A DNA stretch of 64,000 bases, taken from Mycolicibacter minnesotensis. GTDB lineage: Bacteria; Actinomycetota; Actinomycetes; Mycobacteriales; Mycobacteriaceae. Below, in pieces: positions 1 to 64,000 of the stretch (position 1 is its first letter; the number at the start of each line of letters is the position of its first letter). A program made the position numbers and the translations under genes. The notes under the pieces are model-generated. The model was not told the origin of the DNA. It did not search any database and was given only the letters and a program-made list of their open reading frames with translations. Location of the stretch: contig NZ_AP022589.1 of NCBI RefSeq assembly GCF_010731755.1, forward strand, positions 2,914,001 through 2,978,000, in the 5' to 3' direction.

Positions 1-219
1 CACCCGCTGGGGGCGCGGCCGTTCGAACGCAAGCAGTACATCGGCAAGTTCGTCGAGCTCGCCGAGGGCATCGTGACCAACGCCGAGCAGGAGCGCTTCC
101 TGGCCGCGGCAGAAGGTCTGGCGGGGCTCTCGGGTGCCGACCTGCGTGGCCTCAACATCGTTGTCGAACAGTCGGTGTTGGACCAGGCGCCGGCGACGCC
201 TGAGGGAATCTTCCGGTGA
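1..219 (+). CDS. prpD: 2-methylcitrate dehydratase PrpD, C-terminal end (partial)
   Basis: The reading frame is open from base 1 and ends with TGA at 217-219, giving the last 72 residues (HPLGARPFERKQYIGKF... to ...PATPEGIFR). PrpD dehydrates 2-methylcitrate to 2-methyl-cis-aconitate in the methylcitrate cycle, which disposes of propionyl-CoA from odd-chain, branched and sterol side-chain breakdown. The identification rests on the short tail plus the context: the stop overlaps the prpB start by 4 bp (GTGA, 216-219), and prpC follows, so this is the 3' end of a prpDBC operon. The start and any PrpR-type regulator lie outside the window. Confidence 0.85.
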   Translation, partial: HPLGARPFERKQYIGKFVELAEGIVTNAEQERFLAAAEGLAGLSGADLRGLNIVVEQSVLDQAPATPEGIFR

Positions 220-1133
220 GTAGCGGCCTGCTCGGGGCCACCGCGGCACCAGCGGAGAAGCGGGCGGCCTTTCGGGCCGGCCTGACTTCTGGCCGGCTGC
301 AACGGTTCCCGGGGGCGTTCTCGCCGTTGGTGGCCAAGCTGATCGCCGAGATCGGCTTCGAGGGTGTCTACGTCTCCGGCGCGGTGCTCTCCGCCGACCT
401 GGGGCTGCCCGACATCGGGCTGACCACGCTGACCGAGGTCGCCGGTCGCGGCGCGCAGATCGCCGCCGCGACCAGCCGGCCCACGTTCATCGACGCCGAC
501 ACCGGCTTCGGCGAGCCGATGAGCGCCGCGCGCACCATCACGGTGCTCGAAGACGCCGGGCTGGCCGGCTGCCATCTCGAAGACCAGGTCAACCCCAAGC
601 GATGTGGACATCTCGACGGCAAGGCCGTGGTGCCCGCAGGCGAGATGGTGAAGCGACTGCGGGCGGCGGTCGCCGCGCGCCGGGACCCGAACTTCATCAT
701 CTGTGCCCGCACCGATGCCGCCGGCATTGAAGGGCTGGACGCCGCGATCGAGCGCGCCAAGGCCTATGCCGACGCCGGGGCGGACCTGATCTTCACCGAG
801 GCCCTGAGCGGGCCGGCCGATTTCGAGAAGTTCCGTGCCGCAGTCGATGTGCCGCTGCTGGCCAACATGACCGAGTTCGGCAAATCGGAGCTGCTGAGCG
901 CGGCGCAGCTGGCCGACCTGGGCTACAACGCCGTCATCTACCCCGTCACCACCCTGCGACTGGCGATGTATGCCGTCGAAGTGGGACTTCGTGAGATCGA
1001 CACGGCGGGAACGCAATCCGGTCTGCTGGACCAGATGCAGCACCGCAGCAGGCTCTACGAACTGCTGCGTTACGCCGAATACAACCAGTTCGACGACGAC
1101 ATCTTCAACTTCACGTTAGGAGCGTCCCAATGA
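216..1133 (+). CDS. prpB: 2-methylisocitrate lyase PrpB
   Basis: This 305-residue protein of the isocitrate lyase/PEP mutase TIM-barrel family cleaves 2-methylisocitrate to pyruvate and succinate, the last step of the methylcitrate cycle. Visible signatures are VSGAVLSADLGLPDIGLTT near residue 50, the metal-site segment DADTGFGEP near 95, and the family signature HLEDQVNPKRCGHLDGK near 120-136, with the catalytic Cys in KRCGH. The GTG start at 216 overlaps the prpD stop, and its TGA overlaps the prpC ATG (1130-1133), so the three genes should be translationally coupled. M. tuberculosis lacks a dedicated PrpB and uses isocitrate lyase instead (known from literature), so this organism has the fuller version of the pathway. 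Confidence 0.93.
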   Translation: MSSGLLGATAAPAEKRAAFRAGLTSGRLQRFPGAFSPLVAKLIAEIGFEGVYVSGAVLSADLGLPDIGLTTLTEVAGRGAQIAAATSRPTFIDADTGFGEPMSAARTITVLEDAGLAGCHLEDQVNPKRCGHLDGKAVVPAGEMVKRLRAAVAARRDPNFIICARTDAAGIEGLDAAIERAKAYADAGADLIFTEALSGPADFEKFRAAVDVPLLANMTEFGKSELLSAAQLADLGYNAVIYPVTTLRLAMYAVEVGLREIDTAGTQSGLLDQMQHRSRLYELLRYAEYNQFDDDIFNFTLGASQ

Positions 1134-2269
1134 CCGTCGCCCCCTCGGAGACCGCCTCGGCACCCGAGATCCGCAAGGGTCTGGCCGGTGTTGTCGTGGA
1201 CACCACGTCCATCTCCAAGGTGGTGCCGGAGACCAATTCGCTGACCTACCGGGGCTATCCGGTGCAGGATCTGGCCGCCAACTGCAGCTTTGAGCAGGTC
1301 GCCTACCTGCTCTGGCACGGCGAGCTGCCGGGTGACGCCGAGCTGGCGCTGTTCTGCCAGCGCGAACGGGCCGCCCGGCGGGCCGACCGGTCGCTGCTGT
1401 CGCTGGTCGACAAGCTTCCCGACAATTGCCACCCGATGGACGTGGTGCGCACCGCGATCAGCTACCTGGGCGCCGAGGACCCTTCCGAGGACGACCCCGC
1501 CGAGTCGGCCAACTTCGCCAAGGCGCTGCGGATGTTCGCAGTGTTGCCGACCATCGTCGCCGCCGACATGCGCCGCAGGCGCGGCCTGGCCCCGATCGCC
1601 CCGCACAGCCACCTCGGCTACTCGGAGAACTTCCTGCGGATGTGCTTCGGCGAGGTGCCCGACCCGGTGATCGTGTCGGCTTTCGAGCAGTCCATGACCC
1701 TCTACGCCGAGCACAGCTTCAACGCCTCCACCTTCGCCGCGCGGGTGGTGACCTCCACCCAGTCCGATATCTACAGTGCGGTCACCGCTGCCATCGGCGC
1801 GCTCAAGGGTTCGCTGCACGGCGGGGCCAACGAAGCGGTCATGCACGACATGATCGAGATCGGTGAGCCGGGCAAGGCCGCAGAGTGGCTGCACGGCAAG
1901 CTGTCCCGCAAGGACAAGGTGATGGGCTTCGGCCACCGGGTGTACAAGCACGGCGACTCTAGGGTGCCCACCATGAAGGCGGCACTGGAGCGGGTCGCAG
2001 CCGAGCGTGACGGCCAGCGCTGGCTCGACATCTACCGCATCCTGGAGACCGAGATGTTCGCCGCCACCGGGATCAAGCCCAACCTGGACTTCCCGACCGG
2101 ACCGGCCTATTACCTGATGGGCTTCGACATCCCGATGTTCACGCCGCTGTTCGTGATGAGCCGGATCACCGGGTGGACCGCGCACATCATCGAGCAGACC
2201 GCGTCCAACGCACTGATCCGTCCGCTGAGCGCCTACTCGGGAAGCCCGCAGCGCGCGCTCGCGGTCTGA
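1130..2269 (+). CDS. prpC: 2-methylcitrate synthase PrpC
   Basis: A 379-residue citrate-synthase-fold enzyme that condenses propionyl-CoA with oxaloacetate to 2-methylcitrate. Citrate synthase landmarks are present: SLHGGANEAV (about residue 225, first active-site His), MGFGHRVYKHGDSR (about 265, second His and substrate-binding Arg) and the Asp region NLDFPTGPAYYLMG (about 315). The length fits the short bacterial methylcitrate synthases rather than GltA. ATG 1130 overlaps the prpB stop. It is the last gene of the operon: a P450 gene on the opposite strand converges on it after 8 bp. Plain citrate synthase is the alternative by homology, but linkage to prpD and prpB settles the role. Confidence 0.93.
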   Translation: MTVAPSETASAPEIRKGLAGVVVDTTSISKVVPETNSLTYRGYPVQDLAANCSFEQVAYLLWHGELPGDAELALFCQRERAARRADRSLLSLVDKLPDNCHPMDVVRTAISYLGAEDPSEDDPAESANFAKALRMFAVLPTIVAADMRRRRGLAPIAPHSHLGYSENFLRMCFGEVPDPVIVSAFEQSMTLYAEHSFNASTFAARVVTSTQSDIYSAVTAAIGALKGSLHGGANEAVMHDMIEIGEPGKAAEWLHGKLSRKDKVMGFGHRVYKHGDSRVPTMKAALERVAAERDGQRWLDIYRILETEMFAATGIKPNLDFPTGPAYYLMGFDIPMFTPLFVMSRITGWTAHIIEQTASNALIRPLSAYSGSPQRALAV

Positions 2270-2277
2270 CGGGGCGC

Positions 2278-3495
2278 TCAGGCGACGGTGAGCTTCAGGT
2301 GCTCCAGGCGTCGCACCAGCAGGCTGGGCAGCCATCGGCCGGCCTGGTCGAGCCCGATATCCGAGGTGCGCGCCAGGAGTTCGCCGATCACGATTCTGGC
2401 CTCCATCCGTGCCAGCGTGGCACCGACGCAGAAGTGCGCGCCCCGGCCGAAGGCCAGATGGCCTAAGCCTGTACGGTCCAGCCGGAACTCGTTGGGCTCG
2501 CTGAACCGTGACGGGTCGCGGTTGGCCGCGCTCCACAGCAGCAGGAGTCGCTCTCCGGAGCGCAGGGGTACCCCGGCCAGCGTGGTGTCGCGCCGGACGT
2601 GCCGGTAGTGGCCCCGAAAGGGGGGCTCGCAGCGCAACACCTCTTCGAGGAAGGGGCCCAGCAGCTCAGGGCAGGCGCGGACCCGGCGCTGAATATCGGG
2701 GTGCGTCGCCAAGATCCACGCCGCCGATCCGATCAGCGATGCGGTCGACTCGCCGCCGGCGCTGAACAGGGTGATCATCATGACCTGGGCGGTGACGGTG
2801 TCGAGGGCGGCCGTGGCGCAGGCGGTCGCCACGTCGCCGAGGAGGTTGTCGCCCGGATCGATTGCGGCCCGACCGAAGTGGTCGCTGATGTAGCCCGCGA
2901 GCTCCATCACCGCGACCCCCGCGGCGGCCAAGCCTTCGGCGTCGCCCAGACCCTCCAAGAGCTGGGTGCCCGCGTAGGCCCACCGCACCAGCTGGTCGAC
3001 GTCCTCATCGGGCACACCGATCAAGCGCGCGACGATCATCATCGGCAGCCGGTTGGCGACGGCACTCATCCACTCGATACCCCCGTCATGCCGGCCCTCG
3101 TGCCATAACCGATCCATGGTCTGGGCGATCAGCGGCTCCACGGCGTGAATCCGCTTGGCAGCCAGCCGCGGCACCAGCATCTTGCGGTGCGCCGCGTGGG
3201 CCGGGTCGTCGGCGGTGGCCAGCACCTGGGTTGGTCCGCCGAGCCCGTCCATCTCGAAAGCGCCCACTGTGCCGTCGGGCCGGCGAAGCATGGTCGCGGT
3301 GAGATTGGAGGAGAAGTCGTCTAGTCGCTCCACGGCCTCGCTCACTGCGTCCCAACCACACACCGCGGAGAAACCGGAGTCCCCGATCGGGTGCACGGGT
3401 GCCGTGGCGAGCATCTGCTCGTAGAGCGGGTAGGGCTGCTGAAGGTAGGCGTCGTCGAACAGCGTCAAGCCCAACCGGTCGGTGCTCACGATCAT
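2278..3495 (-). CDS. Cytochrome P450
   Basis: A 405-residue bacterial class I P450. The haem-binding loop FGRGAHFCVGATLARME places the thiolate Cys at about residue 356, the ExxR helix reads FLEEVLR, and the I-helix oxygen-activation motif is AGGESTAS rather than the usual AG-x-D/E-T-T, so the acid is Glu and the following residue Ser. It needs ferredoxin and reductase partners encoded elsewhere. The gene is divergent from a TetR regulator (3677) and converges with prpC. The substrate cannot be deduced and I do not assign a CYP family. ATG 3495 is taken; a GTG two codons later (ATG ATC GTG AGC) is a possible alternative. Confidence 0.9.
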   Translation of the reverse strand: MIVSTDRLGLTLFDDAYLQQPYPLYEQMLATAPVHPIGDSGFSAVCGWDAVSEAVERLDDFSSNLTATMLRRPDGTVGAFEMDGLGGPTQVLATADDPAHAAHRKMLVPRLAAKRIHAVEPLIAQTMDRLWHEGRHDGGIEWMSAVANRLPMMIVARLIGVPDEDVDQLVRWAYAGTQLLEGLGDAEGLAAAGVAVMELAGYISDHFGRAAIDPGDNLLGDVATACATAALDTVTAQVMMITLFSAGGESTASLIGSAAWILATHPDIQRRVRACPELLGPFLEEVLRCEPPFRGHYRHVRRDTTLAGVPLRSGERLLLLWSAANRDPSRFSEPNEFRLDRTGLGHLAFGRGAHFCVGATLARMEARIVIGELLARTSDIGLDQAGRWLPSLLVRRLEHLKLTVA

Positions 3496-3634
3496 CGCTC
3501 AAGGGTGATCAGGGGCTGCCACCTGCGTCAACGTCGTGGCAGAAGTTGAGTGCCGCCCGCCGGGGCGGCCGCCGAACCTTGTCTCAGGAGGGTCGCGGGA
3601 CCTGCCCACACGGTGAGATATTGGGGACAATACG

Positions 3635-3647
3635 TCTCAAGATGAGA
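3635..3647. promoter_or_regulatory. Candidate TetR operator between P450 and TetR genes
   Basis: TCTCA-AGA-TGAGA is a perfect 5-bp inverted repeat with a 3-nt centre, 29 bp before the TetR start and within the 181-bp divergent promoter region. TetR-type regulators commonly autoregulate from such sites and also control the divergent gene. The repeat is short, so this is inference. Confidence 0.35.
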
Positions 3648-3676
3648 TCGTCATTCCAGGCGATAGGGGGCTCAGA

Positions 3677-4255
3677 GTGGCAGGTCATGACTGGCTGGTG
3701 GGTGCCGACCGCCGTACCGCGGGCGCCGAACGCATCTACGCGGCGGCCACCGACCTGGTGATGAGCGACGGACTCGACGCCCTCGATATCGACGCGTTGG
3801 CGGCGCGGGTGCACTGCTCGCGAGCCACCATCTATCGACATGCCGGCGGCAAAGCCGAGATTCGCGATGCCGTGCTGGCCCGAGCCGCCGCGCAGATCGT
3901 CGGCACCGTGCACGAGGCGGTCGCCGGACGCAGCGGGGCTGAACGTGTGGTGACCGCGATCGCGGCGGCGCTGCAGCGGATCCGCGCCGATCCGCTCGGA
4001 CAACTCATGCTCGGGTCGGTGCGCGGCACACAGGAGATGTCCCGGCTGGCCGCGTCACCGATGCTGGCCGGTTTCGCGCGCGACCTCAGCGGCCTCAGCT
4101 ACGACGATCGGGAGGCGGCGCACTGGGTGGTCCGGGTGGTGCTGTCGCTGCTGTGCTGGCCGATCGAGGAAGCCGCAACCGAGCAGCACATCCTGGAGCG
4201 CTTCGTGGCGCCGGCATTCGCCGGGGGCGGGGACGGTTTTCGCGCGGGGATCTAG
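3677..4255 (+). CDS. TetR family transcriptional regulator
   Basis: A 192-residue TetR-type repressor. The N-terminal helix-turn-helix region is recognisable: AERIYAAATDLVMSDGLDALDIDALAARVHCSRATIYRH is the family signature, spanning roughly residues 15-54, ending in the recognition helix SRATIYRHAGGKAEI. The C-terminal ligand-binding half is not recognisable at specific level. It is divergent from the P450, which it may control, and lies upstream of the DUF3556 gene, whose promoter region overlaps the end of this gene: the TAG stop (4253-4255) forms part of a KstR-like palindrome. The GTG start at 3677 is the first that keeps the whole DNA-binding domain. Confidence 0.88.
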   Translation: MAGHDWLVGADRRTAGAERIYAAATDLVMSDGLDALDIDALAARVHCSRATIYRHAGGKAEIRDAVLARAAAQIVGTVHEAVAGRSGAERVVTAIAAALQRIRADPLGQLMLGSVRGTQEMSRLAASPMLAGFARDLSGLSYDDREAAHWVVRVVLSLLCWPIEEAATEQHILERFVAPAFAGGGDGFRAGI

Positions 4256-4267
4256 AACACGTTCTAG
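4252..4267. promoter_or_regulatory. KstR-type operator with overlapping leaderless promoter
   Basis: CTAGAACACGTTCTAG is a perfect 7-bp palindrome around a 2-nt centre. It contains TAGAACACGTTCTA, which fits the published KstR consensus TnnAACnnGTTnnA (cholesterol-catabolism repressor) at every fixed position. The TANNNT box TAGTCT (4265-4270) overlaps it and is followed by 7 nt and the ATG of the DUF3556 gene at 4278. A repressor bound here would directly block that promoter. Confidence 0.75.
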
Positions 4268-4277
4268 TCTATCGGCC

Positions 4278-6017
4278 ATGGGATTTCTCAAACCTGAACT
4301 GCCCGTTGTCGACTTCGCCGAATGGAGCAAGGGCACGCGCAGCGAGAAGATCCGGCCGATGGCCCGGCACTGGGCCGAGGTGGGCTTCGGCACGCCGGTG
4401 GTGCTGCACCTGTTCTACGTGCTCAAAATCGGCCTCTACATTCTGGGCGCCTGGCTGTTCGCACTGGCCACTGCCGGTATCGACGGATTCACCGACGTCC
4501 GGCAGTGGTGGAGCGAACCGATCGTGTTCGAGAAGGTCGTGCTCTACACGATGTTGTTTGAGGTGATCGGCCTGGGCTGCGGTTTCGGCCCACTCAACAA
4601 TCGCTTCTTCCCGCCGATGGGGTCCATCCTGTATTGGCTGCGGCCCGGGACCATCCGGCTGCCACCGTGGCCGCGGCGCATTCCGCTGACCTCCGGCAAC
4701 GCCCGTTCCCCGATGGACGCCGCGCTGTACGCGGCGCTGCTGGTAGCCCTGCTGGTGGCGCTGGTCTCCGATGGAACGGGACCCATCGCCGCGCTGCACA
4801 CCGAAGTCGGGGTGCTGCCGCATTGGCAGATCTTCACGATTCTGGGGATCCTGGCGGTGATCGGCCTGCGGGACAAGGTGATCTTCCTGGCCGCGCGCGG
4901 TGAGGTGTACGCGCCGTTGGCCACCGCGTTCCTGTTCACCGGCGTCGACATGATCATCGCGGCCAAAGCCATCTTCATGGTGATCTGGATGGGCGCGGCG
5001 ACCTCGAAACTCAACCAGCACTTCCCGTTCGTGATCTCGACGATGATGAGCAACAACCCGCTGATCCGCCCGAAGGCGCTCAAGCGCCGGTTCTTCAAGA
5101 ATTTCCCCGAAGACCTGCGGCCCGGCTGGCCGTCGAAGGCGCTGGCGCACGTGAGCACGGCGATCGAGATGCTGGTTCCCCTGGCACTGTTCTTCAGCCA
5201 TGGCGGTCTGCCCACCGCGATCGCGGCCTTCGTGATGGTCTGCTTCCACCTGGGCATCCTGGCGGCCATTCCCATGGGGGTACCGCTGGAATGGAACGTC
5301 TTCATGATCTTCGGGGTGCTGTCGCTGTTCGTCGCACACGCCGATCTCGGACTGTCCGACGTCAACAACCCGTGGGCGGTAGGGCTGCTGTTCGCGGTGA
5401 GCGCGGGCACCGTGGTGCTGGGCAACCTCTTCCCGCGCAAGGTGTCGTTCCTGCCCGGGATGCGCTACTACGCCGGCAACTGGGACACCACGCTGTGGTG
5501 CGTGAAGCCCTCGGCCGAAGAGAAGATCGCCCGCGGAATCGTCGCGATCGCCAGCATGCCCGCCGCGCAGCTGGAACGCTTCTACGGCAGCGCCGAGGCC
5601 GCCCAGATCCCGATCTACATGGGCTATGCGTTCCGCGGCTTCAACACCCACGGCAAGGCGCTGTTCAGCCTGGCGCACCGGGCCATGGCCGACGGCGACG
5701 AGAGCGACTACACGCTGACCGACGGGGAACGGATCTGTTCCACGGCGATCGGCTGGAACTTCGGCGACGGTCACATGACCAACGAGCAGCTGATCGAGGC
5801 ATTGCAGCAGCGCTGCGGATTCGAGCCGGGGGAGGTGCGGGTGGTGATCCTCGACGCGCAGCCGATCCACCGCCAGACCCAGGCCTACCGGCTGGTGGAC
5901 GCCGCCACCGGAGAATTCGAGCGCGGCCACGTCAAGGTCGCCGACATGGTGGCCCGCCAGCCCTGGCAGGACGACCTGCCGGCCTATGTCGACTCGGCCG
6001 GCAGGCAGTCCCGCTAG
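4278..6017 (+). CDS. DUF3556 family transmembrane protein
   Basis: This 579-residue protein resembles the actinobacterial DUF3556 membrane family, of unknown function. Residues 1-400 contain multiple hydrophobic segments (for example [20 protein letters not shown] about 38-57, [16 protein letters not shown] about 152-167, and segments near 215, 290 and 370) with conserved-looking polar loops ([20 protein letters not shown]). The last 170 residues look soluble and end in a segment rich in charged residues. The 5' region has a KstR-like operator and a leaderless promoter, so a role in sterol or lipid metabolism is inferred. Its stop overlaps that of the convergent NTF2-like gene in a shared CTAG. 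Confidence 0.8.
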
Positions 6018-6481
6018 GCGACCGGGATGTCGTGCCCCGGGCCGCGTTCGTCCTCGGGGCGCGGACCGAAGTAACGGCGCTCGTCTTCGGCGATCGCGAC
6101 ATCGTTGATGCTGGCCTCCCGGCGGCGCATCAGGCCGTTGTCGTCGAACTCCCACAGCTCGTTTCCATAGCTACGGAACCACTGGCCCGACGCGTCGTGC
6201 CACTCGTACTGAAACCGCACCGCCATGCGGTTCTCGCGGAATCCCCACAGGCTCTTGCGCAGGGCGTAGTCCAGTTCGCGTTCCCACTTGGCGGTGAGGA
6301 AGGCGACGATCTCGGTGCGGCCGGTGAGGAACTGGTCGCGGTTGCGCCACACCGAGTCTGGGGTATAGGCCAGGCTCACGTGCTGCGGATCGCGGGTGTT
6401 CCAGGCATCCTCGGCGGCTTGCACCTTGGCGAGTGCGCCGGCGGTGTCGAACGGTGGCACGGGTGGGCGTTGTGCGGACAT
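6014..6481 (-). CDS. NTF2-like (SnoaL/DUF1348-type) protein
   Basis: A 155-residue cytosolic protein of the NTF2/SnoaL fold, resembling DUF1348 proteins: [24 protein letters not shown], then [19 protein letters not shown] and [23 protein letters not shown]. Such proteins can be small enzymes or ligand binders; no substrate is evident. ATG 6481 is preceded by a good Shine-Dalgarno run (GGGAG), preferred to longer in-frame options. It follows an AhpD-like gene on the same strand with a 20-bp gap, so the two probably form an operon repressed or activated from the palindrome at 7085-7122. The gene ends tail-to-tail with the DUF3556 gene. Confidence 0.8.
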
Positions 6482-6501
6482 GGTCTCCCTTTCCTCGGGG
6501 C

Positions 6502-7038
6502 TCACAGCGCGACGACGGGCCAATCATTGTCGACTCGCGCCAGGACGTTGAAGTAGTTGGTCAAGGTGTTCAGCGCCAGATGGGCGACCAGTTCGCCGAT
6601 CTCCTCGTCGGTGACCCCCGCGGCGCGAGCGGCGTCGAGTTCGGTGACATCGACGTCACCGGCGTTGGCTGCGATGGTGGCCGACAGGGCCAGCAGTGCG
6701 GCGACATGACTGTCGCTCGACTCGGCCCGGCGTGCCGCGTCGAGTTCGCCGGCGTCGATCTTGGCGACAGTGCCGCCGACGAAGGTGTGCGCCGACAGGC
6801 AATATTCGCAACCGTTGAGCTGGGCAGTGGAAATCGCCAGGCGCTCGCGCACCTCGGGCCGCAGGGTGCCGCCGGCCACCGCACCGGACAGGGCCAGATA
6901 GCTCCGCAGCAGGGTGGGGCTGTTGGCCATCGCCTTGGTCATATTCGGTGCCTTGCCCATCGATTTCTTGACCTGTGCCAGCAGCGTTGCCGCCTCTCCG
7001 GTGGTGGTGTCGGGGTCGACGGGGGCGAAGTGCGTCAT
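6502..7038 (-). CDS. AhpD-like carboxymuconolactone decarboxylase family protein
   Basis: A 178-residue all-helical AhpD/CMD-family protein. The family redox motif is visible as [13 protein letters not shown] (C-x2-C followed by His), the alkylhydroperoxidase active site, around residue 70. Members reduce peroxides or act as related oxidoreductases. [11 protein letters not shown] at 7038 is the natural start. The gene is first in a two-gene operon with the NTF2-like gene and is divergent from the CGNR zinc-finger gene. The 115-bp intergenic region contains a 12-bp inverted repeat that is probably the operator. Confidence 0.85.
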
Positions 7039-7084
7039 GGGGGATCCTCTCCGGGAACTTGCGCCTAACGGGTGGTAGTGCATT

Positions 7085-7122
7085 CATCCGTTAGAAGATT
7101 TAGCACGAAGTTCTAACGGATG
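7085..7122. promoter_or_regulatory. 12-bp inverted repeat, candidate CGNR operator
   Basis: CATCCGTTAGAA (7085-7096) and TTCTAACGGATG (7111-7122) are perfect reverse complements separated by 14 nt. The site lies 47 bp upstream of the AhpD-like start and 31 bp upstream of the CGNR start. Its position in a divergent promoter next to a putative DNA-binding CGNR protein suggests autoregulation; this is inference. Confidence 0.6.
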
Positions 7123-7153
7123 CAAGTGCATCTATCCGTGATAATCTGGCGCG

Positions 7154-7735
7154 GTGACGACCGGAACGCCCGCGTGGCTGCTACCTGACGAGCCGGCGCC
7201 GGTCCGCCTGATGAACACCATCTGGGCCGACTCCGGCGCGATTCACGACGCGTTGACCGGTCCGGACGCGGTGCGCGACTGGATCGCCACGGTCGCCGGC
7301 CGCGACGGCTCCGAACTGGGCGTTCCCGACGCCGGGGAGTGGAACGATGTGCGGCTGCTGCGCGACGCCCTGAGGTGCCTTGCTGCGCTGATCGCGGGCG
7401 GGCCGGATGCCGGGGCAGCGGTGGCCGAGGCGATCGCCGTGGTGAACCGGCTGCTCGCCGACCGGCCTGGCGGAGAACTCGCCCTCGTCGACGGTGGGCT
7501 CCGCGTCATCGACGTGCGCCGCGCGTCGCCGATTCGGAGCGCGCTCGCCGAGCTGGCGCAGCAGGCTGTGGAGCTGTTCACCGGGCCGATGGCGGCCAAC
7601 CTGCGGTCCTGTAACGCCCCTGGCTGCGTGCTGTTTTTCGTCAAATCGCACCCGCGACGTGAGTGGTGCTCACCGGGGTGTGGCAACCGCGTTCGTGCGG
7701 CGCGCCACTACCGGCGCATCCGAGAGAATCGCTGA
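7154..7735 (+). CDS. CGNR zinc-finger (ABATE-domain) protein
   Basis: A 193-residue protein ending in a CGNR zinc finger: CNAPGCVLFF then EWCSPGCGNRVRAARHYRR at residues about 151-190, with four Cys ligands and the diagnostic CGNR. The N-terminal half carries the RLMNTIW and DAVRDWI elements typical of the ABATE domain paired with this finger. The family is thought to act in transcription, as a putative stress-responsive regulator. The GTG at 7154 is 6 nt after TAATCT (7142-7147), indicating a leaderless mRNA. It is divergent from the AhpD-like/NTF2-like operon, its likely target. Confidence 0.85.
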   Translation: MTTGTPAWLLPDEPAPVRLMNTIWADSGAIHDALTGPDAVRDWIATVAGRDGSELGVPDAGEWNDVRLLRDALRCLAALIAGGPDAGAAVAEAIAVVNRLLADRPGGELALVDGGLRVIDVRRASPIRSALAELAQQAVELFTGPMAANLRSCNAPGCVLFFVKSHPRREWCSPGCGNRVRAARHYRRIRENR

Positions 7736-7785
7736 CCTGCCAGCCATGGCCTGAGCGCCGCTCCGCTGCGAACGTGACCCAGATC

Positions 7786-7800
7786 ACTGGTACAACCAGT
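7786..7800. promoter_or_regulatory. FadR/GntR-type operator
   Basis: ACTGGTACAACCAGT is a perfect 6-bp inverted repeat with a 3-nt centre, followed by a further half-like TGACCAGT (7801-7808). The TGGT-n3-ACCA core is typical of FadR-subfamily GntR regulators. It lies 27 bp before the probable start of such a regulator, so autoregulation is the simplest reading. Confidence 0.65.
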
Positions 7801-7827
7801 TGACCAGTGCGGTTCGGGTGGCCCAGC

Positions 7828-8547
7828 ATGGAGCCCATGGACCTGGCGCCCATCTCCCGCACCGCGATCTCCGACACGATCTTCGTGCGGCTGGTCGAAG
7901 AGATCCTGACCGGACGCCTGCCCGCCGGCGAGGCGTTGCCGTCCGAGCGTGAACTCGCCCTGACTCTGCAGGTCAACCGGCATGCCGTGCGTGAAGCGCT
8001 CAAGCGACTGCAGCAGGCCGGGCTGATCCGGATCAGTCACGGGGGCAAGACCCGGGTGCTGGACTGGCGCGAAAGCGCCGGCCTGGACGCCCTGACCGGC
8101 CTGGCCGTCGCCGGCGCAATCCCCACTCGCCAGATCATCGGCGATGTCGCGGTCATGCGGCGCTCGATCGCCGCGGATGCAGCACGGCTGTGCGCGCGGC
8201 ACGCGACGGCCGAGCAGCGGGCGGCGATCACCGCTGCCGCGGCGGCCTACCCGGTGGCGGGGGACCTCGCGGCGGTCAGTGATGCCGATCTGACGTTCTG
8301 GACGGCAGTAATTGACGGCTCTGTAAATATTGCCTACCGGCTCGCGCTCAACACCCTGGTGGCCGCCTACGACGAGATGGGACGCGAGGCCATCTATGCA
8401 CTGGGGGCCGCTGAGTTCGCGGATCGTAGCGCCCACATCGCGTTGGCCGCCGCGATCGCCGCCGCCGACGAGGACGCGGCGTACCGGCTGGCCGACGACT
8501 TACTGACCCGCTTCGTCACGGCCTGCCAGGCCGAGGGAGAGGAATAG
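7828..8547 (+). CDS. GntR/FadR family transcriptional regulator
   Basis: A 239-residue regulator from the ATG at 7828 (GTG at 7807 and ATG at 7837 are in-frame alternatives). The winged-helix domain occupies about residues 10-80: IFVRLVEEILTGRLPAGEALPSERELA, followed by LQVNRHAVREALKRLQQAGLI. The C-terminal half is an all-helical FCD-like ligand domain (VAVMRRSIAADAARLCARHA). The near-perfect palindrome directly upstream supports autorepression. The stop is 4 bp before the membrane hydroxylase gene, so the two are probably co-transcribed and the regulator may respond to a lipid or acyl-CoA; that last point is inference. Confidence 0.85.
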   Translation: MEPMDLAPISRTAISDTIFVRLVEEILTGRLPAGEALPSERELALTLQVNRHAVREALKRLQQAGLIRISHGGKTRVLDWRESAGLDALTGLAVAGAIPTRQIIGDVAVMRRSIAADAARLCARHATAEQRAAITAAAAAYPVAGDLAAVSDADLTFWTAVIDGSVNIAYRLALNTLVAAYDEMGREAIYALGAAEFADRSAHIALAAAIAAADEDAAYRLADDLLTRFVTACQAEGEE

Positions 8548-8551
8548 CCGC

Positions 8552-9388
8552 ATGTTCGATCTCATCGCTCACGCCATTCCGGTGTTCGTGCTCTGCCTGC
8601 TCCTGGAAGCTGTCTCGTTCGCGGTTCGCCCCGACGACCAGGAGCGCGGCTACGAAATGCGCGACACCAGCACCAGCCTCACGATGGGAATCGGCAACGT
8701 CGTCATCAACATCGGCTGGAAGCTCGTGGTGCTGGCGGCCTACAGCGCGGTCTACCTGGTGGCGCCGGTGCACCTGCCCGCCACCAACCCGCTGACCTGG
8801 ATCGCCCTGTTCCTCGCCGACGACTTCGCCTACTACTGGTATCACCGCACCCACCACACCATCCGGGTGTTCTGGGCCAGTCACGTGGTGCACCACTCCA
8901 GCCAGCACTACAACCTGTCCACCGCGCTGCGCCAGACCTGGACGCCGTTCACCGCGGTGCCGTTCTGGATACTGCTGGCGTTCGCCGGATTCGCCCCGTG
9001 GATGATCTTGCTGCAGCAGTCCATCAGCCTGCTCTACCAGTTCTTCATCCACACCGAACGGGTGGGAAAGCTCTGGCGGCCAGTGGAATTCGTCTTCAAC
9101 ACCCCGTCACACCACCGTGTGCACCATGGCTCCAACGCCGAGTACCTCGACAAGAACTACGGCGGCATCCTCATCGTGTGGGACCGCCTGTTCGGCACCT
9201 TTGAGCCCGAGGGCGAGCGCGTGATCTACGGGCTGACCAAGAACATCGACACCTTCAACCCGGTGCGGGTGGCCACCCACGAGTACGTGGCCATCTGGCG
9301 TGACATCCGCACGGCGCGCGGTTGGCGCTCGGTGTGGGGCCACCTCTTTCGCGGCCCGGGCTGGCAGCCCGCCCCTGGCCGAGCGTGA
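8552..9388 (+). CDS. Sterol desaturase/fatty acid hydroxylase superfamily membrane protein
   Basis: A 278-residue integral membrane di-iron oxygenase. The histidine clusters of the family are present: WYHRTHHTIRVFWASHVVHHSS (about residues 92-113, HxxHH and HVVHHS) and FNTPSHHRVHHGSN (about 183-196). Several hydrophobic helices lie between residues 1-90 and 130-160. It should hydroxylate or desaturate a membrane lipid; the substrate is unknown. It follows a FadR-type regulator by 4 bp with a strong SD (GGGAGAGG). The last codons and stop lie within the first copy of a 23-bp tandem duplication (9366-9411), so the C-terminus may have been shaped by that repeat. Confidence 0.88.
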   Translation: MFDLIAHAIPVFVLCLLLEAVSFAVRPDDQERGYEMRDTSTSLTMGIGNVVINIGWKLVVLAAYSAVYLVAPVHLPATNPLTWIALFLADDFAYYWYHRTHHTIRVFWASHVVHHSSQHYNLSTALRQTWTPFTAVPFWILLAFAGFAPWMILLQQSISLLYQFFIHTERVGKLWRPVEFVFNTPSHHRVHHGSNAEYLDKNYGGILIVWDRLFGTFEPEGERVIYGLTKNIDTFNPVRVATHEYVAIWRDIRTARGWRSVWGHLFRGPGWQPAPGRA

Positions 9389-9411
9389 AGCCCGCCCCCG
9401 GCCGAGCGTGA
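9366..9411 (+). repeat. 23-bp tandem duplication over a gene end
   Basis: Copies 9366-9388 and 9389-9411 differ at one base (CCCCTGG against CCCCCGG). The first copy encodes the last residues and the TGA of the membrane hydroxylase; the second is non-coding and runs into the inverted repeat that follows. Confidence 0.75.
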
Positions 9412-9460
9412 AGTTAGCTGCACACTCGACTACGCAGAGTGAAGCTAACTTCACGCTCGG
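9402..9460. terminator. 18-bp inverted repeat between convergent genes (terminator-like)
   Basis: The arms 9402-9419 and 9443-9460 are perfect 18-bp reverse complements (CCGAGCGTGAAGTTAGCT and partner) around a 23-nt loop. It lies between the + strand hydroxylase and the - strand enoyl-CoA hydratase, so it could end transcription from both sides. The sequence also resembles dispersed intergenic palindromes of non-tuberculous mycobacteria (memory only). Confidence 0.6.
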
Positions 9461-9496
9461 CGGTGGGTGAGCCGGGGCGGACGGGGCTAGCCGGGG

Positions 9497-10375
9497 TTAG
9501 ACGGGCTTGACCCACTCGTCGTAGAACGGCGGCATCTGCGAGGCCTGGGCGGTGAACTGCGCGTCGCGCTTCTCCAAGAAGGCCCGCACGCCGTCGGCGC
9601 CGTCGCCGATGCTGGTGTAGAACATCGCCAGCGAATCGACCCGGTGCGCCTCCACCGGATCTGGTTGCGCGGAGTTGCGGTAGAGCATCTGGCGGATCAG
9701 TGCGAACGACACCGGCGAGCGACCCTTGGTCCAGGCGTCAGCCAGCGCCCGCGCGTCGGCCAGTAGGGCATCGGGTTCGTGTAGCGACTGGGCGATACCG
9801 CAGGCGCGCGCACCCTCGGCATCGAGGATGTCGGCGCGGTAGAGCAGATCCAGTGCCGTGGGCATGCCGACGATCCGGGGCAGAAACCACGTCGAACACG
9901 CCTCGGGGGTGATGCCCAGCTTGCCGAACACCAGGCCGAAACGCGCCTTGGTGGAAAACATCCGGGCATCCATGGCCAGCATCATGGTGGCACCGATTCC
10001 GACCGCGGGCCCGTTGACCGCGGCGATCACCGGCTTGCGGCAGTTGTAGACCGCCAGGGTCACCCGCCCGCCGGTGTCGCGCACCCGGGCCAGCTCGGGG
10101 TCGCCGAGGTCGGCCATGTCGGCCAGCGACGGCGACTTGGACTCGTCAAGCCCGAACACATTGCCCGAACTCGACAGGTCCATGCCCGCGCAGAAGGCAC
10201 GCCCGGACCCGGTGACGATGACCGCGCGGATGCGGTCATCGTCGTTGACCCCGACGAAGGTGCACTCCAGCTCTTCGGCCATCTCGACGGTGAACGCGTT
10301 GAGGTTGTCCGGCCGGTCCAAATACACGGTGAGGACGCCGTCTTCGACCTCATGGCGCAGCGTGGTGAACTCCAT
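9497..10375 (-). CDS. Enoyl-CoA hydratase/isomerase family protein
   Basis: A 292-residue crotonase-fold enzyme. The CoA-binding and oxyanion-hole segments are clear: SGRAFCAGMDL (about residue 57-67) and AAVNGPAVGIGATMMLAMDARM (about 117-138), but the second catalytic Glu position is not obvious (KLGITPEACSTWFLPRIVG contains a Glu), so hydratase or isomerase activity is plausible. It acts in beta-oxidation-type chemistry. ATG 10375 is 7 nt after TAGCCT on the minus strand, giving a leaderless transcript. The CtpI-like gene lies just upstream with a 10-bp gap. Confidence 0.85.
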   Translation of the reverse strand: MEFTTLRHEVEDGVLTVYLDRPDNLNAFTVEMAEELECTFVGVNDDDRIRAVIVTGSGRAFCAGMDLSSSGNVFGLDESKSPSLADMADLGDPELARVRDTGGRVTLAVYNCRKPVIAAVNGPAVGIGATMMLAMDARMFSTKARFGLVFGKLGITPEACSTWFLPRIVGMPTALDLLYRADILDAEGARACGIAQSLHEPDALLADARALADAWTKGRSPVSFALIRQMLYRNSAQPDPVEAHRVDSLAMFYTSIGDGADGVRAFLEKRDAQFTAQASQMPPFYDEWVKPV

Positions 10376-10385
10376 CTCCCCGAGG

Positions 10386-13300
10386 CTAGTGGGCCTCGGC
10401 GCCGGACAAGAAGCGGGGCACGATGGCCGACGCGGTGGTCGCGACCGCAGCCGAGCTCAGCGCCTGGCCCCAGCCGATCGGGCCGAGCGGCGTGCACCCC
10501 ATGAACTGGCTGATGCCCGGGATGCTGATCAACAGGGCCATTGCCGCGAACGACCCACCCGCGGTCGCCAGCAGCACCGGCGAGCGTGACTCCAACAGTG
10601 TCTGGCCCAGCTGGGTGGTCACCAGGGCGACCAGCGCCACGGTGGAGGCGCGTCGGGGAAAACCGGTGAGCCGCGCCATGAACCAGGCCGCAAGGGTGGC
10701 ACTGGCGGTGGTCGTGCCCCGCAGCGTCACCGCGCGCAACAGCGCCTTCTCATCGGGCCCGCGACCCCCGAAAGGCATGGGGCGCCGAGGCTGGCTGATC
10801 GCCAGTGCGGTGGCAGGGAACGCGTCGGTCACGATGTTGACCAGCAGCAGTTGCCGGGTGCTCAACGGTGCCTGACCCGTCAGCGCGCTCCCGATGATCG
10901 CGAACAGTGCGCCGCTGGCGTTACCGCCCAGCAGCACCGCCACCGCCGCCTGCACCCGCTGCCACAGTTGGCTGCCCTCATTGAGGGCGTCCAGCAGTGT
11001 CTCGATCTTGCCGTCGAGCAGCACCACGTCGGCGGCCGTGTGGGCGGCGTCGCTGCCCTGGGCGACGATCCCGATGCCGACCGTGGCGGCCCGGATGGCG
11101 GCGGCGTCGTTGGCGCCGTCACCGACCATCGCCGACACCTTGCCGCTGCGTTCCAGCGCCTGCACGACCTGCACCTTGTTCGCCGGCGACATGCGGGCGA
11201 ACACCACCCGCTCCGCCACCGCACGTTCCTGCTCCTTGCCCGACAGCGTCTCCCATTCCGAGCCGGTGATGACCTCATCGGGCGACAGCGCCACACCCAA
11301 CTTGCGGGCGATGGCGCGGCCGGTGGTCGGATGATCACCGGTGATCATCCGAATGGGCACCTGCCGGCGGTGCAGCTCGGCCAGCAGCCCGGCGGACCCG
11401 GCGCGTGGCGTGTCGGCGATGCCGACGAATCCGACCAGCGTCAGACCGCCGGCGCACTGCTGCGCCAGCGTCGCGAGCTGCGCTTCGGGGTCGTCGGGAT
11501 CGGCCGAAAGCGATTGCACCTGAGCGGGACTGAGCTCACGCCGCGCGACGGCCAGCACCCGCAGTCCCTCGTCGGCCAGTTGCTCCACCACGTCGTGGAT
11601 GTCGGCCGCGACATCGTCGCAGGCAGCCAGTATCACCTCGGGTGCACCCTTGATGGTCAATTCGGTGCCGAACACCGATGCCGCGAAGGGCCGCCCGGAA
11701 CGGAACGGCAGGTGGGCATCGGCGGCCCCCGGTGCGACGGCGCCGGGCACCGGTTCGGCCGCCGCCACGATCGCGGCGTCGGTGGCGTCGACGTGGCTCC
11801 GTCCCTTGGCCGACGGGGTCGCGCGCACCGCGCAACGCAGCACCTCATCACGGGAATGCTCGGCCGCCGTGCGCACCTCGGTGACCCGCAACCGGTTCTC
11901 GCTGAGGGTGCCGGTCTTGTCGAAGCACACCACGTCGACGCGGCCCAGGGCCTCCACGGAGCGGGGGACCCGCACCAGCACACCGGATTTGGTGAGGCGC
12001 TGGGCTGAGGCGTGCTGAGCCAGCGTTGCCACCACCGGCATGCCTTCGGGGACGGCGGCGACGGCCACCGACACTCCGTTGGCCACCGCCTGCTGCAGCC
12101 GGGTGGCCCGCAACACCCCGAGCACGCTGACCAAACCGCCGGCCATCAGACTCAGCGGCCAGGTCCGGCTGGTGATCTGTCCGAGCTGATGGGTCAGGCC
12201 GATATCCCCATGCCGGCTGGTGACCAAGTCGGCGGCGCGCCGCACCTCGGTGTCGGGGCCCACCGCGGTCACCAACGCCAGACCGGTCCCGGAGGCCACC
12301 GTGGTGCCCGCGAAGAGCATGCAACGCCGCTCGGCCAGCTCGGTGCCCGGGGTGGCATCGATCTGCTTGGTCACCGGCAACGACTCACCGGTCAGTGAGG
12401 CCTCGTCGACCTCCAACTTCTCCAGTTCGATCACCCGGGCATCGGCGGGCACTACATCGTCGGGACCCACCTCGATCAGATCGCCGCGCTGCAGCTGCTC
12501 GGGGAGCACCTGAACCCGGTCGCGTGTGCCATCGGGCCGGATCGTCACCTTCCAGGCGGGCGGGATCTGCTCGGCCAGTAGCCGATCCAGCCGCAGCTCG
12601 GCGCTCAACCGTTGACCGGCCGCCAGGACGGCGTTGCTGACCAGCACAGAACCGACCATGAGCGCGTCGATCGGTGCGCCCAGCAGCGCGGTGGCAGTCG
12701 CACCCAGTCCGAGGACGGGCGTCAACGGGTCGGACAGTTCGTCACGCACGGCGTCCAGGAACTGCCAGATCACATGCCGCGTGGCGGTATCGGCGTCCGG
12801 GGCGGATTCGGGCTGCGACGGCGAGGCCAGGGCGGCACGCACCTGTTCGACCGACATGGCATGCCATTCGTCGACGGGGACCGGCCGGGGCAGCGGCGCC
12901 GTGATCACCTGGCGGGCCGACCAGTAGCCGGACACCAGACCCGCGGCCGCGCCCAGCGCGACCGGCTCGGGGCCGCGTCCTCGCACGGTGGGAATGAGCA
13001 GCATCGAACCCAATGCCGAAGCGCCGGTGGATAAGGCGATACCAAGGCGGGTGGCCGCTTGGGCTGCGGGCAGGGCATGCAGGACCCGCCATACCCCCGA
13101 CAGGTCATCGACGATCAGATCCGCCACCGGCTCGCTGGCGTCGGCCAGGATGCCGACGCCGAGGTCGGCCGCCGACAGTGCCTGGGTGGCCGCCGAGGAG
13201 ATCACCGCGACGGTGTGGCCTTCCTGCTGGTAGTCACGCACCGCATCGAGCAGCGCGCCGTCGATCGAATCGCCTGTCATGGGAGCGATTTCGTCGAACG

Positions 13301-14327
13301 CGGGCCGCAGTACTCCCAGGCCGATGGAGTCGTCCGCGGTCACCGTCTGCACCTGGGCGCGCTGTGTCTGCGCGAGTGTCGCCGCCGCCAGCGGATGCGG
13401 CGCCGGAGCAAACAGTGCCTCGGTGCCGGGGCGGCCGGTGACGGGATGCCAACCTGGCCGCAGTTCGCCTTCCGCGAGCATCGCCCGGGCGCCCTCCCAG
13501 GCGGTCAGATCCTTCTCGTCGGCGCCGCGAAGGCGCTCCAGGCGCAATGATTCGGTCCGCAGCACCCGCGGATCGAAGATCACCACGTCGACGCGGTCGA
13601 GTCGGCGCAGGCTGTCAGGGTCGATCTGTAATGCCTCGTCCCGGTTGGCCAGCCCGCGGCCCAGCGTGGCCGCAAACGATTCGTGAGTGGCTCGGGCTGC
13701 CTTGGGCACCGCGACCAATGCGGCATTGCCGGCCAGCTCGGGGTCGCGACTGGTCGCGGCGACGACGGCGGCGCCCACCGCCTGAATCCAGGTTCCGCGT
13801 TGTAGGTGTTGGTCGACCGGGCTCTCCGGTGATTCCGCTGTGCGCTGGGCCGGCCGGGCGGGCGGGCGGGCCAGCTCCGGCTCGCGCCGCGCCCAGGCCC
13901 GGGTGTCCGCGCGCGCTTCGGCAGCCCTGATGGTGTTGATCGCCAGGTCTACCGCCAGCATCGACGGCGCCGCAGCGAGTGCGTTGACGGCGGTGGTCGC
14001 CATCCCCAACGCGGTGGCGGTGGCCCGCTTGCCGATACGTTCCTCCAGCAGGCGGCGTAGTTGCGGCTGGTGGTCCAAGGTGATGACCGCGCCCTGGAGG
14101 CTGGAGGGCAACCGGCGAAACCGCAGAACGCGACTGGCAACGGCGAGCCCCAGGCCGACGGCGTTGATGCCGGCCATTGCGGCACTACTGACCGCTATCA
14201 GGCCATCGCCGGGTTCGGGGGCCGGACGAAGGTGGCGCCGTGGGCGCTCAGCCTCCGCTGGTGGGTCGGCAACCACGTCATAGCCCGTTTCGGCGTCGTC
14301 GATCAGGGCGGGTATCGAGGGGGGCAT
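10386..14327 (-). CDS. ctpI: Large CtpI-like cation-transporting P-type ATPase
   Basis: A 1313-residue P-type ATPase. The C-terminal two thirds hold the working pump: actuator motif LTGESLPVTK, phosphorylation motif CFDKTGTLSENRL (Asp near residue 801), MITGDHPTTGRAIA and hinge MVGDGANDAAAI (near 1067), with membrane helices around them. The N-terminal 480 residues look like a decayed copy of the same catalytic half: VIFDPRVLRTES stands where DKTGT would be, and GHTVAVISSAATQALSAADLG resembles the hinge region. M. tuberculosis CtpI is similarly oversized. The ATG at 14327 is chosen because AAGGAG precedes it; upstream extension is in frame but lacks support. The transported ion is unknown. 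Confidence 0.85.
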   Translation of the reverse strand: MPPSIPALIDDAETGYDVVADPPAEAERPRRHLRPAPEPGDGLIAVSSAAMAGINAVGLGLAVASRVLRFRRLPSSLQGAVITLDHQPQLRRLLEERIGKRATATALGMATTAVNALAAAPSMLAVDLAINTIRAAEARADTRAWARREPELARPPARPAQRTAESPESPVDQHLQRGTWIQAVGAAVVAATSRDPELAGNAALVAVPKAARATHESFAATLGRGLANRDEALQIDPDSLRRLDRVDVVIFDPRVLRTESLRLERLRGADEKDLTAWEGARAMLAEGELRPGWHPVTGRPGTEALFAPAPHPLAAATLAQTQRAQVQTVTADDSIGLGVLRPAFDEIAPMTGDSIDGALLDAVRDYQQEGHTVAVISSAATQALSAADLGVGILADASEPVADLIVDDLSGVWRVLHALPAAQAATRLGIALSTGASALGSMLLIPTVRGRGPEPVALGAAAGLVSGYWSARQVITAPLPRPVPVDEWHAMSVEQVRAALASPSQPESAPDADTATRHVIWQFLDAVRDELSDPLTPVLGLGATATALLGAPIDALMVGSVLVSNAVLAAGQRLSAELRLDRLLAEQIPPAWKVTIRPDGTRDRVQVLPEQLQRGDLIEVGPDDVVPADARVIELEKLEVDEASLTGESLPVTKQIDATPGTELAERRCMLFAGTTVASGTGLALVTAVGPDTEVRRAADLVTSRHGDIGLTHQLGQITSRTWPLSLMAGGLVSVLGVLRATRLQQAVANGVSVAVAAVPEGMPVVATLAQHASAQRLTKSGVLVRVPRSVEALGRVDVVCFDKTGTLSENRLRVTEVRTAAEHSRDEVLRCAVRATPSAKGRSHVDATDAAIVAAAEPVPGAVAPGAADAHLPFRSGRPFAASVFGTELTIKGAPEVILAACDDVAADIHDVVEQLADEGLRVLAVARRELSPAQVQSLSADPDDPEAQLATLAQQCAGGLTLVGFVGIADTPRAGSAGLLAELHRRQVPIRMITGDHPTTGRAIARKLGVALSPDEVITGSEWETLSGKEQERAVAERVVFARMSPANKVQVVQALERSGKVSAMVGDGANDAAAIRAATVGIGIVAQGSDAAHTAADVVLLDGKIETLLDALNEGSQLWQRVQAAVAVLLGGNASGALFAIIGSALTGQAPLSTRQLLLVNIVTDAFPATALAISQPRRPMPFGGRGPDEKALLRAVTLRGTTTASATLAAWFMARLTGFPRRASTVALVALVTTQLGQTLLESRSPVLLATAGGSFAAMALLISIPGISQFMGCTPLGPIGWGQALSSAAVATTASAIVPRFLSGAEAH

Positions 14328-14617
14328 CGGTCTCCTTCGCTGGGCGACCGAAGCCTGAGAGAGCGCGCGGAACCTTCGGTCGACATGGTGAATCGTCCGA
14401 AGGTCTCGCTCGCGAAAGTCCTGGGTCCGCTGAATGACCGGGCGAGGCGACCCGCCGTATTGACGACCATTCACATCCGCCACCGGTGTGGCGGGTAGGA
14501 ACTACTCCCCTTCGCCACCGACCGTAGGGCCGGTAAGCGGCGGGCGGCTGAACGCCGCCGAGACCCGACTTGAAATGCCGGTGAATGCTCTGCGTTGCAG
14601 ACGGTTTCGAGGCGGTT

Positions 14618-15508
14618 TCAGGAGCGCGGCGACCAGTAGGCGAGCATCTCGGCGAAGGTGTCGAATGCCGGCTTCGCAATGCCGTAGGGAGCCTCGAAGT
14701 GCAGGCTCAACGGGAAGCCCAGCTCGGCCACACCATCGATGACCCGCTTGTACAGATCGAGTAGCTGACGACGTTTGGCATCGGGTTCGCCTGCGGCCAA
14801 TTTCCGCACGAAGTCCTGCTCGGCGGCGACCGCCTCGTTCCCCGGGTCCTGGATGAGCCAATCGATCAGTCCCACCTTGGACTCCATCTTCGGCACGAAG
14901 CCGAACGACAACAGAACTTCGGGCCGGTGGTCACTGACGTGGGCGAAGTCGCGGAGGAATCCCACGATGGCATCCGAATAGAGCAGCTGCGTCATCCCGA
15001 ACGTGGCACCCCGGTCGCATTTGAAGGCAAAGCGCCCCTGCTCGGCGTCGCGGGTCGGGATGAGGATGACTCCCCGGTTGTCCACGAGATCGTCGAATTT
15101 GGACAAGGCGTCGGTGGGTGCGACTCCGCTGCCCTCGCCGTCGTTCAGCGTGCGGGGGACACCGACGAAGATTATTCCGTCGAATCCGGCCTGGCGCAGG
15201 CCCGCGAGTCGCGTCCGCAGGTCCGCCTCGTCGAGGAATGCGGTCACCTGCGTGCACAGTCCGCGTACGCCGGGCAGTTCGGGACGGATCACCGACCAGA
15301 AATCGGCGACGTCGAGTTTGGGGACCATCTCGACCGGCCGATCGTCGTCTTCGGCGATCAACCCGGGAATCATCACGTGGCTGATCCGGCCGGCGATACC
15401 CGCCTGCTCGGACAGTCGCAGGACCTTGAAGGCCTCTTCGCGAGCGTGCTCAGGCCCGCGATCGGTGTTGGTCGGCACTAATTCCAGTGCAATGGTGTTC
15501 AGCGGCAC
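14618..15508 (-). CDS. Methylenetetrahydrofolate reductase-like protein (mycobacterial Rv2172c type)
   Basis: A 296-residue TIM-barrel-type protein resembling the non-canonical mycobacterial methylenetetrahydrofolate reductase (Rv2172c/MSMEG homologues, recalled from literature). Segments seen: ALELVPTNTDRG at the N-terminus, VRGLCTQVTAFLDEADLRTRL, FKCDRGATFGMTQLLYSD (about 165) and EVLLSFGFVPKMESKVGLIDWL (about 198). It would supply 5-methyl-tetrahydrofolate for methionine synthesis. Its neighbour metE, 74 bp away on the same strand, is the methyl acceptor step, which supports the call. GTG 15508 has GGAG about 8 nt upstream. A terminator hairpin separates it from metE, so it has its own promoter. 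Confidence 0.7.
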   Translation of the reverse strand: MPLNTIALELVPTNTDRGPEHAREEAFKVLRLSEQAGIAGRISHVMIPGLIAEDDDRPVEMVPKLDVADFWSVIRPELPGVRGLCTQVTAFLDEADLRTRLAGLRQAGFDGIIFVGVPRTLNDGEGSGVAPTDALSKFDDLVDNRGVILIPTRDAEQGRFAFKCDRGATFGMTQLLYSDAIVGFLRDFAHVSDHRPEVLLSFGFVPKMESKVGLIDWLIQDPGNEAVAAEQDFVRKLAAGEPDAKRRQLLDLYKRVIDGVAELGFPLSLHFEAPYGIAKPAFDTFAEMLAYWSPRS

Positions 15509-15536
15509 CAGGGAACTCCGTATCTCATCGGAACGG

Positions 15537-15575
15537 ACATGTTGCGCCCCAGAAAAGCTCTGGGGCGCAACATGT
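15537..15575 (-). terminator. 17-bp perfect hairpin after metE
   Basis: The arms 15537-15553 and 15559-15575 pair perfectly (ACATGTTGCGCCCCAGA and partner) around the 5-nt loop AAAGC. It starts 8 bp beyond the metE stop on the minus strand. There is no U tract, as is common for mycobacterial terminators. Confidence 0.85.
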
Positions 15576-15582
15576 CAGACGG

Positions 15583-17853
15583 TCACAGGCCGGTGCGGGC
15601 GTCCTTGGCGGCGGCAACCAGGTTGGCCAACGACGCGTTCACCTCGTCGGGCTTACGGGTCTTCAGGCCGCAGTCCGGGTTGACCCAGAGGCGCTGCGCC
15701 GGAACGGCACCCAGTGCCTCACGCAGCGACGCCGCCATCTCCTCGGTGCTGGGCACCCGCGGCGAGTGGATGTCGTAGACACCCGGGCCGACTCCGTTGG
15801 AGAAGCCGATCGCGTTGAGGTCGTCGAGCACCTCCATGTGCGAACGGGCCGCCTCGATCGAGGTGACATCGGCATCCAGATCAGCGATCGCGCCGATCAC
15901 CTCGCCGAACTCCGAGTAGCACAGGTGGGTGTGAATCTGCGTCGCGTCGGACACCCCCGAGGTCGACATCCGGAACGAACCCACCGCCCAATCCAGGTAC
16001 GCCGCCTTGTCGGCGTCGCGCACCGGCAGCAGCTCGCGCAGAGCCGGCTCGTCGACCTGGATCACCGCGATACCGGCCGCCTCCAGGTCCACGGTCTCTT
16101 CGCGAATCGCCAGCGCCACCTGATAGGCGGTGTCGGCAAGCGGCTGGTCGTCACGGACGAACGACCAGGCCAGGATGGTGACCGGCCCGGTGAGCATGCC
16201 CTTGACCGGCTTGTCGGTCAGCGACTGGGCGTAGGTGGCCCAGTCGACGGTCATGGGGTTGGGCCGCGTGACGTCACCGAACAGCACCGGCGGACGCACG
16301 CAGCGGCTGCCGTAGGACTGCACCCAGCCGTTGCTGGTGGCGAAGAAGCCCTCCAGCTGCTCGGCGAAGTACTGCACCATGTCGTTGCGCTCGGGCTCGC
16401 CGTGCACCAGCACGTCGAGGCCGAGGTCTTCCTGCAGCTTGATGACGGCGGCGACTTCGGACTTCATCCGGTTGGTGTACTCGGCGTCGTCGATCTCCCC
16501 GGCCACCAGCGCGGCGCGGGCCTTGCGGATCTCCACGGTCTGCGGGAACGAGCCGATGGTGGTGGTCGGTAGTGGCGGCAGGTGTAGCCGCTCGTCCTGG
16601 GCGGCGCGGCGGGCCTGCGCCGAACCGCGCTGGACGCCGGCCGACCGGATCTCGGCGATCTGCGCGCGCAGCTCAGCGTTGTTCAGGCGCGGGTCGGACT
16701 CGCGGGAGGCCACCGCGGCGTTGGACGCGGCGATCTCCTGCGCCACGGCGTCCCGCCCGTCACGCAGGGCGCGTGCCAGGGTGGCGACTTCGGCCACCTT
16801 CTCGGCGCCGAACGCCAGCCAGCTGCGCAGTGCGTCGTCCAGACCGGTCTCGGGCTCCAGCGAGTAGGGCACGTGCAGTGTCGAGCACGACGTAGAAACA
16901 GCCACCGCCTCGGCTGAACCCAGCAGGCTCGCCAGCTTGGCCAGTGCGGCCTGCAGGTCGGTACGCCAGATGTTGCGGCCGTCGACCACACCGGCGACCA
17001 AGGTCTTGGAGGCCAACTCCGGCACCGACGCGATCTTGGTGTCGGGGCCGTAGACCAGGTCAACGCCGATGGCCTCGACCGGGGTACGAGCCAGCGCCGC
17101 CAATCCTTCGCCGGGGTCACCGAAGTACGTGGCCACGAAGATCGCCGGCCGCTTGGTCAGTGCGCCCAGACGGTTGTAGACCTGCTCGGCCAGCGCGGGG
17201 GCGTCGGCGGAGATGTCGGTGACCAGCACCGGTTCGTCGATCTGGACCCACTGCGCGCCGGCCTGCGCCAGCTGGCCCAGCAGTTCGGCGTAGACGTCGG
17301 TCAGCTCGTCGAGCCGCTCGATGGGCGCCGCGGCGCCGTCAACGGCCTTGCTCAGCAGCAGGAAGGTGACCGGTCCGATGATTACCGGCCGCGCGTTGAC
17401 GCCTTGTTCCTTGGCTTCGGTGAGCTCGGAGAGCACCTTGGCCGGGTTCAGGGCGAACGTGGTGTCGGGACCGATCTCGGGAACGATGTAGTGGTAGTTG
17501 GTGTCGAACCACTTCGTCATCTCCAGCGGGGCGATGTCGGCATTGCCCCGGGCCGCGGCGAAGTAGCGGTCCAGCTCGTCGGAGACACCGGCCACGCGGG
17601 CGGGCAGAGCGCCCAGCAGCACCGCGGTGTCGAGCATCTGGTCGTAGTAGGAGAAGGTGTTCACCGGCACTGAGTCCAGTCCGGCGGCGGCCAGTTGCGC
17701 CCAGGTGTCGCGGCGCAGGCCGGCGGCCACCTTTTTCAGTTCGTCCTGGCCGATCCGGCCGGCCCAGTAACTCTCGGTGGCTCGCTTGAGTTCGCGGCGA
17801 GGTCCGATGCGCGGTGTGCCGAGAACGGTGGCGGTAAAGGGTTGAGCGGTCAC
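15583..17853 (-). CDS. metE: Cobalamin-independent methionine synthase MetE
   Basis: A 756-residue two-barrel enzyme that transfers the methyl group of 5-methyltetrahydropteroyl-triglutamate to homocysteine. The C-terminal catalytic barrel shows the zinc ligands in [12 protein letters not shown] and NPDCGLKTR, and QVDEPALRE binds homocysteine. The folate barrel start has [19 protein letters not shown] 17853 is chosen since AAGGA sits 8 nt upstream; an ATG 33 bp earlier would add an unsupported 11 residues. The 5' region carries a cobalamin riboswitch (17998-18178), so B12 should switch the gene off in favour of the B12-dependent MetH. This arrangement is known for metE in mycobacteria. Confidence 0.97.
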
Positions 17854-17997
17854 GATGTGGTCCTTCGATTGACGAGGGTGGGTCAACGCCAGCAGTCGTC
17901 CAGCTGATCCGGTCCCGTGCCTATATAAAGCACCACAACCCTCAAAACCAGACGCCTATTCCGCGAGGCGTTGATCCGCCGGGCGCGGCGCGCCCAG

Positions 17998-18178
17998 CAC
18001 AACAGGCAGGTATTCGGACTCGCAGGCGCGCACCGAGGTGCTCCTAATGGCCGTCGCTTCCCAGTCGGGCGAACCCATGACCAGTGCTTATGACGGCGGT
18101 CGTTCCTGCATACCGCTGCGGGACAGTCCCGGATTCTCACCGGGTTCCCTCTCGCGCTCCACACACACCGTGTTGCGC
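17998..18178 (-). ncRNA. Cobalamin (B12) riboswitch upstream of metE
   Basis: Read on the minus strand, the order of conserved elements matches the cobalamin riboswitch: GGGAACCCGGTGAGAATCC then GGGACTGTCCCGCAGCGG, then a central ATGGGTTCGCC region, and finally the B12-box-like segment GCGAGTCCGAATACCTGCC. Flanking CAACA (18171-18175) and TGTTG (18000-18004) can form the closing P1 helix. It ends about 145 bp before the metE start. Binding of adenosylcobalamin is expected to repress metE. Confidence 0.93.
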
Positions 18179-18233
18179 TCGATGCCGAGGCCGCGACTAC
18201 TGCGGCAACGGCAGACCAGTTGCGTGATCGAGA

Positions 18234-18893
18234 TTACTCGGCCGGGCCGCCGGCGAGTGCCTCCGGGATCGGGGTGGGGCCGTCATTGAATTCGATGGTG
18301 CGGCCGATGGTCGCGTCGTCAGCCAGGCAGGCCGCGATCGCTAACGCGACGTTGCCGCGGGAAACCTGCGCCTTGCCGGTGTCGGGGCCGACGGCGATCC
18401 GGCCGGTCGCCGGCTCCGCGGTGAGCCGGCTCGGACCCAGCACCGTCCAATCCAAGTCGGTGGCACGCAGATGGGCGTCGGCGGCGGCTTTGGCCTGCGC
18501 GTACGGATAAAAGGAATCGCCTTCGGGCACACCGTGATCGGGGCCGGCTCCGAAGTAGGACACCATCACGAACCGTCGAACGCCGGACTGCGCGGCGGCG
18601 TCGACGGTGCGCATCGCGGCATCACGGTCCACGGCATAGGTACGGGCCGGATTGCCGCCACCGGCACCGGCGGAGAACACCACCGCGTCATGGTCGGCCA
18701 GCAGGCGGCTCAACCCGCCGGTGTCGAGTTGCTCGATGTCGGCCACCACAGGGACCGCGCCGGTGGCCGCCACCTGCGGCGCGTGGTCGGGATTGCGGAA
18801 CACCGAACTGACCTGGTGGCGGGATTGAGTCAGAAGCGGGGCGAGCAGCAGGGCGATTTTGCCGTGGCCGCCGATGATCACGATGCGTGCCAT
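18234..18893 (-). CDS. Atypical SDR, NAD(P)H-binding protein
   Basis: A 219-residue Rossmann-fold protein of the NAD(P)H-binding SDR_a5/NmrA-like group. The nucleotide site is ARIVIIGGHGKIALLLAPLL at the N-terminus, followed by an acidic-to-basic switch (VSSVFRNPDHAPQ) that suggests NADP. HDAVVFSAGAGGGNP and VRRFVMVSYFGAG continue the fold. ATG 18893 is 7 nt downstream of TACCGT on the minus strand, so the mRNA is leaderless; longer in-frame starts are disfavoured. It is divergent from the thiolase gene (103 bp). Function beyond redox or sensing is unknown. Confidence 0.82.
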   Translation of the reverse strand: MARIVIIGGHGKIALLLAPLLTQSRHQVSSVFRNPDHAPQVAATGAVPVVADIEQLDTGGLSRLLADHDAVVFSAGAGGGNPARTYAVDRDAAMRTVDAAAQSGVRRFVMVSYFGAGPDHGVPEGDSFYPYAQAKAAADAHLRATDLDWTVLGPSRLTAEPATGRIAVGPDTGKAQVSRGNVALAIAACLADDATIGRTIEFNDGPTPIPEALAGGPAE

Positions 18894-18996
18894 GGATTCG
18901 ACGGTACGTGAGGCCCGGAGTGACCCCCGCTGACAAGCGCCGAGTGGCCCGGTTGACAATCGAGGCAACAAACCGCGAACAAACTAAGGAGCACCC

Positions 18997-20142
18997 ATGG
19001 CTGAAGCCGTCATCGTCGAAGCGGTGCGCGCGCCTGTCGGCAAGCGCAACGGCGGACTGTCCGGGGTGCACCCGGCCGAGCTGTCTGCCCAGGTGCTCAA
19101 CGGTCTGGTCACCCGGGCCGGTGTGGACCCGGCGCTGGTCGACGACGTGATCTGGGGCTGTGTGATGCAGGCCGGTGAGCAGGCTCTCGACATCGGCCGT
19201 ACCGCCGTGCTGAGCGCGGGCTGGCCCGAGAGCGTCCCCGCGGTGACGGTGGACCGCCAGTGCGGTTCCAGCCAGCAGTCGGTGCACTTCGCCGCGGCCG
19301 GTGTGGTGGCCGGACACTACGACGTCGTCGTCGCCGGTGGCGTCGAGTCGATGTCGCGCACTCCGATGGGTTCGTCGCTGGCCAACGGCGGCCGGCCGTA
19401 CGGCGACTCCTTCAAGGCGCGCTACAGCCAGACGCCGAACCAGGGCATCGGCGCCGAGATGATGGCCACCCAGTGGGGCCTGAGCCGCACCGCGCTCGAC
19501 GAGTTCGCGCTGGCGTCGCACGAAAAGGCCGGCAACGCCCAAGACGCCGGTGCCTTCAAGGACGAGATCGTCTCGATCACCGACTCCGAGGGCAATGTCG
19601 TCAGCGAAGACGAGGGCATTCGCCGCGGCACCACCCTGGAGAAGATGGCCCAGCTCAAGCCGGCTTTCAAAGAGGACGGCGTGATCCACGCCGGCAACTC
19701 CAGCCAGATCTCGGATGGCTCGGCCGCGTTGCTGTTCATGTCGGCGGAAAAAGCCAAGGAACTGGGACTGACCCCGCTGGCGCGGGTGCACACCGCGTCA
19801 CTGGCCGGGTCTGACCCGGTGATGATGCTGTCCGGGCCCATCCCGGCCACCCAGAAGGCGCTGAAGCGCTCGGGGCTCAGTGTCGACGACATCGGGGTGT
19901 TCGAGGTCAACGAGGCCTTTGCTCCGGTGCCCATGGCGTGGCTCGCCGAGATCGGTGCTGACCCCGCCAGGCTCAACCCCAACGGTGGAGCCATCGCACT
20001 GGGCCACCCGCTCGGCGGATCCGGCGCCCGGATCATGACCACCATGCTTTACCACATGCGCGCCAACGGAATTCGTTACGGACTGCAGACCATGTGTGAG
20101 GGTGGCGGCCAGGCCAACGCGACCATTCTGGAGCTGTTGTGA
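18997..20142 (+). CDS. Acetyl-CoA acetyltransferase (thiolase)
   Basis: A 381-residue thiolase. The nucleophile Cys lies in VDRQCGSSQQS (about residue 89), with the His motif NEAFAPV (about 309) and the C-terminal active-site motif GHPLGGSGARI (about 333), and the second Cys in TMCEGGGQA. It is complete, so degradative or biosynthetic activity is expected. It starts at ATG 18997 after a strong SD (AAGGAG) and heads a run of three overlapping genes: thiolase, enoyl-CoA hydratase and gamma-carbonic anhydrase. By position it corresponds to Rv1135A, which in H37Rv is short. Confidence 0.93.
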   Translation: MAEAVIVEAVRAPVGKRNGGLSGVHPAELSAQVLNGLVTRAGVDPALVDDVIWGCVMQAGEQALDIGRTAVLSAGWPESVPAVTVDRQCGSSQQSVHFAAAGVVAGHYDVVVAGGVESMSRTPMGSSLANGGRPYGDSFKARYSQTPNQGIGAEMMATQWGLSRTALDEFALASHEKAGNAQDAGAFKDEIVSITDSEGNVVSEDEGIRRGTTLEKMAQLKPAFKEDGVIHAGNSSQISDGSAALLFMSAEKAKELGLTPLARVHTASLAGSDPVMMLSGPIPATQKALKRSGLSVDDIGVFEVNEAFAPVPMAWLAEIGADPARLNPNGGAIALGHPLGGSGARIMTTMLYHMRANGIRYGLQTMCEGGGQANATILELL

Positions 20143-20163
20143 GTGCTGGAGCTGCTGTGAGTG
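20128..20163 (+). repeat. 18-bp tandem duplication at the thiolase/hydratase junction
   Basis: Copies 20128-20145 and 20146-20163 match except one base (GTTGTG against GCTGTG). Each carries GTGAGTG, so the duplication doubled the possible start codon of the enoyl-CoA hydratase (20139 and 20157). The first copy also holds the thiolase stop. Confidence 0.8.
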
Positions 20164-20945
20164 AAGGGGCCGTTCTGGTAGAGCGGCGCGGAAACGTCCT
20201 GCTCATCACGATCAACCGGCCCGACGCCCGCAACGCCATCAACGGCGCCGTGAGCGCCGGCATCGGTGACGCACTGGCACAGGCGCAGGCCGACGACGAG
20301 GTTCGCGCGGTGGTGCTCACCGGCGCCGGCGACAAGTCCTTCAGCGCCGGAGCCGACCTCAAGGCGATCGCCAACCGGGAGAACATCTTCCACCCCGAAC
20401 ACCCGGAGTGGGGCTTCGCCGGTTACGTGCAGCACTTCATCGACAAGCCCACCATCGCCGCGGTCAACGGCACCGCACTCGGTGGCGGGACCGAGTTGGC
20501 GCTGGCCAGCGACCTGGTGATCGCCGAGCAGCGGGCCCAGTTCGGGCTGCCCGAGGTCAAGCGGGGTCTGGTCGCCGGGGCGGGCGGCGTGTTCCGCATC
20601 GTCGACCAGCTGCCCCGCAAGGTTGCCCTCGAACTGCTCTACACCGGGGACCCGATCTCCGCGGCCGACGCGGCCCAGTGGGGATTGGTCAACCGGGTGG
20701 TCGAGGACGGCAAAGCCCTCGAAGCAGCGCTGGAGCTGGCCGAACGCATCACCGGCAATGCACCGTTGTCGGTGCAGGCCAGCAAGCGGATCGCCTACGG
20801 GGTCGACGACGGCGTCATCACCGACGAGGTGGCGGGCTGGGCCAGGACCGGACGCGAGTTCTCCACCCTGCTTCGGTCCGAGGATGCCAAGGAAGGACCC
20901 CGGGCGTTCGCCGAGAAGCGCGCGCCGGTGTGGAAGGCACGTTGA
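20139..20945 (+). CDS. Enoyl-CoA hydratase (Rv1136-like)
   Basis: A 268-residue crotonase. The oxyanion-hole segments are GAGDKSFSAGADLKAIA (about residue 67) and AAVNGTALGGGTELALASDLV (about 107), and both catalytic Glu positions of classical hydratases look present (GGGTELALA and GLPEVKRGLVAGAGG). GTG 20139 overlaps the thiolase stop (GTGA); a second GTG at 20157, six codons later, arises from the tandem duplication and could equally be the start. The stop overlaps a TTG start of the next gene. Role: hydration step of a beta-oxidation pathway together with the upstream thiolase. Confidence 0.88.
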   Translation: MSAGAAVSEGAVLVERRGNVLLITINRPDARNAINGAVSAGIGDALAQAQADDEVRAVVLTGAGDKSFSAGADLKAIANRENIFHPEHPEWGFAGYVQHFIDKPTIAAVNGTALGGGTELALASDLVIAEQRAQFGLPEVKRGLVAGAGGVFRIVDQLPRKVALELLYTGDPISAADAAQWGLVNRVVEDGKALEAALELAERITGNAPLSVQASKRIAYGVDDGVITDEVAGWARTGREFSTLLRSEDAKEGPRAFAEKRAPVWKAR

Positions 20946-21469
20946 GCGGCGTGCCTGAGCCACTGATCATCTCGATCGGGGACTTTGTTCCGCAGCGGCA
21001 CGCCCAGTCATGGGTGGCACCCAACGCGACCCTGATCGGCCAGGTCAGCCTGGCCGCCGGGGCCAGCGTTTGGTATTCGGCGACGCTGCGCGCCGAGGTC
21101 GAACCGATCGAGATCGGTGCCGAGTCCAACATCCAAGACGGGGTCACCATCCACGTCGACAAGGACTTTCCCTGCCGAGTCGGCGAACACGTCAGCGTCG
21201 GGCATAACGCCGTGCTGCATGGCTGCACCATCGGCGATGGCTGTCTGATCGGGATGGGGGCGATCGTGCTCAACGGTGCGGTGGTGGGCGAGGGGTCGCT
21301 CGTCGCCGCCGGCGCGGTGATCCCGCAGGGCATGGTGGTGCCGCCCCGATCGCTGGTGGCGGGGGTGCCGGGCAAAGTGCGGCGCGAACTCAGCGACGCC
21401 GAAGTCGACAACAACCGGTACAACGCGGTCGGTTATGGGCTGTTGAGGGAACTACATCGGGCGAACTAG
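20942..21469 (+). CDS. Gamma-carbonic anhydrase-like hexapeptide protein
   Basis: A 175-residue left-handed beta-helix protein. The three zinc-binding His of the gamma class are in place: TIHVDKDF, SVGHNAVLHGC supplies the second and third. The hexapeptide pattern runs through VAPNATLIGQVSLAAGASVWYSATLRAEV and QDGVTIHVD. It hydrates CO2 or acts as a related acyltransferase-like protein. The TTG start at 20942 overlaps the preceding stop as TTGA; a GTG at 20951 is the alternative. It is co-transcribed with thiolase and hydratase genes. Confidence 0.85.
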   Translation: MSGVPEPLIISIGDFVPQRHAQSWVAPNATLIGQVSLAAGASVWYSATLRAEVEPIEIGAESNIQDGVTIHVDKDFPCRVGEHVSVGHNAVLHGCTIGDGCLIGMGAIVLNGAVVGEGSLVAAGAVIPQGMVVPPRSLVAGVPGKVRRELSDAEVDNNRYNAVGYGLLRELHRAN

Positions 21470-21547
21470 CCCATTTGCGCCACCGGCGGCACTTGGGCCG
21501 CTACGTTCAAGGGACGTGCTCAACCCGCCGCTGAGGGGACGTCTCGT

Positions 21548-22267
21548 ATGACCCAGATCAGTCCAGTCCGTCCTGGCCTGCTGCGCGAGATCACCAAAAT
21601 CGTCACCAAAGTCGCACCGCCCTATCACGAACCACGGGCAGTGGTGCAGCGCCGCCGGGTCGTGGTCGGGATCGTGGTGGTGATCGGTGCCGCGGTGCTC
21701 AGCCTGATGCACAGCAAGCTGCCGGGTGACCCGGCGTTCTACTGGCTGTCGCTGGTATTGGCCGCAGTCTGGACGGTGGGTGCGGTCGCGGCCGGACCGT
21801 TGCACCTGGGCGTGCTGAGGTTCCGGGGGCGCAACGAGCGGCCGGTGTTCACCGGTACCGGCGTGGGTCTGGTGCTCGGTTCCGTTTTCCTGCTCGGCGG
21901 GCTTGCGGTTCAAGACATTCCGCTGCTGGCCAATCAGGTGGTCGCGATCCTGACCTACACCACCGAGGTGTCCTGGCGGCTGGTGGTGGTGATCGCGCTG
22001 GTCAACGCGATCGCCGAGGAGTTGTTCTTCCGCGGCGCCCTATTCAGCGCGTTCGGTCGCCGCTCCCCGATGGTGTTCTCCACCCTGCTCTACGTCGCGG
22101 CGATGATGACCGCAGGCAACCTCATGGTGGGACTGGCTGCGCTGGTGCTCGGTACCGTCTGCGCCATCGAACGCCGCGCCACCGGTGGCATCCTGGCGCC
22201 GGTGATCACCCACATGGTGTGGGGGCTGATGATGGTTGTGGCGTTGCCGCCGATCTTCGGGCTCTAG
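21548..22267 (+). CDS. CPBP family intramembrane metalloprotease (Rv1140-like)
   Basis: A 239-residue polytopic membrane protein with the CPBP/Abi signature. IAEELFFRGALFSAFGRRS (about residues 156-174) carries the EExxxR motif, and the later ITHMVWGLMMV carries the catalytic His. There are about seven hydrophobic helices, from VVVGIVVVIGAAVLSL near residue 38 to the end. Family members are CAAX-processing or bacteriocin-immunity-type proteases; the substrate is unknown. ATG 21548 follows GAGGGGA. It converges with the next enoyl-CoA hydratase (25 bp). Confidence 0.85.
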   Translation: MTQISPVRPGLLREITKIVTKVAPPYHEPRAVVQRRRVVVGIVVVIGAAVLSLMHSKLPGDPAFYWLSLVLAAVWTVGAVAAGPLHLGVLRFRGRNERPVFTGTGVGLVLGSVFLLGGLAVQDIPLLANQVVAILTYTTEVSWRLVVVIALVNAIAEELFFRGALFSAFGRRSPMVFSTLLYVAAMMTAGNLMVGLAALVLGTVCAIERRATGGILAPVITHMVWGLMMVVALPPIFGL

Positions 22268-22292
22268 CGCGAACCGCCTGCTGCCCCGAACC

Positions 22293-23102
22293 TCAGTTGT
22301 CGGTGAAGTGGGGGGAGCGTCGCTCCTGAAACGCCCGGGTGCCTTCGCGGAAGTCGTGGGAGTTCAACAGAACCGACTGTCCGACGTATTCGCGGTCCAG
22401 CGTGGCATCGAGTTCGGTCAGGGTCGCGGTGTTGATGGCGTGCTTGGTCTTGGCCAAGGCTGCGGCGGGTCCGGCCAGCAGGCTGGCCATTAGCTTGTCC
22501 ACCTCGGCGTCGAACTCCTCGGCCGGGTGCACCGCGCTGATCAGTCCCCACTCCAATGCGTCGGCGGCCGAGAGTCGTTCGGCCAGCAGGGCCAGCCGCA
22601 TGGCGCGTGTCCGGCCGATGGCCGCGGCGACCAGCGCCGAAGCGCCGCCGTCGGGCATCAGCCCAATCTTGGTGAACGCCAACAGGAAAAACGCCTTCTC
22701 GGAGGCCACGATCAGGTCGCAGGCCAGCGCCAGCGATACGCCGATGCCAGCCGCCGGGCCCTGCACCACGGCCACAATCGGCCTGGGCAGCGCGACCATC
22801 GCCCGGATCGCCCGGTTGGCTTCGATGATGATCTCGGTCGCCAGTTCGTCGGTCGCATCCTCGGCGCTGATCCCGGCTCCCGAACAGAAGCCGCGACCCG
22901 CGCCGCCGAACCGCACCACCCGCACCCGGGGGTCGCGGGCGGCAGCCTCCATGGCGTCGGCGATCCCGGCCAGCACTCCGGTGGTCACCGAGTTGAGGCT
23001 GTCGGGGCGGTCGATGGTCACCGAGAGCACCCCGTCGGTCAGGGCGACGGACAGGCCTGCCACCGCTGCGAGGGTGTCGATGCCGGAGTCGATTGCAGTC
23101 AT
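22293..23102 (-). CDS. Enoyl-CoA hydratase (EchA10/EchA11-like)
   Basis: A 269-residue crotonase. [16 protein letters not shown] (about residue 67) and [23 protein letters not shown] (about 107) are the oxyanion-hole segments. The position of the first catalytic Glu is replaced by Val (IGVSLALA), as in isomerase-like or non-hydratase crotonases, so the exact reaction is open. ATG 23102 gives a complete domain; the frame stays open far upstream by chance. It is divergent from the racemase gene (51 bp). In H37Rv echA10 and echA11 sit beside mcr. Confidence 0.85.
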
Positions 23103-23153
23103 GGCCCTCACCCTAGGATGCAGAACACACAGGCATTCGACGAGGAGGCAGAT

Positions 23154-24239
23154 ATGGCGGGACCACTGGCGGGGCTGCGGGTCATCGAACTGGCCGGGAT
23201 CGGACCGGGGCCGCACGCGGCGATGATCCTGGGCGACCTGGGCGCCGACGTGGTCCGCGTGGATCGGCAGCCGAAGTTCGGTGGTGGACCCAGCAAGGAC
23301 GCCATGCTGCGCAACCGGCGTTCGGTGACCGCCGACTTGAAGTCGCCGGAAGGGCGCGATCTGGTGCTGGCGCTGGTGGCCAACGCCGATGTGCTGATCG
23401 AGGGCTTCCGCCCGGGCGTCACCGAGCGGCTGGGCCTGGGTCCCGAGGACTGCGCCAAGGTCAACGAAAGGCTGATCTACGGCCGGATGACCGGCTGGGG
23501 CCAATCCGGTCCGCGTTCCCAGCAGGCCGGCCATGACATCAACTACATCTCGATCACCGGCGTGCTGCACGCGATCGGCCGCAACGGCGAGAAGCCGGTG
23601 CCGCCGCTGAACCTGGCCGGCGACTTCGGTGGTGGGTCGATGTTCCTGCTGGTCGGCATCTTGGCTGCGCTGTGGGAACGTCAGACCTCGGGCAAGGGGC
23701 AGGTGATCGACGCGGCGATGGTCGACGGGGCCAGCGTGCTGTCGGCCATGATGTGGAGCTTCCGTGCTCAGGGCATGTGGAATGACGAGCGTGGGGTCAA
23801 CATGCTCGACACCGGAGCGCCCTACTACGACACCTACGAATGCTCCGATGGGCGGTACGTGTCGGTCGGTGCCATCGAGCCGCAGTTCTACGCCGAACTG
23901 CTGGCCAAGCTGGAGCTGGATCCCGCGGCGTTGCCGGCGCAGAACGACGTGACCAGCTGGCCCCAGTTGCGGGCCACTCTCACCGAGGCGTTCGCCGCCC
24001 ACGACCGCGATCACTGGACCGCGGTGTTCGCCGGCTCGGATGCCTGCGTGGCACCGGTACTGGCGTTCGGCGAGGTTGAGGCCGATTCGCACATCGCCGA
24101 ACGTGACACCTTCTACGACGTCAACGGCTATCTGCAGCCGATGCCGGCGCCGCGGTTCTCTCGAACCGCTCCCGAGGTCCCCACGCCGCCGGCCGTTCTG
24201 GGAGCCGACAACGAGACCATCCTGAACGACTGGGTATAG
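23154..24239 (+). CDS. mcr: Alpha-methylacyl-CoA racemase, family III CoA-transferase fold
   Basis: A 361-residue protein close in length to M. tuberculosis Mcr (360). Family III features: [34 protein letters not shown] at the start, the loop [16 protein letters not shown], and [22 protein letters not shown] carrying the catalytic His (about residue 126) followed by Asp in [13 protein letters not shown]. It interconverts 2R- and 2S-methyl-branched acyl-CoAs so that beta-oxidation can proceed, relevant to sterol side chains and methyl-branched lipids. ATG 23154 has SD GAGGAGG. The frame is open upstream but not coding. Confidence 0.9.
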
Positions 24240-24245
24240 TCCCGA

Positions 24246-24261
24246 CCAACCAGACGGTTGG
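24246..24261. promoter_or_regulatory. CCAACC-n4-GGTTGG palindrome before the SDR gene
   Basis: CCAACCAGACGGTTGG is a perfect 6-bp inverted repeat with a 4-nt centre, 20 bp upstream of the SDR start. Its form is similar to operators of TetR-type lipid regulators. No regulator gene is adjacent, so the binding protein is unknown. Confidence 0.4.
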
Positions 24262-24281
24262 GATTGAGAGGGGCCAAGAGA

Positions 24282-26073
<1,792 letters not shown>

Positions 26074-26102
26074 CCAGGGTGGCTTAGGCGCTACCTGCGC
26101 CG

Positions 26103-26154
26103 AACGTGCAATCAGGCCGGAGAATCTACGGATTCTCCGGCCTGATTGCACGTT
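26103..26154. terminator. 24-bp perfect hairpin with TACG loop
   Basis: The arms 26103-26126 and 26131-26154 are perfectly complementary over 24 bp around TACG, closed by C-G: a C(UACG)G tetraloop, one of the most stable known. It begins 30 bp after the nitronate monooxygenase stop, so a terminator is likely. It is unusually long for that and could be a dispersed palindromic element. Confidence 0.75.
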
Positions 26155-26283
26155 GGACGTCGTCTTGGACACCGTTGGCTCACGGCACGGCCGGGCCGAC
26201 GAGGAAATGTCAGAGAAATGGGATGACTGAAGGAAGGCGGCCCACCGAGATGGGGCTGCCGTCGCCATGCAACAGCGTGACCG

Positions 26284-26313
26284 TGATCGGTGCCGCTCGC
26301 GCGGCACCGATCA
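26284..26313 (-). terminator. 13-bp hairpin with GCGA (GNRA) loop
   Basis: The arms 26284-26296 and 26301-26313 pair perfectly. On the minus strand the loop is GCGA, a GNRA tetraloop. It starts one base after the stop of the small minus-strand ORF (26315-26440). Confidence 0.7.
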
Positions 26314-26314
26314 A

Positions 26315-26440
26315 TCAGCTGGCCAGCGAGTGCAGGCTTTCGAACTGCTCCGAGGTGTCGCCCTCGACGAGAAAATCGCCGTGGTAGAGGGCCTCGAAAT
26401 CAACTTTGATTACGTCGGCACTGGAGTCATCGATCCACAT
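26315..26440 (-). CDS. Predicted 41-residue acidic protein
   Basis: ATG 26440 to TGA 26315 encodes 41 residues, beginning MWIDDSSADVIKVDFEALYH and ending LHSLAS. Composition is acidic (many Asp and Glu), with no signal peptide or membrane segment. It is immediately followed by a perfect 13-bp hairpin with a GNRA loop, and an AT-rich stretch with TTAATAGT lies about 30 bp upstream, so it looks like an independent transcription unit. I do not recognise the family. It could be a small regulatory protein or a peptide precursor; nothing around it shows a maturation enzyme. The rest of the 512-bp gap between 26073 and 26586 holds only the two hairpins. Confidence 0.5.
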   Translation of the reverse strand: MWIDDSSADVIKVDFEALYHGDFLVEGDTSEQFESLHSLAS

Positions 26441-26585
26441 GAGACTGAGCTTAAGGGTCACTATTAAGGAATCTTTGAGTCACGATTGGGGAAATGGTGG
26501 CAATGCTACTGACGGGTAGCGTTTTGCCGGCGCCCTCGTGAGACGGCGCGCGCCCGAGTCCGCCGCCGGGGCTAGGGTGGCAGCC

Positions 26586-27224
26586 ATGACTGCACCGGAC
26601 ACCCTGGACAACCCGCTATTCGCCCGGATTTGGACGTTCATGTCGAGCCACGAGACCGACTGGCTGCGCGATCGGCGCCGGGAGAACCTCGCGGGCTTGA
26701 GCGGGCGGGTTCTGGAGGTCGGCGCGGGCACCGGAAGCAACTTCGCCTTCTATCCCGAGACTGTGACCGAGGTGGTGGCAGCCGAACCTGAATCTCAGCT
26801 ACGCGATGCCGCGCTGATTGCCGCGGCAGCGGCGCCGGTACCGGTCACCGTGGTGGCCAGCACCGTCGAGGCCCTCGACGCCGGGGAGCCGTTCGACGCG
26901 ATCGTGTGCTCCCTGGTGCTGTGCTCGGTGGACCGTCCCCAGGACGTGCTGCGCCAGCTCTACACCTTGCTGAAGCCCGGGGGAGAGCTGCGCTACTTCG
27001 AACATGTCGCCAGCCCCGGCCTGCGAGGCGGACTGCAGCGGGTGGCCGACGCCACCTTCTGGCCGCGTCTGTTCGGCAACTGCCACACCCACCGCGACAC
27101 CGAGCAGGCGATCACCGCGGCTGGGTTCGCGGTGACGGCGTCGCGGCGCGGCCACCAGTTCCCGGCGTGGGCGCCGCTGCCGGTGTCGGAATTTGCGTTG
27201 GGTTCGGCAAGCCGCCCGGCCTGA
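26586..27224 (+). CDS. Class I SAM-dependent methyltransferase
   Basis: A 212-residue methyltransferase. The SAM site is VLEVGAGTGSNF (about residue 44) with the acidic end of strand 2 in VAAEPES, then DAIVCSLVLCSV (about 106) and LKPGGELRYFEHV (about 132). The pattern is that of methyltransferase type 11 proteins similar to METTL7. ATG 26586 is 7 nt after TAGGGT (leaderless). It converges with the sirtuin gene after 6 bp. The substrate is unknown. Confidence 0.85.
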   Translation: MTAPDTLDNPLFARIWTFMSSHETDWLRDRRRENLAGLSGRVLEVGAGTGSNFAFYPETVTEVVAAEPESQLRDAALIAAAAAPVPVTVVASTVEALDAGEPFDAIVCSLVLCSVDRPQDVLRQLYTLLKPGGELRYFEHVASPGLRGGLQRVADATFWPRLFGNCHTHRDTEQAITAAGFAVTASRRGHQFPAWAPLPVSEFALGSASRPA

Positions 27225-27230
27225 GGCCGG

Positions 27231-27947
27231 TCAGTCCACCAGGAAACGCAACCGCTGGGCCATCCCCGGCAGTGCCGCCGAGGCGGACGTCTGCAGGAAC
27301 ACCGTGGCCCGCTCCGACAGCGGCGTGGGTTCCAGATTCACCTGGACCACGGTCTTGCCCAATTCCAGCGCCCGTTCGGGCAGGCTGGCAGCGGGATAGA
27401 CCACCCCGGACGTTCCCACCACGATCAGGACGTCGGCGGCGTCGACGGCCTCGACCGCGGCATTCCACGGTTCGTCGGGAAGCTGTTCGCCGAACCAGAC
27501 CACATCCGGGCGGATCAGACCGCCGCATTCGCACGACGGCGGCATGATCTCGAGCACCGGTTCGGGCAGGTCGGGCAGCTGCGTGTCGTGCGGCTGTTCG
27601 CAATCCGAGCAGCGGAACGTGAACATCCGGCCGTGCAGATGGTGAACGGCCGAGCTGCCGCCGCGCTCGTGCAGATTGTCGACGTTCTGGGTGATGACCG
27701 TGACGTCGTCGACGTGGTTCTCCCAGTCCGCGATGGCGCGATGCCCCAGGTTCGGTTCGTAGCGTCGGGCCAGCTGGCAGCGCCAGGTGTACCAGCCCCA
27801 GACCAGTTCCGGCTGCCGGTTCCAGCCATCGATGCTGGACACCTCATAGGGGTCGTACTGCGACCACAACCCCTTCTCGTCATCGCGGAAGGTCGGTATC
27901 CCGCTCTCTGCTGAGATCCCTGCACCGCTGAACACCGCCACCCGCAC
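27231..27947 (-). CDS. NAD-dependent protein deacylase (sirtuin, Rv1151c-like)
   Basis: A 238-residue sirtuin. [20 protein letters not shown] is the NAD-binding start, [13 protein letters not shown] (about residue 97) and HLHGRMF hold the catalytic His, and the zinc site is formed by FRCSDC and SCECGG. The WGWYTWR segment has the Tyr-x-x-Arg pair that in SIRT5 and CobB recognises succinyl or malonyl lysine, so desuccinylase activity is inferred besides deacetylation. GTG 27947 lies 6 nt after TATGTT on the minus strand (leaderless). It is divergent from the GntR gene by 28 bp. Confidence 0.92.
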
Positions 27948-27975
27948 GCCACCAACATAGCGGGATACTGGCCGC

Positions 27976-28353
27976 ATGGACTTCGCGCACCTGCTGAAAC
28001 CCGACGTACCGTCAGACGCGCCGCTGTTCGAGCAGATCAGGTTCGCGCTGATCGAGGCGGTGCGTACCGGATCGCTGCCGGCGGGAACCCGGCTGCCCAC
28101 CGTGCGCGACCTGGCCGGTCAGCTGGGCCTGGCGGTCAACACCGTCGCGCGGGCCTATCGCGAACTGGAGGCCGGCGGCGTCGTCGAAACGCGGGGCCGG
28201 TTCGGCACATTCGTGGCCAGCAGTGACCCGGCCGAGGCCACCATGACCCAGGCCGCAAGCGCCTTCGTTGCGGCCGCACGCGCGGTCGGCCTGGGCAAGC
28301 CCGAAGCGCAGCGCTATCTCGATGCGGCCTTCGCCAGCCCCGGTGGTGCCTAG
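27976..28353 (+). CDS. GntR family regulator, YtrA-like (Rv1152-like)
   Basis: A 125-residue protein consisting of a GntR winged helix ([60 protein letters not shown] family pattern, residues 18-76) plus a short helical C-terminus, the layout of the YtrA subfamily. ATG 27976 is 6 nt after GATACT. The short divergent region with the sirtuin gene is a likely target. The stop overlaps that of the convergent methyltransferase gene (shared CTAG, 28350-28353). In M. tuberculosis Rv1152 has been linked with vancomycin tolerance (literature). Confidence 0.88.
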
Positions 28354-29171
28354 CCGAATTCGAGCAGCGTCAGTGACGGGCGGACGGGAGCGAGGAAAGG
28401 CAGCCGATAGGCACTGGCCAGCACGCTGTTGAACAACCACCCGCGACCGGGCGGGAACTGCAGATCCCGAACCGCCCGGATACCGGGCATGGTGTTCACC
28501 AGATCGGCGGCCTCGTTCACCGACAGGTTGAACGGCATCGGCGGGACCTTGTAGCGCAGCGAGGTCCGAATTCCGCGCCGCATCAGCATCGCCAGCAGCG
28601 GAGGCGGCACGTCGAACAGCATGCGACCGCCCGGGAAACGGCGAGCGCACTCGGCGATCAGTCCAAGCGACTGCTCGGGCTGCAGGTACATCAGCAGGCC
28701 CTCGGCACTGATGAATGCGCCTTTGTCCGGGTCCACCTGGTCCATCCAGCTGTAATCCAAGGCCGACTGGGCGCACACCGAAATCTGCGGTGACGACGGC
28801 AGCAGTCGGGTACGGATGTCGACGATCGGGGGCAGATCGACGGTGAGCCAGCGGAATCCGGGGTCGGGAACGCTCGCGCTCACTCGCCAGAAGCTGGTCT
28901 GCAATCCTTCGGCCAGGGCGACCACCGTGCCCGACGGGTGCTGGCTCAGGTACTGACGGGTCTGCTCGTCGAAGGCCAGGGCGCGCAGCGCGATGTCCTG
29001 GCGGGTGGGCCCGAACTTCGCGAAGTCGAAGTCGATGGAGTCGACCAGTTCGATCGCCATCGGGTCGTCGATGATCCCGTCGGAACGGCGGGCTTCGGTG
29101 GCCCGCGCATTCAACGTCAGCAACGCGGTCTCGGAGACGCCGGTCAGGGTGACTTTCTGTGCCTGGCTCAC
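28350..29171 (-). CDS. omt: LCM-type O-methyltransferase (Omt, Rv1153c-like)
   Basis: A 273-residue protein of the leucine carboxyl methyltransferase/TcmP family. [23 protein letters not shown] (about residue 15) is the characteristic start, [16 protein letters not shown] (about 83) replaces the usual SAM loop with the family form, and [11 protein letters not shown] (about 153) follows. Mycobacterial relatives methylate small carboxylates or hydroxyls; the substrate is unknown. GTG 29171 sits 7 nt after TAAGGT on the minus strand (leaderless). The DUF1697 gene lies 10 bp upstream. Confidence 0.82.
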
Positions 29172-29181
29172 CTGTGCGACC

Positions 29182-29712
29182 TTACCGGGGGTCGGCGGCG
29201 TGCAGCACTTTGCTCAGGGTGCGCAGGTTGCGGGTGGTGGTGGTCGACTTGTGCCGCTTGTTGCCCATCGTCTTGCCGACGATGCTGGACAGGGTGTCGC
29301 CCTTGGGGATCTGCCAGTAGATCACCCCGTCGCCGACAGCGATGGTCTCCTCGGAGTTCTCGGCGAGCACGGACAGGTCGGTCCACGCCGCGTCGTCAGC
29401 GATGAACGTGACATAGGAGTGCAGGCCGGGGACCTCCGCCTCGAAGGGGAACGCCGCCACGATGTCGCGCAGCTTCGCCACGTCGTACACCAAGACCCAG
29501 GCCTCATAGCCGAATCGCTCCCGCAACGTCGACTCGGCGGTGGCCCGCACCGCAGCGGCCTTGGCCGACGAGTCCACCAGTACGTTGCCGCTGGCGAGCA
29601 GTGTGCGAACCGCGCTGAAACCGGCGGCGGTCAGGGTCTCGGCGACGTCGGCCATCTTCAGGTTGACTCCGCCGACGTTCACGCCGCGCAGAAACAGCGC
29701 ATACCGAGTCAT
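29182..29712 (-). CDS. DUF1697 family protein
   Basis: A 176-residue cytosolic protein with the DUF1697 start YALFLRGVNVGGVNLKMADV, then TLLASGNVLVDSSAKAAAVRATAE and the end region VIYWQIPKGDTLSSIVGK. The function of the family is unknown. ATG 29712 is preceded by GGAG at a good distance; the open frame continues 60 codons upstream without coding support. It probably shares a transcript with the omt gene downstream and is divergent from the Rv1155-like gene. Confidence 0.83.
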   Translation of the reverse strand: MTRYALFLRGVNVGGVNLKMADVAETLTAAGFSAVRTLLASGNVLVDSSAKAAAVRATAESTLRERFGYEAWVLVYDVAKLRDIVAAFPFEAEVPGLHSYVTFIADDAAWTDLSVLAENSEETIAVGDGVIYWQIPKGDTLSSIVGKTMGNKRHKSTTTTRNLRTLSKVLHAADPR

Positions 29713-29766
29713 GAGGTGGGCTCCAATCGGTGGAAGTACGAGGGTAATCACCCGTGGCGTCGGTAG

Positions 29767-30219
<453 letters not shown>

Positions 30220-30264
30220 AGCATCTCCCGTCGGTTCGCGGCGCGCTGGGCTAGGCTCCCCGGT

Positions 30265-30438
30265 ATGCCCGAATCAGATTCAGCCGCAGACGAGAACAAG
30301 CGCAAGTTCCGCGAGGCGCTGGAGCGTAAGAAGGCGCAGTCGGCGGGCGGCTCGGACCACAAGGACGGCGGCGCCAAGCAGTCGCGGTCGCACGGACCGC
30401 TGGAGAGCCGCCGGGAGTTTCGCCGCAAGAGCGGATAG
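30265..30438 (+). CDS. DUF5302-like small charged protein
   Basis: A 57-residue highly charged protein (MPESDSAADENKRKFREALE then KKAQ... ending REFRRKSG). It matches the pattern of the small actinobacterial DUF5302 proteins, positioned like Rv1155A. It has no membrane segment and is probably largely disordered. ATG 30265 is 7 nt after TAGGCT (leaderless). The stop abuts the stop of the opposite-strand DUF732-like gene. Confidence 0.8.
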   Translation: MPESDSAADENKRKFREALERKKAQSAGGSDHKDGGAKQSRSHGPLESRREFRRKSG

Positions 30439-30663
30439 CTACTGCACCGGGCAGGCGTACTTGCGGGCCACATCCATCGCCCGTTGGTTCGCGGCCGGAC
30501 CGACGACCCCCTGCGCGGCGAGTTCCAACCCGATGTAGCCCGGCAGGCCACCCTCGCAGGACTGGTGGGCCAGGCGCCATGCGGTGTCGGGGTTCAGGTT
30601 GAACCCGTTGCGCTCCAAGCCTTCCATGTAGGTGTCGAACTCCGGGGTGCCCCAGATTGACAT
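30439..30663 (-). CDS. DUF732-like protein lacking its signal peptide (possibly truncated)
   Basis: The 74 residues follow the DUF732 pattern (FDTYMEGLERNG, then C and GG, ending VARKYACPVQ). DUF732 proteins are normally secreted with an N-terminal signal; here an in-frame TAA lies two codons before the ATG and no signal is present. It directly borders the AT-richer island starting near 30664, so the 5' part may have been lost when the island entered. It may be expressed or be a remnant. Confidence 0.6.
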   Translation of the reverse strand: MSIWGTPEFDTYMEGLERNGFNLNPDTAWRLAHQSCEGGLPGYIGLELAAQGVVGPAANQRAMDVARKYACPVQ

Positions 30664-30906
30664 TCGTTACGCAGCGTGGACGCTAGGGGGCTTTGCGACT
30701 GCCTACCGTGCGACGTCAGTTGACTGGCCCGCGGGTGGCGCGGCGCGGCGATATGCGAGGCGGTGCGACCTATCTGCGCCCCGTCACGGTTCGTTGGGGT
30801 GACCCCAAGGCCCTGGGGGGCATCCCCACCCCCGTATCCCCGACCGGGCTGTAATGCGTCGGCGGGAACGCGTACGGGTTACAGAGTCCGGTCAGCGCGA
30901 AGCTAC
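30664..30906. other. Non-coding gap at the left edge of the island
   Basis: No gene is supported here. It holds a small perfect hairpin TTGGGG-TGA-CCCCAA (30794-30808) followed by another G-run/C-run pair, perhaps the terminator of the minus-strand kinase gene. The 5' end of the native HhH-GPD gene, expected hereabouts by synteny, was not found. Confidence 0.5.
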
Positions 30907-32799
30907 CTACTTGGGCCAAATGCTCTTTGAGCAGTTATCGAATTGCCAGCGGCCGTCGATGAACGTCCATGTTCGTGGATTCATTGAGTCTGCAGGTGCG
31001 CTGGGGTCTTCATCGATTGAAACGACTTGGCCATGCGAACCATTGATGTTTGCGGTGGCGCTTACGTATTTCGGATTTCGGTCCTTGAAGAATATTTCAA
31101 GTATCGATCTGAAGTCTTCAAGGTTGCCGATGATAATTTTGCAGCGTTGTGAGTATAAAGCGTAGGCGCCAGCCGCATCCCCCTGCGAAGCTAGCATGTC
31201 GAGTCGATGAGCTGCGGCTTCGAGTGCTTCCTTCGAGTTCGGCGCCATGTCCGTAGTGTTCGCCGAGCCAATGAACGCAGTTTTGTACGCCTCGGCGTCA
31301 GAAGGCTTGAGTTCCCCTGTGACTCGGAGGACGAGGCTGTCTTTAACCGTGGTCCACTCCTGGCCTACTAAAGGCACGGTCGCTCGCACTTGTTGTATGT
31401 ACTCGGCGCGCTTCTGCGCAGCATTCTCATCTGGCCATTGCTCGACAGTCGCGCCGCAATCGACGCCTGCGTCAGCGATGGAACACGGGTTTACATTTGA
31501 GACGCGTGTGTCGACAAGAACGGTTGCCGCGACGTAACCGTTTGGGCGCCCGATCAGGTTGTTGGTGTCGTTGTCCTCAGTCAGGGCGATCAGGGTGGTT
31601 ACTTCTGGGATTGCTGCTTGGATCGCTTCTGCGGCAGTCTGCGCCGTTCTCGGACCAGGTGCCGGGGCTGCTGAGGGCCTTTCGGCTCCTATAAGGAACG
31701 AACCGGGTTCACCGCTGTGATGGTCGGCTGATAGGCGGGACACAGTCCAAGTGCCGCCGACTATAGCCACGGCTGCGGCAACACCCCCCGCAATCCATAC
31801 CGCTCGACGTTTTGCTATTGCGTCATATGGCTGTGAATCGGACGATGAAGACGATGGAACGGCTCCGGGGAACTCCCCGGCCTGTGTTGGCGCAGCGTCG
31901 GCCAACGTGGCGGCCGGCAGGGCCGCCAGAGTGGCCTCGGCAGCTATGGGCGCTCCTAGTGCATTTCGTGCGAAATCTCGCGCGAAAGCATCGCAATCCA
32001 AGTAGCGCCGGTCAGGATTCTTGTCTAGCGCCTTTTCGAATACGTTATCGAGCGCGACCAACTCGGGCCGTAAATCGCTAAGTTTGGGTGGGGTGGCAGT
32101 CAGGTGCTGGCTGATGACAGCGACAGGGTTGGTGCTCTGGTACGGCGCTGAGCCGGTGAGCAAATGAAATGCGGTCGCAGCCAAGGCGTACTGATCGGCG
32201 CGACCGTCAATCGCTTCGCCCAGTAACTGTTCGGGGGCCGCGTAGGCGACTGTCCCTACGGTCATATTTGTAGCTGTCAGACCGGATGGATCGCTGATTG
32301 CGCGGGCAATGCCGAAATCGGCTAATGCGATGCGCTGCCCACCGGGTCGTGGGTGTCCGCACAAGATATTGGCTGGCTTGACATCCCGGTGCAGCATCCC
32401 GGACTGGTGCGCGTAGTCCAAGGCGGAAGCGACCGCCGTGACTATTTCGGTGACGTGCAGTACGGGTATGCCTGCTGGATGCTGTGTGCGTATCAACTCC
32501 GCGGTGTCGAGGCCGTCGATGTAGTCCATTGAGATCCATAGCCGCCCATCGGCTTCTCCTCGGTCATGAAGGGCTACCAGATTGGGGTGCCACAACGCGG
32601 CAGCCAGCTCTGCTTCCTGCTGGAATCGCTTCTGGTACTCCGCGTCCGACGCAAATGACCTCGAGAGAATCTTCAGTGCCTCTTGGCGCGGCAATCGTGG
32701 GTGATCGGCGAGGTAAACCTCTCCCATCCCGCCGGAGCCGAGTTGTCGAATGATGCGAAATCCCGCGAAAACTGCACCGTTCTCAAGGGATGGGTTCAC
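30907..32799 (-). CDS. Membrane Ser/Thr protein kinase
   Basis: A 630-residue PknE/F/J-like kinase. Kinase domain, residues about 14-280: [10 protein letters not shown], Lys43 in [14 protein letters not shown] catalytic loop, DFGIARA, and [21 protein letters not shown] proline- and serine-rich linker follows, then one membrane helix ([19 protein letters not shown], about 330-350). The external part has two pieces: a lipoprotein-like sensor with two Cys ([12 protein letters not shown]) and a C-terminal NTF2-like domain ([11 protein letters not shown]... [15 protein letters not shown]). GTG 32799 is used; TTG 32805 is possible. It is the first gene of the AT-richer island; its partners are unknown. 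Confidence 0.88.
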
Positions 32800-32917
32800 T
32801 AGCAATGTGGGGTGGTCTTCCTATCTCAAGTGTTCTGTCTGTCACGCTTCTGGTTTCTAGCTGTCGCTCGACCGAACCAATAAGAGCCTGTCGCTCCGGT
32901 GATGTAGAACATTGTCC

Positions 32918-33208
32918 ATGAGAATGCTACTAGCTGCCATGTCGGTACCTGTCGCTGTCTTGCTTGCTCCATCGGCGTCTGCGGGAGTGGATGAGTTCGT
33001 AGACGAGATCACCAAGCAGAACGTCGACATCGGTATGGCAAACCTCCAACGACACAACCTCCCGTTGATGGGGCTTGAAGCCTGTACCCGTTTGCGAGGG
33101 GGGATGAGCTACGAGCAGACCCTCGCCTCATACCCCGGAGTGTTCGGTGACGGTGCCAGCGTGATCCGTATTGCCCAGCAGACCATCTGCCCGGAGACGA
33201 TCAAGTAG
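32918..33208 (+). CDS. Secreted DUF732 protein, island copy A
   Basis: A 96-residue secreted protein: signal MLLAAMSVPVAVLLAPSASA, mature part starting GVDEFVDEITKQN, with two Cys (EACTRL and QTICPE) likely forming a disulfide as in DUF732 proteins. It closely resembles the copy at 35715-36011; the second halves (RLRGGMSYEQTLASYP, FGDGASVIRIAQQTICP) are identical. ATG 32918 was chosen; a TTG two codons earlier aligns with the ATG of the other copy. A terminator hairpin follows. The repeat of this gene in front of both HhH 5' fragments suggests it belongs to the mobile unit. Confidence 0.82.
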   Translation: MRMLLAAMSVPVAVLLAPSASAGVDEFVDEITKQNVDIGMANLQRHNLPLMGLEACTRLRGGMSYEQTLASYPGVFGDGASVIRIAQQTICPETIK

Positions 33209-33228
33209 AACTGGCCTTACCTAGGAGA

Positions 33229-33257
33229 ACACCCCCGGCCACCGTGGCCAGGGGTGT
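33229..33257 (+). terminator. Hairpin after DUF732 copy A
   Basis: ACACCCC-C-GGCC pairs with GGCC-A-GGGGTGT with one mismatch around ACCGT, followed by CTTTC. It starts 21 bp after the DUF732 stop and also faces the convergent hypothetical gene. Confidence 0.7.
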
Positions 33258-33273
33258 CTTTCACCAGCCTGCC

Positions 33274-33780
33274 CTACGAGGCTGGGTCGTCAGGCTCGCG
33301 CGGCGGCATCTGGAGCACGTAGTAAGCCGTCAATGAATCCAACGCAGCAGTGATGGCTTTGCGCCGTAGCTCCGTCCGCATCTCGAAGCCCGTCCTCTTG
33401 AAAATCAGCAGCACGGTAGCGCCATTCGAATCAGCCTGACCCATCTGATCGGTAATACGACTGAGGTCGGTTTGCTCCTCCGATGCCCGCTGCATCACTT
33501 CCCTTACCGGCCCAACGATGAATTGGTCATCGGCGATCTCGACAATCGCCGAGCCTAGTGCGGAAATTTCTTGCAGTTGTCGTCTGAGCCTCGGCTCTGC
33601 ATTGCTCCACACCAGGTGTGCCTTACTAAACTGTCGCTTGAAAACTTGCAGCACGGGGATTCTGCGCGTCGGCACTGGCGGTTCAACCGCGAAATCTTCT
33701 CTGTCCAGGAAGCTGTTGACAGTGGACCTGAACTGTGTGATTAGTCCGTCCAACGGTTTGGTAGGCGGTAGATCAGTCAT
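33274..33780 (-). CDS. Hypothetical protein (168 aa)
   Basis: I do not recognise this protein. It begins MTDLPPTKPLDGLITQFRST, has no signal or membrane segment, and is mostly helical in appearance, with a charged centre (PRLRRQLQEISALGSAIVEIADDQF) and a Pro-rich end. It lies between DUF732 copy A and the truncated HhH 5' copy, on the opposite strand. The equivalent place in the second cassette holds a membrane protein instead, so it looks like cassette-specific cargo. Confidence 0.65.
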   Translation of the reverse strand: MTDLPPTKPLDGLITQFRSTVNSFLDREDFAVEPPVPTRRIPVLQVFKRQFSKAHLVWSNAEPRLRRQLQEISALGSAIVEIADDQFIVGPVREVMQRASEEQTDLSRITDQMGQADSNGATVLLIFKRTGFEMRTELRRKAITAALDSLTAYYVLQMPPREPDDPAS

Positions 33781-34108
33781 GCTGACACCCCTTCGGTCGA
33801 CGTTACAATTCAGCTCCGGCTATCCGTCGAGATCGCGGAACTCTCCAGGCGGTAACGCTACAGCTAGTGGGTGACAGTCTTGGTGCGCACAAGGGCTTGT
33901 GTTTTGGCGTGTCGTTTTTCGCCTCAGCAACTGTCCACATCCACGGCCCAGCAAACGATCTTCCTCAGAGTCCACTCGCTGAGTCGGCGTCGGCGGCCTG
34001 CTGGGGTTTCGGGAACGCACAGGGCTATCCGAGTCCTCTAACGCTCCCGGTTATCCGGCCCGGATGTTGAACTCGCGGCCCTTGCTCCGCGGCCCCCGAT
34101 TCCGTGGT
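33781..34108. other. Non-coding stretch within the island
   Basis: No convincing coding frame, hairpin or RNA gene was seen. It ends at the promoter of the truncated HhH-GPD copy (TACGCT, 34109-34114), which is also present in front of the second copy (36926-36931). Confidence 0.4.
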
Positions 34109-34171
34109 TACGCTCTCCGATGGTGGTGTAGTGCGGACGTAGATCGTCCGCGGTGTCGAGAGGTTGGCGTG

Positions 34172-34349
34172 GTGACTCGAAAACTTTGCCTCGCTCAAGA
34201 TCCCGAGGCCGACGAGCTGCTGGCGAAAAATCCGTTTGCTTTGCTAACAGGTATGTTGCTTGATCAGCAGATATCGATGGAACGGGCATTTGCTGGACCA
34301 AAGAAGATCGCCGAGAGGCTCGCCCGTAATCGTGTTGATACTTCTCAAC
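34172..34349 (+). pseudogene. 5' fragment of an HhH-GPD DNA-repair gene, copy A
   Basis: From GTG 34172 the frame reads VTRKLCLAQDPEADELLAKN, continues through FALLTGMLLDQQISMERAF and GPKKIAERLARNRVDTSQ, then switches to unrelated residues and stops at 34501. The first 59 residues are close to those of the gene at 36994, including the tail LARNRVDTSQ, but the DNA differs at many silent positions. The helix-hairpin-helix and catalytic parts are missing, so no repair activity is possible. The same upstream promoter element (GGTTACGCTCTCC) is present as in the second copy. Confidence 0.8.
34325..34349 (+). repeat. 25-bp junction repeat, left copy
   Basis: Matches 37147-37171 with two differences (both T to C). 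Contains TGTTGA, a 6-nt spacer and TCAAC. The two island copies of the HhH 5' fragment both end with this element, after which their sequences diverge completely. Confidence 0.75.
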
Positions 34350-34353
34350 CTAG

Positions 34354-34489
34354 TGGAATTGCACTGATTTGCTATCGCACCGTTGCTACTGACCTGCATC
34401 AGGTGGCTTGCCTGCGCTTGGCTGATTCCGACCTGTCTGAGCATCGGCAACCAGTCCCCGTGTATCACCTCCGCTTTGGCCGCGATCAA
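34354..34489 (-). pseudogene. DUF3102-like remnant
   Basis: On the minus strand, a frame from 34489 reads MIAAKAEVIHGDWLPMLRQV then GISQAQASHLMQVSSN. This resembles the start of DUF3102 proteins of phages and plasmids (KA-x-HG-x-W-x-ML-x-GIS-x-A-x-x-M). The similarity stops at the junction near 34350 and the upstream end is interrupted by a stop or frameshift. It appears to be a gene cut when the copy A cassette inserted. The call rests on a memory of the motif. Confidence 0.45.
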
Positions 34490-34541
34490 CTTCTAGCCTG
34501 AGCGCGATAGGGATTCTTTAGATAGGTTTACCGTACGCGCG

Positions 34542-35675
34542 TTAGGTGATCTCAACTATTTCTGGAAAACGAGCATCGGGGTTATCTATCTTTTCGACTG
34601 ATGTGAAATAGCACTGATTGTCGACTTCCCCGATGAGCTGCGTCGTCAGTAACTCTACTCTGGATATTGTTGAGTGACTTCTAAGTGCAGTAAGTATATC
34701 CTCACGGAGATGAGCTAGTACGTCTTCTCCGCCGCCGATTGTTATCGCTGAAATATCTACAGAAACAATCGCCGGGTAGCGGCCGGAAAACTGGCTAGCG
34801 GCAGATTTGACCGACCGTACGACGCCTTTAACCCGGTCTTGTCGAACCTCGCACGCGATATTGACATTGATAAATCGGCGAAGTGTCCCGTTCTCGTCTA
34901 CGGTGACTGCCTCGGTAGAAAGCTGATCAAATTCAGTAACTCCCCTGGGTAGAACCAGGCTAGTTGGCCCAACGCCGGCGGGGAGGATAGAAAAATGCGC
35001 CGTATAATTCCCCTCATCGGTCTCGCTGAAATTCGAGGGCTCGGTGCTGCGTAAACCTAATCGGGCAGCTGAGGCAATTCGGTCAATAGCGGCCCGGTTC
35101 GGCTCGGTGTGAAATGTAACTTCCAGAAGTAATGTCGAGTGGGCTATGTGCCGCGGAAATACGGCACGTAACTTCCGCTTGAGTATCCCATATAGCTCAA
35201 ACCGCGCTTTATCTCGCGAGCTGACGCTAGTCTTGTGCTTGCACTCAACTTCCATGCAGTCATCTATGAGTAGATCGGGAGTCTGAACCCCTGCCTCCGG
35301 GATGAAGAATGCTCGATGCCCGGCTTTTGCATACTCAGCAGCCACCCGAATCTCGTGAATAGCACTTGCGACCCGATCAGGGTCATCCAGTCGCAGATCA
35401 TCGATGCGGGTATCTAGATTTTGGGTGCCGGAATTTTGCAGGGCTTGGATATTCGACATCAGTTCACCGATCTGTAGCAATTGCTGCGATCGGTGAAGCC
35501 ACTCAGGTGGTGTGTTCTTATACTGCGCTAGCCACGATGCGATAACGTGCTGACTTCTGTGAGGACGCGATGTATGTGCGGCCAGCCAGTCCGTGCCCAT
35601 CAACTCGGCCAGCGCATTAGCCCATGCGACGTAATCTTCCGGCGCATAACTCCTTACCCCAGGAGGGCTAGACAT
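34542..35675 (-). CDS. PD-(D/E)XK nuclease-like protein (candidate defence gene)
   Basis: A 377-residue protein of no family I can name. A nuclease core is visible at about residues 108-150: an alpha helix with Glu (AIHEIRVAAEYAKAG), a strand, then TPDLLIDDCMEVECKHKTS, which gives P-D, ten residues, E-x-K. This is the PD-(D/E)XK arrangement of restriction-type nucleases. The N-terminal part is helical and the C-terminal 200 residues have no recognisable domain. GC content is far below the core genome (25 of 60 bases at 34561-34620). It stands alone between the truncated HhH copy and DUF732 copy B. A role in DNA restriction or phage defence is inferred. Confidence 0.65.
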   Translation of the reverse strand: MSSPPGVRSYAPEDYVAWANALAELMGTDWLAAHTSRPHRSQHVIASWLAQYKNTPPEWLHRSQQLLQIGELMSNIQALQNSGTQNLDTRIDDLRLDDPDRVASAIHEIRVAAEYAKAGHRAFFIPEAGVQTPDLLIDDCMEVECKHKTSVSSRDKARFELYGILKRKLRAVFPRHIAHSTLLLEVTFHTEPNRAAIDRIASAARLGLRSTEPSNFSETDEGNYTAHFSILPAGVGPTSLVLPRGVTEFDQLSTEAVTVDENGTLRRFINVNIACEVRQDRVKGVVRSVKSAASQFSGRYPAIVSVDISAITIGGGEDVLAHLREDILTALRSHSTISRVELLTTQLIGEVDNQCYFTSVEKIDNPDARFPEIVEIT

Positions 35676-35714
35676 GCTCGCAGGATAGACTAAACAGTCC
35701 GTTGAGGTAGAACT

Positions 35715-36011
35715 ATGTCCATGAAGCTGATACTCGCCGCCCTGGCCGTGCCCGCTGCCGTCCTGCTTGCCTCACCGGTTCACGCGGGTGTTGACGAGTT
35801 CGTGGACGAGATCAACAAGCAGAACATCGACATCGGCATGTACAACCTTCAGCGGTACAACCTGCCGCTGATGGGCCTGGAATCTTGCAACAGGCTTCGC
35901 GGTGGGATGAGCTATGAGCAGACCTTGGCGTCGTACCCATCCCTATTCGGTGACGGGGCCAGCGTGATCCGCATTGCTCAGCAGACCATCTGCCCGGGAA
36001 CGATTAAGTAG
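35715..36011 (+). CDS. Secreted DUF732 protein, island copy B
   Basis: A 98-residue secreted protein: signal MSMKLILAALAVPAAVLLAS ending at VHA, mature part GVDEFVDEINKQN, two Cys as in copy A. The protein is nearly the same as copy A but the codons are more GC-rich, so it is not a very recent duplicate; the two copies probably arrived separately. An ATG two codons later is an alternative start. It precedes a leaderless membrane protein gene and the HhH copy B. Confidence 0.83.
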   Translation: MSMKLILAALAVPAAVLLASPVHAGVDEFVDEINKQNIDIGMYNLQRYNLPLMGLESCNRLRGGMSYEQTLASYPSLFGDGASVIRIAQQTICPGTIK

Positions 36012-36132
36012 CGCAGACTCCGGTTAGTCCGCAGATGGCGGTGTACCGCATGCTGCAAGGGTCTTCTTGATCCAAGTTGTTGTGTGACGGTGCGACCGCA
36101 AAATGCATACGCGCATTTCATAGGATGCAGCC

Positions 36133-36816
36133 GTGAGCGAGGAATCGAATACCCGACCTCCCCTACATCGCCATCCGGTGGCGGTCTGGGGCTTAGGGGT
36201 CACTGGCGCTGCGGGCACAGTTGCCTCCCTCGCCAACGGGCGAAACACGCTAGCCGTGTTCACATCTCTCCTTATGGCTGGCGCGCTCGCGTACGCGGCT
36301 TACCCACGGGCTTCACGACTAGCGAGAAGCGTGCTCTACGGTTTTGCGGTTGCTGCTTTAGTTGTCGCCGTCCTCTCTTTGAATAATTCGGTAGGGACCG
36401 ACTTAGGCGGGCGACCGTCTAGCCCAGTCTCGGGCTCGGTGACCACAACCACCAGCACCACCAGCGCCACCAGCCCAACAACAACAATGCCGACGCCCAC
36501 CGCTCCTACAGGACCGCCCGAGAACGTTGATCTGTCTGTGGGCCAAACCGCAACGGTTTTGGGTGGTGACGCCATGGTTGGACTGAGTTCGGTTTACCCC
36601 AGCTCTTTCGTCAGCCTGACGTTCACGTCTGGAAGTCAGTCATGCACTATGAGTCCGTCACCGGCTCAAACGTATGTGGCTCACGGAGTTACACGTGGCG
36701 ACGTCGAGTCGTATTTCAGCGTGACTCTCGTTGGAATCGCCAAGGGATCTGCCAAGCTGGAAGTCCGGAAGATCCCCGAAAGCGAATACCGTCAGGGAAA
36801 CCTCTGCTTCTACTGA
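36133..36816 (+). CDS. Hypothetical membrane protein with Thr/Pro linker
   Basis: A 227-residue protein with three predicted membrane helices (about 17-33, 39-57, 64-84), a low-complexity Thr/Ser/Pro linker (about 100-131) and an external C-terminal domain with two Cys (SQSCTMS and NLCFY). The GTG start at 36133 is 6 nt after TAGGAT (36121-36126), so the mRNA is leaderless. I do not recognise the family. It occupies the same place in the second cassette as the 168-aa hypothetical gene does in the first. Confidence 0.7.
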   Translation: MSEESNTRPPLHRHPVAVWGLGVTGAAGTVASLANGRNTLAVFTSLLMAGALAYAAYPRASRLARSVLYGFAVAALVVAVLSLNNSVGTDLGGRPSSPVSGSVTTTTSTTSATSPTTTMPTPTAPTGPPENVDLSVGQTATVLGGDAMVGLSSVYPSSFVSLTFTSGSQSCTMSPSPAQTYVAHGVTRGDVESYFSVTLVGIAKGSAKLEVRKIPESEYRQGNLCFY

Positions 36817-36925
36817 CTATCCCGAAAAGGGTGAGTCCAAGGCGCTACGTCCGGTGCACTTTCTCGACAACAGCCGTTACCGTACTTGTACCTCTACGAG
36901 GTCCATATCGAGCGTGGGTCACGGC

Positions 36926-36931
36926 TACGCT
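36926..36931 (+). promoter_or_regulatory. Promoter -10 box of HhH-GPD copy B
   Basis: TACGCT in the context GGCTACGCTCTCC; the same box and context occur at 34109-34114 before copy A. The distance to the start codon (about 60 nt) is kept in both. Confidence 0.5.
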
Positions 36932-36993
36932 CTCCCGTGGCGGTGTCCGGCGGACGTTGAACGGTCTGCTTTCTATTGAGAGGCGGTGACTTG

Positions 36994-37677
36994 GTGGCTC
37001 GAAAACTCTGCCTCGCTCAAGATCCCGAGGCCGATGAGCTTCTAGCAAACGATCCGTTTGCCCTGCTCACGGGTATGTTGCTTGATCAGCAGATTTCCAT
37101 GGAATTGGCCTTTGCTGGTCCCAAGAAAATAGCTGACCGCCTTGCTCGTAATCGTGTTGACACCTCTCAACAGATCCCCATGGAAGTCGCGTTCGGCGGC
37201 CCGAAGAAGATCGCCGACCGGATGGGTGGGCTGGACCCGCACGAGATCGCCGGTCGCGACCCGGAAGAGTTCGCGGCGCTGTTCGCCGAAAAGCCTGCGG
37301 TGCACCGGTTTCCAGGCTCGATGGCGGGCCGCGTCCAAGCCCTCGCCAAAGCCGTATCCGAGCAGTATGGCGGCGACACGACCGCGTTGTGGACCGCCGG
37401 AGATCCCGACGGCGCCGAGGTGCTCAAACGCCTCAAGGCACTTCCGGGCTTCGGTGAGCAGAAGGCCCGCATCTTTCTGGCACTGCTCGGCAAGCAATAC
37501 GGGGTGACCCCACCGGGGTGGCGGCAGGCCGCCGGAGCCTACGGTGAGGCCGGAACACACTTGTCGATCGCCGATGTCGTGGATGAGGCGTCGTTGCAGC
37601 AGGTGCGCTCCACCAAGAAGGCCCAAAAGTTGGCGGCGAAAGCCGACCGGGAGAACAAGGGAAAGGCGGCGACGTGA
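36994..37677 (+). CDS. HhH-GPD base-excision repair protein, chimeric (Rv1156-like)
   Basis: A 227-residue HhH-GPD DNA glycosylase-like protein. The HhH hairpin is LKALPGFGEQKARIFLALLG (about 149-168). The gene is a fusion: residues 1-58 come from the island (AT-richer codons, same as copy A), and from about residue 59 the sequence is native high-GC. At the join the segment QQISMELAFAGPKKIADR (32-49) is repeated as QQIPMEVAFGGPKKIADR (59-76). The usual family member is about 195 residues. The frame is intact, so the gene may still work. GTG 36994 is used; TTG 36991 or 36976 are alternatives. A DUF1059 gene overlaps its stop. Confidence 0.85.
   Translation: MARKLCLAQDPEADELLANDPFALLTGMLLDQQISMELAFAGPKKIADRLARNRVDTSQQIPMEVAFGGPKKIADRMGGLDPHEIAGRDPEEFAALFAEKPAVHRFPGSMAGRVQALAKAVSEQYGGDTTALWTAGDPDGAEVLKRLKALPGFGEQKARIFLALLGKQYGVTPPGWRQAAGAYGEAGTHLSIADVVDEASLQQVRSTKKAQKLAAKADRENKGKAAT
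37147..37171 (+). repeat. 25-bp junction repeat, right copy
   Basis: Second copy of the element at 34325-34349, ending exactly where native HhH-GPD sequence starts. Here the palindrome is complete: TGTTGA (37155-37160), CACCTC, TCAACA (37167-37172), the layout of a recombinase core site. Confidence 0.75.
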
Positions 37678-37820
37678 AAACTCACCTGAACTGTCCGTGT
37701 GGCGAGGCCATCGTCGGTAAGGACGAGGACAACTTGGTCGACCTGACCCAGAAGCACCTCGCGGATGCGCACCCCGGCATGAGCTACGACCGGGACGCCA
37801 TCCTCTTCATGGCCTACTGA
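37674..37820 (+). CDS. DUF1059-like small protein
   Basis: A 48-residue protein from GTG 37674, overlapping the HhH-GPD stop (GTGA). MKTHLNCPCGEAIVGKDEDN is followed by LVDLTQKHLADAHPGMSYDR. C-x-C near the N-terminus and the His pair fit the DUF1059 family, small putative metal-binding proteins. It is probably translationally coupled to the repair gene. The last 7 bp overlap the 3' end of the convergent DUF4349 gene. Confidence 0.8.
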   Translation: MKTHLNCPCGEAIVGKDEDNLVDLTQKHLADAHPGMSYDRDAILFMAY

Positions 37821-38653
37821 CGCCGCCGCCGACGACGGCGCGCGACCACCACCACACCTGCGGCCGCCGCGATCACCGGGAGCCACGGCAGCAGGAAGCC
37901 GGCGACGGCGATCAAGCCGTCGGTGAACGACAGCAGGGCGTGCCAGCCGCGGCGCACCGACGCCACGAAGCCGGCCGACGGCTTCTCGAACTCTGAAGCC
38001 ACCGAGACGGTCAGCGTCGCATAGCTGATCTGGTCACCCAGCTGGGCGCGCTGCGCCCGCAGACTGTCCAGATCGGCCTGTCGCGACGTCAGCTCCTTCT
38101 CGGCCTCCAGCAGATCGGCCGTGCTGGTGGCCGATTTCATCAGCGTGGTCAAGCGGTCCACCGACGTCTGCAACGCGGCGACTCGGGCGTCGAGGTCCAC
38201 CCGCTGGCTGGTGACATCGTCGTGGCGCACCGTGACTGACGAGACGTCGCCCAGACGCTGTGCCCCGTCGAGAAACTCATCGACCTTCGGTGAGGGAATC
38301 CGTACGGTCAGCTCGGCAATGCGGTGGCCGGACGTGGTGCGCTGCGCGCGGTCGTCGACCCGGCCGCCCAAGCTGGTGGTCAGCTCGATCAGCCGATCCA
38401 CCGATCCTGCGACGTCGGCCACCGTCAGGTCCAGGCTGCCGGTGGTGACGACGTCGCGGTCTGTTGGCGGACTCTGCGGGATCTTCGGGCTCATCGGCGC
38501 CGGCGCGGAAACCGCGTCGCCGGCTGTCATCCGCTCCGACGCCATCGGGTCCGACGGCACTCGTTGACCGGCGCAACCGGTGATCATCAGCAGCACCATC
38601 GCGGCCAAGCCGATCAACAACGCCCACGGTGTCGACCTGCGAGTGACGCTCAT
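37814..38653 (-). CDS. DUF4349 lipoprotein
   Basis: A 279-residue lipoprotein of the DUF4349 family. The lipobox is LMITGC (Cys about 28), the DUF4349 core starts VVTTGSLDLTVADV, a coiled coil spans about 155-205 (LQTSVDRLTTLMKSATSTAD and following), and one membrane helix near the C-terminus ends in a run of seven Arg (VVARRRRRRRQ). ATG 38653 is 7 nt after TAGGGT on the minus strand (leaderless), which favours it over GTG 38662. The role is unknown; a coiled-coil envelope protein. Confidence 0.85.
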   Translation of the reverse strand: MSVTRRSTPWALLIGLAAMVLLMITGCAGQRVPSDPMASERMTAGDAVSAPAPMSPKIPQSPPTDRDVVTTGSLDLTVADVAGSVDRLIELTTSLGGRVDDRAQRTTSGHRIAELTVRIPSPKVDEFLDGAQRLGDVSSVTVRHDDVTSQRVDLDARVAALQTSVDRLTTLMKSATSTADLLEAEKELTSRQADLDSLRAQRAQLGDQISYATLTVSVASEFEKPSAGFVASVRRGWHALLSFTDGLIAVAGFLLPWLPVIAAAAGVVVVARRRRRRRQ

Positions 38654-38706
38654 GGACACCACCCTAACGCTGCTCGGACCGGGATTGGGGCGCCAGAATC
38701 AGCCGG

Positions 38707-39681
38707 TCAGGGCACCACCGTCGAGCCGATGGTGGGCACGAAGTTGCACTGGTGGGTCTTGGTGCTGACCTGGCCGAAGATGGTTGACATGATGCTGCCC
38801 GAACCGGTGTCGACGATCGCGGTGAGCGTGGTCGGCCCCTCGGGGTTGATGTCGGTGCGGGGCTGCAGGGTGGCGCTGCCGGACTTGCCGGTGGTCAGGT
38901 TCACCCACGTCACGTTCAGCGGGAGCTTCTGCGTCTCGGCCGGGCCGGGGGTCCCCATCGCGGTGAAGACGTAGGCCGTCTGTCCGGGCTTGGGGCCGGG
39001 GGTCGGAATGGTGGCCGGGCCGGCCACCGACAGTGCGGTGGCGATGACCGTGCCGCCGTCGTCCTGGCAGTTCTGGCCGATCGAGGGGTACATGAAGTCT
39101 TGGGTCGGCGGGGCGTCGGGACCGAAGCCCGCGTTGGCCGTCGGCATCGCGTCGGGTGCGGCAACCGCGGCGGCCGCGGCCTCGGCGAGTTCGGGCGATA
39201 CCGCCACGGCGTCGGCGGGCGCGGGCAGGGCGTCGGGTGCGCTCACCGCGGCCTGGGGAACCGGCCCGACGGACTTGGCCGGGTCGACGCCGGTGGGCAG
39301 GTGGGCAACCATCCCGGGTGCTGAACCGGCGGTGGGTACGTGCTCGGGCGGTGCCTGAACGAACTGTGCCACCGTGTCGGCAACCTGGCGCGAGCCTTCG
39401 GGCGCGTTGGAGTTTCCGGTGAACGCGGCGGCCGCAGCCATCAGCAGGGAGGTCGCCCCTGCCGGGTCGGCCGCGGCCTGCTGGATCACCGGGCTTAGCT
39501 GCTCAAGGGCGGGCAGGCCAGGAAACCCCGCGGTGGGCAACGGCAGCGACGGGATAGCCGGGTCGGCCATCGCTACCCCGCCGACGGCACCGAAGACCAG
39601 CACGGCCGACGAGCCGGCCGCGACGGCGGCCTTGGCGGCGGTGGTCCGCGTGGCGGTGAACAGCGTCTGGAGGCGCGACAT
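38707..39681 (-). CDS. Secreted Ala/Pro-rich protein (Rv1157c-like)
   Basis: A 324-residue exported protein: signal peptide about 1-39 (AAVAAGSSAVLVFGAVGGVA then MADPAIP), an Ala/Pro-rich low-complexity middle (residues 60-190), and a C-terminal globular region with Cys in IGQNCQDDGG and KTHQCNFVP that may pair. H37Rv has the similar Rv1157c and Rv1158c next to pimE. The function is unknown. It is divergent from pimE; the shared promoter region contains the palindrome TGACACGTGTGTCA. Confidence 0.8.
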   Translation of the reverse strand: MSRLQTLFTATRTTAAKAAVAAGSSAVLVFGAVGGVAMADPAIPSLPLPTAGFPGLPALEQLSPVIQQAAADPAGATSLLMAAAAAFTGNSNAPEGSRQVADTVAQFVQAPPEHVPTAGSAPGMVAHLPTGVDPAKSVGPVPQAAVSAPDALPAPADAVAVSPELAEAAAAAVAAPDAMPTANAGFGPDAPPTQDFMYPSIGQNCQDDGGTVIATALSVAGPATIPTPGPKPGQTAYVFTAMGTPGPAETQKLPLNVTWVNLTTGKSGSATLQPRTDINPEGPTTLTAIVDTGSGSIMSTIFGQVSTKTHQCNFVPTIGSTVVP

Positions 39682-39749
39682 GATTTCCCCAATCGTCGGC
39701 GGTGTCGTCTACGAGAACTGAAGCTACGTTGTTACTGATGAGGCTCAAG

Positions 39750-39763
39750 TGACACGTGTGTCA
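39750..39763. promoter_or_regulatory. TGACACGTGTGTCA palindrome upstream of pimE
   Basis: A perfect 6-bp inverted repeat with a 2-nt centre, between the Rv1157c-like gene and pimE. The form suits a TetR or similar dimer. It overlaps the earliest possible pimE start (GTG 39749), an argument for the later start. Confidence 0.5.
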
Positions 39764-39823
39764 TTTATAGAACCGTTACGGACCCGAACCGCGACAGTGA
39801 TCTGGCGGCCGTTCGCTACAGTC

Positions 39824-41155
39824 GTGCCGGTAGACACCACCCTCGACACCCCGGCCGCACGTTCCTGGGCGACCCGTCTCACCGCATGGGCGCCGCTGCT
39901 GCTGGTGGCGAGCATCGCGGCGCGACTCGCCTGGACCTACCTGACTCCGCGCGGCGCCAACTTCGTCGACCTGCACGTCTATATCGACGGCGCGGCCGCG
40001 CTGGCGCAACCCGGTGCGCTGTATGACTACGTCTACGCCGATCAGACGCCGGATTTCCCGCTGCCCTTCACCTACCCGCCGTTCGCGGCAGTGGTCTTCT
40101 ATCCGCTGCACTTCCTGCCGTTCGGGCTGGTCGCGTTCGTCTGGCAGATCGGAACCATGGCCGCGCTGTATGGGGTGGTGCGCCTGAGCCAGCGGCTGCT
40201 TGGGGGAGCGGCCGTCCCAGCTTCGCTGAACCGCCCTACCCAAGCGGCGGTCCCAGCTTCGCTGAACCGCCCTACCCAAGCGGCGGTCCCAGCTTCGGCT
40301 CTCCTTCGTCGAGCCTCGCTGAACCGCCGGGTCGCCATGCTGTGGACAGCGGTCGGGATCTGGACCGAACCCCTGCGTAGCACCTTCGACTACGGCCAGA
40401 TCAACGTGATCCTGGTACTGGCCGTGCTCGCCGCGGTCTGCAGCCGGCGATGGTGGGTCTCGGGCCTATTGGTCGGGCTCGCGGCCGGGGTGAAACTGAC
40501 CCCGGCGATCGCCGGCGTCTACCTGGCCGCGGCACGGCGCTGGGCCGCCGCGGTGTTCTCGGCGGTGGTCTTCGCCGCCACCATCGCGGTGTCGGTGTGG
40601 GTCACCGGCGATCAGGCCCGCCGCTACTTCACCGAGCTGCTGGGCGATGCCCACCGGGTCGGCCCGATCGCAACGTCGTTCAACCAGTCCTGGCGGGGCG
40701 GGATCTCGCGCATCGTGGGCCACGACGCCGGCTACAGCCTGCCGGTGCTGATCGCCATCGGTGTCACCGCGGTGCTGGCGGTGCTCGCCTGGCGAGCACT
40801 GAACAGTACGTCCGCCGGTCCCGATCCCCTGGGGTCGCTGCTGGTGGTCGAGTTGTTCGGGCTGCTGGCCTCGCCGATCTCATGGACTCACCACTGGGTC
40901 TGGCTGCTGCCCCTGATGATCTGGCTGCTGCACGGCCCCCACCGCGACCGGCTCGGCGCGCGGGTGTTGGGCTGGGGTTGGCTGGCGCTCACCGTGATCG
41001 GCGTGCCCTGGCTGTTGAGCTTCTTCCAGCCGACCATCTGGCAGAACGGGCGACCCTGGTACCTGGCGTGGGCCGGCCTGGTCTACATCGTCGCCGCCGT
41101 GGCCACCCTGGCCTGGATGGGGACCACGAGGGTCAGGTCGCCAGAATCCGGTTGA
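39824..41155 (+). CDS. pimE: Polyprenol-phosphate-mannose-dependent mannosyltransferase PimE
   Basis: A 443-residue GT-C (GT87) membrane enzyme that adds an alpha-1,2-mannose to PIM4 on the way to polar PIMs. Multiple helices and the first-loop catalytic Asp in [14 protein letters not shown] are visible; [16 protein letters not shown] and [12 protein letters not shown] are typical of the family. An in-frame 36-bp tandem repeat (40208-40297) inserts [12 protein letters not shown] twice plus a part copy in a loop. GTG 39824 gives a length near the 431 of M. tuberculosis; GTG 39749 is in frame but overlaps a palindrome. The 3' end overlaps the convergent pterin dehydratase gene by 23 bp. Confidence 0.9.
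40208..40297 (+). repeat. 36-bp in-frame tandem repeat within pimE
   Basis: Two full units (40208-40243 and 40244-40279, one base different) and 18 bp of a third. Each codes [12 protein letters not shown]. The continuation (40298-40330) repeats CTCGCTGAACCGCC again, so the whole insert is about 120 bp. Confidence 0.85.
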
Positions 41156-41417
41156 TGTCGCCGGCCATCGCCACGTCCTTGTCGGTGATCCCGCCGGCCG
41201 AATGCGTCACCAGGACAAAAGTGACGGTGCGCCAGCGAATATCGATATCGGGGTGGTGATCGGCTGCCTCGGCACGCTCGGCCACCCGTCGCACTGCCTC
41301 AATGCCGGCCGGAAACGAATCGAACGTCACCACACGGCGCAGCGCACCGTCCGCGTGCTCCCAGCCCTCGATTTCGGGCAACGCCGCGCTCACCTGATCG
41401 TCGGTCAACAAAGCCAT
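41133..41417 (-). CDS. Pterin-4a-carbinolamine dehydratase (Rv1159A-like)
   Basis: A 94-residue PCD/DCoH protein. The signature [29 protein letters not shown] (about residues 52-80) holds the catalytic His pair and the following His. It recycles the pterin cofactor of aromatic hydroxylases or has a moonlighting role. ATG 41417 is 5 nt after TACGGT on the minus strand, with mutT2 divergent 33 bp away. Confidence 0.88.
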
Positions 41418-41450
41418 ACCCGACCGTAGGACGGTATAGCCTCACACGCC

Positions 41451-41858
41451 ATGTCCCCCCAGATCGTTGTGGCCGGAGCCGTCATCGCCGACTCGGCGGC
41501 CGGGCGCACGGTGCTGATCGCGCAGCGGCGCCGCCCACCGGAGCTGGCCGGGCGATGGGAACTGCCCGGCGGCAAAGTCATGGCCGGTGAGAGTGAACCC
41601 GCTGCCTTGGTCCGCGAGCTGGGGGAGGAGCTGGGCCTGGAGCCCGACGCCATGACGGTGGGGCGGCGCCTGGGGGGCGATGTCGAGGTGAGCCCGGACA
41701 TGACGTTGCGCGCCTATCTGGTGGGCCTGGCACGCGGCGAGCCCCGGCCCCACGACCATCAGGCGCTTCGCTGGGTGACCGCAGGGCAACTGGACGCGGT
41801 CGACTGGGTGCCCGCTGATCGCGCTTGGCTGCCAGAGCTGACACAAGCACTCGGGTGA
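41451..41858 (+). CDS. mutT2: 8-oxo-dGTP diphosphatase MutT2 (Nudix)
   Basis: A 135-residue Nudix hydrolase. The Nudix box GGKVMAGESEPAALVRELGEELG (about residues 42-64) has all catalytic acids. QRRRPPELAGRWELPGG precedes it. It cleaves oxidised or 5-methyl-dCTP-type nucleotides to sanitise the pool. ATG 41451 lies 8 nt after TAGCCT. The position after pimE and the pterin dehydratase matches Rv1160; the nar genes that follow in H37Rv are missing here. Confidence 0.9.
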   Translation: MSPQIVVAGAVIADSAAGRTVLIAQRRRPPELAGRWELPGGKVMAGESEPAALVRELGEELGLEPDAMTVGRRLGGDVEVSPDMTLRAYLVGLARGEPRPHDHQALRWVTAGQLDAVDWVPADRAWLPELTQALG

Positions 41859-41961
41859 AAATGCTCTGTTAATTCTTGCCCCCGGCATCGGTCGTTGAGC
41901 GATATACGCCGCTACGCTGGTGCCTCGGGCTGGCCGCGACGTCGCAAGGAGGAATCAGCCG

Positions 41962-41994
41962 ATGGGTTCACGACCGCCACGGGGTTGCTGGTGA
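41962..41994 (+). CDS. 10-codon upstream ORF with strong SD
   Basis: ATG GGT TCA ... TGG TGA encodes MGSRPPRGCW. It has a near-perfect SD (AAGGAGG, 41946-41952) nine bases before its ATG, and its TGA overlaps the GTG start of the DUF732 protein (41991). Such an ORF would couple or attenuate translation of the downstream gene. Confidence 0.5.
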   Translation: MGSRPPRGCW

Positions 41995-42320
41995 GGGGCC
42001 GCGCAGCGCTGCTGGGCGCGTTGGGATGCCTGTGTATCGCAGCGCCCGCTCATGCCGACCCCACCGATGCCGACGCCGCCTTCCTGGGATCGCTGCGAGC
42101 GGCCGGTATCACCTACAACAACGCCGACCAGGCCATCGTCACCGCGAAACTGGTGTGTGACCTGATCTCGCAGGGCAAAGCCAGCACCGATGTGCTGGCG
42201 GGGCTCAAGGAGCGTAATCCGGGCCTGACAACCGAGCACGGCACCCAGTTCGTGGGGATCGCCGCCCAGTTGTACTGCCCCGACCAGCTGGTGCGTAATG
42301 GCACCATGGGCACGCCGTAA
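41991..42320 (+). CDS. Secreted DUF732 protein
   Basis: A 109-residue exported protein: signal VRGRAALLGALGCLCIAAPAHA, then DPTDADAAFLGSLRAAGITY, NADQAIVTAKLVCDLISQGK, and the end FVGIAAQLYCPDQ. This is the complete DUF732 pattern with two Cys. GTG 41991 overlaps the upstream 10-codon ORF; TTG 41985 is possible. DUF732 proteins are abundant in mycobacteria and of unknown function. The next gene is a leaderless MarR regulator. Confidence 0.85.
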   Translation: MRGRAALLGALGCLCIAAPAHADPTDADAAFLGSLRAAGITYNNADQAIVTAKLVCDLISQGKASTDVLAGLKERNPGLTTEHGTQFVGIAAQLYCPDQLVRNGTMGTP

Positions 42321-42343
42321 CGAGTCGGAATACAGTGACAGGC

Positions 42344-42733
42344 GTGCCACTGCCTGACGACGTCTATGCCCGGCTGCTCGCGTTCCGGACGAGGCTGCGG
42401 CGCTTCGAACGGTGGAGCGCCGACCAGGCACAGGCGGCCGGACTCACCCCGGCGCAGCATCAACTGCTCCTGGCGGTCCGTGGCCACAACGATCTGCGCG
42501 GCCCCACCGTCGGTGATGTGGCCGAATACCTGCTGCTGCGCCATCACAGTGCGGGGGAACTGATTCAGCGGGCCGAAGCCGCAGGTCTGGTGGTCCGGGT
42601 CCGCGACCGTTCCGACCAGCGGGTGATCCGTCTGCAGCTCACCGAAACGGCCGCCCAGTGCCTGCAATCGCTGACCGAACTGCACCTCAAGGAGCTCGAG
42701 AGGTTCTCCGCGGACTCGCCCCTCGGGCTGTGA
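42344..42733 (+). CDS. MarR family transcriptional regulator
   Basis: A 129-residue winged-helix regulator. Pattern: LTPAQHQLLLAVRGH, then PTVGDVAEYLLLRHHSAGELIQRAEAAGLV (recognition helix about 63-80) and VRDRSDQRVIRLQLTETA, the wing and C-terminal helix. GTG 42344 is 7 nt after TACAGT (42331-42336), indicating a leaderless transcript; GTG 42335 overlaps the box. The target is unknown; neighbours are a DUF732 gene and typA. Confidence 0.88.
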   Translation: MPLPDDVYARLLAFRTRLRRFERWSADQAQAAGLTPAQHQLLLAVRGHNDLRGPTVGDVAEYLLLRHHSAGELIQRAEAAGLVVRVRDRSDQRVIRLQLTETAAQCLQSLTELHLKELERFSADSPLGL

Positions 42734-42784
42734 CGTGGCTTTCACGTTTTCGCGATTGACAGGGTGCGCTGGCAGACTCACCCG

Positions 42785-44671
42785 GTGAACTTTCGTAACG
42801 TTGCCATCGTCGCGCACGTCGACCACGGCAAGACGACTCTGGTCGACGCCATGCTCCGCCAGTCCGGCGCCCTCTCGCACCGCGGTGATGACGACAAAGA
42901 GCGCATCATGGACTCCGGTGACCTGGAGCGCGAAAAGGGCATCACGATCCTGGCCAAGAACACGGCCGTGCATCGCCACAACCCCGATGGATCCGTCACC
43001 ATCATCAACGTGATCGACACCCCCGGTCACGCCGACTTCGGCGGCGAGGTCGAACGCGGGTTGTCCATGGTCGACGGGGTGGTTCTGCTGGTCGACGCCT
43101 CCGAAGGTCCCCTGCCGCAGACCAGGTTCGTGCTGCGCAAGGCGCTGCAGGCGCACCTACCGGTGATCCTGGTGGTCAACAAGACTGACCGGCCCGACGC
43201 CCGGATCGCCGAAGTGGTCGACGCCAGCCACGACCTGCTGCTGGATGTGGCCAGCGACCTCGACGACGAGGCGCAGGCTGCCGCAGAGCACGCCCTGGGA
43301 TTGCCGACGCTGTACGCATCCGGCCGGGCCGGGGTTGCCAGCACCACCGCGCCCGCCGACGGCCAGATCCCGGACGGCGACAACCTCGACCCGCTGTTCG
43401 ACGTGCTGCTCGAGCACGTTCCGGCCCCCTCGGGTGACCCGGAGGCGCCGTTGCAGGCGCTAGTCACCAACCTCGACGCTTCGCCCTTCCTGGGCCGGCT
43501 CGCCCTGATCCGGGTCTACAACGGCCGCATTCGCAAGGGCCAGCAGGTCGCCTGGATGCGTGAGGTCGACGGCGAACCGGTGACCACCACCGCGAAGATC
43601 ACCGAGCTGCTGGTCACCGAGGGAGTCGAACGCACCCCGACCGAAGAGGCCAGCGCCGGTGACATCGTCGCCGTCGCCGGCATCAGCGACATCATGATCG
43701 GTGACACCCTGGCTGATCTGGCTGAACCGGTCGCGCTGCCGCGAATCACCGTCGACGAACCGGCGATCTCGGTGACCATCGGCACCAACTCCTCGCCGCT
43801 GGCGGGCAAGGTCTCCGGGCACAAGCTGACGGCACGGATGGTCAAGTCGCGCCTGGACACCGAGCTGATCGGCAATGTGTCGGTCCGGGTGGTCGACATC
43901 GGCCGCCCCGACGCCTGGGAGGTGCAGGGCCGTGGCGAGTTGGCGCTGGCGATCCTCGTCGAGCAGATGCGCCGCGAGGGCTTCGAGCTGACCGTCGGCA
44001 AGCCGCAGGTGGTGACCCGCAAGATCGACGGCAAGGTTCACGAGCCGTTCGAGCACCTCACCGTCGACTGTCCCGAGGAATACGTCGGTGCCATCACGCA
44101 GCTGGCGGCCGCCCGCAAGGGCCGCATGACCGAGATGGCCAACCACACCACCGGCTGGGTCCGGATGGAGTTCATCATCCCCAGCCGCGGTCTGATCGGG
44201 TGGCGCACAGACTTCCTCACCGAGACCCGCGGGACCGGTATCGCCAACGCGGTGTTCGAGGGTTACCAGCCCTGGGCCGGTGAGATCCGCGCCCGACACA
44301 CCGGATCGCTGGTCTCCGACCGGGCTGGGTCCATCACGCCGTTTGCGCTGATCCAGTTGGCGGATCGTGGGCAGTTCTTCGTCGAGCCGGGCCAGGACAC
44401 CTACCAGGGCATGGTGGTGGGCATCAACCCGCGTGCCGAGGACCTCGACATCAACGTCACCAAGGAGAAGAAGCTGACCAACATGCGGTCGTCGACGGCC
44501 GACGTGATGGAGACGCTGGCCCGGCCGATCGAGCTGGACTTGGAGCAGGCCATGGAGTTCTGCGCCGCCGACGAGTGTGTCGAGGTGACCCCCGAGGTGG
44601 TGCGGGTCCGCAAGGTCGAGCTGGACTCGACGCTGCGGGCGCGCAGCCGCTCCCGGGCCAAGAACCTTTAA
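42785..44671 (+). CDS. typA: Ribosome-associated GTPase TypA/BipA
   Basis: A 628-residue translational GTPase, the same length as in M. tuberculosis. G1 [12 protein letters not shown] (about residue 10), the G2/switch region [14 protein letters not shown]3 [15 protein letters not shown]4 NKTDRPDAR, followed by EF-Tu-like and EF-G-like domains and the TypA C-terminal ([17 protein letters not shown]). It helps ribosome assembly under stress. GTG 42785 fits the known N-terminus ([14 protein letters not shown]). Confidence 0.96.
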
Positions 44672-44742
44672 GGCCGGGCGCGGCTTTGCGCGCGGCGCGG
44701 CGGTTTTCGCACCGCGATCGTCGCCCGGATACCCTGGTGGCC

Positions 44743-46623
44743 GTGCCAAGACCCGCCCGCCGTGCCCGTGTCACGGCGGGGGCTCTGGCTTCGGCGACGC
44801 TGATGTTGGTGTCGGCGTGCACGGTGAATCCGCCCCCGGCGCCGCAGAGCACCGAGACGCCGAAGAGCGTGGCGCCCCCGCCTCAGCGGATCAGCCAGAT
44901 CATCATGGGCATCGACTCCATCGGCGCGGGCTTCAACCCCCACCTGCGCTCCGACCTGTCGGCGGTCACCGCGGCGATCAGCGCGTTGGTGTTGCCCAGC
45001 GCGTTTCGGCCTATCCCGGACTCCAGCACGGCGACCGGGTCGCGGTGGGAGATGGACCCCACCCTGTTGGTGTCGGCCAAGGTGACCGCCGAGGCGCCGT
45101 TCACGGTGACCTACCGGATCCGTCCCGAGGCGTCCTGGACGGACAATGCGCCGATCGCCGCCGACGACTTCTGGTACCTGTGGCAGCAGATGGTCAGCCA
45201 GCCCGGCGTGGTCGATCCGGCCGGCTATGACCTGATCACCGGCGTGCACTCCGTCGAAGGTGGCAAGCAGGTGGTGGTCACCTTCGCCAAGCCGTACCCG
45301 GCCTGGCGGGAGCTGTTCAGCAATATCGTGCCGGCGCACATCATCAAGGACGTGCCCGGCGGTTTTCCGGCCGGCCTGGCTCGGGCGCTGCCGGTCACCG
45401 GTGGCCAATTCCGGGTGGAGAACATCGACCCGCAGCGCGACGCGATCCTGCTTGCCCGCAATGACCGCTACTGGGGTCCGCCTGCCAAGCCTGACCTGGT
45501 CTTGTTCCGCCGCGCAGGATCTGCGGCGGCGTTGGCCGACTCCATTCGCAATGGTGACACCCAGGTGGCCCAGGTGCACGGTGGTTCGGCGGCATTCGCC
45601 CAGCTGTCGGTGATCCCCAGCGTGCAGACCACCAGGGTGGTTACGCCCCGGATTATGCAGCTCGCACTGCGGGCCGCCGAACCCAAACTGACTGATGTGC
45701 GGGTGCGCCGGGCGCTGCTGGGGCTGCTCGACGTGGGTCTGCTGGCCACGGTGGGGGCCGGCAGTGACAACACCGTCACGCTGGATCAGGCGCAGATCCG
45801 CGCCCCCAGTGACCCCGGCTACGTGCCGACCGCACCGCCGGCCATGTCTGAAGGGGCCGCGTTGGCACTGCTGCAGGCGGCCGGCTACCGGATCGAAAAG
45901 GACGCGCCCCCGTCTGCGCTCGTGCCGCCGGCGGGCGGCGCCACCGGTGTGCCACATCCGCCGGAGATCACCCGCGGGCGGATCAGCAAGGGCGGGGAGC
46001 AGCTGTCGCTGGTCATCGGGGTGGCGGCCAACGACCCGACCTCGCAGGCCGTGGCCAGCACCGCGGCAGATCAGCTGCGCAATGTCGGCATCGCCGCCAC
46101 CGTGTTGGCGCTGGACCCCGTGAAGCTCTATCGGGACGCCCTGGCCACCCATCAGGTGGACGCGATCGTCGGCTGGCAGCAGGCCGGCGGTGACCTGGCG
46201 ACACTGTTGGCGTCACGCTATGGCTGCGGTGCGCTGACGCCCCTGGCTGTGCCCACCGCGGAAGGGCCGGTACCGACGCCGTCGGCTCCGCAGTCGTCGG
46301 CGCCCGCACTGGCACCGCCCACGACGTCGAAGGTTCCGCCGCGGCCCGCTCCCGGGGCGTTGGTGCAGGCGCCGTCGAATATCACCGGGGTCTGCGACCA
46401 TGCCATCCAGGCGGAGATCGATGCGGCCCTTGAGGGCAGCAAACCCATCAGCGAAGTGATCGCCGCGGTGGAGCCACGACTGTGGAACATGGCGACGGTG
46501 CTGCCGATTCTGCAGGACACCACGATCGTCGCTGTCGGTCCGAGCGTCACCAACGTCAGCCTCACCGGCGCGGTGCCGGTGGGCATCGTGGGTGGGGCCG
46601 GAAACTGGGTGAAGCTCCCCTGA
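44743..46623 (+). CDS. lpqW: Lipoprotein LpqW, family 5 solute-binding fold
   Basis: A 626-residue lipoprotein: lipobox LVSAC near residue 25, then a family 5 extracellular solute-binding protein fold ([39 protein letters not shown]). LpqW controls the split between PIM and lipomannan/LAM synthesis together with PimE-pathway enzymes, and pimE lies upstream in this window. GTG 44743 is 7 nt after TACCCT (leaderless); GTG 44737 is possible. Residues 535-570 are Pro/Ala rich. Confidence 0.92.
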
Positions 46624-46721
46624 TTCTCAGCAGGGGCAATAGGCGCTGGAGCTGGTGAGACGGTTGGGGCGCGGGGGGTGGAATCGCCTCAAGCCGGCGG
46701 GAACCGGCATTCACTGAAGTC

Positions 46722-46749
46722 TTGTGCACAGACAATTCTTGGGTAAGAT
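46722..46749 (+). promoter_or_regulatory. SigA-like promoter for secreted protein gene
   Basis: TTGTGC (46722-46727), 16-nt spacer, TAAGAT (46744-46749); a 39-nt leader would precede the GTG at 46789, which has its own SD. Confidence 0.55.
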
Positions 46750-46788
46750 TAAGCAACCTGCGCGCGCAACGACGGAGGGGGATTGCCC

Positions 46789-47673
46789 GTGAAGTACCTC
46801 GCTCACCGCTTCGCCACTGTGGCCGCCGCAGCTCTGACTGTCGGCGGCCTCGTCACAGGGCTGACGTCGATGACCCCGTCCCTGCCCGACGTGCAGATCC
46901 GCGATTTCGACCTGGCCGCGGCACACATCGACCTCAACCCGGCACTCGACATCGTCGAGAACCACGTGCGGCCGGACTACCTGGGCGGTGGCGGCGCCGA
47001 CGGTCCGCACATCGACCTGGGCGACCTGTTCTTCGGCGGCGGTGACGACGCCCTCGGTGTCGGCTCGGCGTTCTCCGCCGGCGAGCTCAGCGAGGTGCTG
47101 CTGAATCAGCTGGCGGGCGGCAACTTCGACCCGCAGGAACTGCCGCTGGGGGTGCCGTACACTCCCAGCCTCGGCAGTGTGCAACTCCCCTCGGGCGGCC
47201 TGTTCCCGGGTGGGACTGAACAAGCCATCAACGCCGCCGCGGCTGACGCGGTGGCCAACTTCGGCGTTTTCCTGCAAGGGCTGCCCGACCCGCAGCAGCT
47301 GCTCAGCACCGCCGTGATCACGGCACAGTTGGGGTTCAACACCGCGCTTGTGGCAGCCCAACAGGCCGCGGTCGATCGGCTGTTCGGCGACAGTCCCGAG
47401 ATCAACGACGCCGTGAACTGGATCTTCAGTGTCAACAACACGGTGTTGGCACAGAACGAGGAATCGTTCAACAACCTGTTCGGTATCAGTTTTGACCCCA
47501 GGGAGAGCCTGCTCGGGCACTTCGACCCGCAGATCATCGAGGCTGACTGGGCCGCCACGCTGGGTTTCAACACCGATGATTTCAACGAGATCGTCGAGGC
47601 CATCCAGTCCGACAACCTCATGCTGCTGCTGGGCAGCATCGACTGGGAGGACCTGTTCGGCGGCCTGTTCTGA
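46789..47673 (+). CDS. Secreted mycobacterial protein of unknown function
   Basis: A 294-residue exported protein. The signal is FATVAAAALTVGGLVTGLTS (about residues 8-27). The mature part is acidic, with a Gly-rich patch (YLGGGGADG) and repeated short hydrophobic segments. It resembles no family I can name; the style (NFGVFLQGLPDPQQLL) recalls mycobacterial surface proteins related to PE/PPE downstream regions, but no PE or PPE domain is present. GTG 46789 has GGAGG upstream. It lies between lpqW and mshB. Confidence 0.75.
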   Translation: MKYLAHRFATVAAAALTVGGLVTGLTSMTPSLPDVQIRDFDLAAAHIDLNPALDIVENHVRPDYLGGGGADGPHIDLGDLFFGGGDDALGVGSAFSAGELSEVLLNQLAGGNFDPQELPLGVPYTPSLGSVQLPSGGLFPGGTEQAINAAAADAVANFGVFLQGLPDPQQLLSTAVITAQLGFNTALVAAQQAAVDRLFGDSPEINDAVNWIFSVNNTVLAQNEESFNNLFGISFDPRESLLGHFDPQIIEADWAATLGFNTDDFNEIVEAIQSDNLMLLLGSIDWEDLFGGLF

Positions 47674-47724
47674 GCGGACCCAGGCCCTCCGGTCGCTTCG
47701 CCGGTGCGGCGGTAGGGTTTTGGC

Positions 47725-48645
47725 GTGTCCGATCGGATTCCACGACTGTTGTTCGTGCATGCCCACCCTGACGACGAAACCCTGACCACCGGGGCCACCA
47801 TCGCCCACTACGCCGCCCGCGGCGCCCAGGTGCACGTGGTGACCTGCACGTTGGGAGAAGAGGGCGAGGTCATCGGGGACCGTTGGGCGCACCTGACTGT
47901 GGATCAGGCCGATCAGCTGGGTGGTTACCGCATCGGTGAACTGACCGCGGCACTGCACGCGTTGGGGGCGGGGCCGCCGCAGTTCCTCGGTGGGGCGGGG
48001 CGCTGGCGCGACTCGGGGATGACGGGCACCCCGGCACGACGACAGCAGCGCTTCATCGACGCCGAGGACACCGAGACCGTCGCTGAGCTTGCGGCCGTGA
48101 TCCGGCGGCTGCGCCCCCACGTGGTCGTCAGCTATGACCCCAGCGGAGGCTACGGCCATCCCGACCACGTGCACGCCCACCGTGTGACCACTGCGGCGGT
48201 AGCCGCAGCCGAAGCCGGTGGCATCGACGCCAGCTGGGCCACCCCGAAGTTCTACTGGACGGTGAGCGCCGGCAGTGCCCGGCGAGCCGCCCTGCGGGGA
48301 CTGCGTGACGCCGATCTGCTGCCGTCATGGACGCTGCCGGCCGACGGGCCCGATTCGGAGGCGTTCGGGGATTTCCCCGACCGGCGGATCGACGCGGTGA
48401 TCGAGGCCGCAGAGTCTCGCGGCGCCAAGACGGCGGCCATGCGCGCCCATGCCACGCAGATCACCGTCGGCCCCACCGGGCGGGCGTTCGCGTTGTCGAA
48501 CAATGTCGCCCAGCCGATCCTGGACAGCGAGCACTATGTGTTGGCAGGTGGCGCGTCCGGACCGCGCGATGCCCGGGGCTGGGAAACCGATCTGCTGGCC
48601 GGACTTCAGCTCGGGGACGGCGGCCACACGGTAGGCTCCTGCTGA
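47725..48645 (+). CDS. mshB: GlcNAc-Ins deacetylase MshB (mycothiol synthesis)
   Basis: A 306-residue zinc deacetylase of the LmbE family (303 in M. tuberculosis). [19 protein letters not shown] supplies the His-Pro-Asp-Asp metal and catalytic site; the second His is in [10 protein letters not shown] (about residue 145). It removes acetate from GlcNAc-inositol in mycothiol synthesis. GTG 47725 is 6 nt after TAGGGT (leaderless). Confidence 0.96.
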
Positions 48646-48686
48646 GCAAGATCCTCGATGTAACGCAAGGGCTAGGTGGTTTAGGC

Positions 48687-48794
48687 ATGGATCCCGATCT
48701 GGACCCGAACTTGGAGCACTGGCAGTGGTGGCTCGACAGTTACCAATGGATGGTCGGTTCAATGGTCAGCCAGCTGGAGAGCATCCCGACTTGA
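48687..48794 (+). CDS. Predicted 35-residue Trp-rich small protein
   Basis: ATG 48687 to TGA 48794 reads MDPDLDPNLEHWQWWLDSYQ then [15 protein letters not shown]: four Trp in 35 residues, acidic N-terminus, amphipathic helix. The stop overlaps a TTG start of the membrane protein gene (TTGA, 48791-48794), as other overlapping genes in this window do. SD is weak (TAGG). I do not know a family; it could be a small membrane-associated partner of the next protein. Confidence 0.5.
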   Translation: MDPDLDPNLEHWQWWLDSYQWMVGSMVSQLESIPT

Positions 48795-49234
48795 GCCCGG
48801 TCGCGTCGCTCACCGAGCCCGCGATGCCTACCGATACGCCGAGCCCGGCGTTCCACTTCGCCGTACTGGGCCTGCTCGCCGTCGACGGCGTGCTGTGCGC
48901 CATTGCCACGGCACTGATGTTGCCCGCGCATATCGGTGCCGTGCCCTTTCCGCTCAGCGCGCTGATCGGAGGGCTGGTCAACGCGGGGCTGGTCTGGGTT
49001 GCGGACCGGTGCACGACGTCGCTGCGGTTGGCTGCGCTGCCGCTGTGGTCCTGGTTGTTGACCATCGCCGTGCTGACCCTGGGCGGCCCGGGCGATGACC
49101 TGATCTTCGCCGACCGCGGTGTGATGGCCTACGGCGTGCTGCTCATGATTGTGCTCGGCAGTGCGCCACCCGGGTGGGTGCTGTGGCGACGCCGAGAAGA
49201 GCTCGCCGCACTGTCGACGACCAGGAGAGCCTGA
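48791..49234 (+). CDS. Small integral membrane protein (Rv1171-like)
   Basis: A 147-residue protein with four predicted helices: [60 protein letters not shown] and [25 protein letters not shown] 48791 overlaps the small ORF and gives the length of Rv1171 (146); ATG 48824 is the alternative. The function is unknown; position between mshB and fbiC is conserved. Confidence 0.82.
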
Positions 49235-49301
49235 CCGGCAGCGTAGCCCGGCGTGCGCTCGCGTGCGCGATCGGCGCGGCCGCTACTGTGGCTACTATGG
49301 C

Positions 49302-51848
49302 ATGCGCGAGATTCCGGGTGCGGGTGACGCGCGGATGACGAACTCGTCGGCACTGCGCCGGGTACTGCGACGGGCCCGCGACGGCGTGCTCCTGAACCCC
49401 GACGAAACCACCATCGCGATGACTGCGCGTGGCGAGGACCTGGCCGATCTGTGCGCCAGTGCCGCCCGCGTCCGAGACGCTGGACTGGTGTCGGGTGGCC
49501 GGCGTGGTCCGGGTGGCCGGCTTCCGGTCAGCTACTCGCGCAAGGTGTTCATCCCGGTGACCCACCTGTGCCGCGACACCTGCCATTACTGCACCTTTGT
49601 CACCGTCCCCGGTGTGCTGCGCGCCCAGGGCAAGCAGATGTATCTGGGGCCCGACGAGATTCTCGAGGTCGCCCGCCGCGGAGCCGAGTTGGGCTGCAAG
49701 GAGGCACTGTTCACCCTGGGGGACCGGCCCGAGGAGCGCTGGCCCGAGGCGCGACAGTGGCTCGACGAAAGCGGTTACGACAGCACGCTGGCCTACGTCC
49801 GTGCGATGGCCATCCGGGTGCTGGAGGAGACGGGCCTGCTGCCGCACCTGAATCCGGGCGTGATGAGCTGGTCGGAGATGTCTCGGCTCAAGCCAGTGGC
49901 GCCGTCGATGGGCATGATGCTCGAGACCACCTCGCGGCGGTTGTTCGAGACCAAGGGCCTGGCCCACTACGGCAGCCCGGACAAGGACCCGGTGGTGCGC
50001 CTGCGCACGCTGGCCGACGCGGGCCGACTCTCGATTCCGTTCACCACCGGCCTGTTGGTGGGTATCGGCGAGACGCTGGAAGAACGGTCGGACACCTTGC
50101 ATGCGATCCGCAAGGTGCACAAGGAGTTCGGGCACATCCAAGAAGTGATCGTGCAGAACTTCCGGGCCAAGGAACACACCGCGATGGCATCGGTGCCTGA
50201 CACGGGTTTCGAGGACTTCCTCGCCACGGTGGCAGCCACCCGACTGGTGCTGGGCCCCAAGATGCGGGTGCAGGCGCCACCGAACCTGGTGTCGGCCGAC
50301 GAATGCCTGGCGCTGATCGGCGCCGGGGTGGACGACTGGGGCGGGGTGTCGCCACTGACCCCCGATCACGTCAACCCCGAACGGCCCTGGCCGGCGCTGG
50401 ACGACTTGGCCGCGGTCACCGAGCAGGCCGGCTATGACTTGGTGCAGCGGCTCACCGCCCAGCCCGATTATGTGCAGGCCGGTGCCGCGTGGATCGATCC
50501 GCGGGTGCGCCCGCACGTCGAGGCGCTCGCCGACCCGGACACCGGCTGGGCGCGCGACATCAACCCCGTCGGGCGGGCCTGGCAGGAGCCCGACGAGGTG
50601 CAGTCGGCCGGGCGGATCGACCTGCACACCGCGATCGATGTCGACGGCCGGGCCACCGACACCCGAAGTGACCTGGGCAGTGCCTTCGGGGACTGGGAGT
50701 CGATCCGTGAGCAGATCCACCAGCTGGCGGCCCGTGCGCCTGAACGCGTCGACACCGACGTGCTGGCGGCGTTGCGGGCGGCTGAACGGGACCCGGGCGG
50801 CTGCACCGACGCCCAGTACCTGGCGCTGGCCACCGCAGACGGCCCGGCCATGGATGCTGTTGCAGCACTGGCCGATTCGCTGCGCCGCGATGCCGTAGGC
50901 GATGACGTGACCTACGTGGTCAATCGCAACATCAACTTCACCAACATTTGCTACGTTGGCTGCCGATTCTGCGCGTTCGCGCAGCGTAAGGGCGACGCCG
51001 ACGCCTTCTCTCTGTCGAACGCCGAGGTCGGCGAGCGTGCCTACGAGGCGCACCTGGCCGGCGCCACCGAGGTGTGCATGCAGGGCGGGATCGATCCAGA
51101 GCTACCGGTCACCGGCTACGCCGACCTGGTTCGGGCGGTCAAAGCCCGGGTGCCGTCGATGCACGTGCACGCCTTCTCGCCGATGGAGATCACCAATGGG
51201 GTGTCCAAGAGCGGTCTGAGTGTTCGCGAATGGCTGATCAGCCTGCGCGAGGCGGGACTGGGCAGTATCCCCGGCACCGCCGCGGAGATCCTCGACGACG
51301 AGATCCGTTGGGTGCTGACCAAGGGCAAACTGCCCACCTCGATGTGGGTCGAGGTGGTCAGCACCGCGCACGAGGTGGGACTGCGGTCCAGCTCGACGAT
51401 GATGTATGGCCACATCGACTCGCCGCGGCACTGGATCGGACACATGCGGGTGCTGCGTGGAATACAAGACCGCACAGGTGGTTTCACCGAATTCGTACCG
51501 CTTCCGTTCGTGCACCAGAGTTCGCCGCTGTACCTGGCCGGGGGAGCGCGGCCGGGTCCGACTCATCGGGATAACCGGGCCGTGCACGCGTTGGCGCGCA
51601 TCATGTTGCACGGCCGAATTCCCAACATCCAGACCAGCTGGGTCAAACTCGGTGTCGAGCGCACCCAGGTGATGCTCAACGGCGGAGCCAACGACCTGGG
51701 CGGCACGCTGATGGAAGAGACCATCTCCCGGATGGCCGGTTCCGAATACGGGTCGGCCAAGACCATCGCGGAGCTGACGACCATCGCCGAGGGGATCGGC
51801 CGCCCGGCCCGCCAGCGCGCCACCGACTACGCGCCGCTGCCGGTCTAG
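49302..51848 (+). CDS. fbiC: 7,8-didemethyl-8-hydroxy-5-deazariboflavin (FO) synthase FbiC
   Basis: An 848-residue fusion of two radical SAM modules (CofG and CofH) that makes the F420 chromophore from tyrosine and the flavin precursor. The first Fe-S motif is CRDTCHYC (about residue 89), the second CYVGCRFC (about 549). Both modules are complete (856 residues in M. tuberculosis). ATG 49302 ([18 protein letters not shown]) is used; ATG 49335 is an alternative. TACTAT (49293-49298) just upstream may be a promoter box. F420 users such as the Rv1155-like protein are in the same window. Confidence 0.96.
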
Positions 51849-51860
51849 CCCTATCACGAC

Positions 51861-51903
51861 TTCGGCGCGGTTTCTCCCGCTGAGTGGGAGAATCCGCGCC
51901 GAA
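51861..51903. terminator. Bidirectional terminator between fbiC and PGRS gene A
   Basis: Arms 51861-51878 and 51886-51903 form an 18-bp stem with one mismatch (T opposite T) and a 7-nt loop. It lies between convergent genes. Confidence 0.8.
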
Positions 51904-51917
51904 ATCGCCTGAGATGA

Positions 51918-54851
51918 TCAGGCGGCCGGCGGACCCGACCAGCCGTTAGAGCCGGTGGTACCGGTCGCGCCGTCGGCACCGTTGCGGCCCAGGTTCCCGA
52001 CGCTGCCCTTATAGCCGCCCGAGGGTATTTCACCCGCAGCGCCTCTGGCTCCGCCGTTTCCGCCGGTTCCGCCGGTTCCCCCTACGCCGCCCGTGCCGCC
52101 TGCACCGTGCGCGCCATCGTTGCCGGCGCCGAGGGCGGTACCGCCTGCGCCGCCTGCGCCGCCTGCGCCGCCTGCGCCACCGTCCCCACCGGCTCCGCCG
52201 TCCCCGCCGTCCCCGCCGTTGCCGCTGATGCTGCAGCCGCAAATCCCCCTCCCGCTGCCGCCGGTGCCGCCGTTGCCGCCGTTTCCGCCGCCGTCGCCGT
52301 TTCCACCTGCGGCGCCGTTTCCGCCGGCTCCACCGATGCCGCCGTCGCCGCGGATCACACCGCCGGCTCCACCGGTCCCTCCGGATCCGCCCGCCCCTCC
52401 AGCCGTTCCGGCGGCGCCGTCTCCGCCCGTGCCGCCGTCTCCGCCGTAGCCGCCGGTGTTACCGATATTGCTGGTGGGATAACTCAGTGTCAGGGCGAAC
52501 CCGCCCCTACCGCCGTTGCCGCCGTTGGCGCCGGCGCCGCCGTCACCGCCGCGACCGCCGTCACCGCCGGTACCGAAATCGCTGCCCTGATCACCGCCGT
52601 TGCCCCCGGTGCCGCCGTTGCCGCCCGCGCCACCGTTGCCGCCGTCTCCGCCATCCCCGCCGTGAGCAGTGCTGCCATAGTTGACGGTGTCGGCGAGGGC
52701 GTCGCCGCCGCGTCCACCGTTGCCGCCGTTCGCGTGGTCAGCGCCGTTACCGCCGTCACCACCAGCACCGCCGTTGATGGTTCCAGGCCAGAACTGGGTC
52801 ATTTCTCCGGCTCCGCCGTTGCCGCCGTCGCCTCCGCGTTGGCCGAGGGTGCTGCCATCGCGACCGGCTGTGGCGTTTGAGCCATCTCCGCTGCCGTCAG
52901 GCGCGCCGTTCAACTTGCCGTTGGTCCCTCTTGGGGCGACGCCGGTCTGGTTGAAGGTGGGATTGACTCCGTTGGTGCCTGCTGCGCCGTTTCCGCCGGT
53001 GCCGCCGTTTCCGCCGGTGCCGATGTTGCCGGCTGCGCCGCCGTTGCCGGCGTTTCCGCCGGTGCCGCCGTTGCCGGATTGGGTGGGGTTGAGGGTGGTG
53101 AGGTAGCCGTTGCCGCCTGCGCCGCCGTTGCCGCCGTTGCCGCTGAGGGCGGTGTCGGATCCGCCGTAGAGACCGTTTGCGCCGGCTGTGCCGGTGGTGG
53201 TGCCGTGGCCGCCTTGGCCGCCGATTCCGATGGCTCCGGCGTTGCCGCCGATGCCTCCGTTTCCGCCGGTGCCGCCTTGGGTGGTTGCGTCGCCGGCGTT
53301 GCCGCCGTTGCCGGCGTTTCCGCCGGTGCCACTGTTGCCGCCGGCACCTCCGGTGCCGCCGTTTCCGTCAGCGGCGGCGGGGCGCAGTCCGAGGATTCCG
53401 GTCCGCCCGCCGGCACCGCCGTTGCCGCCTGCGCCGCCGTTGCCTCCGGCACCTCCGGTGCCGCCGTTTCCGCCGAGGCCACCGTTTCCGCCGGTGGCCG
53501 TGACTGTGCTGTCGACGGTGGTGCCATCGGGTGTGGTTCCTGCGGCCAGGCCGCCGTTGCCACCGTTTCCGCCGTCGCCGCCGGCGGTGCCCACGCCACC
53601 GGCACCGCCGGCGCCTCCGATACCACCGATACCGGCGGCTCCGAAGATCCCGGAGCGGCCTCCTGCGCCACCATCACCGCCGGCGCCTCCGGCGAAGCCG
53701 GATACGCCGTTGCCGCCGTTGCCGCCATTGCCGCCGTCACCACCGGTGGCGGTGGCACCGCTGAGGGCAGTGGCCGAGCCGCCCGCGGCGCCGTTGCCGC
53801 CGGCTGCCCCTGTTGCTCCGTCGCCACCGATGCCGCCGGCTCCGCCGAGGGCATTGGTGACACCGTCGTCGCTGAGGCTGTCTTGACCCAGGCCGCCGTG
53901 ACCACCGGCCTGGGCGCCGAGGTCGCTGAGTGCGCCGTCGGCGCCGTTGCCACCGGCCAGGCCTGCCGCGTTGAGTGCGGGCAAGAGCCCGCCGTCAGCG
54001 CCGTCGGCGGCCCGCCCGTCGAGGACCGGTGCGATTCCGTCAGCTCCCCGGCCACCGGCGCCGCCGGCCCCGCCGGTGCCACCAGCGCCGAACCAGAATC
54101 CACTGGCCCCGCCGTCGCCGCCGGCTCCTCCGGCCCCGCCGATGCCGTCGATACCGTCGAATCCGGTCCCGCCGGCTCCTCCGATGCCGCCATTGCCCAG
54201 CAGCCAGCCGCCTGCGCCGCCGTTGCCACCGATTCCGCCGGCGATCGCGGCATCAAGGCTGTCTAGGCCGGCCCCGCCGGCACCACCGTTGCCGATCCAG
54301 CCGGCGTCTCCGCCATCGGCGCCGGCTGCTCCGGCGCCGCCGTTGCCGAACAGGAAGCCGCCGTCGCCGAGGTCTCCGAAGATTCCCGAACTACCGAATA
54401 CTGAGTCGTTGGTTCCGGTGAAGCCGTCGATGCCGTTGCCGAGGAGCTCGCGGCCGAATAGGTAAACGTACGGGTCATTGATCACCGAGACGATCTGCGA
54501 GACAAAGGGATCGGCCAACACGGACTGGCCCGCACCGGTGACCGTCTCAACCAGCCACTGATCGAAGTCCGTCAGGGAACTACCGAAGGCCGCCCCCGCC
54601 AACGGGTCATTCCACGTCAGATCCAGGCTTTCCCACCAGGGCGTGGAGTCCCAGCCCGACGCCGACCACAGGGTCGGATCGAAAAGATCGGACAACCAGT
54701 CCCATTCATCAGCTTGAGCCGGCGGGGCCACCGCCGACCCCAACGCCAAAAACGCGCCCACACCCGCCGCAGCGCACCCACGCCGACCAGTCCCACGCGC
54801 ACCAACCCACCCCACGCTGGGACTGCCCTTCATACCCCGCCGACGCGCCAT
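51918..54851 (-). CDS. PGRS repeat protein A, signal peptide in place of PE domain
   Basis: A 977-residue protein. N-terminus: [15 protein letters not shown], a basic segment, hydrophobic [20 protein letters not shown] and a cleavage site after AQA, then about 110 residues rich in Trp and Asp ([20 protein letters not shown]), the linker [18 protein letters not shown], and then GGxGG-type repeats to the end (NGGAGGAGG). PE_PGRS proteins carry the same linker after a PE domain, which is absent. ATG 54851 follows GTGGTG and an SD TAGGAG. The first 1.9 kb are nearly the same as gene B. Open frames upstream and on the other strand are repeat artefacts. Likely a surface or secreted protein. Confidence 0.85.
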   Translation of the reverse strand: MARRRGMKGSPSVGWVGARGTGRRGCAAAGVGAFLALGSAVAPPAQADEWDWLSDLFDPTLWSASGWDSTPWWESLDLTWNDPLAGAAFGSSLTDFDQWLVETVTGAGQSVLADPFVSQIVSVINDPYVYLFGRELLGNGIDGFTGTNDSVFGSSGIFGDLGDGGFLFGNGGAGAAGADGGDAGWIGNGGAGGAGLDSLDAAIAGGIGGNGGAGGWLLGNGGIGGAGGTGFDGIDGIGGAGGAGGDGGASGFWFGAGGTGGAGGAGGRGADGIAPVLDGRAADGADGGLLPALNAAGLAGGNGADGALSDLGAQAGGHGGLGQDSLSDDGVTNALGGAGGIGGDGATGAAGGNGAAGGSATALSGATATGGDGGNGGNGGNGVSGFAGGAGGDGGAGGRSGIFGAAGIGGIGGAGGAGGVGTAGGDGGNGGNGGLAAGTTPDGTTVDSTVTATGGNGGLGGNGGTGGAGGNGGAGGNGGAGGRTGILGLRPAAADGNGGTGGAGGNSGTGGNAGNGGNAGDATTQGGTGGNGGIGGNAGAIGIGGQGGHGTTTGTAGANGLYGGSDTALSGNGGNGGAGGNGYLTTLNPTQSGNGGTGGNAGNGGAAGNIGTGGNGGTGGNGAAGTNGVNPTFNQTGVAPRGTNGKLNGAPDGSGDGSNATAGRDGSTLGQRGGDGGNGGAGEMTQFWPGTINGGAGGDGGNGADHANGGNGGRGGDALADTVNYGSTAHGGDGGDGGNGGAGGNGGTGGNGGDQGSDFGTGGDGGRGGDGGAGANGGNGGRGGFALTLSYPTSNIGNTGGYGGDGGTGGDGAAGTAGGAGGSGGTGGAGGVIRGDGGIGGAGGNGAAGGNGDGGGNGGNGGTGGSGRGICGCSISGNGGDGGDGGAGGDGGAGGAGGAGGAGGTALGAGNDGAHGAGGTGGVGGTGGTGGNGGARGAAGEIPSGGYKGSVGNLGRNGADGATGTTGSNGWSGPPAA

Positions 54852-54868
54852 CACCACTGCTCCTATCC
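52963..54868 (-). repeat. 1.9-kb duplicated segment (copy in PGRS gene A)
   Basis: Corresponds to 56636-58541 at a constant offset of 3673 bp, with few substitutions. It covers the first two thirds of the gene and 17 bp upstream of the start. Confidence 0.85.
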
Positions 54869-54893
54869 AAGATCTGCTGACATAACTTGAGTG

Positions 54894-54927
54894 AAAGGCC
54901 CTGCATGACATCGCATGCAGGGCCTTT
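54894..54927 (-). terminator. 14-bp hairpin between PGRS genes B and A
   Basis: AAAGGCCCTGCATG (54894-54907) pairs with 54914-54927 around 6 nt. It follows the stop of gene B by 15 bp on the minus strand and ends in TTTC. Confidence 0.85.
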
Positions 54928-54942
54928 CGCGTACCCGCGGGA

Positions 54943-57900
54943 TCAGACTCCGGGCTGACCGTTGGAGCCGGAGGAACCTGCCGCGCCCTGGCTGCCGCCC
55001 GTGCCGGCTGTTCCGGCGGTGCCGACGATGCCGCCCGTGACCACCGTGCCGGCCGAGCCCGCTGCACCGCCGGTGCCGCCGCTTCCGCCGGTGCCGCCGT
55101 TTCCGCCGGTGCCCGCGTCGCCGCCCGTGCCGTCATCGCCCGAACCGAGCGCTTTGCCGCCCGCTCCGCCATTGCCGCCCGCCCCGCCGGTGCCACCTGC
55201 GCCACCGGTGCCGGCGTTGCCGCCGTTGCCGCCGTTGCCACTGGTACTGCCGGAAAGCTGTCCGGCCCCGCCGTTGCCGCCGGTGCCGCCGTTTCCGCCG
55301 ACGTCGCCGGTGCCGCCGGTGCCGCCCGTGCCACCCGCGCCGCCGATTCCACCGTTGCCACTGATCGTGCCGCCGCTACCGCCAGCCCCGCCGACCCCTC
55401 CGGCGCCGCCGGTCTGCCCGGCCGCGCCGGTGCCGCCGGTGCCGCCGGTGCCGCCGTTACCGGCGACGCTGAAACCGGGGTTCTCGACACTGGTGCCGAT
55501 CGCGCCACCGGTGCCGCCGTTTCCGCCCTTGGCCCCGGCACCGCCGTCACCGCCATCGCCGCCGTCACCACCGAAGCCGCGGTTGGCGATCGTCGACGTC
55601 GTGCCGACGCCGCCGCCGGTACCGCCGTTGCCGCCGGCGCCTCCGTCACCGCCGTTGCCGCCTTGGCCCCCATCGCCGCCGTTGGCGGTGACGATTCCCG
55701 AGTTCCTTCCAGCGGCGACGCCGCCGTTGCCACCATTGCCACCGTTGGCGAGATCGCCGCCGTTGCCGCCGTTGCCGCCGTTGCCGCCGCTGGTGCTGGT
55801 GAGGGTGCCGCCGGTGACGAAGGCGCCCTGGCCGTTGCCGCCGTTGCCGCCGCCCTGGCCCGTGGTGCTGCCGTTGGTGGCGTTGCCACCATTGGCGCCC
55901 GTGCCGCTGGAACTGCTGCTCGATTGGCTGGTTCCGTTCGCGGCGGTACTGGTCTGGTTGGGAGTGGGGTTGACGCCGTTGGCACCGAGGGCGCCGCTTC
56001 CGCCGAGGCCACCGTTGCCGCCGTTGCCGATGATTCCCGCGTTGCCGCCGGCGCCGCCGGCGCCACCGTCAGTTCCCGGTGCGGTGGCGTTTTGGCCGTT
56101 GCCGCCGTCGCCACCGTTTCCGCCGGAGGCCTGCGAGCCGTCGGTGCCGTCAGTGCCGTCGGCACCACCGGAGCCCCCGGTGCCTGCCGCACCGCCCGTT
56201 CCACCAACGCCTGCGGTCCCGCGGTCACCGCCGTTGCCGCCGCGGCCACCGTCGAGGTTGGTGGTGTCGCCGTCCGCGCCGGAACCGCCGTTACCGGCAT
56301 TGCCGGCGTTGCCTGCGCTGGCGCCGTTTCCACCGCTGCCGTTGGTGCCCTGGGCGCCGTGGGAGGCGCTGCCGGCGTTACCGCCGGCGCCACCGGCGCC
56401 CCCATTTCCACCGGCGCCGCCGTCACCGCCGTCATGGCCGGCGCCGTCATCGACCCCAGTCACGCCTGCGGCACCGTTGCGGCCGTTACCACCGTTGCCG
56501 CCGCTGGCGCCGTTGCCGCCTGCGCCGCCGTTTCCGGCGTTGCCGGCCAGCGAGCCACCGTCACCGCCGTGGCCACCTGCGCCACCTGCGCCGCCGTTGC
56601 CGCCACTGGTTCCGGAGTCCCCGAAGTCGACACCATTGACTCCGTTGGCTCCGGTTGCGCCGTGGCCTCCGGTGCCGCCGTTTCCGCCGGTGCCGATGTT
56701 GCCGGCTGCGCCGCCGTTGCCGGCGTTTCCGCCGGTGCCGCCGTTGCCGGATTGGGTGGGGTTGAGGGTGGTGAGGTAGCCGTTGCCGCCTGCGCCGCCG
56801 TTGCCGCCGTTGCCGCTGAGGGCGGTGTCGGATCCGCCGTAGAGACCGTTTGCGCCGGCTGTGCCGGTGGTGGTGCCGTGGCCGCCTTGGCCGCCGATTC
56901 CGATGGCTCCGGCGTTGCCGCCGATGCCTCCGTTTCCGCCGGTGCCGCCTTGGGTGGTTGCGTCGCCGGCGTTGCCGCCGTTGCCGGCGTTTCCGCCGGT
57001 GCCACTGTTGCCGCCGGCACCTCCGGTGCCGCCGTTTCCGTCAGCGGCGGCGGGGCGCAGTCCGAGGATTCCGGTCCGCCCGCCTGCGCCGCCGTTGCCT
57101 CCGGCACCACCGTTGCCTCCGGCGCCTCCGATGCCGCCGTTTCCGCCGAGGCCACCGTTTCCGCCGGTGGCTGTCACTGTGCTGTCGACGGTGGTGCCAT
57201 CGGGTGTGGTTCCTGCGGCCAGGCCGCCGTTGCCGCCGTTTCCGCCGTCGCCGCCGGCGGTGCCCACGCCACCGGCACCGCCGGCGCCTCCGATACCACC
57301 GATACCGGCGGCTCCGAAGATCCCGGAGCGGCCTCCTGCGCCACCATCACCGCCGGCGCCTCCGGCGAAGCCGGATACGCCGTTGCCGCCGTTGCCGCCA
57401 TTGCCGCCGTCACCACCGGTGGCGGTGGCACCGGTGATGGCAGTGGCCGAGCCGCCCGCGGCGCCGTTGCCGCCGGCTGCCCCTGTTGCTCCGTCGCCAC
57501 CGATGCCGCCGGCTCCGCCGAGGGCATTGGTGACACCGTCGTCGCTGAGGCTGTCTTGACCCAGGCCGCCGTGACCACCGGCCTGGGCGCCGAGGTCGCT
57601 GAGTGCGCCGTCGGCGCCGTTGCCACCGGCCAGGCCTGCCGCGTTGAGTGCGGGCAAGAGCCCGCCGTCAGCGCCGTCGGCGGCCCGCCCGTCGAGGACC
57701 GGTGCGATTCCGTCAGCTCCCCGGCCACCGGCGCCGCCGGCCCCGCCGGTGCCACCAGCGCCGAACCAGAATCCACTGGCCCCGCCGTCGCCGCCGGCTC
57801 CTCCGGCCCCGCCGATGCCGTCGATACCGTCGAATCCGGTCCCGCCGGCTCCTCCGATGCCGCCATTGCCCAGCAGCCAGCCGCCTGCGCCGCCGTTGCC

Positions 57901-58524
57901 ACCGATTCCGCCGGCGATCGCGGCATCAAGGCTGTCTAGGCCGGCCCCGCCGGCACCACCGTTGCCGATCCAGCCGGCGTCTCCGCCATCGGCGCCGGCT
58001 GCTCCGGCGCCGCCGTTGCCGAACAGGAAGCCGCCGTCGCCGAGGTCTCCGAAGATTCCCGAACTACCGAATACTGAGTCGTTGGTTCCGGTGAAGCCGT
58101 CGATGCCGTTGCCGAGGAGCTCGCGGCCGAATAGGTAAACGTACGGGTCATTGATCACCGAGACGATCTGCGAGACAAAGGGATCGGCCAACACGGACTG
58201 GCCCGCACCGGTGACCGTCTCAACCAGCCACTGATCGAAGTCCGTCAGGGAACTACCGAAGGCCGCCCCCGCCAACGGGTCATTCCACGTCAGATCCAGG
58301 CTTTCCCACCAGGGCGTGGAGTCCCAGCCCGACGCCGACCACAGGGTCGGATCGAAAAGATCGGACAACCAGTCCCATTCATCAGCTTGAGCCGGCGGGG
58401 CCACCGCCGACCCCAACGCCAAAAACGCGCCCACACCCGCCGCAGCGCACCCACGCCGACCAGTCCCACGCGCACCAACCCACCCCACGCTGGGACTGCC
58501 CTTCATACCCCGCCGACGCGCCAT
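54943..58524 (-). CDS. PGRS repeat protein B, signal peptide in place of PE domain
   Basis: A 1193-residue protein with the same N-terminal third as gene A: signal peptide, Trp/Asp-rich domain, [13 protein letters not shown] linker, then a long GGAGG repeat region. It differs from gene A only after about residue 630, where its own repeats run to ...[12 protein letters not shown] 58524 follows GTGGTG and SD GGAGG. A hairpin terminator separates it from gene A, so both have separate promoters, although the leader sequences differ beyond 17 bp. Expression could allow surface variation by recombination between copies (inference). Confidence 0.85.
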
Positions 58525-58541
58525 CACCACTGCTCCCTCCG
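56636..58541 (-). repeat. 1.9-kb duplicated segment (copy in PGRS gene B)
   Basis: Partner of 52963-54868. The few differences cluster at the repeat-rich end (for example near 57080-57130 against 53410-53460), and there is no net length change. Confidence 0.85.
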
Positions 58542-58830
58542 AGCTACAAACCGCAAACCAACCTGAGAACGCCTCAAGTTGCGCTAAGGGAACCCGATGC
58601 CCAAAACCCTGTCCACCCAATGCATCACCATGAAGAAAATGCGCCGGGAGCAGAGAGAGGGGAATCAGCCGAGGGGCTGCTCCGTCAAATCGACCGGTCG
58701 CTGAGATTGGCTGCAAGCGGCCTGATTGTGCTGGTGTACAGCGAAAGTCAATTTATGCGCATCAAGATATGAAGTCGCTTCTGTGCCCCATGCGGCCTAT
58801 TTCCCTGCTGCGCAAGGACATCTGCTATAG
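58542..58830. other. AT-richer upstream region of PGRS gene B
   Basis: No gene is seen. It is lower in GC than its surroundings, has no clear hairpin, and probably contains the promoter and leader of the PGRS gene B. Confidence 0.5.
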
Positions 58831-61543
<2,713 letters not shown>

Positions 61544-61544
61544 A

Positions 61545-61565
61545 TGCAATTAGTTGCAGTGCAAC
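61545..61565. promoter_or_regulatory. Palindromes before padR, candidate operator
   Basis: TGCAA-TTAG-TTGCA (61545-61558) and GTTGCA-G-TGCAAC (61553-61565) overlap, giving three TGCAA-type half-sites directly upstream of the padR start. Confidence 0.55.
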
Positions 61566-61636
61566 TGTGCGCATAGCTACGGCTGTCGAGCTGGTGGTGG
61601 ATGCGCTCCCGGGGCGGGCTCTACTATCAGAAACCG

Positions 61637-61669
61637 ATGAATCCACCGCGCCTCGTCGCAGCCCCATGA
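61637..61669 (+). CDS. 10-codon upstream ORF before the aminotransferase
   Basis: ATG 61637 to TGA 61669 reads MNPPRLVAAP. It is 9 nt after TACTAT (61622-61627) and so close to the transcript start, and its TGA overlaps the aminotransferase ATG (ATGA, 61666-61669). It may deliver ribosomes to the main start. Confidence 0.45.
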   Translation: MNPPRLVAAP

Positions 61670-62772
61670 GTCCTGTCACCGGCGGCAGGTCGGCCGCGCT
61701 GCCCACCTTTCCCTGGGACACCCTGGCCGAGGCGACGGCGCTGGCCAGGTCCCACCCCGACGGCATCGTCGACCTGTCCGTGGGCACCCCGGTCGATCCC
61801 GTAGCCCCCGTCATCCGTGACGCGCTGGCAGCGGCGTCGTCGGCTCCGGGGTACCCCACCACCGCCGGAACCGCGGCGCTGCGAACGGCGGCGGCGTCGG
61901 CGCTGGAACGGCGCTACGGAATCACCGGGCTGAGTGAATCAGCGGTGTTGCCGGTGATCGGCACCAAGGAGCTGATCGCCTGGCTGCCCACCCTGCTCGG
62001 CTTGGGCGCCGAGCACGTGGTGGTGGTCCCCGAGCTGGCCTACCCGACCTACGAAGTCGGGGCCCGGCTTGCCGGAGCGCAGTGGGTGCGCAGCGATACG
62101 CCGCACCTGCTCGACGGCCCGCCACCGGCCCTGGTCTACCTCAATTCGCCGAGCAACCCCACCGGGGCGATCCTGGGTGAAGCCGAGCTGCGAGCCGTCG
62201 TCGGCTGGGCCCGTGAGCACGACGTGCTGGTGGTCTCCGATGAGTGCTACCTCGGTCTGGGCTGGGACGCGCAACCACTCTCGGTGCTGCACCCGGCGGT
62301 GTGCGACGGCGACCACCGCGGGCTACTGGCGGTGCACTCGCTGTCCAAGACGTCATCGCTGGCGGGGTACCGGGCCGGTTTCGTGGCCGGGGACGCCGCG
62401 GTGGTCGCCGAACTGTTGGCGGTGCGCAAACACGCCGGGATGATGGTGCCCACCCCGATCCAATCGGCCATGGTCGCCGCCCTCGATGACGACGCGCACG
62501 AGCGCGAACAGCGCGACCGCTACGCCCGCCGCCGGGCGACGCTGCTGTCGGCCATGCGGGCGGCCGGGTTCACCGTCGAATTGTCGCAAGGCGGGCTGTA
62601 CCTGTGGGCCACCCGCGGCGAGGCGTGCCGTACCACCGTCGAATGGCTGGCGCAGCGCGGCATCCTGGTGGCGCCGGGCGAGTTCTACGGACCGGCCGGG
62701 GCGCACCATGTTCGGGTGGCGCTGACGGCCACCGACGAACGCATCGCCGCGGCCGCCGCCCGGCTGGGTTAG
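61666..62772 (+). CDS. PLP aminotransferase, DapC-like (Rv1178-like)
   Basis: A 368-residue class I/II aminotransferase (about 362 in M. tuberculosis Rv1178). Landmarks: YPTTAGTAALRTAAASAL, NSPSNPTGAILGEAEL (about residue 159), VVSDECYLGLGW (Asp for the pyridine N) and HSLSKTSSLAGYRAGF with the PLP Lys (about 228). The family is annotated as succinyldiaminopimelate aminotransferase (DapC) of the lysine/peptidoglycan pathway. ATG 61666 overlaps the 10-codon ORF; the in-frame extension to 61567 is not supported. In H37Rv a ferredoxin gene precedes it; none is present here. Confidence 0.85.
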   Translation: MSPVTGGRSAALPTFPWDTLAEATALARSHPDGIVDLSVGTPVDPVAPVIRDALAAASSAPGYPTTAGTAALRTAAASALERRYGITGLSESAVLPVIGTKELIAWLPTLLGLGAEHVVVVPELAYPTYEVGARLAGAQWVRSDTPHLLDGPPPALVYLNSPSNPTGAILGEAELRAVVGWAREHDVLVVSDECYLGLGWDAQPLSVLHPAVCDGDHRGLLAVHSLSKTSSLAGYRAGFVAGDAAVVAELLAVRKHAGMMVPTPIQSAMVAALDDDAHEREQRDRYARRRATLLSAMRAAGFTVELSQGGLYLWATRGEACRTTVEWLAQRGILVAPGEFYGPAGAHHVRVALTATDERIAAAAARLG

Positions 62773-62775
62773 AGG

Positions 62776-62913
62776 GCGGTGGTGCATCGCAGTCGTCGGT
62801 GAGAACCCGCTCGATCGCGTCGTGCTCGGCCTGGGTCACCCACAGGCCGTAGCCGGCCTTCACCCCGACGATCCGCGAGACATAGCTGCAGCGGTAGGAC
62901 TGCGTTCTGACAC
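62776..62913 (-). pseudogene. C-terminal remnant of an HNH (DUF1524-type) nuclease
   Basis: On the minus strand, SYRCSYVSRIVGVKAGYGLW then VTQAEHDAIERVLTDDC resembles the end of mycobacterial secreted HNH/DUF1524 nucleases (YRCxYxxxxIAVKxxYGLxV). The upstream catalytic part is gone and the frame runs on past the expected end, so it is a decayed fragment between the aminotransferase and psuG. Confidence 0.55.
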
Positions 62914-62962
62914 GATCAGCGCATCCGGATCGGGTCGGGCGCCAGCGCAATAGGCTCAGCGC

Positions 62963-63865
62963 ATGCGCATTCATCCCGAGGTCGCCGATGCACTGGCGGC
63001 CGGCCGGGCCGTGGTGGCGTTGGAGAGCACGATCATCAGTCACGGCTTGCCGCACCCGGGCAATCTGCAGATCGCTCGCGACATCGAGGCCTGCGTGCGC
63101 GCGGCAGGCGCGGTGCCGGCCACCATCGCCATCCTCGACGGCCAACCGCAGATCGGGCTGGACGACGATGCGCTGCACCGAATCGCCACCGGCACCACGG
63201 CGGTCAAGGTCAGTGTTCGCGAGATCGCGATGCTGGCCGCGGCGGGTGGGGACGGCGCGACCACGGTCGCGGCGACCGCGCACCTCGCTGCGGCCGCCGG
63301 CATCACGGTGTTCGCCACCGGGGGTTTGGGCGGCGTGCATCGCGGCGCGCAGGAGACCTACGACGAGTCCGCGGACCTGACGGCGCTGTCGCGCACCCCG
63401 GTGCTGGTGGTGTGTTCGGGCGTGAAATCGATCCTCGACATCGGGGCGACGCTGGAGCGGCTGGAGACGCTGTCGGTGGGGGTGATCGGCTACCGCACGG
63501 AGCGCTTCCCGGCTTTCTATCTCGCCGACTCCGGCCATCGGCTGGACTGGTGGATTCAGAATCCCGAGCAGGCCGCGGCCGTCCTGCGGGCCCGCGACCG
63601 GTTGGGTACCAAGGGTTACGGGTTGGTGCTGGCCAATCCGATCTCCGCTGAGGCCGAGCTGGACCGCGCGCTACATGACCGGGTGCTGGCCGAAGGCCTC
63701 GCGGCGGCCGAGGCGGCGGGGGTGCGCGGCAAGGACGTGACCCCGTACCTGCTCGGCCATTTTCACCGCGCGACTCACGGCGCATCGGTGGCCGCCAATG
63801 TCGCACTGGTGCTGGGCAATGCCCGCTTGGCGGCCGAGATCGCGGTGGCCTATGCCACCGGGTGA
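62963..63865 (+). CDS. psuG: Pseudouridine-5'-phosphate glycosidase PsuG
   Basis: A 300-residue PsuG-family enzyme that cleaves pseudouridine 5'-phosphate to uracil and ribose 5-phosphate. ALESTIISHGLPHPGN (residues 20-35), TIAILDGQPQIGL, FATGGLGGVHRGA and CSGVKSILDIG with the catalytic Lys (about 155) and DVTPYLLGHFHRATHGAS are typical. ATG 62963 is 6 nt after TAGGCT (leaderless). No PsuK kinase gene is visible in the remaining window. Confidence 0.92.
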   Translation: MRIHPEVADALAAGRAVVALESTIISHGLPHPGNLQIARDIEACVRAAGAVPATIAILDGQPQIGLDDDALHRIATGTTAVKVSVREIAMLAAAGGDGATTVAATAHLAAAAGITVFATGGLGGVHRGAQETYDESADLTALSRTPVLVVCSGVKSILDIGATLERLETLSVGVIGYRTERFPAFYLADSGHRLDWWIQNPEQAAAVLRARDRLGTKGYGLVLANPISAEAELDRALHDRVLAEGLAAAEAAGVRGKDVTPYLLGHFHRATHGASVAANVALVLGNARLAAEIAVAYATG

Positions 63866-63881
63866 CACACTCCGCGGCCTG

Positions 63882-63897
63882 ATACCCCGGTGGGTAT
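63882..63897. promoter_or_regulatory. CsoR/RicR-like operator
   Basis: ATACCCCGGTGGGTAT has perfect 6-bp arms (ATACCC, GGGTAT) around CGGT. This is the form of copper-sensing CsoR-family operators (TACCC-n-GGGTA). It overlaps the likely start of the last gene. Confidence 0.55.
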
Positions 63898-64000
63898 AAG
63901 TCATTACCAGGAAGTCCTGAACGAACTGAACCCGCAGCACCGCGACCTGCGGCAGCAGATTCCCGGCGTCTACCAAGCATTCGGCGAGATGAGCAAGGCC
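63890..64000 (+). CDS. Carboxymuconolactone decarboxylase-like protein, N-terminus (partial)
   Basis: From GTG 63890 the frame reads GISHYQEVLNELNPQHRDLR then QQIPGVYQAFGEMSKA and runs off the window. It looks like the N-terminal helices of AhpD/CMD-like proteins of actinobacteria (…YQEVLxxLxPxHRxLRxxIPxVYxxFxxMS…). The start is uncertain since it lies within a CsoR-like palindrome; a later start is not visible. The palindrome suggests metal-responsive control. It is the last gene seen. Confidence 0.6.
   Translation, partial: MGISHYQEVLNELNPQHRDLRQQIPGVYQAFGEMSKA

Follow-up and report, generated by a model that had tools for sequence, protein, structure and literature searches.

The window analysed here, a stretch of 64,000 nucleotides of the Mycolicibacter minnesotensis genome (assembly GCF_010731755.1, contig NZ_AP022589.1, positions 2,914,001 to 2,978,000), very probably contains two worn elements in tandem whose serine-integrase family inserts into an HhH-GPD DNA repair gene and restores the 5' end of that gene. 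Successive insertions at one site, each repairing the gene with a carried 5' end, had been proposed in a first-pass annotation, and the junctions, orphaned fragments and open frames of related loci agree with it. The parts of our explanation that draw on sequence are these junctions, the integrase, the attP half-sites, the orphan remnants, the open frames, the empty sites and a phage that leaves the gene unrepaired.

The island consists of two parallel units, a and b, each pairing a DUF732 gene with the 5' end of an HhH-GPD (TIGR03252) gene (Table 1). Both share repeat D1, which covers the DUF732 genes (32895-33194 and 35698-35997; 300 nt, 77% identical DNA, spacing 2803 bp), and repeat D2, which covers the HhH 5' ends (34158-34349 and 36980-37171; 192 nt, 82% identical, spacing 2822 bp). 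In 500-bp windows, the GC content is 0.50-0.62 inside the block versus 0.60-0.74, mostly above 0.64, in the flanks between 25 and 42 kb. Over 177 nt, the two HhH copies show 23 nucleotide differences in silent codons and 6 in changed codons. Because DNA homology to 21 related loci breaks off within the native DUF732 gene, at 30651-30652, the left end of the island is not an attachment site; in an intact relative (L035), the corresponding gene has its signal peptide and is followed by the HhH gene. No native 5' remnant of the HhH gene is left in the window, attR is the only att junction that remains, and downstream of copy a a matrix search revealed no P' half-site, its best local score being -2.2 at rank 181. 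No tRNA was found in the window and no recombinase among ten window ORFs scanned with Pfam. The integrase of a related island (G035) has no match across the 4.22-Mb genome at E <= 0.001, and this genome encodes another large serine recombinase outside the window, at 3,643,142. The window units are relics: they lack an integrase and a recognisable left att half, and their left end is deleted into the neighbouring gene. The first-pass annotation had described the layout correctly in its period of about 2.8 kb, its AT-richer composition, the in-frame joining of the last unit (unit b, at 37173/37174) to the native 3' part, the many silent differences, the missing native 5' end and the lack of an integrase or tRNA. 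Copy a, ending right after its P-arm (34349), is a dead fragment, and the kinase gene is part of unit a or of whatever stood to the left of unit a, so that the units are unequal in size.

Table 1. Features of the island and its borders (positions in the window).
Feature	Position	Strand	Remarks
Native DUF732-type gene, 5' (signal peptide) end cut off	30439..30663	-	Island left limit 30652/30653
Cargo: Ser/Thr protein kinase, 632 aa, PknB-like kinase domain	30907..32805	-	PF00069, E 4e-38
DUF732 gene, unit a	32912..33208	+	PF05305, E 8e-5; repeat D1
Cargo: 168-aa protein	33274..33780	-	33% match to its C-terminal part in the G117 island, same locus
Carried leader a, putative promoter (TACGCTCTCC, hairpin, GAGAGG)	34109..34171	+	Promoter role predicted
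Carried HhH-GPD 5' part, copy a	34172..34349	+	82% to copy b; then unrelated sequence
Putative attP P-arm a (25-bp junction)	34325..34349	+	Motif with 2 mismatches; second-best P' matrix score in island, 8.9 bits
Cargo: 377-aa protein	34542..35675	-	Invariant D134, E144-C-K146
DUF732-like gene, unit b	35715..36011	+	Repeat D1; no Pfam match of its own
Cargo: 227-aa predicted membrane protein	36133..36816	+	ORF; no family at cut-off
Carried leader b, putative promoter	36926..36993	+	Promoter role predicted
Carried HhH-GPD 5' part, copy b, ending in translated P-arm NRVDTSQQ	36994..37173	+	
Putative attP P-arm b	37147..37171	+	Exact motif match; best P' matrix score in island, 18.9 bits, opposite strand
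Crossover, placed in CAACAG core	37168-37173		
attB-like segment regenerated within carried copy (DQQISMELAFAGPKKIAD)	37083..37139	+	Repeat D3; putative attB
Native 3' part of HhH-GPD (TIGR03252) gene	37174..37677	+	TIGR03252 332 bits, cut-off 136.5

Cargo differs between the units. The kinase is matched by PADLOC PD-T4-6 models, and by NCBIfam kinase models below their curated cut-offs. For the 377-aa protein we found 25 relatives; we read the invariant columns of 22 aligned sequences as a PD-(D/E)XK-like motif, which makes this protein, from its motif residues alone, a candidate nuclease. Its fold gave no PDB match at E <= 0.001, with query-normalised TM-scores below 0.2 among the 50 matches listed. 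A kinase and a nuclease-like protein had been suggested as cargo in the first pass; the kinase stands, but the nuclease fold was not confirmed by the PDB search. Residues 96-162 of the 168-aa protein have a tblastn match (E 2e-10) in another locus (L047), and the protein falls into one cluster only in the protein database. A 29% relative of the membrane protein adjoins a carried 5' part in M. arupensis (L194, tblastn E 9e-15). No defence families were found for the 168-aa, 377-aa and membrane proteins.

The 25-bp junction translates as NRVxTSQ and is, judging by its sequence, the P-arm of a large-serine-integrase attachment site (attP). Such an arm accounts for the junction in place of the attC sites of integron gene cassettes, which go with an IntI tyrosine recombinase. 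With up to 3 mismatches allowed, the window has two copies of the P-arm motif versus 0.01 expected. Across the genus it was present in 10 of 396 genomes, once away from the HhH-GPD gene (G329) and nine times at it, eight of these with a carried 5' part and one a prophage of phage Herbertwm; a reversed-pattern control gave none among the matches listed. Using a matrix built from nine P' half-sites, all from genomes other than that of the window, the two window P-arms, reverse-complemented, were the top two matches on the island, the next scoring 6.4 bits. Six elements (L033, L035, L037, L198, L240 and L241) are bordered by attL (B-P') and attR (P-B') with a short common core. The attP of L033, L240 and L037 is clearly dyad-symmetric (observed value reached by 0, 2 and 3 of 500 shuffles, respectively), that of L198 modestly so (16), and those of L241 (66) and L035 (333) do not exceed the shuffles. 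Next to the L033 attP lies an integrase with PF00239 (Resolvase) and PF07508 (Recombinase) domains.

The HhH-GPD protein was matched in 145 of 148 genomes, and empty sites with a gene of about 195 aa, as anticipated by the first-pass annotation, were found in relatives, as were orphan 5' fragments, at 14 loci. The native gene of relatives is cut directly after LDQQ. Just inside this attL cut, five of the 14 orphan-fragment loci (G035, G119, G085, IMG/VR contig L198 and G395) encode a full phage-type serine integrase; two more (G177, G255) retain its first 20-30 residues, and in seven it was not detected. At the far end of the elements, a foreign 5' half with its P-arm is rejoined to the native 3' part. 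Tails of the NRVDTSQQ kind were seen in 56 among the 120 protein relatives listed. All 14 tailed loci are open in frame, with the provisos that four were picked via protein matches, which favours open frames, and that the 14 may share descent; those found by DNA motif alone, regardless of frame, are open in 10 of 10 cases. An adjacent integrase, which the first pass had set against its own reading, explains the junctions in relatives but does not remove the carried 5' end. Its expectation of different cargo beside the same HhH 5' end and junction in other genomes held, except for DUF732: as a shared cassette module this gene was not supported, with the unit a copy matched in 1 of 120 other loci (L043, in opposite direction; E <= 1e-4).

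Three of the integrase-bearing elements (L033, L198, L241) combine the integrase with a replication gene and a phage capsid gene on about 10-11 kb. With some ORFs per element scanned, their size speaks for the lack of a full virion gene set. The window units do not have this integrase-replication-capsid set of capsid-carrying PICI-type satellites. In another integrase-bearing element, the cargo includes a DNA methylase and a Vsr nuclease. Close integrases are not confined to the HhH gene: that of G037 (66% identical), that of G123 (78%) and one of those of G078 lie on contigs other than that of the gene; these genomes are drafts, so that the case of G123 may be due to a contig break. Three IMG/VR viral contigs, L198 among them, carry the 5' part of the gene, one of the three without a tail. 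In 50,697 phage records, the HhH-GPD protein had no match at E <= 0.01, and no free phage with this 5' part was thus found among them. Both the agent, a large serine integrase in related elements, and the nature of the junction as an attP arm were invisible to the first pass.

A phage uses the same codon. The integrase of phage Herbertwm is 77% identical to that of G035, and a Herbertwm prophage in G322 (99.9-100% identical over the 6.5 kb compared) is inserted at this codon but has no carried 5' part; therefore, the HhH gene of G322 is split. Comparison of phage and prophage gives indirect evidence for recombination between attP and attB by the integrase of this phage. The phage attP regions inspected come from 3 of 701 phages with a related integrase. 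The attB of phage Bxz2 has been mapped to Msmeg_5156, which encodes a putative DNA glycosylase (PMC2884959, PMC9262239).

Within a locus, carried and native 5' parts agree at 62-75% of 84 nt (6 loci); native remnants share 81% among themselves. The carried parts of 11 tailed loci are 70% alike, which barely exceeds their 66% likeness to native remnants, and they thus do not form one clean clade. The leader was aligned from ten stretches, namely eight loci and both window copies. Its hairpin has 96% of cells paired and an outer helix that never varies, and its covariation score was reached by 53 of 500 shuffles. One exact leader pattern searched in viral contigs gave no match. The carried leader probably serves as promoter of the fused gene, and the fused repair gene may still work. 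Its AlphaFold model has low confidence at the inserted linker (residues 32-64) and no structure match at E <= 0.001; the best matches listed are endonuclease III-type glycosylases (E 0.003-0.02).

We propose that the attB of a large serine integrase family lies inside the codons for LDQQ and (I/V)PME of the TIGR03252 repair gene, and that two sorts of element use it, namely capsid-encoding phage satellites and islands bearing different cargo. On the far side of its attP, such an element carries the leader followed by ~60 codons from the start of a foreign gene copy, in frame with the P-arm. Integration would orphan the native 5' part at attL and create at attR a full-length gene made of the carried 5' part, the translated P-arm and the native 3' part, into which about 27-33 codons are thereby inserted in frame. 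The patch may be maintained by selection for a functional repair gene, and tail loss, e.g., in G016, may be due to recombination between the repeats at a later stage. Two elements probably arrived in tandem in the window; their left att halves, the left flank and any integrase were lost afterwards, with the relics kept in place by the gene they restore. We infer two separate insertions and not a ready-made pair. A 51-nt stretch of copy b (37086-37136) recurs in the native gene part at 37167-37217 (repeat D3). A carried-type remnant, as expected from integration into a regenerated attB, was seen only in G156 among the loci inspected. More tentatively, and with rather less than even confidence, we suggest that a satellite lineage sharing its att site with gene-breaking phages evolved insertion with built-in repair, using a promoter and a 5' gene half that ends in the codons of the attP arm. 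With a complete attB-like segment in this carried half, each insertion would renew the target, and elements could accumulate at one locus without costing the host its repair gene.

The layout of the window might also stem from a single insertion that underwent tandem duplication in this genome long ago, after which the copies diverged and cargo was replaced. The DUF732 gene in both units fits this, as does the finding that copies a and b are mutually nearest among the genome loci compared, sharing 0.88 of 84 nt, where the runner-up reaches 0.83 with b and 0.81 with a. However, the first 58 residues of copy b are 93-97% identical to proteins of other genomes versus 91% to copy a, the 97% match (P0012) spanning only the shorter part of that protein; no DNA repeat beyond D1 and D2 joins the cargo of the units, and a tandem pair of like layout in G341 has two different tails. 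We therefore regard duplication as unlikely. It is less probable still that no site-specific recombination took place in this lineage and that 5' gene parts were exchanged homologously between species via transfer of flanking DNA: a tail is missing at many loci that have a carried-type 5' part and the window keeps nothing active, but both copies end in a P-arm matching the attP arms of integrase-bearing elements and of a phage.

A stronger competitor, to which we give a sizeable minority chance, is that the window units are small non-autonomous elements and not decayed ones, and that satellites or phages sharing their att sites supplied the integrase in trans. A 3-kb element in G337 with attL and attR, and short inserts in G063 and G150, all with no integrase detected, would suit such elements. 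The window units retain no P' half, however, and integrase fragments at the HhH locus of G177, G255, G130 and G117, with another spotted by eye in the DNA of G006, show decay in place.

If worn elements with built-in repair are indeed what the window holds, a recombinase with a tiny core, which in one phage or more disrupts its target, would be made harmless by a carried half gene and a translated att site, and the same codon would separate satellites, which repair, from a phage, which breaks. Such insertion would account for the odd HhH-GPD proteins of ~217-239 aa in mycobacteria and, because of the in-frame duplication, would be detectable from protein sequence alone, making the HhH-GPD locus a hotspot in which to search for satellites, restriction genes and uncharacterised cargo.

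We found no description of a carried 5' end at the HhH-GPD gene in the open-access literature searched, which omits most subscription papers. Elements with related habits are known. SXT supplies a new 5' end to prfC. Like the islands, SXT/R391 elements integrate in the 5' part of this housekeeping gene, but they use a tyrosine recombinase and nearly identical attP and attB, and the portion of the account drawn on here mentions no translated attP linker (PMC2791158). Streptococcal ICEs in rumA resemble the islands in that insertion by a serine integrase swaps one end of the target protein; there, however, the 3' parts of rumA and the integrase gene are exchanged with a change of frame, and the relevant passages mention no carried target-gene copy (PMC4701971). 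The candidate phage-inducible chromosomal islands of Mycobacterium are small, combine an integrase with a capsid gene and in some cases have serine integrases; the main text describing them contains neither "glycosylase" nor "HhH", and its account of these islands, as far as used here, mentions no carried target-gene part (PMC10654092). The cluster A mycobacteriophages Bxz2 and Herbertwm share with our islands the integrase family, the kind of target gene, the short core and the position of the integrase gene next to attP. Unlike the islands, which restore the gene, Herbertwm brings no spare 5' part and leaves it split.

The island in the window belongs, very probably, to a class of serine-integrase elements in which a carried 5' part repairs the target gene, here the HhH-GPD (TIGR03252) repair gene. 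Two repeats recur inside the block: D1 (300 nt, 77% identity, spacing 2803) and D2 (192 nt, 82% identity, spacing 2822), which spans the start of an HhH-GPD gene. These spacings bear out the two parallel units with a period of about 2.8 kb described in the first-pass annotation. The in-frame joining of the last unit to the native 3' part is likewise confirmed: the second D2 copy continues in frame into this part, and the fused protein reaches 332 bits for TIGR03252, whose cut-off is 136.5. We take the gene to be the Rv1156 counterpart. Its 3' part is closest to that of the genome G078 (91% of 360 nt). At the left end the deletion reaches 30652, and an inner P' half, i.e., the second attP half-site, is unrecognisable in the window.

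Coordinates of features in the window
Feature	Position	Description
Island block	30653-37173	AT-richer than most of the flanks; two parallel units inside
168-aa protein	33274-33780	cargo
Leader, two copies	34109-34171; 36926-36993	TACGCTCTCC; hairpin; GAGAGG upstream of the start codon
Copy a of the carried 5' part	34172-34349	ends directly after NRVDTSQ; unrelated sequence follows
377-aa protein	34542-35675	PD-(D/E)XK-like motif
Fused HhH-GPD ORF	from 36976 (TTG); from 36994 (GTG)	233 aa; 227 aa
Segment DQQIxMExAFxGPKKIAD, twice in the fused protein	37083; from about 37168	LARNRVDTSQ between the two
Predicted membrane protein	39749-41155	in-frame tandem repeat in mid-protein, two full copies and one partial (ORF translation)

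Insertion at this gene also occurs without repair. The genome G322 carries a prophage of Herbertwm, a mycobacteriophage with a related integrase; in a comparison over 6.5 kb of phage DNA, it matches the phage at 99.9% left of attP (integrase orientation) and at 100% on the integrase side. Its ends (4,408,772 and 4,460,304) lie 51.5 kb apart, the length of the phage genome. The prophage splits the HhH-GPD gene after MARLQLTGDPASDDLLSEDPFALLTGMLLDQQ without a 5' part of its own, and the gene's 3' part is stranded behind phage sequence. Integration at this codon therefore occurs both with repair, in the islands, and without it, in this prophage. Among relatives in print, Bxz2 was the only one found to be mapped: its attB lies in Msmeg_5156 (PMC2884959), termed a putative DNA glycosylase (PMC9262239).

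An ORF (516-578 aa) begins just inside the orphan fragment, the displaced native 5' end of the gene, in G035, G119, and G085. Resolvase and Recombinase domains were identified in the G035 integrase, whose relatives include those of the cluster A phages Herbertwm (77%), MyraDee (60%), and Peaches (58%). Together with the viral contig L198 (IMG/VR) and G395, an integrase occupies this position in 5 of 14 orphan-fragment loci; two retain just its first residues and in seven none was detected. A related integrase (66%) lies away from the gene in G037, on a different contig. The window's genome encodes a different large serine recombinase elsewhere (G000:C1:3643142-3643522, L255). When the P and P' half-sites are joined, attP dyad symmetry appears in the loci L033, L037, and L240 and more weakly in L198; in L241 and L035 it does not go beyond shuffles.

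The 25-bp junction of the first-pass annotation is the P-arm, ATYGTGYTGNNACYTYYCARCAG. Its motif matches twice in the window (0.01 expected) and at 12 places in contigs of one genome per species (84,980 species). Seven of these are at the HhH-GPD gene (M. tusciae, M. xanthum, Mycolicibacterium sp. CBMA 247, M. peregrinum, M. arupensis, M. hodleri, and an Actinomycetota MAG) and five at a locus without an HhH gene. Nine of ten matches in 396 genomes of the genus are at the HhH-GPD gene, and of two matches in viral contigs, one (L198) belongs to a complete element whose two junctions are separated by 10.6 kb. Other tails, i.e., translated inserts between carried and native parts, read QRVALDQQ, QRVAHDQQ, or HRVAHGQQ (L034, L242, L249, and proteins such as P0073 and P0086). 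This second type suggests that a further integrase family, with a different attP, uses the same codon.

The 233-aa protein was matched in 145 of 148 genomes of the genus, the window's own counted. Of the 144 loci outside the window's genome, 120 were compared; most included 15-19 kb of upstream sequence, and some were truncated by contig ends. The 24 left out were mostly from fragmented assemblies. The 3' part lies within 450 bp of a PNPOx gene in 12 and within 365 bp of a native DUF732 gene in 25 of the 120, both empty-site layouts. Six have an in-frame tail (L032-L037; a shorter variant in L038 is uncounted) and six an orphan native 5' fragment upstream (L033, L035, L037, L046, L051, L155; a weak L166 match is uncounted), nine combined. 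A further set, targeted mostly through 5' matches and comprising 16 stretches of 15 genomes, yielded additional orphan fragments (G337, G395, G150, G341, G156, G177, and G255) and additional tails (G337, G395, G294, G355, and G341). Relatives thus contain both the empty sites that had been predicted and the orphan 5' copies proposed as a search target; the core inference, insertions at one site with a carried 5' end restoring the target, holds and now gains a mechanism.

As judged by sequence comparison, the carried 5' part is foreign and keeps the frame. Where a locus has both (six loci), the carried 5' part agrees with the native one in 62-75% of 84 nt, and native remnants among themselves in 81% (84 nt). 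Carried parts share 70% among 11 tailed loci and 66% with native remnants, forming no single clean clade; the 3' parts of tailed loci share 67% among themselves versus 68% with other loci. All 14 tailed loci are open from carried start to native stop, ten identified solely from the DNA motif (window, G078, G035, G119, G123, G085, G337, G395, L186, L198) and four (L034, L242, L243, L249) via protein matches, which favour open frames; their tails span 27, 29, 30, 31, or 33 codons. Such a tail occurs in 56 of 120 among the protein relatives listed, a list biased towards the query. In L045 (G016), the gene has carried ISMEL residues and no tail, as if the tail had been removed by recombination between the two repeats. 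The leader, in which TA-GCTCTCC and GAGAGG are invariant, accompanies a single group of carried 5' parts and was seen in 10 stretches, among them L198 and the two in the window. Its hairpin is plausible, with no covariation support found, and the leader could mask the ribosome-binding site.

Proteins of other genomes resemble copy b more closely than copy a does, which points to separate arrivals; the two window units probably came by two insertions. G341 shows the same order: a native remnant comes first, then a carried part with its P-arm, a stretch of unrelated sequence, a second carried part whose tail is different, and finally the native 3' part. The first of these two units spans just a few hundred bases. 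The P1|P'2 inner junction would be the product of integration at an existing attL or attR, not into a renewed attB. In G156 the remnant is a carried-type one, consistent with a gene restored earlier having served again as the target.

As cargo, the window carries a kinase, the 168-aa and 377-aa proteins, and a membrane protein (36133-36816). The C-terminal part of the 168-aa protein is matched at 33% in the island that G117 has at this locus (L047); this protein forms one cluster, with no other found in 5.8 billion proteins. A 29% relative of the cargo membrane protein adjoins a carried 5' part in M. arupensis. These two matches indicate that some cargo recurs between elements. The 377-aa protein has 25 relatives, some labelled as from Rhodococcus, Prescottella, Mycobacteroides, or Tsukamurella and none with a family name; its invariant D and E-C-K residues are conserved in 22 aligned sequences. 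L037 encodes a C5 DNA methylase together with a Vsr nuclease, L032 and L036 looked by eye like type I restriction loci, and the 3-kb G337 insert encodes an Exo_endo_phos protein with no integrase detected. L033, L198, and L241 carry phage capsid and replication genes, as capsid-carrying satellites likewise do.
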